Shown here: positions 1 to 39,201 of the stretch, piece after piece
Numbering within the stretch: position 1 is the first letter of the stretch
Layout of the letters: each line of letters starts with the position of its first letter
NCBI GenBank assembly: GCA_024279115.1
Contig: JAJRRW010000002.1
Coordinates: 1-39,201 of the forward strand
DNA length: 39,201 bases
Reading direction: 5' to 3'
DNA from: Alphaproteobacteria bacterium
GTDB lineage: Bacteria > Pseudomonadota > Alphaproteobacteria > Rhizobiales > JAKIUO01
Translations under genes and position numbers: made by a program
The notes under the pieces: model-generated
What the model was told of the DNA's origin: nothing
Databases searched by the model: none
The model's input: only the letters and a program-made list of their open reading frames with translations

Positions 1-181
1 CGGGAGGCAAGCGTGACCACGCGCCGCGCTGTAGCGCGCCACATCGGAGGCCCGCCGTAGGCGGAACAGCCGCGAGATAAAACAAAAACTCCGACCACCG
101 GGAGGCAAGCGCGACTGCGCGCCGCGCTGTAGCGCGCCACATCGGAGGCCACGCGTCAGCGTGAATAGCCGCGAGATCAAA
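1..181. repeat. Two tandem copies (period 98 bp) of a structured intergenic repeat, each with three short hairpins
   Basis: Copies start at 1 and 99: cgggaggcaagcg...gccgcgctgtagcgcgccacatcggaggc...agccgcgagat. Hairpins at 11-22, 25-38, 52-64 and at 109-120, 123-136, 150-163. The array may continue left of the window. Confidence 0.85.
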
Positions 182-757
182 CTATTGAACAAGCACGAGT
201 TGCCGGCCACTCATCTCGAAGCGCTCTAGACGACCGATAAAGCTCATGCCCAGCAAGGAAATATGCAAGGCCCCTTCTTCGTGTACGAAGGCTTTGACAT
301 TTTTGACTTCGATATCGCCGATCTGAATGGATTGCAGCATCACGGGCGCAACTTTGGTGACACCATTGGCGGTCCGCGCTCGCCCGGTATATTTCAGGTC
401 GTCGGTCAGCCCCAGACTGTCAGCATCCTCAAATCTCAATGCCACATAGGTTGCCCCGGTGTCGGCGATCAGCTTGATGCGGCTATCATTGATATTGGCA
501 TTGACTTCGAAATGACCGGTGCGCCCAGCCTGCAGGACAACGCGACCATAACCGCTGTCGTCTTGTTGCGGGAGCAATTGATCTTGCTGCGCGGCTTCAA
601 CGGCAAGCTCGCGGGCTTGTTGCTGCTGGTCGGCGCGGCCCTCAAGAAAAGCCCCGATCCGCTCATCCAGATAAAAGAAGCCGGCAAAGGCAATAACAAA
701 CACAGACAACCACAACAAGGCTTCGCCTAGAGTGTTGCGCAATCCGCTGGTCATCAA
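182..757 (-). CDS. Retropepsin-like clan AA aspartic protease (TIGR02281-type), membrane anchored
   Basis: 191 aa ORF, N-terminal TM segment, active-site motif ADTGATYVAL and C-terminal LLGMSFIGRL, typical of the alphaproteobacterial TIGR02281 family. Confidence 0.85.
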   Translation of the reverse strand: MMTSGLRNTLGEALLWLSVFVIAFAGFFYLDERIGAFLEGRADQQQQARELAVEAAQQDQLLPQQDDSGYGRVVLQAGRTGHFEVNANINDSRIKLIADTGATYVALRFEDADSLGLTDDLKYTGRARTANGVTKVAPVMLQSIQIGDIEVKNVKAFVHEEGALHISLLGMSFIGRLERFEMSGRQLVLVQ

Positions 758-866
758 GATCTCCTGTTCGGGCAGCTGGTTGGAATATCAGGATATATAA
801 TATTCAAAAAGCCTGCCAAATTGCCAGTCATGTCGGTCAAAACAGTGAGTGTCGTTAATTTTGCAT

Positions 867-1571
867 TTATCGCCGCAAGATCAAAACACCGTTCTTGACC
901 TCATAAGAGCGCAAACGGCTTAAGAAACTCATACCGAGCAGGCTTTGTGACAAGGCACCTGGCCGCGAGATATGGGCTTGCATATTGCTTGCGCCGATAT
1001 CGCCGATTGATATGGCCTGCAATCGAACCATGGCCACCATGGCCTGACCATTGGCCGTATTGACGGGAACAGAATAAGATAATCGCGACATATCGATCCC
1101 GGCACGGCGCGCATCTTGCGGGGTTAACACAATGCCACTGGCCCCGGTATCCACCATCATTTCGATGGGGGCGCCATTGACCCGCACGCGCGTCACATAA
1201 TGGCCGTTGATCCGCCTTGGTATCTCGACGACACTTTCGCCCTCGCTATTGCGATAGCTCATATTGACCAGCCCTGGCATCAGCTCGCCGACCACGCGGC
1301 GCGCCACAGTTTCGAACTCAAACCGAAAACTGTAAACGGTGACCAGCGCCAGCGCGATGGCCAGCCAGATGGCAATATCCTTGATCATCCGCGAGCCCTG
1401 CCCCCGATACGACATCAAGGTGCCGCCACCAATGAAAATCAGCAACACGATGCCGGTCATGATCCCCGCAAATTCACCCTGCTCCAGTCCCGCAATCGTG
1501 CCGCCATCTCCGCGCAGCATCAAAACGATTGCCGCGATAACCAGAAGGATAATACCAAGCCAGGCTGTCAT
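867..1571 (-). CDS. Retropepsin-like clan AA aspartic protease (TIGR02281-type), second paralog
   Basis: 234 aa ORF, several TM segments then VDTGASGIVL and LLGMSFLSRL motifs. Confidence 0.87.
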   Translation of the reverse strand: MTAWLGIILLVIAAIVLMLRGDGGTIAGLEQGEFAGIMTGIVLLIFIGGGTLMSYRGQGSRMIKDIAIWLAIALALVTVYSFRFEFETVARRVVGELMPGLVNMSYRNSEGESVVEIPRRINGHYVTRVRVNGAPIEMMVDTGASGIVLTPQDARRAGIDMSRLSYSVPVNTANGQAMVAMVRLQAISIGDIGASNMQAHISRPGALSQSLLGMSFLSRLRSYEVKNGVLILRR

Positions 1572-1842
1572 AAAGATGATCCCGTTTCATTTTCAAATGG
1601 CTTTTTCGCGCGTCTTGTCCAAAATGCACCGCGCGCGCAAACCGATTGAACGCCAGAATAGGCTGATAAAGCGGTATTGTTAAGATCAGGACAAAAAAGT
1701 CCTCGCGGCATTTTGAGCGCACATAACGTCGCTGACCGGGCCTGACCCAAAATCCAGAGCAATATGAAACAATCTCACCTATTCGCCCTGGCCCAAGGGC
1801 AAGCCCGGAGAGCCGGGATCTGGCGCTTGCGAGACCAAACAC

Positions 1843-3531
1843 TCAAGCCATCGACGACACGCCTCTCTGGGAGGTCTCATTTGTGACTGGCTTTTGGGCC
1901 AATTGCTGTAGCGAAACTTGCTCTTCATCCACTGTCGAGGGCTGATCAACCTGGTGTGGAACAGCTTGTAACAAGTCAGGCTGAATTTGCGGCATGACCT
2001 GTAGCACGCGGGATTTGGGGAACATGGCAATGACTTCGGTGCCTTCGCGCATTTTCGTCTTGAGCTCAAACAAGCCGCCATGCAGCGTGATCAGCCCCTT
2101 GACGATCGGAATACCCAGCCCCGTGCCACCTTCGGCATTTTCATGAGCCAGCGAGCCTTGGCCAAACGACGACAAAACGCGCGGCAGCTCCTCTTGGGGG
2201 ATGCCCGGTCCGTTGTCCTTGATACTAAGATACTGACCATTATTACTGGTACGCCCCGCTGTAACGGTGATGGTGCCACCATTTGGCGTGAACTTGACAG
2301 CATTTGACAACAGGTTGAGCGCGATCTGCCGGATAGCACGTTCATCAGCCCACAAGCGCTCCAGACCCGCTTGATAATTCTGCACGATGGTCAGACTTTT
2401 GGCATCAGCGCGCATTTTGACGAGATGACAACAATCTTCAAGCACCTGCGACAACTGGATGGCTTCTTCATTGAGATCATATTTTCCTGCCTCAATCCGG
2501 GTGATATCGAGAATCTCATTGATGAGGTTTAAAAGATGCTGGCCGCTGGTATGAATATCATTCGAATAGCCTTTGTAGGCGGTGACTTGATGCGGCCCCA
2601 TCATCTCGTCCTTCATCATTTCGGAAAAACCGATAATAGCGTTCAAGGGCGTGCGCAACTCATGGCTCATGGTGGCCAGAAATCGCGATTTAGCCAGATT
2701 GGCCGCCTCGGCGCGGCGGCGCCCCTCTTCTGACACCGAGTGAGACTGTTCAAGTTCGGCGATCAGACTGTCTTTTTCGGTACGCAACATCAAGGTCGTC
2801 AATGTATTGGCGTGCAGATGCGACATCAGATAGATAAAAAAGATATAGGTACCAACGGCCATGCTGGCCATGGCCCAGTAAAACGGCGTGTTCAGATACC
2901 AAAAACGCGCAAACAGAGCGAGAATGACTGGCAGCGTCCCCACATAGACAATGCTAAGCGCCGCATTGGCCAGCATCATGCGCAGTGAGGTAACGATGCT
3001 CAAGGTCACAAAAACAAACATGTGAGCGCGATGGTCGCCAGAGGACAGGCCAAACAGCGCCACGGCTCCCCAGCTCAAACCGTGTAAAAACTCGGCCGTC
3101 ATGATCTTGGTGCGCCAGACATGCCCCTTGATCTCCTTGCGAGGCAATTTGATCAGGCGATGACACAGCAAAATCAGAATGAGCGAGATGACGAACAGGG
3201 CCCCCAGCCAGATGCTGACATGATGCATCGGCGTCCACGCCAGACTGGCAAGCGCGACAATCGAGGCAATCACCGGCAGAATAATAGACGCCTTGATGCT
3301 GTTTTGTGCAAATAAATAGAGCAATTCATGCTCGAATTCGGGGCGTCCATCTGTGCGGTGCGTGAGTTTTTCTCGCGCCTCGCGCACACTTGCATCAAGC
3401 CGCTTCACATTTCGAGGGCTTCGTCGCCGCGAATTTCCATTGCCGGCCTCATAGGATCCGGGTTCAAATTCTTGATTCATGGGTCTCGCGTCCTGGCTCG
3501 TCCTATTGGCAAATACATACTCAAGGAACAT
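1843..3531 (-). CDS. Membrane sensor histidine kinase (HisKA/HATPase)
   Basis: H-box FLATMSHELRTPLNAIIGFSEMM, N-box LNLLSNAVKFTPNGG, G-boxes DNGPGIP and GGTGLGIPIVKGL; several N-terminal TM helices. An internal Met (MNQEFEPGS) may be the true start. Confidence 0.92.
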   Translation of the reverse strand: MFLEYVFANRTSQDARPMNQEFEPGSYEAGNGNSRRRSPRNVKRLDASVREAREKLTHRTDGRPEFEHELLYLFAQNSIKASIILPVIASIVALASLAWTPMHHVSIWLGALFVISLILILLCHRLIKLPRKEIKGHVWRTKIMTAEFLHGLSWGAVALFGLSSGDHRAHMFVFVTLSIVTSLRMMLANAALSIVYVGTLPVILALFARFWYLNTPFYWAMASMAVGTYIFFIYLMSHLHANTLTTLMLRTEKDSLIAELEQSHSVSEEGRRRAEAANLAKSRFLATMSHELRTPLNAIIGFSEMMKDEMMGPHQVTAYKGYSNDIHTSGQHLLNLINEILDITRIEAGKYDLNEEAIQLSQVLEDCCHLVKMRADAKSLTIVQNYQAGLERLWADERAIRQIALNLLSNAVKFTPNGGTITVTAGRTSNNGQYLSIKDNGPGIPQEELPRVLSSFGQGSLAHENAEGGTGLGIPIVKGLITLHGGLFELKTKMREGTEVIAMFPKSRVLQVMPQIQPDLLQAVPHQVDQPSTVDEEQVSLQQLAQKPVTNETSQRGVSSMA

Positions 3532-3682
3532 GCGAGCGGATCAAGCAATCGATCGCTCATAATTTTGACGCAAAACAGGGGTGATTGCACAGCATAGGTT
3601 GGAAGTTCCTAATTTCCCGTATACAGCTATCTCGACCCGCAAAGCTGACGATTATCAATTCACCAGGACCTGAAGCACAAAC

Positions 3683-4201
3683 ATGTCATTGACAAGAAAA
3701 CTAAAACGGCTCTGGCGCAAAACATTTCCCTGGCTTCGGGTCGCCGTGCTCATCGCTCTCATTGCCTATGCCCTTGGCGAAGGCGATGGACCTCCGCGAT
3801 ATGATCTTGCAGGGACGCCGCGATTGGTGGATGGCGACAGCCTGTTTGTCGATGGTCTGGAGATCAGGTTGAAAAATATCGATGCACCAGAAGGGCGGCA
3901 AACTTGCCAGCGAGCCGGAAAAAACTGGCGCTGCGGACAAGAGGCGACACGGCGCCTGCGCCAGTTGATCAATAAGCAGGCCATCTCGTGCAAGGGCGAC
4001 CAGTATGACAAATATAATCGCCTGCTGGCTCTTTGCTTCGTCAACGGACGCGAACTCAACAAATGGATGGTAGCGCAGGGCTGGGCCGTCGCCTTTGGCG
4101 ATTATCGTGATGAGGAGCGCGCCGCAAAACGGGCCAGAAAAGGCATCTGGGCCAGCCAGTTCCAGCGGCCACGGAGCTGGCGCGCCCAGCAAAGGCGGTA
4201 G
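3683..4201 (+). CDS. Thermonuclease (staphylococcal nuclease-like) family protein
   Basis: 172 aa; TPRLVDGDSLFVDGLEIRLKNIDAPE and YDKYNRLLALCFVNGRELNKWMVAQGWAVAF, typical SNase motifs; N-terminal signal/TM segment. Confidence 0.9.
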   Translation: MSLTRKLKRLWRKTFPWLRVAVLIALIAYALGEGDGPPRYDLAGTPRLVDGDSLFVDGLEIRLKNIDAPEGRQTCQRAGKNWRCGQEATRRLRQLINKQAISCKGDQYDKYNRLLALCFVNGRELNKWMVAQGWAVAFGDYRDEERAAKRARKGIWASQFQRPRSWRAQQRR

Positions 4202-4325
4202 CGAGCAGCAGCGACAGAGGAAAGGAGTGTAAGCGGACCAACAGACTATCAAATGCGGCCCTCTACGATAACCGCTTCCCGGGCTTGCACCAGGATCCAG
4301 AGCAAAGAAAATGACAGATTGCAAC

Positions 4326-4361
4326 TTGCTCCCTGGGCCCCGGGGCAAGCCCGGGGAGCAA
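4326..4361. repeat. REP-like palindrome (TTGCTCC...GGAGCAA)
   Basis: ttgctccctgggccccggggcaagcccggggagcaa forms a hairpin; related GC-rich text at about 1785-1820 and 12416-12475. Confidence 0.5.
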
Positions 4362-4406
4362 AGGGATAGCGATCAGGGAGCGATAAAACCAGCCATCACA
4401 CAACAC

Positions 4407-4453
4407 AAAAAAATCCCCATAAACCACTGCCCGAAGACATGGTTTATGAGGAT
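4407..4453 (-). terminator. Rho-independent terminator of the FadL-like gene, UUCG-capped
   Basis: Minus strand reads ATCCTCATAAACCATGTCTTCGGGCAGTGGTTTATGGGGATTTTTTT: 9-bp perfect CATAAACCA/TGGTTTATG stem, inner C(UUCG)G hairpin, T7 tail. Confidence 0.85.
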
Positions 4454-4555
4454 GAAATGCTTTAGCCGGCTCTCCCCCCGAAGAACCGGCTATGCGTGAG
4501 AAAGAAATGTCGAATTACTTGTTACTTAAATAAGACGACATGTCCTCTTTCTCAC
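4414..4555 (-). ncRNA. Candidate structured 3'UTR / 3'UTR-derived small RNA (three consecutive hairpins)
   Basis: Hairpins at 4496-4555 (10-bp GTGAGAAAGA/TCTTTCTCAC plus ATGTCG/CGACAT), 4464-4491 (AGCCGG/CCGGCT) and 4414-4452 (terminator), immediately after the stop of the minus-strand gene. Confidence 0.5.
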
Positions 4556-4557
4556 TT

Positions 4558-5802
4558 TTACCACTTGCTTCGCAGGCCGATGGAGATGATATCAGCGCTA
4601 TTGTCTACATTGGCATTTATATCAAAAAAATTGGCACTGTCCTGGTCGGCCCCGGTCAGGCTAATATCTGCATCCTTGAAGAAGATATGAGAATAAGCAA
4701 AGTCCAGCGTCATTGATTCGCTCCACTTGTAACTTGCCCCAAAACCAAGCCAAATACGGTCAGAGTCTGGCGTCGAGGGACCTCTTTCAGCGTCTGTCAC
4801 AGGTGATCTTTCAAAACCAATACCCGCACGACCTGTTATTTTCTCACTCATCTTCAATTCTGCGCCAAACGAGACATACCAGCCATCATCCCAATCATAT
4901 TGCACAGAGCCCAGCTTGGCACCAGTTGACGCTTGCTTAAAGACATAATCCTCGAACACGCTCCAATCGGTCCATTCCACATTTGCCATGACGGCAAAAT
5001 TGGGAGTGAGTTCCTGGCGAATACTGGCAGTTACCATTTGAGGCGAGGTATAATCGGCGGTGATATCAACATGTGGCAGAACTCCAGGTACATTTACGTA
5101 TCCCTGCAGAGAATGTTTGACGGCGGAACGATAGCCAATGCCAATATTTGTTCCTGTCGTTTCCGATTTGTAGAGCGCTCCAAGCGTGAAACCAAATCCC
5201 AGATCGTCTGCTACGATTTTCTGATCAACCTTCCCGGGAACATATATCTGATTGATTGTACGCACATACATATATTCGACCTGCAACCCAGCGGCGACTG
5301 AAATCTCAGGTGTGATCTTGTATCCGATGGTCGGCGCTGCGTTAAGTACCAGCAATTTCGAGGCCTGGAAATATTCATCGCCTTGCCATGTATATGGATC
5401 TGCATTCGTTGCCACACCAGCTGGTGCGTTAAAGGACAGCCCGACATAAAAGTCTTTATTCAGCTGATAATTAACATAAGATGCGCCCATCAAAGACAAG
5501 TCATCCTTGGTTATGCCAACCTCACCAGGATTATCCATATTTATTTCGGTGTTCGGGATAATCAGGGAGTAATTCGAAGAGGTATTCGTACCATCCAGCG
5601 CTGTAACCGCAGCGGGGTTCCAATACATCGAGGAGAGGTTTGTGCCAGCGGCGCTATCGGCATATGCGAGCCCGGTCCCGGTCGTCGACTGCTGCCTTAA
5701 AGAAAAACCACCTGCAATTGCAGAGCTCGCAATCACCAAGCTGCTTCCTACAATGACCCCCGATGCGATGTATCCAATAGTGCGCATGTACTTAGTTCCC
5801 AT
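4558..5802 (-). CDS. FadL/OmpP1-family outer membrane protein
   Basis: Signal peptide followed by AGGFSLRQQSTTGTGLAYADSAAG..LSSMYWNPAAVTAL, beta-rich, terminal aromatic/basic residues (LRSKW). Confidence 0.9.
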   Translation of the reverse strand: MGTKYMRTIGYIASGVIVGSSLVIASSAIAGGFSLRQQSTTGTGLAYADSAAGTNLSSMYWNPAAVTALDGTNTSSNYSLIIPNTEINMDNPGEVGITKDDLSLMGASYVNYQLNKDFYVGLSFNAPAGVATNADPYTWQGDEYFQASKLLVLNAAPTIGYKITPEISVAAGLQVEYMYVRTINQIYVPGKVDQKIVADDLGFGFTLGALYKSETTGTNIGIGYRSAVKHSLQGYVNVPGVLPHVDITADYTSPQMVTASIRQELTPNFAVMANVEWTDWSVFEDYVFKQASTGAKLGSVQYDWDDGWYVSFGAELKMSEKITGRAGIGFERSPVTDAERGPSTPDSDRIWLGFGASYKWSESMTLDFAYSHIFFKDADISLTGADQDSANFFDINANVDNSADIISIGLRSKW

Positions 5803-6058
5803 TTTTTCGGTTTTTTAGATGTTGCCCTTGTTTGGGGTACAATAGGCATGATGAAACATGATGCACAATGGCATTTGGTCGAATCTTGTCAAGTTTGTGA
5901 CGAAACTGTGTCCCCCATGTCACAAAGAACGAAAATGAACCAGACTGCTCCATTTGGACGCACCGCCAAGTCTCAAGCTCCGCCCTTGCAAAGTCTCGCT
6001 TTAGCCGCTAGCAAACCCCTATATTCTTTCAGACCCCCAAGTTCAGGATCACACTCCC

Positions 6059-6622
6059 ATGAAAATCAACGGCAATGATATCCGCCCCGGCAACGTCATC
6101 CAGCACAAGGGAGAGCTTTGGTCTGCAGTGAAAATCCAGGCCGTCAAACCTGGCAAGGGTGGTGCTTTTGCGCAGGTCGAATTGAAGAACCTCATCACGG
6201 GTTCCAAGCTCAATGAGCGCTTTCGCGCCACCGAGACCATTGAACGGGTGCGCCTTGATCAAAACGAATATCAATATCTCTACGCGGAAGGCGACATGCT
6301 GGTGTTCATGGACACCACGAGCTATGAGCAGATCGAATTGCAAAAAGAATTCGTGGGAGAGCGTGCCGCCTTTTTACAAGATGGCATGATGGTCAAGGTC
6401 GAAAGCTTTGAAGAAAAGCCCATTGGTGTCGAGCTGCCTGATCAGGTGACGCTTGAGGTCGCCGAGACAGAGGCAGTCGTCAAAGGTCAAACTGCCGCCA
6501 GTTCCTACAAGCCAGCGACGATGGAAAACGGCGTTCGCGTCATGGTCCCCCCCTTCATCAAGCAAGGTGAAAAAATCATCGTGCAAACCAGCGACACCAC
6601 CTATCTGCGGCGCGCCGACTAG
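6059..6622 (+). CDS. efp: Translation elongation factor P
   Basis: 187 aa; [44 protein letters not shown]: canonical EF-P. Confidence 0.97.
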
Positions 6623-6784
6623 AGCGGCTTGCATTCACTCGCGGTCAGAAACAGATGAACAGTTTTGCTTCGGTTTCAAGTTAAGAAATGCAGGATATAT
6701 CTGGATATTTTCAAATTTCTTGACGCCGAAAACGGAGCAAAAATGTCAGCTGGAATGATTGCGGGTGAACGCAAATTGCTCTAG
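6619..6784. repeat. 166-bp imperfect palindromic element with CTAGAGC...GCTCTAG termini
   Basis: The left arm ctagagcggcttgcattcactcgcggtca and the reverse complement of the right arm ctagagcaatttgcgttcacccgcaatca align along most of their length. Confidence 0.7.
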
Positions 6785-7164
6785 AGCGCCGTGCGCCCAT
6801 ACCCAATCATCCCGACCGGCCCTTTTGCGCCATCTAAAAGGAAATAATCTCGTCCGTATGGCCAATTTGCCCTGCGTTTCCTCCCCTGCAACTGACCCAA
6901 AACGTCTCTGACATACTGACCGCGCATAAATGCAAGATGCCCTGACAATCTGGCCAATCTCGCTGCCTCGGCCTGTCCAGGATCGAGGGGCGAACTTCCC
7001 CTCAATTCAAGCCACAGGGCCGGGCTTTGTGCTTTCGCCGCCAGTGCTTTTCGGGATTGCCCACAGACTGCCCTGCCCCCTTGAAGCCCCAGCTTTTTCC
7101 CCTCCCTCAACGCCACAAACAGCCTCACCATTGCCAAGACCGCCTCCCGCAAAGCCCGCTCCAC
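6781..7164 (-). CDS. Hypothetical protein
   Basis: 127 aa ORF filling the gap between efp and padR; no motif recognised. Confidence 0.4.
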   Translation of the reverse strand: MERALREAVLAMVRLFVALREGKKLGLQGGRAVCGQSRKALAAKAQSPALWLELRGSSPLDPGQAEAARLARLSGHLAFMRGQYVRDVLGQLQGRKRRANWPYGRDYFLLDGAKGPVGMIGYGRTAL

Positions 7165-7174
7165 CAGTAAAACT

Positions 7175-7220
7175 TTGACGTACGTGTACTTTTCTGCTAT
7201 ATATCATATCTATATATAGC
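7175..7220 (+). promoter_or_regulatory. Putative promoter and PadR operator
   Basis: TTGACG (7175-7180), 17 nt, TATATA (7198-7203); perfect 9-7-9 inverted repeat GCTATATAT-catatct-ATATATAGC (7196-7220) overlaps the -10. Confidence 0.65.
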
Positions 7221-7282
7221 GCGGAAACATATAACATCGACGCCAATGGCGGGTTTACCCCCTCAATTAAAGACCGTTTGAC

Positions 7283-7846
7283 ATGAATATTCGCACCCTT
7301 TGCCTGGGCATTTTACAATTTGACGATGCCACGGGTTATGAAATCAACAAGCTGGTGGCCGATGGCCGCTTCAGCCATTTCATCGAAGCCAGCTATGGCT
7401 CGATCTACCCTGCCTTGACCAAAATGATGCAAGAAAAGCTGGTCACCTGCCGCACCGAAATTCAGCCAGGCAAGCCATCGCGCAAGATTTACGCCATCAC
7501 CCCGGCAGGACAAGAAGAACTTTTTCGCGCCCTTGAAGACACCCCCAGGCCGAACCGCTTCAAATCAGAATTTTTGTTTCTGGGCTTATTTGCCAATATG
7601 TTACCAGCCGATCTGATGGAAAAAGCCTTTACCCATCATGAGAACGAGCTGATGACGCTGGTGGAAGATATGCAGGACCATTGTAATCATTGCGACAATC
7701 CCGGCAGCAAGTTCGCCATTGGCTATGGCATTGCCGCCAACAAGGCGGCCCTTGAATATTTGCGGCAAAACAAACATTTGCTGCTTGAGAGCGACCCAGC
7801 AGAGCCAGTAAGCACCGACGTCACCAAGGAGCCATCTCATGAGTGA
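7283..7846 (+). CDS. PadR family transcriptional regulator
   Basis: CLGILQFDDATGYEINKLV..SYGSIYPALTKMMQEKLVTCRTEIQPGKPSRKIYAITPAGQEEL: PadR winged helix. Confidence 0.92.
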   Translation: MNIRTLCLGILQFDDATGYEINKLVADGRFSHFIEASYGSIYPALTKMMQEKLVTCRTEIQPGKPSRKIYAITPAGQEELFRALEDTPRPNRFKSEFLFLGLFANMLPADLMEKAFTHHENELMTLVEDMQDHCNHCDNPGSKFAIGYGIAANKAALEYLRQNKHLLLESDPAEPVSTDVTKEPSHE

Positions 7847-9115
7847 TCAAAACAAAGCCGCCCCTGCCAAAAAGCCCCGAAAAGCCGGTTTTCTCACTGG
7901 CAATTCATCGCTGATGGCCTTGTTTATCCTGGGCTTCATTGCCCTGTGGATGCTGTCTGGTGAGATTGTTGTCGGCGGCAGTGATACCGATAAAGTCCCA
8001 CCGATCGCCAGTCAGGAAACGGATACTGGTACCAGCGGAGCCTACACCATTGCCTCGGGGCCTGCATCTCCGTCAGACACCCAAAAAACGGCAAAAATCA
8101 AAAAACTTTTTGCAGTGCGAGCCGAACTTTTCAGCTCTCGCCCGCGCAACGAAATATTGCAGATCAGGGCGCGCAGCGAGGCTGATGTCAGCGTCAAAAT
8201 ACGCGCGGAAACCTCTGGCCGGGTGATCAAAATCTTTGCTCGCAAGGGCGACCTTGTCAAGCAAGGTGACGTTCTTTGCAAACTCGACGAAGGGGCGCGG
8301 CGGGCAACATTATTGCAAGCCCAGGCGCTGCTTGCACAGACCAAATCCGACTATCAGGCCGCCGCAAAACTATCGAAACGAGGCTTCTCGGCAAAGCTCA
8401 ATGTGAACGCCAAAAGGCCTCTTATGATGGCGCCCTTGCCGGTTTGAAAAAGGCCCGCATCGACCTTGACTATACCTCGGTCAGAGCCCCCTTTTCGGGG
8501 ATCATCGAAGAGCGCTCGGCCAAGGTGGGAGACTATCTGACCGTTCAAACGGTCGACAAAACCTGCGCCAAGCTGGTGAAATTGCACCCTTTGCTGATTG
8601 TCGGGGATGTATCGGAACGCAATATCGCCAAATTGCAGGTCGGGCAAAAGGGCCGCGCCAAACTGGTCACGGGCGAAAGTGTCAATGGCACCATCCGCTT
8701 TATGTCTCCCTCGGCCAAGGTGGAGACACGCACCTTCCGGGTGGAGCTTGAAGTCGACAATAAAAACCACCGCATGCGCAATGGCGTCACTGCCGATATT
8801 TTTGTGCCGCTCAAGGCCTCCATTGGCCATCAGATCTCGCCAGCCTATCTGACCTTGAACGATGCCGGGGACGTCGGCGTGCGCTCCATTGGCGATGGCA
8901 ATATCGTCCGGTTTTTGCCGGTTAAGATACTTGAACAGGGGCCTTCCGGCATCTGGGTCACGGGCCTGCCCAAACAAGTCATGATTATCACAACGGGCAA
9001 TGACTATGTGATCGAGGGGCAAAAGGTAAAAGTGGTGATGGACAAGCCGACCCGCCGCGAACCGACAGCCGATAGCACGCAAAATTCAGGAACCTCAAAA
9101 CATGAACGCTCTTGA
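7839..9115 (+). pseudogene. RND efflux periplasmic adaptor subunit (membrane fusion protein), split by a -1 frameshift near 8412-8415
   Basis: Frame 1 gives ..VKQGDVLCKLDEGARRATLLQAQALLAQ..SAKLNVNAK; frame 2 continues KASYDGALAGLKKARIDLDYTSVRAPFSGIIEERSAKVGDYL. Restoring one base at CAAAAGG yields one continuous protein. Confidence 0.85.
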
Positions 9116-12100
9116 AGCCATATTGCGGCGCCCACGCTCTGTCCTCACCATGATGATCGTCATGGTGGTGGCGGGTATATTCACCTATATCTCCATTCCC
9201 AAAGAGTCTGACCCCGACATTGATGTGCCGGTGTTTTATGTCTCCATCGTCCACGAAGGTATCTCCCCTGAGGATGCTGTGCGACTGCTCGTCAAGCCGA
9301 TGGAAACCGAATTGCGCGGGCTGGATGGCCTCAAACAGATCACCACCACCGCCTCGACAGGTCATGCCGCCATTGTTCTGGAATTCAAGAGCGACATTGA
9401 CCATGACGAAGCCTCGACCGATGTGCGTGAAAAAGTCGATCAGGCGCGCTCCAAGCTGCCCACTGATGCCAAAGAGCCCACCGTCAACGAAATCAATTTC
9501 TCGCTGGCCCCCATCATCGCCGTGGTGATCTCGGGAGATGTGCCAGAGCGCACCCTCTATCGCCATGCGCGCCGCCTCAAGGATCAGATCGAGGCAATCT
9601 CCACCGTGCTGGAGGCCAACCTTGCCGGGCATCGCGAAGAACTGCTGGAAGTGGTGATCAACCGCACCGCCCTTGAGAGCTACAACATCTCTCAAGAACA
9701 GCTCGTCAATGCCGTGGTGCGCAATAATCAGCTGATCACCGCAGGCTTCATGGATGCGGGAGAAAATGGCGGCGGTGGCAGCTTTAACGTCAAGGTGCCA
9801 GGCCTGTTTGAGACAGCCAAAGATGTGTATGACCTGCCAATCGTCTCCACCAATGAGGGGGTTGTTACCCTCAAGGATGTCGCGGAAATCAAACGCACTT
9901 TTAAAGACCGTACCAATTATTCGCGCTTTAACGGCAAGCCCGACATCGCCATTCAGGTGGTCAAGCGCCTTGGCACCAATGTGGTGGAAAACAGTCTCAG
10001 AGTCCGCCAAGTCGTTGAAAAATTCACCAAGGACTGGCCAGAGGCGATCAAGGTTGATTTTGCCCTTGATCAGTCGAAATCAGTATTTGAAATTCTCAAT
10101 TCCCTGCAATCCTCCATCATGACGGCCATTGCGCTGGTGATGGTGGTGGTGGTGGCGGCCCTTGGCATGCGCTCTTCGCTGCTGGTTGGCCTGTCGATCC
10201 CCGCTTCGTTCATGGTCAGCTTCCTGATCCTTGGCCTGGCCGGCCACACGCTCAATATGATGCATATGTTCGGCATGGTGCTGACCGTTGGTATTCTGGT
10301 GGATGGGGCGATTGTCATTGTGGAATATGCCGACCGCAAGGTGGCCGAGGGGCTGCACCGTAAAGAAGCCTATATTCTGGCGGCCAAGCGCATGTTCTGG
10401 CCGATTGTCAGCTCAACCGCCACCACGCTTGTGGCCTTTGCGCCGATGATCTTGTGGCCCGGCGTGGCGGGAAAGTTCATGTCTTACCTGCCGTTCACCG
10501 TGATCATTGTGCTATCGGCTTCCCTGCTCACCGCGATGGTCTTTTTGCCCGTGCTGGGCGGTTTGCTGGGGCGCAATAAAATATCCCCCCGGGATGCTCA
10601 ATCCGCTAACCAGCTGGCCGGGGGATCGCATGTCGATTATGACCAGATCCGCGGCATGGCGGGCACCTATATCCGCTTGTTGCAGCGCCTTGTCAAGCAC
10701 CCCTTCCTGGTGCTGATCGCCAGCTCTCTGATTGTTGTTGGTGTATTTATGAGCTTTCAAAAGCTCGCCGCTGGCGTGGAATTTTTCGTCGATACCGAAC
10801 CGGAGCAGGCTTTTGTGTTTGTGTCGGGGCGAGGCAATATGTCGGCCAAAGAGAAATTTGATCTGGTTATCGAAGTTGAAAAACGCGTCTTGCAGGTGGG
10901 GGGCCTGAAATCGGTGTTTACGACCATCGGCACCGTTGGTTCTGGCAACCAGTTCGATGGGGGCGGCGCTGACCGGCCCACCGATCTCATCGGCCAGCTT
11001 ATTCTGGAGCCCGCCGACTTTAACCTGCGCCGCAAAGGCAAAGTCATTCTCGAAGAAATCCGCAGTAAAATGGTGGATTTGCCCGGCATCGTTGTGGAGG
11101 TTCGCAAGCGCGAAGAAGGGCCGCCCACCGGCAAGGATATTCGCCTGCAAATCACTGGCGGCAACCTCGCACAGGTCGAGGCGAGCACCAAGCGCATCCG
11201 CAAATATTTCGACGAACAAGTCGCCGACATTCGCGATGTGGAAGACAGTACACCGCTTCCCGGTATCGAATGGGTGCTGGATGTGGATCGACGCGAAGCC
11301 GCGCGTTTTGGTACCGATATCTTGTCAGTTGGCTCGATGATCCAGCTAGTCACCAACGGCTTGTTGATCGGCACCTATCGCCCCGATGATGCGGAAGATG
11401 AAATCGACATCCGTGTACGCCTGCCGCGTGGCGAGCGCAACATCAATCAGCTCGATCAGTTGCGTGTCGTGACCAAAAACGGCCCTGTTCCTTTGAGCAA
11501 TTTCGTCACCCGCAAAGCCCAGCCCAAGGTCAGCTCCATCACCCGCCAGGATGGTCGCTATTCGATGCTCGTCAAAGCCAATGCAGATAACGGCGTGTTG
11601 GGCGGTGACAAAATTGCCGAAATCGACAAGTGGCTCAAACAGCAAAGCTGGCCCGGCGATATTGAACTGATCTTCAGGGGAGCCGATGAAGATCAAAAGC
11701 AATCGGGTGAGTTTCTGTTCAAAGCCATGATCGGCGCGCTGTTCATGATGTTCATCATTCTGGTGACCCAGTTCAACAGCTTCTATCAAACCGCCATTAC
11801 GCTGCTCACCGTTGTTTTGTCGCTGGTCGGGGTATTGATCGGCATGATGGTCACCGGCCAGCTGTTTTCGATCATCATGACCGGTACCGGCGTGGTGGCG
11901 CTGGCAGGCATTGTTGTCAACAATTCCATTGTGCTGATTGATACCTTCAATCATTTCCACAAGCAGCTGAAAATGCCGGTGGTGGACGCCGTCCTGCGCG
12001 CCTCGGCGCAACGCTTGCGGCCCGTTTTGCTAACGACGATTACCACCATATGCGGTCTGGCCCCCATGGCCCTGCAAATCAATCTGGATTTTTTCAACCG

Positions 12101-12338
12101 CATTGTGCAGATGGGCTCCGTGACCTCGATCTGGTGGGTTCAGCTTTCCACGGCGATCATTTTCGGTCTCGGCTTTGCCACCATATTGACCTTGATCTTG
12201 ACCCCGACCCTGCTGGCGATGCCGACCATCGTCAAACGCAGTTTAGTGCGCAAAAAAGCACTACGCAGGCGGGGCAAGCGAGCTTTTGGTGCGCTGGCAG
12301 CACAGCCAGCTTTGCTGGCAGATGCCAAGGGCAGCTGA
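9102..12338 (+). CDS. RND family efflux permease (AcrB/MexF-like)
   Basis: 1078 aa; IPKESDPDIDVPVFYVSIVHEGISPEDAVRLLVKPMETELRGLDGL, GMVLTVGILVDGAIVIVEYADR, GIVVNNSIVLIDTFN. Confidence 0.96.
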   Translation: MNALEAILRRPRSVLTMMIVMVVAGIFTYISIPKESDPDIDVPVFYVSIVHEGISPEDAVRLLVKPMETELRGLDGLKQITTTASTGHAAIVLEFKSDIDHDEASTDVREKVDQARSKLPTDAKEPTVNEINFSLAPIIAVVISGDVPERTLYRHARRLKDQIEAISTVLEANLAGHREELLEVVINRTALESYNISQEQLVNAVVRNNQLITAGFMDAGENGGGGSFNVKVPGLFETAKDVYDLPIVSTNEGVVTLKDVAEIKRTFKDRTNYSRFNGKPDIAIQVVKRLGTNVVENSLRVRQVVEKFTKDWPEAIKVDFALDQSKSVFEILNSLQSSIMTAIALVMVVVVAALGMRSSLLVGLSIPASFMVSFLILGLAGHTLNMMHMFGMVLTVGILVDGAIVIVEYADRKVAEGLHRKEAYILAAKRMFWPIVSSTATTLVAFAPMILWPGVAGKFMSYLPFTVIIVLSASLLTAMVFLPVLGGLLGRNKISPRDAQSANQLAGGSHVDYDQIRGMAGTYIRLLQRLVKHPFLVLIASSLIVVGVFMSFQKLAAGVEFFVDTEPEQAFVFVSGRGNMSAKEKFDLVIEVEKRVLQVGGLKSVFTTIGTVGSGNQFDGGGADRPTDLIGQLILEPADFNLRRKGKVILEEIRSKMVDLPGIVVEVRKREEGPPTGKDIRLQITGGNLAQVEASTKRIRKYFDEQVADIRDVEDSTPLPGIEWVLDVDRREAARFGTDILSVGSMIQLVTNGLLIGTYRPDDAEDEIDIRVRLPRGERNINQLDQLRVVTKNGPVPLSNFVTRKAQPKVSSITRQDGRYSMLVKANADNGVLGGDKIAEIDKWLKQQSWPGDIELIFRGADEDQKQSGEFLFKAMIGALFMMFIILVTQFNSFYQTAITLLTVVLSLVGVLIGMMVTGQLFSIIMTGTGVVALAGIVVNNSIVLIDTFNHFHKQLKMPVVDAVLRASAQRLRPVLLTTITTICGLAPMALQINLDFFNRIVQMGSVTSIWWVQLSTAIIFGLGFATILTLILTPTLLAMPTIVKRSLVRKKALRRRGKRAFGALAAQPALLADAKGS

Positions 12339-12599
12339 GTAGCAAATGAAAACCGGGCAACCAAAAGACCTGACACCAGTGGATTGCCTCTTTTAAATTG
12401 AATAGTGTTTCCTATTTGCTCCCCGGATAAGCGCAACTGCGGTAGCAGTGAAGTGCCGATCCGAGGCCCAGGAGCGTGAAAAACGAGGGGTCGTGCCGTA
12501 GCCACTGGACCCCGGCTCTGCGTTTGCTCGCCTGGACTCCCAAACTTGTCCGGGGAGCCGGTGGGTGTGGCACACATCATATCCAGACCTCGCATAGCT

Positions 12600-12633
12600 C
12601 ACGAAACCCTATATATCACGAAGCCCTATATAT
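12600..12633. repeat. 17-bp tandem direct repeat x2 (cacgaaRccctatatat)
   Basis: cacgaaaccctatatat followed directly by cacgaagccctatatat (one mismatch). Confidence 0.8.
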
Positions 12634-12685
12634 AAAATGAGACAGCCACCAGGACGGGACACCACAAGCGACGAGCATTGTCCCA

Positions 12686-13600
12686 CTATTGAAGCCGGTC
12701 CGGACCGGGCCGGGTATTTTCGTCTTTGAGCTTGGCAATCTCTGCCTCTGCGGCCTTTGCCCCTCCCTCTGTTAGCTTGTCGTCCTTCTTGTCCTGGTGA
12801 CGGGCTTTGTATCTGCTATCGAGGGTCCGGTAGCGCAAATAGCTATAAGGAATGATGGCCAGATAAACCAGCGAGCCAATAATCAGCATGGCCCAGTTAT
12901 AAGTGAACAAGAGCGCCGCCAATATCACCGCCGCAACCAGAATAGGCAGCACATATTCGCGGTCAATTTTAGCACCGATCAGCTTGCCGGAAAAGGTTGG
13001 CACCTTGGACACCATCATCAAGCCGACAAATAGCACATGCAGCAATATCAGCGGCTTCAGGACTTCAACTCCCTGCACTCCCAGAAACGAGAAATACAAA
13101 GGTAACAACACAACGATAGCGGCGGCCGGGGCCGGGATGCCGGTGAAAAAGTTTTTCTTCCAGGCAGGAGCTTCCTCATCATCAAGGGCGACATTAAAAC
13201 GGGCCAGACGAAGAGCGGCGCACAAGGTATAGATCAACACCGCGATCCAGCCAATCGAGCGCAATCCATCAAGCGCCCAGGTGAAAATAATGATCGCCGG
13301 CGCGACGCCAAAATTGACAAAATCAGCCAGGCTGTCTAGCTCCGCGCCAAACCGGCTGGAGGCTTTGAGCATGCGCGCCACACGGCCATCAAGCGCATCA
13401 AGCACCGCCGCGATGAAAATCATGGCAATGGCCAGCTCATAGCGATGTTCGATGCCCATGCGAATAGCCGTAAGACCGGCACTCAAGCCCAAAAGGGTGA
13501 TCATGTTGGGGATCAGCAGACGCACAGGAACGGGCCGCTTCATCGGAAAACGTCGCTTGATACGGGCTCCCGTTTTACGTGATTGTGAAAATGGCGCCAT
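12686..13600 (-). CDS. pssA: CDP-diacylglycerol--serine O-phosphatidyltransferase
   Basis: CDP-alcohol phosphotransferase motif DALDGRVARMLKASSRFGAELDSLADFVNFGVAP. Confidence 0.95.
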   Translation of the reverse strand: MAPFSQSRKTGARIKRRFPMKRPVPVRLLIPNMITLLGLSAGLTAIRMGIEHRYELAIAMIFIAAVLDALDGRVARMLKASSRFGAELDSLADFVNFGVAPAIIIFTWALDGLRSIGWIAVLIYTLCAALRLARFNVALDDEEAPAWKKNFFTGIPAPAAAIVVLLPLYFSFLGVQGVEVLKPLILLHVLFVGLMMVSKVPTFSGKLIGAKIDREYVLPILVAAVILAALLFTYNWAMLIIGSLVYLAIIPYSYLRYRTLDSRYKARHQDKKDDKLTEGGAKAAEAEIAKLKDENTRPGPDRLQ

Positions 13601-13663
13601 GTCATGCCTTTCAGATTGCGATTTAACGCAAGTATATCATCCAAACACCAACAAAGCACGAGG

Positions 13664-14377
13664 CTAAATGGCCCGCGTCTCGCGTACAGGATCATTTTTT
13701 CCCAGATCAGCAATCACGGTCTCGCCGCCAATGGCGGTTTGCCCAACGGCCACCAGCGGAATGGTGCCTTGCGGCAGATAGACATCCACCCGCGAGCCAA
13801 AGCGGATCAGTCCAAAACGCTCGCCAACGCCGATACGTTGTCCTTTTTCGACAAAACCAATGATCCGGCGCGCGATCAGCCCGGCAATGGCCACAACGGC
13901 GATTTTTTGACCATCTATCGTCTCGATAATCAGCGACGAGCGTTCATTGTCTTCGCTGGCCTTGTCCAGTTCGGCATTGAGAAACAATCCCGGCGTATAG
14001 ATTTTGTTGGTGATTTCGCCAGATACCGGCGCCCGGTTGATATGGACATCAAACACCGATAAAAAGATCGAAACCTTCACCCGCATGTCGGGGCCCAGCC
14101 CCAACTCTTGGGGAGGCGATATCTCTTCGATCATCGAGACCCGCCCATCCGCTGCGGCAATGATCAGCCCGGCCTGCTGCGGCACAATCCGCTCGGGATC
14201 GCGAAAGAAATAAGCCACATAAGCGACGATAATTGACAATAAAAGCCCAAGCACGCTGGACAGTAGAAAGCCCAGAACGGCAATAACCGCTGCGATCGCC
14301 ACGAACTTGTGACCATCTGGATGTATGGGAACGAAAAATCCCATAATACTATTGAATACCGAACCGTTTTGCGACAA
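13664..14377 (-). CDS. psd: Phosphatidylserine decarboxylase proenzyme
   Basis: FFRDPERIVP, VSIFLSVFDVHINRAPVSG, IRFGSRVDVYLP (likely Gly-Ser processing site). The ORF extends to 14515, but the TTG at 14377 follows a GGGAGA Shine-Dalgarno and matches the usual N-terminus better. Confidence 0.9.
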   Translation of the reverse strand: MSQNGSVFNSIMGFFVPIHPDGHKFVAIAAVIAVLGFLLSSVLGLLLSIIVAYVAYFFRDPERIVPQQAGLIIAAADGRVSMIEEISPPQELGLGPDMRVKVSIFLSVFDVHINRAPVSGEITNKIYTPGLFLNAELDKASEDNERSSLIIETIDGQKIAVVAIAGLIARRIIGFVEKGQRIGVGERFGLIRFGSRVDVYLPQGTIPLVAVGQTAIGGETVIADLGKNDPVRETRAI

Positions 14378-14682
14378 ATCGGTCTCCCTTACTGGCCAGT
14401 GTTTTGATCGCCCAAAAGCCGCTGCAAGCGAGCCTTTTCTTGTTGACCTAACGATATAAGGCAATTGCCAGGAAACGACAAGCACTACCCGTATTGCGTC
14501 CCCAACCAGTGACAACTCCGCTACTCAAACTTGATATTTCATCCACGCCATGAGCAGATAACCGTGAAAAAGGACTAGAACACCTTTTTTAGACAATATA
14601 TGCTGGAATAGATTGATCAAAATATCCCGCTATACCGGGCTCGAATCAAGGTGTGATACCAAAAACTTATTGGAGAAGAATA

Positions 14683-16248
14683 ATGGGTATGTTTATGGGG
14701 ATGGGACATTGGCTGCTATGGATTGTCGTATCAATAATCGCAGTCTTTGCGCTTGCGGGCCTTATTGGATGGATGCGCCGCGAAAAACAACGCACTGTCG
14801 CCAACGCCCACGACAATGCACAGACATTGGCAGGCATAACGGATGCCCCCGCACATGCCTCATCGGGGATGCCTCAAAGCCCCCGCCCTTCTCATGATCA
14901 AGCCAGGCATCAAGGTTGGGGTTTTTGGCCATGGGCACTCCTTTCCCTGCTGGTCACAGGCGGGCTTGGCTGGCTGGTGTGGCATTCCAGCATGGCTCCT
15001 GGCGCCAGTGATTTTCAATGGGTCTCGTGGACATTGCTGCCAATGGCCGGGCTGATCGCCATTCTTGGCATTTCACAAATGACCCGCCGCCACCCGCTGG
15101 TCGATGAGAAAAAAGGCCGCCCGCGCGGCGTCGGCTTTCTCACATTGATCTCGGGTCTGATTCTTGGCCTTGCCAGCTGGTTTGTCTGGCAACCAAAAGT
15201 CGACGGTTTTGCTGGACTGCCAGACAGCATCAACATGCTGCAGGCTGAAAAAGACGGGCTGGCGTCCAAGCTGACATCGCGCAATACCATCATTGAAAGA
15301 CTGCAGGGTGATGCCAAAGAAGGCGCCGCAAAATATGCTGAGCTGGAAAAGGATATTCGCGCCAATAGCCATAGCGCTGATGGAGAGATAAGCAGATTAA
15401 CCGGGGTTATTAGCACCCTGCGCACGCAACTTAACGCCAGCAAAACCGCAGGCAGTGATGATACATCGCGCCTGACCGCCCGCATCAAGGCCCTGACATC
15501 AACAAACGAAAATACGGATATTGAAAACACCCGTGTCAGAAGCTTGCTCAAAGCCTACAGAAATGACAGCGAGGTGCAAAGCGCCAAGGTCGCCGCTCTT
15601 GAAGCAGAGTTAAAAGACCTGCGCAACCAACCAGCTCCGGCTACTCTAGAACCCGCCACCCGCACCATCGTCAAAAAGCGCCCAACGCCGCTCGCCATGA
15701 TGCACCGCTATAATCAGGACGAGACCAAGCTGCGATTGACCTCTGGCGATTATAATATGGCCAAGCTGGGGAATAGCGAACTGGTAAACGGCAACCGAGG
15801 CAGTTATTATAAAATTACCCTGCGCAACCCTGCCGATGGCAAGCCTTACAGATTCGCGTCAGGTAGCTACAGCAAAATCACCAATGACACACAGTTCAAA
15901 CAATCACTCGATCGAGTGATCTCTGATATCAGAGGCGCATTTGATGACAAGCGTGCCTACCAGATCTATGTGCAGGGCAAGGCCAGCGCAGGCGTCTATA
16001 GTGGCGAAATGGCCGATGGCTTTGATTACAGCAATGTGGACGTGTTGAAAAACCTTGACGGCTCATATGGACCCGATCTTCTGGGGCGGACTTATGGACC
16101 CGTAAAGATTACCAATGATGATCTTCCCGATTTGCGCGGTGCTTTTCTACAGGAATTTATTGCAAAAAATTACAAGGTCACGAAGCCGGTCATCCTTGAG
16201 GGCAGGGTTAGCAAGTCGAAAAGGCCTTCAAACAGGCCGTCGATATAA
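14683..16248 (+). CDS. Hypothetical membrane protein with coiled-coil region
   Basis: ATG after ggagaag; TM segments then a coiled coil; C-terminal domain without recognised motif. Confidence 0.75.
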   Translation: MGMFMGMGHWLLWIVVSIIAVFALAGLIGWMRREKQRTVANAHDNAQTLAGITDAPAHASSGMPQSPRPSHDQARHQGWGFWPWALLSLLVTGGLGWLVWHSSMAPGASDFQWVSWTLLPMAGLIAILGISQMTRRHPLVDEKKGRPRGVGFLTLISGLILGLASWFVWQPKVDGFAGLPDSINMLQAEKDGLASKLTSRNTIIERLQGDAKEGAAKYAELEKDIRANSHSADGEISRLTGVISTLRTQLNASKTAGSDDTSRLTARIKALTSTNENTDIENTRVRSLLKAYRNDSEVQSAKVAALEAELKDLRNQPAPATLEPATRTIVKKRPTPLAMMHRYNQDETKLRLTSGDYNMAKLGNSELVNGNRGSYYKITLRNPADGKPYRFASGSYSKITNDTQFKQSLDRVISDIRGAFDDKRAYQIYVQGKASAGVYSGEMADGFDYSNVDVLKNLDGSYGPDLLGRTYGPVKITNDDLPDLRGAFLQEFIAKNYKVTKPVILEGRVSKSKRPSNRPSI

Positions 16249-16326
16249 CACTATTTGTCGAGGACTGACCTTGATCTGTCGGGGGCTGACCTGGCGAGAG
16301 GCGAACGTCTGAATTGCAAATCTTAT

Positions 16327-16366
16327 ATCAAAGCCCGCTATCTACCATAGCGGGCTTTGATTTTTT
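16327..16366 (+). terminator. Rho-independent terminator
   Basis: Perfect 14-bp stem ATCAAAGCCCGCTA-tctacca-TAGCGGGCTTTGAT followed by T tract. Confidence 0.9.
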
Positions 16367-18231
16367 CATTCTTCTTCAAGTACTTTGGCGAGCTTTTCTC
16401 GCGCTTCGTCGGCTTCGCGCTGGCGCGCCCACAGGCCGGCATAGAGCCCGTCTTTTTGCAGCAGTTCACCATGGTTTCCCTGCTCCTTGATGCGGCCCTT
16501 TTCGAGCACAATAATATTGTCAGCATGAATGATGGTCGACAGGCGATGAGCGATGATCAGTGTGGTGCGGTTTTGGGCCACTTCATCCAGCGCCACTTGG
16601 ATTTCTTTTTCCGTATAGCTGTCAAGCGCGCTGGTGGCCTCATCCAGCATCAAAATGGGCGGTGCCTTGAGAATGGTGCGGGCGATGGCGACGCGTTGCT
16701 TCTCTCCCCCCGACAGTTTCAGCCCGCGTTCGCCCACCAGACTGTCATAGCCCTTGGGCAAATCCAGAATAAAATCATGGATATGGGCCATTTTGGCCGC
16801 CGCGATCACCTCCTTGCGCGAAGCATCAGGATTGCCATAGGCGATATTGTAATAAATCGTGTCATTGAACAATACGGTATCTTGCGGCACCACCCCGATG
16901 GCTTGGCGCAAACTGGCTTGCGTGACCTTGGAGATGTCTTGCCCATCCACCTTGATGGCTCCCCCATGCGGCTCATAAAAGCGAAACAATAAGCGCGATA
17001 TGGTCGATTTTCCAGCCCCCGAGGGACCGACAATGGCCACCATTTTTCCAGCCGGTACGTCAAAACTAATATCTTTGATGATTGGTCGCTCGGCATCATA
17101 GGCGAATGCGACATGCTCGAAACGGATATGGCCCTCATCGACTTTGAGCGCCTTGGCGTCTGCAATATCGACGATTTCCGGCTTGGCATTCAAGATGCCA
17201 AACAGGTTTTCAAGATCCACCAGAGACTGGCGAATGGCCCGATAAATCGTCCCCATCAGATGCAGTGGCTGATACAGCTGGATCAGCAACGCATTGATCA
17301 TCACAAAATCACCAATCGTGAACAGGCCAGCGGCCACGCGCGACCCGGCAATCAACATGCATATGGTCAGCCCGGCGGTAAAAATAAGCGCCTGACCGGC
17401 GTTTAGCATGCCAAGCGAGGAATGGGTCTTGATCGCCGCCACTTCATATTGCGCCCGCGAGAGGTCATAGCGTTCTTGTTCAAGCTTTTCATTGCCAAAA
17501 TATTTGACGGTTTCATAATTCAACAAGCTGTCAACGGCTTTGGTACCGGCATCATTGTCAGCCTTGGTCAGCTCGCGGATAATGGCGACGCGCCACTCGC
17601 TGGCCCGGATGGTAAACCAGATATAGATAAGGATGGTCACCCCCACCACCGCCACAAATTCCCAGCCGATATACCAGGACAACACCACGCCAATCAGTCC
17701 AAATTCCACCAATGTCGGGATCGAATTGAGCAATCCCATGCGGATGATCAACTCTACCGCATCAACGCCGCGCTCAATGGCCCGGGCATGACCACCGGTC
17801 TGACGCTCCAGATGATAGCTCAAGGACAGCTTGTGGGTATGAGCAAAGGCCCGGTTCGACAAAGAACGCACGGCATGTTGCCCCACATTGACGAACAGCA
17901 CATCGCGGATCTGATTGAAAATAATCATCATGATACGCCCCAGCCCATAAGCCAGAATGAGCATGACGGGGGTGGCCAGCAGCACGGTTGTCGAGACTGC
18001 GACCGCTGGGTCACCGCCCTGCCCGCTCAACTGATCAACCGCCCCCTTGTAGGCGATGGGCGTTGCCACCGTAATCACTTTGGCAATGATCAGTGAAATA
18101 AAGGCAAGCGCCACCCGAATACGCAGATCGCGCCGGTCCGCTGGCCAGATATAGGGCAGCAGATCGCGCAGCACCGCAGCCTCGTCAATATTCTTGTTTT
18201 CAAAAGTGGCGCGCGCCGCTCCCTTGGCCAT
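16366..18231 (-). CDS. Atm1/ABCB7-type ABC exporter (permease-ATPase)
   Basis: Walker A VGPSGAGKST, signature LSGGEKQRVAIART, Walker B PPILMLDEATSALD; TM domain YHLERQTGGHARAIERGVDAVE typical of Atm1-like exporters. Confidence 0.93.
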   Translation of the reverse strand: MAKGAARATFENKNIDEAAVLRDLLPYIWPADRRDLRIRVALAFISLIIAKVITVATPIAYKGAVDQLSGQGGDPAVAVSTTVLLATPVMLILAYGLGRIMMIIFNQIRDVLFVNVGQHAVRSLSNRAFAHTHKLSLSYHLERQTGGHARAIERGVDAVELIIRMGLLNSIPTLVEFGLIGVVLSWYIGWEFVAVVGVTILIYIWFTIRASEWRVAIIRELTKADNDAGTKAVDSLLNYETVKYFGNEKLEQERYDLSRAQYEVAAIKTHSSLGMLNAGQALIFTAGLTICMLIAGSRVAAGLFTIGDFVMINALLIQLYQPLHLMGTIYRAIRQSLVDLENLFGILNAKPEIVDIADAKALKVDEGHIRFEHVAFAYDAERPIIKDISFDVPAGKMVAIVGPSGAGKSTISRLLFRFYEPHGGAIKVDGQDISKVTQASLRQAIGVVPQDTVLFNDTIYYNIAYGNPDASRKEVIAAAKMAHIHDFILDLPKGYDSLVGERGLKLSGGEKQRVAIARTILKAPPILMLDEATSALDSYTEKEIQVALDEVAQNRTTLIIAHRLSTIIHADNIIVLEKGRIKEQGNHGELLQKDGLYAGLWARQREADEAREKLAKVLEEE

Positions 18232-18394
18232 ACAGGCTCCTGTCAAAAATTTATGGAGCAGCAAATGACCCACATAATCCTGCGTTCGAACCTTCGTATA
18301 TATAGGCGGAGATCGTCGCGCAGGCAAGTTGAGCGGGAATATTGGACAGTTCGGCGATAGGTGTTTAGACAATCAACAAAAAGGATAAAGCACC

Positions 18395-19330
18395 ATGCGA
18401 ATTATATTCATGGGGACACCTGATTTTTCGGTGCCGACCCTCGACGCCCTGCAAAAAGCCGGTCACGAGGTGGTGGCCGTTTACAGTCAGCCACCAAGAC
18501 CTGCCGGACGAGGTAAAAAGGACCGCCTGACGCCGGTGCATGCTTTTGCCAAGGAACAAGGCCTGGAAGTTCGCACCCCGCAAAGCTTGCGCAAACTCGC
18601 CGCGCGACAAGCCTTTGAAGCTCTTGCCGCAGATGTGGCCATTGTTGTTGCCTATGGCCTGATGCTAGGCCCCAAAGTGCTCGCCGCGCCAAAACATGGC
18701 TGCTTGAACCTGCACGGTTCGCTATTGCCGCGCTGGCGAGGAGCGGCGCCCATTCAGCGAGCCATCATGGCGGGCGACGAAGTATCAGGGATCGAGGTCA
18801 TGCGCATGGAAGAGGGGCTCGACACCGGCCCCGTTTGCCAGAGCGCAAAAGTACAAATCACCCCTGATATGAGTGCTGGCGAACTTCATGATGAGTTGAT
18901 GGTGCGGGGGGCGGATTTGATGGTTGCAGCGCTGGCAAAGCTGCAACAAGGGTCTTTATCGTGCCAGCCACAACCCGTTGAGGGCATCACCTATGCCAGC
19001 AAGATTGACAAGGCGGAAACCCGCATTGACTGGCGCAAAAGCGCGCAGCACATCCACAATCATATTCGCGGCCTGTCGCCCTTCCCCGGTGCCTGGTTCG
19101 AAATTGATGTGAAAGGAAAGAGGGAGCGCATCAAGGTGCTTGGCAGCCAACTGGACAAACACACCACAGATGAGGCGCGCGCCGGGCAATTGCTCGATGA
19201 TCGGCTTCTGGTGGCTTGCGGCGAGGGGGCGGTGCGTCTGGTGACATTGCAGCGCGCTGGCAAGCGCCCGATGAGCGCCGCCGATCTGTTGCGCGGACTG
19301 CCACTAACAGCCGGTCAAAACCTCAAATAG
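18395..19330 (+). CDS. fmt: Methionyl-tRNA formyltransferase
   Basis: [60 protein letters not shown]. Confidence 0.97.
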
Positions 19331-19388
19331 CCAAGGCGCGCGCGCTTGGCCTTCAGTAGCGAAGTCCTTCAGTAGCGAAGGGCTTCAG

Positions 19389-19652
19389 CTAAGCGGATAT
19401 TTCCAAAAAGGCGGCAGGGTCAAATGGTTGCTCATTGGAAAGCCCCCAAATATCACGCTCTTCATTATAAGTATTGCGCGAACCATAATAGATTGCCGGG
19501 GCCAAAGATTTACTGGCAAGGTCTTCGGTTTTTTCCGCAAGTGGTTTGATGATCTCGCTTGCATGGGATTTGGTGGCGAGCGACAAGACGATCGCCGCAA
19601 CGAAGCATCCTGTTAGAATGCCCCTCACAAGGTTTGTACTATTCTGCTCCAT
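19389..19652 (-). CDS. Small exported hypothetical protein
   Basis: 87 aa with a plausible signal peptide (GILTGCFVAAIVLSLATKSHASE). Confidence 0.5.
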   Translation of the reverse strand: MEQNSTNLVRGILTGCFVAAIVLSLATKSHASEIIKPLAEKTEDLASKSLAPAIYYGSRNTYNEERDIWGLSNEQPFDPAAFLEISA

Positions 19653-19919
19653 AATATGCCTCCATCTAGTGATGACTGACGAATGAATTCTGGATCCTTA
19701 ATACTACTAGTAGTTACTTATAATATATGAGACGTTTATTTAAATATGATTACCAGTCATCTTTGTTCCCATATCAGACTAATCCTCGCGCCTCGCGACG
19801 ATCACCTTCAAAAAAAATATTTCATCCAGATGAGAAAACACTTGCTTTTTTGCAGGCTGTTGAAACTTCGAACAGAATTTTGTTCTACTTTTGTCTATTA
19901 ACCATAATCAAGCCTTTAA

Positions 19920-21215
<1,296 letters not shown>

Positions 21216-21437
21216 GCAGTGCCAATCAATTGCCGCCAATATAGCCCGTTTTCACCAGATCATGTCGCCGAATTCAGCCAATCAGGCGTGTGCCAACCTG
21301 CTTCCCGCCCTTTACGCTCGGCAATTTGCATGCTTAACTTGCCCGACAAATAATAATTTTAGTGGTGAATGGCAACTGACAGAGCCTGTCAGAGCTCAAT
21401 ACACTTGCATTCTTGAAAAAGTTAGAGGGAACAAATT

Positions 21438-22004
21438 ATGGGTTTTATACGAAATATACTGGCGCTGACAGGGCTGATCGCCCTGATTGGCGTGAGCTTC
21501 CTTGGATACACCTACAAGGATCTTGATCCAGGTGCCGCCAAAACATATTATAATATGGCCAAAAAACTCGCCGAAACGGGAAATGCCGCCGAAGCTACGG
21601 TCTGGAAACGCCAGGTTTCCGAGGGCATTACTTTCGCTGAAGTTCACGAATCAATCAAGACCATTGCCCAGGAAAACAATATCAAAGATGTTGGCTTCCT
21701 GCCGCTTGGTGATCAGGTCACTGCCATGAACGGCAAGCCGTGGCGCAAGCTCAATATCTACCTCTATTGCAATCCGCTGACCGCCCAGAAAATGGTCGAT
21801 CATTCTGATGCCTACGCAGCCTACCTGCCCTGCCGCGTCTCTCTGCTTGAAGACAAGAAAGGCAAATTGTGGATCTATTCACTGGACATGGACATGATGA
21901 TCAATGGTGGCAAAACCCTGCCGCCCAAATTGTTAAAAGAAGCCATTGAGGTGAAAAGAATTATTCTTGATGTCCTCGATCGCGCTTCAAAAGGCGACTT
22001 CTAG
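21438..22004 (+). CDS. DUF302-like domain protein, membrane anchored
   Basis: N-terminal TM; IYLYCNPLTAQKMVDHSDAYAAYLPCRVSLLEDKKGKLWIYSLDMDMM resembles the DUF302 conserved block. Confidence 0.75.
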   Translation: MGFIRNILALTGLIALIGVSFLGYTYKDLDPGAAKTYYNMAKKLAETGNAAEATVWKRQVSEGITFAEVHESIKTIAQENNIKDVGFLPLGDQVTAMNGKPWRKLNIYLYCNPLTAQKMVDHSDAYAAYLPCRVSLLEDKKGKLWIYSLDMDMMINGGKTLPPKLLKEAIEVKRIILDVLDRASKGDF

Positions 22005-22025
22005 CACGCTTTTAGGGACAAACGA

Positions 22026-22058
22026 AAAAGGGTTGGACCAGTTGGCCCAACCCTTCTT
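22026..22058 (+). terminator. Rho-independent terminator
   Basis: aaaaaGGGTTGGaccagttggcCCAACCCttctt. Confidence 0.7.
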
Positions 22059-22103
22059 CATGAGTTTATCAAAATTTGTGACCCCGGATATGAGTTCTCA
22101 CAT

Positions 22104-22751
22104 CTAGTGACGGGTCGCGCAGCTACTTTCAAAAGCATGTTCCAGTAACTGTTCACGAATACCTTCGATCTCGATCACAACTGGCTCACCGGCACGGGCC
22201 GGGGTGACATTGCGAAAACGCGATTTGGGGATATTGGTACTTGCTGACCACAATCCGTGAAAAGCCGAGCGGCCAAGCTCGACGGCCTCAGCGCCATTTT
22301 TCTCGAACAGATCAAGTGAAAATCTGACATCGGCTGCGCGGCGCATAATATCGCCAGACCAGCAATGATCGAGGCCCAGAACAAGCTGCTCATGAGCATC
22401 CAGAAGGGCCGGGTTTTTAGCCCAGCGCAGAGAAGCATCCAGGCAGTTTTGCCCATTATACATACCAGCCATTTCCACAAAGTCGGCGAAAACCGATGCA
22501 GGCTCAATGCTGGCAAAAATGACACGTAGCTCGATGCCAAGATCGACAAAGCGATTGGCATGGCGGCGTACAGCATCTGTGACCGCACTATCGGGAGCAC
22601 GAGCGATCAATGTCACGCTCAAATCGTCCTGGGAAACGGCGTCCCCCAGTTCAATTTTGCTCACATAGGATAAAATAAAATCATCAAAACGTTTGACCGT
22701 CTCTCTGCGATGAAGTTCGGCTTTTGAAGAAAATTGTGAAAGCAGACCCAT
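22104..22751 (-). CDS. Conserved hypothetical protein
   Basis: 215 aa ORF with coding-like composition; no motif recognised. Confidence 0.7.
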   Translation of the reverse strand: MGLLSQFSSKAELHRRETVKRFDDFILSYVSKIELGDAVSQDDLSVTLIARAPDSAVTDAVRRHANRFVDLGIELRVIFASIEPASVFADFVEMAGMYNGQNCLDASLRWAKNPALLDAHEQLVLGLDHCWSGDIMRRAADVRFSLDLFEKNGAEAVELGRSAFHGLWSASTNIPKSRFRNVTPARAGEPVVIEIEGIREQLLEHAFESSCATRH

Positions 22752-22955
22752 TCCGGCGTTCCCATCTCAATATCGGAAAAATTATTGGAGCGACGAAATT
22801 TCAGAACCAGTGTCGCCTTCGTTTAACCAATGTGCGCCCTGACGGTAAAAAAGGTTTTAACGGCCCGCTGAAAAATAGCAAAAAACCACAATAATATTCA
22901 CAAGCAACTGATATTGCCTGCATTTTTTATTTTAAAACTTCCATTTCAAAAAATT

Positions 22956-25900
22956 CTACGTTTTATCGCCTTTGGGACTGAATCGCTTCGCCAGGCTTTG
23001 CGCCGCCAAATCTTCAGAAGCCTCATCAAGAAAACCATCGCCCTTTAAAAAGCCGGGTAACTTGCCCTCTTTAAAGTGATCGGCCTCTGATGGCTCATCA
23101 ACAGAATCAGTGGATTTGGCATTCATCTGCGCCATCAGCCGAGAGCCAAGGTCCTGACTGGCTTCCCCGGGGCCCAGTATGACAGGGTCGGTCAAAGGTC
23201 TGCGCCTTGAGCTATTGCTGGTTGCATCAACAGCCGCATTACGGCTTGCAAATACGCGCTCCTGCAATCCTTGTTTCAATTCCGAGATGCGCGCCGACAC
23301 AGGATCAATACCCGACGGCTCCTCTCGCTCTCCGCTCACGGGCGCCGGCTCGGCCTGCACGCCCTGCTCACGTTTTTCCGGCAATAAACTATCTTCATTG
23401 GCACGGCGCTCGCGGGGCTTTTGCGGCTCAGCCGCGCTCCATCGAGAAAGGATCGACGTCGCCGATTCGGCCGGTTCGGTAATCGGTTTCACAGCCACAA
23501 ATGGCTCTTCTTCGTGAACCAGTGGAGCGCTCTCATCTGCTTTTTTATCGCTAATGACCGGGGCATCAGGCTCTTTGCTATCGATTGACAGCACTGGGTC
23601 ATTCTCCAGACCCTCTTTGACCTGATCAACAGGTTTTGTATCTGGCTTTTGCTGCTGGCGATCCTCCAAAGGATCGAGTGAGGCGATCTGTATCTCGGCT
23701 TTGGGGGCCGGTTTGGTGACGGCTTTGGGTTCTGGTTTGACGAGACTTTCTGGTGTGGTCTTTTTACCAAATGATAAAAGTCCGCCTATCATTTTCGAGA
23801 CAACGCCAGACGCGTTCTCCTCATCCCCCTCAACGGGTTTCCTGGCCACAATAAGCTTGTCAGCAACAATCGGCTCATCAGTCAAAACCTGCTTCTCAAC
23901 ACGATCATTTTTGGCAACCAGATCAGCCAGTTGCTCCTTGGGCACGCCAAGCCCTGTCACCCCTTCAAGCTGACTGCGCAGCGCTTTGTTGGAGCGCCTG
24001 ATGGCGTCGGGCGAAAGCGCTTTGATGGTGATGATTTCAGCATCATCGGCGGCTTCTTTATTGATCGGAGAATCAGCTCGCTTGGCCGCCTCCATAGTGG
24101 CGGTTTTTTCCTTTTTCAGCTTGTCGATCTCTTCTTCCATGGTCGCCAGCTTTTGCTCGTGATCCAGTTTCTGGCGTTCCAATTGCTGCTGGCGATGGCG
24201 CTCTTGCTCTTCATTGCGAAGCTTTTGTTCTGTCGCGGCAAGGTCAATACGGGCCGGGTCGTCCTGTCCATTGTCGTTCAGGTCGCCATTTTCCTGTGAC
24301 CGCTTTACCGCCTCCATTATGAGATCCAGCACCATCTGACTTTGCGTATCTGCCACCTTGCGGAAGCGATAAACGCGATATTGGCGATTTTGCGCATAAT
24401 AGCGACTGTCATGGCGCTTCAGCTGCGCTCGCACCACACTTTGCAAGGGCCAGATGCTCGCCAGATGTAAAATTCCATTGGCCTCCAGCGAGATGCACAG
24501 ATTTGACAAAAAGCGCGATTCCTTGGCAATGTCGTGAGTATAGCCGGTCGACAATTGCCCTTTGATCTCGTCACGCTCCATCTTCAGATTGATGGTGCGC
24601 TTCTTTTTCAGCTCATCAATTTCCTTTTCAATCACCTCCATGCGCGTGAGGGGACCAGCCAGTTTTTCTTCCTGCCTTTGCAAGGCTTTGAAATAGGTCG
24701 CTGTTTGCTCTAAACTATTGGCAACCTCCCTCACATCCGCGCGCCTGTTGAACTGCTCGTCCGTATCTGTTTGATATTTGGCGCGCAATTGCTTGCTATT
24801 GCTGATCAGCAGATTGTGAGTACGGCACAAATCAGCATGTTCGCGCGTCAGCTTTCTGGCTTGCAGTTCTTCGTTCTGAATTTTATCGGGAATAAGCGCG
24901 GCAAATTCTTTCTCAAGCTTTCGTATGCCGCGATCAAAGTCATCGCGCTCCGAGCGGTATCCCTCTTCAATATTGCGATCCAGCCGGTCGCTCAGCAGGG
25001 CCTTTTGTGACCCCTTGACCAAGGGCACCGCGAGATAGTAATCGCGCCCATATTCAAATTCGGCATTGTGAAAGATCTCCAGCATTTCTTCGGAAATCTT
25101 GTTTTTATGGGCCTCGAATATATCCAGCATGGTGCCGCCAAATTTACTGGCGCGAGCTCGCGAATCAGAGCTTTGAATACGCTGCAAATGATCATAGCTG
25201 CGATTAAGCGAAATCAGCAAGATACACAGATCGACAAAAACAGCCGCCGAAAGCGGAATATAATCGCGCTTTGACAGACCGGCATCAAGATTGGAAACCT
25301 CGACCCTGCGCCCGGCACTGATCGCCTGTTTGCGGGCTTTTCGCAGCTCGTCAGGACTTGGCGGTAATTTCAGTGTCGGCAAGGCAGCAAGCGTCACCGC
25401 AAGACGGCGAAATGCCTCGATAATGGCTTCCGATCCCTCAACCGCAGAGATCTTGGGGTTTTTGATTTCTGGAATATCATCAATGGCCCGCACCACACCG
25501 CGCAGAGCGGTCTGCAATTGTACATCGGGGCAACGGAACGTGCCGCCACGGCCATTGGGGAAGCGGGTGGTACTGGCGCGCTTGTCAAAATTATCGCGAA
25601 ACTGGAGCAATTGCGGGTCGGTGCGCAGCGTATTAAAGCGCGCAATGGTCAAATCCAGCTTGCGACCAAGCGAGCGCAAAAACTTGTTGCGGGTGCCGTC
25701 TGCGCCAATCGTCGAGGCCTCCCGGCTGACCACTTTTTTGAGATCAGCATTCAGCGCATTGAGGTCAGACTTCACCGTGCCGGCACGGCCCGTAATATAT
25801 TCGGCGGCATAACCAAATTTTTGACTATCGCTATCGCGCAACCGCATACGCGGTCCCTCACCTGGCGAAGAATTGGGGCAGCTATTGCCGTGATCGCGCT

Positions 25901-26690
25901 CTTGCGTGGCTTTGTTGGTCGACAAGGTAGTCAATTGCACAAAGGTACTTTGCAATTGCTCCAGCCGGGTCTGGCCGATCTGCAAGGCAACCTGCACCTG
26001 CGAGACGGCGCTTTCCGCCGAGCGGGTGGCCTCTGTCTGGGCTTCCAGATATTTCCAGTAAAAACCAAAGCCAAAGCCCACTGAAATAAGCGTCAAGAAC
26101 AAATAGCCAAACACAAACAAAGGCTTGATCCATCTGGGAGTGCCGCCAGCATACAAGCTGTCGAGCAGATAAAGGATCATCAGCATCAGCATCATGACCG
26201 CAAAGCCAATGGCCACGCGCGACCCGACATCAAGAGATCCGGTGTTGGCCTGAATAAGCTCCAGCATGCCGGTATAGGTGGCCAGCCAGGACAAAAAGGC
26301 CAGACCAAGGGTCAAGGCGGCTTTCACCGGATCGGCATAAAACCAGGCGCGGAAATTAAAAATGTGAACTTTTTCGCTTTGCTCAGCCGCCGCCTCTGTC
26401 GTCAACGGCGCGGCATCTGCTTGTCCATTATCGGTGTCATTTTTAGGAGTAAGGGGCTGCACAGATGACATATCAAGCGACGGCTCGACACGGCGATCAA
26501 CCACAGGCTGATCATCAGAGCCGTCAAGCTTTGCCACTTCACGTTCATCTTTTGCAAGGGCCAATTCCCTCGTCGAGGGTTTTTCAAGCCAGCCAGGAAA
26601 TATTTTCCTCATCAACCACTCAAGCACAGGAAAACTCCTTTGTCCCATCGCACCTTCCCACCATCGGACGCGATGCTCCCGTTCATTCAC
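22956..26690 (-). CDS. Large multi-TM coiled-coil protein of unknown function (1244 aa)
   Basis: Four TM-like stretches in the first ~220 residues, another at IPLSAAVFVDLCILLIS, long charged coiled coils, then a Pro/Glu/Lys-rich tail; no family recognised. Confidence 0.85.
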   Translation of the reverse strand: MNEREHRVRWWEGAMGQRSFPVLEWLMRKIFPGWLEKPSTRELALAKDEREVAKLDGSDDQPVVDRRVEPSLDMSSVQPLTPKNDTDNGQADAAPLTTEAAAEQSEKVHIFNFRAWFYADPVKAALTLGLAFLSWLATYTGMLELIQANTGSLDVGSRVAIGFAVMMLMLMILYLLDSLYAGGTPRWIKPLFVFGYLFLTLISVGFGFGFYWKYLEAQTEATRSAESAVSQVQVALQIGQTRLEQLQSTFVQLTTLSTNKATQERDHGNSCPNSSPGEGPRMRLRDSDSQKFGYAAEYITGRAGTVKSDLNALNADLKKVVSREASTIGADGTRNKFLRSLGRKLDLTIARFNTLRTDPQLLQFRDNFDKRASTTRFPNGRGGTFRCPDVQLQTALRGVVRAIDDIPEIKNPKISAVEGSEAIIEAFRRLAVTLAALPTLKLPPSPDELRKARKQAISAGRRVEVSNLDAGLSKRDYIPLSAAVFVDLCILLISLNRSYDHLQRIQSSDSRARASKFGGTMLDIFEAHKNKISEEMLEIFHNAEFEYGRDYYLAVPLVKGSQKALLSDRLDRNIEEGYRSERDDFDRGIRKLEKEFAALIPDKIQNEELQARKLTREHADLCRTHNLLISNSKQLRAKYQTDTDEQFNRRADVREVANSLEQTATYFKALQRQEEKLAGPLTRMEVIEKEIDELKKKRTINLKMERDEIKGQLSTGYTHDIAKESRFLSNLCISLEANGILHLASIWPLQSVVRAQLKRHDSRYYAQNRQYRVYRFRKVADTQSQMVLDLIMEAVKRSQENGDLNDNGQDDPARIDLAATEQKLRNEEQERHRQQQLERQKLDHEQKLATMEEEIDKLKKEKTATMEAAKRADSPINKEAADDAEIITIKALSPDAIRRSNKALRSQLEGVTGLGVPKEQLADLVAKNDRVEKQVLTDEPIVADKLIVARKPVEGDEENASGVVSKMIGGLLSFGKKTTPESLVKPEPKAVTKPAPKAEIQIASLDPLEDRQQQKPDTKPVDQVKEGLENDPVLSIDSKEPDAPVISDKKADESAPLVHEEEPFVAVKPITEPAESATSILSRWSAAEPQKPRERRANEDSLLPEKREQGVQAEPAPVSGEREEPSGIDPVSARISELKQGLQERVFASRNAAVDATSNSSRRRPLTDPVILGPGEASQDLGSRLMAQMNAKSTDSVDEPSEADHFKEGKLPGFLKGDGFLDEASEDLAAQSLAKRFSPKGDKT

Positions 26691-26992
26691 ATCAACCCCA
26701 GTGCAAATGCACGCGGGCCAATAGCGTTCAAGAAATCAGTTAAAACAGGGAAAAACTACGGCAAAACAGTTCAGTATGACTGTCTCGCCCGTCTCGCCCC
26801 CCGATCACAGAACCAAGTATATAGCCCGATAATTAGGCTGTTTCATGTCTTTGAGGTGATCGTTCAGTGCCCCCCAATGGTCACATAGCCCCCCAATTAG
26901 CCCCGGGGCACCATCAAGGCGCCTCGTTCGCCAAACTTCTAAATAGCATCTAATCAGCCAGACGGGCAAGCCTTGGAGGGCAAAGCGTCTGG

Positions 26993-29425
26993 TTACTGTG
27001 TTTTATGGGCGTTTATTGGTACAATTGCCGCTTGAACCGGCATGGCGAGCTGCTCAAGGTCTTTCATCAAAACCCCCAGCAGAGGGGCGGCCAACTGGCT
27101 CGAATGCAGACGATAGCCCAGCGGCTGACTGACCGAGCCAGAGCCGACCAGAATGACATAGGAATAGCTCTTGCCGCTGGAAAACTGCACCCCGCCGGCC
27201 GCCCACACATCAACCGTGGTATCCGCATCATTGGTGGTCTGCGTACCGGTTTTGGCAAAATGCAACTCGACGTTTTTATGGCGTGCGGCACACCATTTAC
27301 CCTGACTTTTCAGCGTACCGTGGCGCTTGCCTTTGACTTCATAACAAAGCGGTGCCGAGAGAAGCTTGCGCAACATGCCCCGCCCCGCCGGCGCAATCAC
27401 CCCATCTGGAATAATGTCGCTGGTGGTTTCAAACTTGTTGGCCTCGATGCTCTTGCGCGATGTTTGTGAGTGATGAGCAACAATGGTTGGCAGGCTCACA
27501 GGCTTTGCCCCACGTCCCGTCAAGGACGCAAGGATGACGGAGGCCAGGTGATGGACCTTTTGCGGACTACCGGTGATCAGCCCGTGGGCCACAGCCGTCG
27601 AGGGCGGGGTTGCCTGCTCTTTGTTCTTTGCAAACGGCATATTAAAGCCAAACCGGTCAACGCTCTGGCGCACTGCTCCTTGTCCCAGCTTGAACAAGCG
27701 GTTGCCCAGGGGCTGCGACATGGAACAAGCAAACACCGTCTCGGCCCGCCGCAAGCGCCGATTACCGCCGTTGCGCCGACAGCTTTGCAAGCCCTTGGCA
27801 GGAGCATCAGTGTCTAGATAGTTGCTGTCTGGGGTGTCTTCGCCATCATTGGCGATCAAGACGGCGCCGATCATTTTGGCAATAGAGGCGACAGCGCGCC
27901 CCTCGCGGTCGCGTTCATAACGTCCCGACAACCGGTCTCTGGCGAGGCTGGAGCCAAAATAATGAGCATTTTGCCCGGCCTCGAAATAGCGCACGATTTT
28001 GCCGTTTTCATCGGCGGCAGCGACAATAATATCAGGCAGGCGTTGGCCACGCTTGCGGGCCAGCACGTCCAGCGTATAGCGCCGATCCAGTTTGCTGCGA
28101 TATTTTGCATTGAGTTTGCCAAGCCGTTTGGCAAGTTTTTCCCGAAAACGAATATTCTGGGCCGAATTCAGCGTCAGATCGACCCGCGCCACATAGTTAC
28201 GCCACTCGTGACCATATAAATCCACCATTTCGGCACGCGCTCCAAAGCGCGCGGACGGGGCAAAATGATTGGCCCGGCGCACCGGATTATTGCGAATAAC
28301 CCCTTGCGAGCGCGACAAAAGTTTTAACTCGGCTTCCTTGTCGGGAGCCAGCCTTGCTTGCGGCACCTCTATTGACATGGTGGACAGAGCAATGGTCAGA
28401 TTTTTTTCTTCTTGCGGGTCCGCGACCAACGCTTTCACGCATCGTTGCGCCCGGATCGCCGTAATATGGCGCCAGTTACGCAAACGCCGCTTGTTGATAC
28501 GCGGGTTTTTGCTTGGCAACACCTGAATGGGACGATTGACAGCAGCCGCCAACACGAATTGTTCGGCCCTGGTCATCTCGCTTGATGGCTTGCCAAAAAT
28601 AATGCGACTGGTGAGGCCCACCCCGTATAGCGATCCCCCGACCCGTTGCGCCAATGGCAGATGATTGGCAGCCCAGGTCTGCAACCGCCCATAATCCCCG
28701 TCCCTTACCAGCTTGTACTGGATAATGGGCGCCAGCCACCATTCGGAGGTTTTGCGTTTCAGCTTGTCGATATAGCTTTCCTTGCGCGAGGGCAAGGAGG
28801 CGTAATAGCTGCGGGCCAGCTGCATGGCGATCGTTGACCCCCCCCCGCCACTAGATGCGCCGCGCAGATTTTGAACGATATTATAGGGCAGCCGCATCAA
28901 CCCCTGCGGATCAATCCCATAGAGATTGCCAAACTGAATATAGGGAAAACCGGGGCGCAAGCTGATCATCGGCTTGCCAAGGTCGCGGTCTTCCAGATAG
29001 CGCAAACAAGACCAGTAATGAGGAGGTACCTTGTCGACATGTTCTGACTTGTGATCAGGGTAAGCGGTAAAGTTTTCCCATTCGATGGCCTTGGCGGAGA
29101 CATTGAAATCTGGCTCCATGCGGGGGTCGAAAATCCCCAGATAATCACCACGTGCGCTATAAAGGCCAATACCTTTGGAACGTTGCTCGAAATAATCGAG
29201 CTGTGGCTCCAGCCATTTCAAGGCCAGGGGAGCCCAGATGGCGGGAGCGGCATAAGCCAGCGTCAGGACCAGCAAAAACGAGCCAATACCATACAGCACG
29301 AGGCGTATCCAAAAACGGATATCAAGAATCAATTCCATGACCGCTACCGGCAGGCGAATGAGCCTTGCAGGTAACTCAGCCAGGAATTCAAACGAACGAT
29401 TTATCAGACGGATTGGATTAAACAT
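26993..29425 (-). CDS. Atypical bifunctional penicillin-binding protein (GT51 transglycosylase plus transpeptidase-like domain)
   Basis: GT51 motif SSGGGGSTIAMQLARSYY, PSSEMTRAEQFVLAAAVNRP; transpeptidase SxxK in VASIAKMIG and KTG in FAKTGTQ. Confidence 0.85.
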   Translation of the reverse strand: MFNPIRLINRSFEFLAELPARLIRLPVAVMELILDIRFWIRLVLYGIGSFLLVLTLAYAAPAIWAPLALKWLEPQLDYFEQRSKGIGLYSARGDYLGIFDPRMEPDFNVSAKAIEWENFTAYPDHKSEHVDKVPPHYWSCLRYLEDRDLGKPMISLRPGFPYIQFGNLYGIDPQGLMRLPYNIVQNLRGASSGGGGSTIAMQLARSYYASLPSRKESYIDKLKRKTSEWWLAPIIQYKLVRDGDYGRLQTWAANHLPLAQRVGGSLYGVGLTSRIIFGKPSSEMTRAEQFVLAAAVNRPIQVLPSKNPRINKRRLRNWRHITAIRAQRCVKALVADPQEEKNLTIALSTMSIEVPQARLAPDKEAELKLLSRSQGVIRNNPVRRANHFAPSARFGARAEMVDLYGHEWRNYVARVDLTLNSAQNIRFREKLAKRLGKLNAKYRSKLDRRYTLDVLARKRGQRLPDIIVAAADENGKIVRYFEAGQNAHYFGSSLARDRLSGRYERDREGRAVASIAKMIGAVLIANDGEDTPDSNYLDTDAPAKGLQSCRRNGGNRRLRRAETVFACSMSQPLGNRLFKLGQGAVRQSVDRFGFNMPFAKNKEQATPPSTAVAHGLITGSPQKVHHLASVILASLTGRGAKPVSLPTIVAHHSQTSRKSIEANKFETTSDIIPDGVIAPAGRGMLRKLLSAPLCYEVKGKRHGTLKSQGKWCAARHKNVELHFAKTGTQTTNDADTTVDVWAAGGVQFSSGKSYSYVILVGSGSVSQPLGYRLHSSQLAAPLLGVLMKDLEQLAMPVQAAIVPINAHKTQ

Positions 29426-29835
29426 CGCACATTCATACCAAAAAACCACGGCCCCGACACAAAATCTGTCAGACCACAAAAGCTGAGAACGCGTTTGATT
29501 TGCATCAGCCAGAAAAAATCAGTTTCAATTCAAAGGCGGTTATTGCGTCAAAACTATGAAATCAGCCAGATAAGCCCTCCCCCAACCAGCGTAAATTCCC
29601 TGCCGCGCCCGTAAATATATGCAATAATCGAGATAAGTTGATATATCACCCCTCAAATACTTGACAATGACTGTCGGCTATTTCTACTACTAGATCAATC
29701 AATCAAGATCTGATGCGTCACAGCATCAATTGACGGTTGGCCGCCGAGTGCCTATATGGGGTCTCACGAGCCACACCGTAAGTCGTGTTAAAATTATGCC
29801 TCCATTTCGAGGCCACCCAGGGAGTAATAAAGCCA

Positions 29836-31011
29836 ATGAGCACCGACCTCACCAAGGACCGCGTCCTTGAAATGCTGCAAAAAGTCAAGGGACCAGATCA
29901 GGACGACGATATCGTCTCGCTGGGCCTGGTTTCTCCGATTGTCATTAACAAGGGCAAGGTTTATTTTGCCATCAGCGTTGAACCGGGTCGCGCCAAGGAA
30001 CTTGAGCCCATGCGCGAAGCGGCGGAAGAAATCGTTGGTCGCATCGATGGTGTTAAATCAGTTGCCGTGACCCTGACAGCGGACCGCGAGGCTGGCGACA
30101 CATCCGCACCAGAGTCTGGTGCTGGCGGCGGCAGCGGCGGTTGCTCGACTGGCGGCGGTGGCGGCGCTCCAGGTTCTGGCGGCACGGGCGGCCAGATTCC
30201 CATGCCAAATATCGGTTCAATCATCGCGGTTGCCTCGGGCAAGGGCGGCGTTGGAAAATCAACCACCGCCATCAATCTGGCGCTTTCTTTCCAGGCCAAC
30301 GGTCTGCGCACGGGTATCCTGGACGCCGATATTTACGGCCCCTCTATTCCGCGCCTGTTAGGCTTGCAGGGTCAAAATCCCGAAGCGGCTGAAAACGACC
30401 ACATCAAACCAATGAAAGCGTTTGGCATGGAAGTCATGTCTATTGGCTTTTTGGTCGATGAGGAAGCCCCGATGATCTGGCGTGGCCCCATGGTTATGTC
30501 GGCCCTCACCCAGATGTTGCAATATGTCACCTGGGGCGAGCTTGATGTGCTTGTCGTTGACATGCCCCCTGGAACCGGTGATGCGCAATTGACCATGTCA
30601 CAGGCCGTGCCGCTCGCAGGTGCCGTCATCGTTTCAACACCGCAGGATCTGGCACTTATTGATGCCCGCAAGGGTCTTAACATGTTCAAGCAGGTGAAAG
30701 TGCCTGTGCTGGGCATTGTTGAAAATATGAGCTATTTCAATTGCCCTTCTTGTGGCGAACGCTCCGACATTTTCGGTCATGGTGGGGCCAAAGCCGAGGC
30801 CGAACGCATCAAGGTGCCGTTCCTTGGCGAGATCCCGCTACATATGGATATTCGCGAAAAATCAGATGCCGGTCAGCCGGTAGTGGTCTCTGATCCCGAT
30901 GGCCCGCATGCCGAGATTTATCGCCATATCGCCACCCAGACCTGGAACAATGCCGAGGCCCACAAAGCCAAACGCGAAGGCAAAAAAACCAAAATCACTT
31001 TGGAAAGCTAG
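29836..31011 (+). CDS. apbC: Mrp/ApbC family iron-sulfur carrier P-loop ATPase
   Basis: IIAVASGKGGVGKSTTAINLAL, DADIYGPSIPRLLGL, ENMSYFNCPSCGER (CxxC); ATG at 29836 fits the usual N-terminus. Confidence 0.95.
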   Translation: MSTDLTKDRVLEMLQKVKGPDQDDDIVSLGLVSPIVINKGKVYFAISVEPGRAKELEPMREAAEEIVGRIDGVKSVAVTLTADREAGDTSAPESGAGGGSGGCSTGGGGGAPGSGGTGGQIPMPNIGSIIAVASGKGGVGKSTTAINLALSFQANGLRTGILDADIYGPSIPRLLGLQGQNPEAAENDHIKPMKAFGMEVMSIGFLVDEEAPMIWRGPMVMSALTQMLQYVTWGELDVLVVDMPPGTGDAQLTMSQAVPLAGAVIVSTPQDLALIDARKGLNMFKQVKVPVLGIVENMSYFNCPSCGERSDIFGHGGAKAEAERIKVPFLGEIPLHMDIREKSDAGQPVVVSDPDGPHAEIYRHIATQTWNNAEAHKAKREGKKTKITLES

Positions 31012-31035
31012 AAGTTTTCTAATTGATACAAGTTT

Positions 31036-31067
31036 AAAAAGGCAGGTCATCACGGCCTGCCTTTTTT
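31036..31067 (+). terminator. Rho-independent terminator
   Basis: aaaaaGGCAGGtcatcacggCCTGCCtttttt. Confidence 0.9.
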
Positions 31068-31286
31068 CATCCATACAGCCAGCGGAACAATCACCATTGG
31101 ACACTTGTATATCCGCGTTATACTTCCCGCAATACTTATCAGGCTTAAAACAATCACCAATTCCTACTAGCCCTGTCGGGATTTCCAGGAGATTATATTC
31201 CCCTATTCAACCGCATTAACCATTCAGTTACCTTCTTGCAGCTATTAAATGTTTAAAAAACATTCGTCGCTCAGGGAAACAATATT

Positions 31287-33344
31287 ATGCGCCTCCTTCA
31301 AAACTGGTCTATCTCCACCCGTATTTTATTTTTAGCACTCATTCCCCTGCTCGCCCTTCTTGGTTTTGGAGCCAATGAGCTTTGGTCAGTCCGGGCAAGC
31401 GCGAACAATGCGCTGGCGACCTCGCAGGCCATCTCCATTGCTCCAGCGATTTCCAATTTTGCCCATGAATTACAAAAAGAACGCGGGACCTCAGCTGGTT
31501 TCATCGCCTCAAAAGGTACCAAATTTAACAGGCAGATTATTGAGATCCGCAAGGATACCGACAAGGCGCTGGCGGTTTTTCAATCGACATTTTTCGCCAC
31601 TCAACCAAATCTGCACATCAAAGGCTTTGACAAGCTGCTGGCCAAGATGAAGCTGGCGATTGACGAGCTGCCAACCAAGCGCCAGTCAATTGATAATTTA
31701 TCTCTGTCTGGGGCCCAGATGGCCAGCTACTATAGTTCTTCCATCGCCCGCTTGTTGACAATGGTTGAGAGTGTCGCAAAAATTGCCGACAATCAGCAGG
31801 TCATTCATTCCTTCACAGCCTATACCGCACTTTTACAAGGCAAAGAGCGGGCCGGGCTAGAAAGGGCCATGGGAGCTGCTGGATTTAGTGCTGGCCTCTT
31901 CAAACCGCAGATTTTTCGCAATTTCATTGTGTTTGGAGCCATGCAAGAGGCCTATTTTTTGATGGCGCTCCAACATATCCAGCCAAAGCATGCAACGACC
32001 CTTCGCACAGAGCTTTTGGACACGACACATAAAGAGTTTTATCGCATGCGCGAGCTGGCAGCGACAGCCGCTTTTGGCAGCAATATATCCAGCGTCAGCG
32101 CCCCTGACTGGTTTTTGGCCAGCTCCCAGCGGATCAACGCTTTAAAAACTGTTGAGGACCAGATTGCCAAGGACATCGTGAAATATTCGCTGACCCTTGC
32201 AGAACAGGAAAACACCAAATTCTGGTCGGAACTCATATTGCTGTTGAGCCTGTTGTCCTTGACGATCATCGTCTCGATTTTCATTGCCCGCTCGATTGCC
32301 AAACCCATCAGATGCCTGACCAGAAATATGGGGAAATTGGCCCAAAACGACAAATCCACGCCCCCCAAAGGACAAAGCAGACGCGACGAAATCGGCGAAA
32401 TGTCACGCGCGGTAGAGGTTTTTCGCGTCAATGCCATCAAAAATGACGAGTTGGAAATCGCCCAAAATGCATTGGCAAAACAGATTGAAAAAGACAAAAT
32501 CGCTGTGATGACAAAACTTGCGGATGGTTTTGATGCAAGTGTTGGCGGCATTGTCAGCACCGTCTCGTCTGCCTCGGCGGAACTCCAGACAACAGCGCAG
32601 TCAATGGCTGACATCTCCACACAGACAAGCAATCAGGCCATGTCAGCGTCAACAGCATCTGACCAGGCCTCATCAAATGTCCAGACCGTTGCAGCTGCAA
32701 CCGAGGAAATGACCAGCACCATTGGCGAAATCAGTCAGCAGGTGGTGCAGGCGTCCAACATATCCAGACAAGCTGTGGAAGAAGTCGACAAGACAGGACA
32801 GCAAATGGAAATTTTAGCCCAAAATGCCAACAAGATTGGAGAAGTTATCGAACTGATCTCTGGCATTGCCGAACAGACCAATCTGCTTGCCCTCAATGCA
32901 ACGATTGAATCGGCACGAGCCGGAGAAGCTGGCAAGGGTTTCGCCGTGGTCGCCAACGAGGTCAAGGATCTCGCCAGTCAGACCGCCAAAGCAACAGGTG
33001 AAATCGCCCAGCAGATCGGTGATGTTCAAACCGCCACCAAACACGCCGCAACTTCAATGGGGGACGTTGGCCGGACCATCGCACGCGTCGATGAAATTTC
33101 ATCTGCCATCGCTGCCGCCATGGAACAGCAACGCGCCGCGACCGAGGAAATCGCCAGCAATGTGCATCTCGCCTCTATGGGCACCCAGCAGGTCAGCGAT
33201 AATATCGCCTCTGTGACCGAAGCCTCAAAAGAAGTAGGGGCCGCTTCTGGAGAAGTGATGTCGGCCGCCAACGAATTGTCAGAACTGGCAGATTTTCTCA
33301 AAGGGGAAGTTGACAAATTCATTACCCAGGTGCGGGCAGGATAA
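31287..33344 (+). CDS. Methyl-accepting chemotaxis protein with N-terminal NIT (nitrate/nitrite-sensing-like) domain
   Basis: [18 protein letters not shown] (NIT-like), HAMP after second [44 protein letters not shown] hairpin tip. Confidence 0.94.
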
Positions 33345-33416
33345 CCAGACGCACCAGCAAAAATATCAAAATCACCCCTGCCAAGCAGCCAGCTTTGCTG
33401 GGGGCCATGAATTTGC

Positions 33417-33446
33417 AAAAGGCAGGTCTTGCGGCCTGTCTTTTTT
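33417..33446 (+). terminator. Rho-independent terminator
   Basis: aaaaGGCAGGtcttgcggCCTGTCtttttt. Confidence 0.85.
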
Positions 33447-33618
33447 GTGATGGTGATGATCGTCAGGATGTTGGCATGCCTTCGTGGAGGCAAAATTGGC
33501 TCCCCCCTGTTGTTAGAGCACCGATCATCGCCGATGGCCTAAGAAATGCGCCGCCATATTGCTCGACCGGAATGGCCATTTTGGGGTTATTTTTATGGTT
33601 TGGTGCGCCGCCTGCCCT

Positions 33619-34299
33619 TCATGTTTTCAAGCAACGCTGTTCAAATTTGCGAAATACCCCAAGGGGGAACGGTTTTTGCCAGTCCATGTCGTTTATCAGC
33701 CCAAGGGGCTGTTTGTTGCCTTGCGACCTGAGCCAGTTTTTGACGACACAATTGGCAAAGGCATAGTGCAATCTGGCATCACCGCGCTTATAGAAGCGAA
33801 AAGAAGAGGCCAGATCATCAAGACGCGGTTTTTTTACGCCCTTGCGAGAGAGGTAACGTTTGAGCGCCCGTTGCGTATAAGCGCGGCGAAAATCCACCTG
33901 CATGGCCAGCCCCTCATCAAACCAGGTGGGAATGAGCGCATAGCGTGCCCCGGCACGAGCCGCCAGTTCCGCATGCGAATATTCGTGGGCCATCACATTG
34001 CGCCTTGGTCCCTTGATGCCAATGACGATGATGGACGGCAAGAACAAGGCGCTGCGCGTTGTACCATGTGAAATATCCAGCCCCAGCAGCGGCTTTGTTG
34101 CACATACCCATAGGGGAGACGAGCGCACACTGCCATACAGAGCCGCCACATCACTCCTCGCTTGTGAAACCAGCTTTGCGGGGCATTGAGGCTTGCTGAT
34201 CAACCACGCCAGCGCTGCATGCGTCCAGGAGAAGTTCAACGCCAACAGTAATGTCATCGTCAACACCAGACCCCAAAATATCCTCCTCACCTTTTGCAA
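33619..34299 (-). CDS. Putative gluzincin-like zinc metallopeptidase, membrane anchored
   Basis: N-terminal TM; HExxH in MAHEYSHAEL followed by WFDEGLAM (third ligand Glu). Confidence 0.7.
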   Translation of the reverse strand: MQKVRRIFWGLVLTMTLLLALNFSWTHAALAWLISKPQCPAKLVSQARSDVAALYGSVRSSPLWVCATKPLLGLDISHGTTRSALFLPSIIVIGIKGPRRNVMAHEYSHAELAARAGARYALIPTWFDEGLAMQVDFRRAYTQRALKRYLSRKGVKKPRLDDLASSFRFYKRGDARLHYAFANCVVKNWLRSQGNKQPLGLINDMDWQKPFPLGVFRKFEQRCLKT

Positions 34300-34510
34300 T
34301 GAAACAAACTCCCCTTTGCTTTGACACCAAACTGCCAGCGAAACACCCTCACTTTGCGCTTTCCCCCCTGGTTTTGCGCTTTCCCCTTGAACAAACGGTC
34401 AGATCAGTCATATTCAATCTAATGAATAAGATAAGGCATCATTTGGACATCAGAACCAGTTTTTTTGATCAGTTGTGCCGCCAAACATGTATCGGGAAGG
34501 ATCGATTACC

Positions 34511-34870
34511 ATGGACGTCTTTGAACTCGAGCCAACAGAAATCAAACTCAACAAGAGCAAGGATCAGCTAACCGTCGCCTTTGAAGATGGCGAAAATTTT
34601 GAATTTTCGAGCGAATATCTGCGCGTCATGAGCCCCAGCGCCGAAGTGCAGGGCCACGCCCCCGATCAACGAAAAACCATTCCGGGCAAAAAGAGTGTCA
34701 AAATCACCGGTATTGAGGAAGTTGGTCACTATGCGGTCACACTTACCTTTGACGATGGTCACGATACCGGGGTTTATTCCTGGAAGCATCTGTATGAAAT
34801 CGGAAAAAACCGGGAATTTCTCTGGGATCGCTATGTTCGCGAACTTGAAGAACAAAGCCTGAGCCGATAA
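34511..34870 (+). CDS. DUF971 domain protein (gamma-butyrobetaine hydroxylase-like N-terminal domain)
   Basis: EPTEIKLNKSKDQLTVAFEDGENFEFSSEYLRVMSPSAEVQGH...VTLTFDDGHDTGVYSWKHLYEIG. Confidence 0.92.
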   Translation: MDVFELEPTEIKLNKSKDQLTVAFEDGENFEFSSEYLRVMSPSAEVQGHAPDQRKTIPGKKSVKITGIEEVGHYAVTLTFDDGHDTGVYSWKHLYEIGKNREFLWDRYVRELEEQSLSR

Positions 34871-35047
34871 ACAGATGGGCAGAAATGCCAAAAACGGGTC
34901 AATAAGTCTCAAACGGCCAAATAACCATGAGATCAATTGATTGCCCCTTATTGACCAGACTGGCGCTATGATGCGCGCAGGGCCAGCAGATTTCTGATCT
35001 GTATGGTAAAAATGTGATCGAACGGCTAGTACGAAGCGGAGAACGCA

Positions 35048-36042
35048 ATGAAAGCACGACAGGAAATCATACGTGGGACCATGGCGCTCTTGCTGGCGCT
35101 TGGGGTTGGCATCTCGATGCTGCCACAAAATGCCAAAGCGGCCAAACGCTTTGTTGCCATTGGCACCGGAGGCCCCACCGGGGTCTATTTCATCGCTGGC
35201 AATGCCATTTGCAAAATGGTGCAAAAAGCCGCTGATGAAACACGAACCGCGCTGCGCTGTTCGGCTCCCTCAACCGGCGGCTCCGTCTACAATATCAACG
35301 CCATTCGCGCCAAAGATCTGGAAATCGGCGTCGCACAATCCGATGTGCAACTGCATGCCTATCAAGGCACCGATAAATTCGAAGGCCAAAAATTCGAGAA
35401 AATTCGCTCTCTGTTTCGGTGCATGCCGAACCGTTTCAGATCCTCGTTGGCAAGGATAGCGGTATCAATAGCTGGGCCGATCTGGCTGGCAAACGCGTCA
35501 ATATCGGCAATCCAGGTTCTGGCCAGCGCGGTACATTCGAGGCCTTGATGCTGGCCTATAATGTGGATGGCTCCTATTTTGGTGAAACCAGCGAGCTTAA
35601 TTCCACCGAGCAGGCAAAAGCCCTGTGTGATGGTCGTATTGACGCCTTTGGCTACACGGTAGGCGTACCAAATGCCGGGGTCGCGCAAGCCGCCAATGAA
35701 TGTGGTGCCCGCATTATCACCCTTGCTGGAAAAACAGTTGATCAACTGGTGTCGAGCAATCCATCCTACGCCTATTCTTCAATCCCCAAAGGCACCTATA
35801 AGACCATTGCCCAAGACGTCAACACGTTTGGCGTGATGGCGACAATCGTTGCCAGCACCGATACCAGCGAGGACACCGTCTATGAGATTGTCCGCGCTGT
35901 GTTTGAAAATCTGGATGAATTTCGCAAACTGCATCCAGCGTTTGCCAATCTGGATCAAAAGAAAATGATTTCCGCTGGCTTGTCTGCGCCGCTGCATGCC
36001 GGGGCGGCCAAATATTACAAAGAAAAAGGCTGGATCGAATAA
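35048..36042 (+). pseudogene. TAXI family TRAP transporter solute-binding protein, split by a -1 frameshift near 35414-35416
   Basis: Frame 1 AIGTGGPTGVYFIAGNAICKMVQ...KIRSLF; frame 2 SVHAEPFQILVGKDSGINSWADLAGKRVNIGNPGSGQRGTFEALM. Restoring one T (TTT to TTTT) yields one continuous protein. Confidence 0.88.
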
Positions 36043-36088
36043 GCTCCCTTTCTGTGAGCCTCGCCCCATCTCCACCGCCAAGGATACC

Positions 36089-36589
36089 ATGCCGCGCTCG
36101 ATCCTCTCTCGCGCCCTCATCGCGCATATCAAAGAGCAGTTTTTACTCGACTGGCAAGGTATCCATGGGGTGCCGCACTGGGCGCGGGTGCTGGTCAATG
36201 GGCGGCGGCTGGCCAAACACACCGGCGCCAATCTCAAAATTGTCGAACTTTTTGCCTTCCTTCATGACGCGCAGCGCCAAAATGAGGGCACTGATCCCGA
36301 ACATGGCCCACGGGCCGCGCAATGGCTCAACAGCCTCAACGGCCGGTTCTTTCACCTTGATGATCGCGAATTTCAGCTATTGCAAACCGCCTGCGCAGAT
36401 CACACAAAAGGTCTTACCAAAGGCGATATGACCGTTTGCACCTGCTGGGACGCCGACCGGCTCGATCTCGGGCGCGTTGGTATCAAACCCGACCCCGCTT
36501 ATCTTTGCACGGATATTGCCCGCCACAAGGCCACCATAGAATGGGCCTTTGCACGCAGCATTGCCCAGCGGCGCGCAAACAAGGGCTGA
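36089..36589 (+). CDS. HD domain protein (putative phosphohydrolase)
   Basis: GVPHWARVLVNGRRLAKHTG..VELFAFLHDAQRQNEG..HGPRAAQWL pattern of HD superfamily. Confidence 0.8.
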   Translation: MPRSILSRALIAHIKEQFLLDWQGIHGVPHWARVLVNGRRLAKHTGANLKIVELFAFLHDAQRQNEGTDPEHGPRAAQWLNSLNGRFFHLDDREFQLLQTACADHTKGLTKGDMTVCTCWDADRLDLGRVGIKPDPAYLCTDIARHKATIEWAFARSIAQRRANKG

Positions 36590-36668
36590 CGGTCAGCCCC
36601 CCAAAATAAACTGATCTACCCTGTTTCTTTCTGGCAGCGCAGCCTATAACCTTGCCCCGGGGTGTACC

Positions 36669-36730
36669 AGAGCTATTTGCGTTCACTCACGCTCAGTTTT
36701 TTCTGAAGCTGAGGGAATGCAAACCGCTCT
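36669..36730. repeat. 62-bp palindromic element related to the one at 6619-6784
   Basis: agagctatttgcgttcactcacgctcag ... ctgaagctgagggaatgcaaaccgctct; arms match the arms of the 6619-6784 element. Confidence 0.7.
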
Positions 36731-36758
36731 CAAACATTGGATAGAAAAAGAGGTTTTC

Positions 36759-38141
36759 ATGTACCAACCGGCCCACAAGATCTTGCTCGTGCTGGTCTCC
36801 ATGATACTGATATCAACGGTATCGGCGCACGCTGCCGGGCGCTATGCGCTGGTCATCGGCAATTCTGCCTATACAGGCAGCCCATCGCTCAAAAACCCTA
36901 AAAACGACGCAGAACTGATGGCCAAAACCCTTGGTGAGGTTGGCTTTGAGGTCATCAAGGTGACGGATGCCGATCAGCGGCAAATGCGCCGCGCCATGCT
37001 CGATTTCAGCCGCATCTTGCGCAATAATCCTGACAGTATCGGCCTGTTTTACTATGCCGGACATGGCGTCCAGGTACGAGGTATCAACTATATGGTGCCG
37101 GTCACCGCTGATATAAAGGACGAGGAGGAAGTGCGCTTTGAAGGGGTCGATGTCAACGATTTCCTTGGCACCATGCGCAGCTCCAACAGCCGCCTCAATA
37201 TTATCATTCTGGATGCCTGCCGCAACAATCCCTATGCCGGGTCCAATCGCTCGGGCACCAGGGGCCTTGCTCCCGTGCAAGCCGCCAGCGGCACCTTGAT
37301 TGCCTACTCGACCGCGCCGGGCGACGTGGCCTTTGATGGCAACGGCCTCAACAGCCCCTATACGCTGGCCCTTTCGCGTTTTATCCGCAAGCCGGGTCTG
37401 GCCGTTGAAACCGTCTTCAAACGCGTTCTCGCCTCGGTGGAAGATGCCACCCAGAACAAACAGACCCCGTGGCTGACCGGTGCCTTTCGCGGCGAATTTT
37501 ATTTCAAAATGAAAGAGCAAAAAGTCGCCCAGCAAACAGCCACAACGGCAGACAAAACCGCCAATAGCAGTCTCAAACGCTCAAGTGGCTCTGGCCCGGG
37601 CCTTGAAAAACTGTTCTGGGAGAGCATCGTCAATTCCACCAATGCAGCTTCTTTCCAGGCCTATCTGACGGCCTTTCCAACTGGCGTTTTCGCGCCGCTG
37701 GCAAAGCTCAAAATAGCGGAGCTTGAAAAGGCCGGGAGAAACATTGTTGTGGCATCCAAGCCGCCATCAGCCACCACAACCGCCCGCACCGTGCAGCCAG
37801 AAGCCCCTCGCAACCCGCCCATTATTCCCAACAAGAAGAAAGCCAATATCCTCACCTATCGGGCCATTTTTCCCAACAGTTCCAAAAAACAGCTCAAACG
37901 CGCAGAAGTGGAAGGGCTCTCTTGTCATAAATTATGGATCGCCCGCAATGAGATCTTTCATCGCAACGGCTATTGCTTCAAAAGTGAAAAAGGTATCCGC
38001 TATTTTGACAATTCCAACTGCACCTCCTCGGCCCCCAAACTGACAATGCTTGAGCAGCGCAACAAACGCACCATTCGCACCTGGGAGATCCGCAAACGCT
38101 GCTGGACCAAACGCAAATCAAGCACCACCAAAAGCAGGTAG
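36759..38141 (+). CDS. Caspase family (C14) protein with C-terminal YARHG-like domain
   Basis: RYALVIGNSAYTGSPSLKNPKNDAELMAKTL, catalytic YYAGHG and LDACRNNP; C-terminal LWIARNEIFHRNGYCFKSEKGIRYFDN resembles YARHG. Confidence 0.9.
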   Translation: MYQPAHKILLVLVSMILISTVSAHAAGRYALVIGNSAYTGSPSLKNPKNDAELMAKTLGEVGFEVIKVTDADQRQMRRAMLDFSRILRNNPDSIGLFYYAGHGVQVRGINYMVPVTADIKDEEEVRFEGVDVNDFLGTMRSSNSRLNIIILDACRNNPYAGSNRSGTRGLAPVQAASGTLIAYSTAPGDVAFDGNGLNSPYTLALSRFIRKPGLAVETVFKRVLASVEDATQNKQTPWLTGAFRGEFYFKMKEQKVAQQTATTADKTANSSLKRSSGSGPGLEKLFWESIVNSTNAASFQAYLTAFPTGVFAPLAKLKIAELEKAGRNIVVASKPPSATTTARTVQPEAPRNPPIIPNKKKANILTYRAIFPNSSKKQLKRAEVEGLSCHKLWIARNEIFHRNGYCFKSEKGIRYFDNSNCTSSAPKLTMLEQRNKRTIRTWEIRKRCWTKRKSSTTKSR

Positions 38142-38184
38142 TGCGCCAGTGCGCCAGTAAAACTGGTGTGCTTTGGTAAAAAAA

Positions 38185-38245
38185 TGCCCTGTTAGGGCAA
38201 CAATTCTCGCGCAAACAAAAGGCCGTCTCCAGCTAGAGACGGCCT
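38185..38245. terminator. Pair of hairpins, probable bidirectional terminator between convergent genes
   Basis: TGCCCT-gtt-AGGGCA (38185-38199) and AGGCCGTCTC-cagcta-GAGACGGCCT (38220-38245). Confidence 0.65.
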
Positions 38246-38277
38246 CAAATCATTATTGGCGAACAACTGGCCTATCA

Positions 38278-38688
38278 TCACGTTTTGTCTGGCTGCTGCT
38301 CATTGAGCGACCAGCCATAAGAGCAATCCAATTCAATATGCACCCGAAACATACCATCCAGACCATCTGCCAGCATGATGGCCATTGGCGATACCTTGTT
38401 AAAACGCCGGTTTTTCCGACGCAACCACATCAGGCGCATTTCTCTTGAATGGGGGTGAGATGTTTGCAGGGCGCCATGAATACCGACAATCTGCTCAAAT
38501 CGGTCAGCTATTTCTACTGAAAAAGGAAATGCTATGGCTTTTTGACGAAATCGAACCAGATCGCGTGGCTTTGCCAGCTCTTCCACTCCCATCATGCGCA
38601 CAATATACTCACGCGAGAGCTTCCACTCTTCGAGAATTGTGATGATCTGTGGGGCAAAGTCCGATATGTTTTCTTCTGTAATGTCCAT
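38278..38688 (-). CDS. Hypothetical protein with MbcA/ParS/Xre-antitoxin-like C-terminal segment
   Basis: EMRLMWLRRKNRRFNKVSPMAIMLADGLDGMFRVHIELD resembles the toxin-binding domain pattern (W.....N..F....P...L..G...V...L). Confidence 0.6.
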   Translation of the reverse strand: MDITEENISDFAPQIITILEEWKLSREYIVRMMGVEELAKPRDLVRFRQKAIAFPFSVEIADRFEQIVGIHGALQTSHPHSREMRLMWLRRKNRRFNKVSPMAIMLADGLDGMFRVHIELDCSYGWSLNEQQPDKT

Positions 38689-38721
38689 CTGATCGCCTCG
38701 TAAAACCTGGAATTAGCACTC

Positions 38722-39030
38722 CTAATGTGTCCAGGCGTGTTTGCGGCCATAGCGGAAATTATCAGAATAGGCCTTTTTGATAATGCGAGGCTTTTGCACC
38801 TCATCCATCACCCGATAGGGAATACCGTTGCGCTTTGCGTAGCTGACCGCTTCTTCCTTGCTGGAAAATTTCAAACTGATTTGCGAGCGCATATCATCGC
38901 TGCTGGTCCAGCCCATCAAAGGCTCGATTTCGCTGGCCTGTTCAGGCTCATATTCCAGAACCCATATATTGGTGCTGGCGCGAGCCGACTGGGTGGCGCT
39001 TTTGGCCGGAACGAAGATCTTGGCAAACAT
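38722..39030 (-). CDS. NADH dehydrogenase accessory subunit-like protein (ETC complex I, NDUFA4/NDUFS4-type)
   Basis: MFAKIFVPAKSATQSARASTNIWVLEYEPE....MGWTSSDDMRSQISLKFSSKEEAVSYAKRNGIPYRV. Confidence 0.92.
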   Translation of the reverse strand: MFAKIFVPAKSATQSARASTNIWVLEYEPEQASEIEPLMGWTSSDDMRSQISLKFSSKEEAVSYAKRNGIPYRVMDEVQKPRIIKKAYSDNFRYGRKHAWTH

Positions 39031-39155
39031 GGCACACCTTATGGAATTAATATCGAAGACCGGAAAATCATGCTTGATATTGAAGCATTTGGCGGCGCTC
39101 TTCAAGCCCTCGTTGGCGATGCCTCCAGCCCTGCCTATTCCGGCAAAAGAAAATA

Positions 39156-39201
<46 letters not shown>

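Follow-up and report, generated by a model that had tools for sequence, protein, structure and literature searches.

The intergenic repeats known from bacteria are, as a rule, short uniform palindromes. CIR elements, reportedly described by Chen and Shapiro in 2003, are said to be long intergenic repeats with an inverted-repeat layout in Caulobacter and other alphaproteobacteria, and to be associated with CcrM GANTC sites. A REP is a single palindrome of 20–40 bp, tagged GTAG or CGTC at one end (PMC3733652); such GTAG- and CGTC-tagged palindromes characterize REPs and BIMEs alike (PMC3733652, PMC2817692), and REPs favor the spaces between convergent genes (PMC1525189). Br-REP1 of Bradyrhizobium japonicum comprises three palindromes located in the transcribed, overlapping 3′-UTRs of convergent genes (PMC5082802). 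Also known are the RIME/ABC mosaic elements of Rhizobium (Osteras 1995, cited in PMC1273637) and the Bru-RS elements of Brucella, which are 103–105 bp long (PMC2267715).

The window analyzed here, a stretch of 39,201 nucleotides from an alphaproteobacterial genome, starts at base 1 of contig C43 of its own assembly, and this contig opens inside a repeat array. The first-pass annotation had described two copies at a period of 98 bp, and the sequences it gave are present, within one base of the positions assigned to them. Between the copies, the H1 stem carries a compensated change (GCGT-GACC-ACGC versus GCGC-GACT-GCGC), three pairs of H3 differ and are all still paired (CCGCC-GTA-GGCGG versus CACGC-GTCA-GCGTG), and H2 is invariant. 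All three hairpins proposed for each unit were recovered; the count of three was too low, as a fourth hairpin (H0) and a long-range closing helix had been overlooked. As noted before, the array adjoins the end of an aspartyl protease gene, 4 bp beyond its stop codon (TAG, complement of 182–184) on the minus strand. This gene and its neighbor on the same strand (867–1571) both encode retropepsin-like aspartyl proteases (PF13975) and are apparent tandem paralogues. The array does continue beyond the left edge, as suspected; it is continued at the end of contig C114 (locus L020). The left flank of L020 is orthologous to the far flank of the window site in three relatives (G001, G002, and G003), with 79–81% identity, whereas the protease flank of the window matches the near flank of that site in the same genomes. 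The gene beyond the array on the L020 side encodes a 145-residue protein. RNA folding of the two window copies gave z scores of −0.8 and −0.3, so that the fold is not unusual from these alone, and more copies were needed to support a claim about structure.

When the first 200 bases were used as a BLAST query, 33 matches were obtained in the same genome. An iterative profile run on fetched loci from four genomes of the genus yielded 120 units, 56 of them from the genome of the window, although some contig ends may overlap in these counts; no units were found in a further genome of the genus (G004). We built a covariance model, R1, on 78 genus units and scored the best 14 candidates per genome, so that the following counts are lower bounds. 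R1 matched at least 98 of 298 genomes sampled from the order (about a third), at least 17 of 296 sampled from the class, and at least 13 of 299 sampled from the phylum, with few of the latter from outside this order or class. When named genomes were scanned with a pattern, hosts were identified among the Hyphomicrobiales, Hyphomonadaceae (Hellea, Robiginitomaculum, and Marinicaulis), Caulobacteraceae, and Sphingomonadales, as well as in Neomegalonema, Mesorhizobium (including M. xinjiangense), Pararhizobium, and Oricola (including O. indica). Collections of plasmids and phages contained no match covering most of a unit.

Table 1. Repeat units, their structural parts, and the adjoining gene in the window
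Feature	Positions	Strand	Remarks
Unit 1, type A head, 5′ end cut by contig start	1–79	+	R1 covariance model 78.6 bits, model positions 16–94
Unit 2, complete, type A head	84–178	+	R1 99.4 bits, E 1.7e-24, model positions 1–94
H0 of unit 2, CC-GA-CC-ACC-GG-GA-GG, tandem sheared G·A hairpin	91–105	+	
H1 of unit 1	11–22	+	
H1 of unit 2; outer GGC 104–106 pairs with GCC 121–123 over AA bulge	109–120	+	
H2 of unit 1 (CGCGC-tgta-GCGCG)	25–38	+	
H2 of unit 2	123–136	+	
H3 core of unit 1, c-GTA-g loop	52–64	+	
H3 core of unit 2, c-GTCA-g loop	150–163	+	
Closing helix of unit 1, ATC 43–45/GAT 76–78 and GGC 49–51/GCC 69–71, around H3	43–78	+	
Closing helix of unit 2, ATC 141–143/GAT 175–177 and GGC 147–149/GCC 168–170	141–177	+	
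A-rich tail extension, kept at outer ends	178–185	+	TTTGATCTC/GAGATCAAA junctions; A-rich past the tail in all families
Aspartyl protease gene, 3′ end facing the tail	182–757	−	PF13975/PF13650

The unit is ~95 nt long, and one of its strands folds into four hairpins: H0, H1 (which contains an AA bulge), H2, and H3. Two short helices, whose internal loops are asymmetric and conserved, close H3. Read 5′ to 3′, the sense strand consists of H0, GGC-AA-(H1, loop GACY)-GCC, H2, a short linker, NNC-GGA-GGC-C-(H3)-AATA-GCC-GTGA-GNN, and an A-rich tail that is conserved in all families. H0 of type B is CCGNNG-loop-CNNCGG, the middle pairs of which covary; H0 of type A is CC-GA-CC-NNN-GG-GA-GG with tandem sheared G·A, and GA opposite GA or AA is kept in all 30 of the 30 type A units. 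Some units carry an optional hairpin insert, CCCTCAAA..GGTAGGGCAAC, between H2 and H3 (as CCCTCAAA..GCGAAGC..TAGGGCAACT at L043:2203–2310, L074:2281–2387, L026:1856–1966, and others), possibly an element inside the element. In A1 columns 41/66, CGCCG/CGTCG beside H1 varies freely (G·T makes up 27 of the 116 pairs from other families), and GAAGG replaces GGAGG in some units whose linker is GCTC; both variants may point to a further contact.

Our results show that pairing is conserved while the letters of the stems change. Across the 78 aligned units of the genus, paired cells make up 91% of the total, and the score for covariation is 0.396, compared with 0.124 for shuffled data; none of 500 shuffles reached the observed value, and sliding the pairing partners gave scores of at most 0.10. 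The 134 units from other families are 95% paired, with double changes in 21 of 22 pairs, in an alignment that leans toward the model because these units were aligned to it. The NNC that precedes GGA covaries with the terminal GNN through exchanges of ATC/GAT, GTC/GAC, CTC/GAG, and CGC/GCG, and column pairs 62–64/98–100 of the closing helix covary in the genus alignment and the other-family alignment alike. These data support the proposal of the first-pass annotation that selection acts on a folded nucleic acid and not on a protein; independent variation of the stem positions, the outcome that would have spoken against it, was not what we observed.

The mismatches identify the strand that folds. 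Tandem mismatches in H0 and H3 are GA/GA in 85 cases and TC/TC in none (55 and none in H0 alone), and the pairs that surround GA/GA vary together (CC/GG, GT/AC, and CT/AG). Mismatches of the G·T kind outnumber A·C by 68 to 30, and by 41 to 19 after the two dominant columns were dropped (p 0.006, with rows that are not independent). Because GA/GA occurs without TC/TC and G·T exceeds A·C, the sense strand is the folded one, corresponding to the + strand of the window units. Among 76 H3 loops in the genus, 38 are GNYA, 23 are GNA, and 2 are GNRA; in other families, GNA accounts for 32 of 74. Stable RNA tetraloops of the GNNA type require a purine at the third place. In DNA, mini-hairpins with GNA and GNNA loops are extraordinarily stable whatever the N (PMC4686876). 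Because this loop type is unusually stable in DNA, the loops seem to fit single-stranded DNA better than RNA; the copies share ancestry, and the GNYA loops of the genus may reflect this ancestry instead of selection. The gene facing the tail has an mRNA that does not carry the folding strand; from this and from the loop type, we infer that the selected form is single-stranded DNA. We therefore consider a DNA fold likely. RNA folding energies were not unusual on either strand for most units and are uninformative as evidence.

In the genus, head-to-head pairs combine an A half with a B half in 28 of the 30 classified cases (p 9e-7), giving a heterodimer of ~220 bp with outward-facing tails and a spacer of 57–74 bp, with one exception of 127 bp. 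The outer ends continue as TTTGATCTC...GAGATCAAA. Gene context was assigned with a crude ORF caller and with related sites counted separately; on this basis, 22 of 31 genus arrays (23 of 34 on a slightly different list) lie between convergent genes and one between divergent genes, and tails face the 3′ end of a gene 47 times versus 6, at a median of 6 bp from the stop codon. Heterodimers in the genus are thus mostly located between convergent genes with a tail a few base pairs past the stop, and tandem copies are added locally. Among single units in other families, 18 of 35 have the tail no more than 25 bp from a stop, compared with 5 of 39 for the head (p 0.0004, crude gene caller), whereas the 3′ preference over all their arrays is weak (47 versus 35).

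The sole genus array between divergent genes (L023:1612–2175) consists of six tandem copies of a divergent subtype with a period of 94, and a match to the ffh sRNA is found ~190 bp away (L023:2352–2404). GAATTC is enriched ~12-fold in the arrays (27 versus 2.2 expected) and is found in the spacers of genus head-to-head pairs. We also considered whether the two halves of a dimer diverge to avoid a long palindrome. H1 fits this idea, being the same in 1 of 17 dimers when 6.4 are expected, but H2 does not, and the trend is reversed for H3, which is the same in 9 of 17 dimers versus 3 expected; the idea was rejected.

Many sites are common to two to four species, with flanks that are 77–92% identical. 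At such shared sites, the spacer is sometimes nearly unchanged while the stems differ in both arms, and unit pairs compared across genomes show 0–8 doubly changed pairs. At the window site, the A half adjoins the protease gene in G000 and G002 and the B half does so in G001 and G003, indicating that the dimer was flipped or replaced in place. Empty versions of two other sites are present in G001 and G004, and G001 retains a decayed remnant at a third. Sites are thus inherited between species, and what changes in place is the stems, the number of tandem copies, and the orientation of the dimer. Dimers at different sites of one genome are mostly at most 83% alike, so that there is little to indicate recent movement; the L022/L034 pair in the genome of the window, nearly identical in unit and spacer, is the clearest case of a recent copy. 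For the most part, then, the family consists of long-resident copies that disperse rarely, grow locally in tandem, and exchange modules.

We compared this family with the known repeats. The suggestion that the array might match an already catalogued repeat found no support in Rfam, Sinorhizobium meliloti pSymB, or the accessible literature, with CIR compared by description only. In Rfam, no family scored above the curated gathering threshold in the window, and a permissive search of four other loci returned only two matches that lie beyond the units, namely ffh at L023 and mir-204, the latter by chance. Full-text searches with printed consensus strings gave only unrelated papers among the matches listed. 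The family model found nothing convincing in 300 kb of pSymB (best score 23.7 bits, E 0.029), and the mosaic repeat in that 300 kb, which by our own reading is RIME/ABC, differs in sequence. RIME/ABC and, by description only, Bru-RS do resemble the present family as palindromic intergenic elements of ~100 bp in Hyphomicrobiales. A CIR-like repeat built around CcrM sites was rejected on the basis of the CIR description: GANTC is rare here (3 in 12.3 kb of arrays versus ~7 expected from the window rate) and has no fixed site in the unit. The nearest published layout is that of Br-REP1, likewise alphaproteobacterial; its central palindrome, CCGGAATCTCGAGATTCCGG, has no counterpart here, and the available part of that report does not describe the covariation and heterodimers found in our family (PMC5082802). 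The family is apparently unnamed and is set apart from CIR by description, and Bru-RS is known here by description alone; an earlier partial description, for example as CIR or Bru-RS, is possible.

The resemblance to REPs and BIMEs is broad. The repeats are dispersed, intergenic, hairpin-forming palindromes, often in inverted head-to-head pairs and in tandem clusters, and lie mostly between convergent genes in the genus; like BIMEs, they combine two unit types in inverted pairs at gene ends, and GGAG precedes the bulged hairpins. Unlike a REP, the unit spans ~95 nt and combines four hairpins with a closing helix of long range, GGAG stands in place of GTAG or CGTC, the stems differ among copies of one genome, and there is no link to a RAYT. 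That these are ordinary REPs moved by a RAYT (TnpA-REP) would agree with the head-to-head pairing, the GGAG, and a tally of Y1_Tnp genes in about 10 of 26 element-bearing relatives versus about 5 of 35 others. We nevertheless consider it very improbable, as PF01797 (Y1_Tnp) is absent from the genome of the window, 22 of 23 Y1_Tnp loci have no unit nearby that scores convincingly (the single exception being a unit beside a broken IS200-like gene), and the palindrome flanking the RAYT-like genes of G002 and G003 is a GTAG palindrome of their own, GTAGGGCGCAATGTATTGCGCC, and not one of these units. No Y1/HUH transposase flanked by the same repeat as that in the arrays was found. The two RAYT-like Y1_Tnp genes lie at L265:1853–2901 (G002:C10) and L266:1848–2669 (G003:C33), and GTAGGGCGCAATGTATTGCGCC occurs in few copies per genome. 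At L269–L273 (G012, G027, G041, and G047), Y1_Tnp genes are flanked by AATTACGGTGACAGTTTACT-type repeats or the GTGTCCCCGTAA form, which is another repeat-transposase pairing in the order. With regard to a classical MITE, the outer ends TTTGATCTC/GAGATCAAA match each other, only one site shows a possible 5-bp duplication (AGATC), and the search for a parental transposase found none.

We lean toward the view that the arrays belong to a REP/BIME-like dispersed family of intergenic DNA repeats that is kept at gene ends and whose unit is larger and more structured than those of described REPs. The selected form would be single-stranded DNA. Dimers would be spread, on rare occasions, by a putative protein that acts on single-stranded DNA much as TnpA-REP acts on REPs; gene conversion might reshuffle the modules, and resident copies could be retained at convergent gene ends, where they may take up supercoiling or terminate transcription arriving from either side. 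If the element were purely selfish, 99% pairing in H1 and H2 would not be expected to persist at old sites. Against a reading as mobile DNA, the PF01797/RAYT search found no mobilizing protein, and no target-site duplication is established. A rather unlikely alternative is that the units function as RNA, as 3′-UTR structures with a role in terminating transcription or in protecting the two convergent mRNAs, each of which would carry the near unit of a dimer in antisense and the far unit in sense. The tails a few base pairs from stop codons in a convergent context, the sites and pairing kept between species, the TTCTTT-like runs after the inner hairpins in genus dimer spacers, one array with a terminator-like match (CCGATGGGTACATCGG-GGTTTTTAAT), and the transcribed location of Br-REP1 are all consistent with it. 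The best-folding strand, however, is not in the mRNA of the tail-facing gene, which leaves single units without a sense transcript; terminator-like matches are about as frequent as expected from shuffling, with none in the window array, the T run lacks conservation beyond the genus, the folding energies are unremarkable, and the H3 loops avoid GNRA. Simple scans of the spacers for intrinsic terminators and promoters likewise gave results near chance.

The covariation could also arise with no selection on structure, if quasi-palindrome template switching and gene conversion kept the arms complementary. Whole arms are swapped instead of single steps being taken, H1 being GGCC/GGCC or GCGT/ACGC in 67 of 78 units, and the excess of dimers with the same H3 in both halves points the same way. 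Yet the closing helices, 35 nt apart, covary as well, with 93–99% of cells paired, and their conserved asymmetric loops (GGA/GTGA and C/AATA) argue against template switching, which would have made the loops symmetric; the conserved unpaired positions (AA bulge, GAC loop, GGA, and GTGAG) need another cause. This explanation is already weakened, and we give it little credence. More doubtful than the REP/BIME-like family that we favor, yet worth stating, is a separate class of single-stranded DNA element, in which an asymmetric A/B pair of four-hairpin modules, recognized by a putative protein through shape and not sequence, would be kept at convergent gene ends, flip in place, and form a two-way gene-end boundary in many Alphaproteobacteria.

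Together, these data describe a real, widespread, and unusually well-structured intergenic repeat family, for which the covariation is strongly supported. With dozens of copies in one genome that have the same shape and different letters, every copy amounts to a naturally occurring compensatory mutant. Whether such repeats are junk, mobile DNA, or gene-end devices has long been debated and thereby becomes directly testable, and the covariance model allows the family to be mapped across the Alphaproteobacteria.
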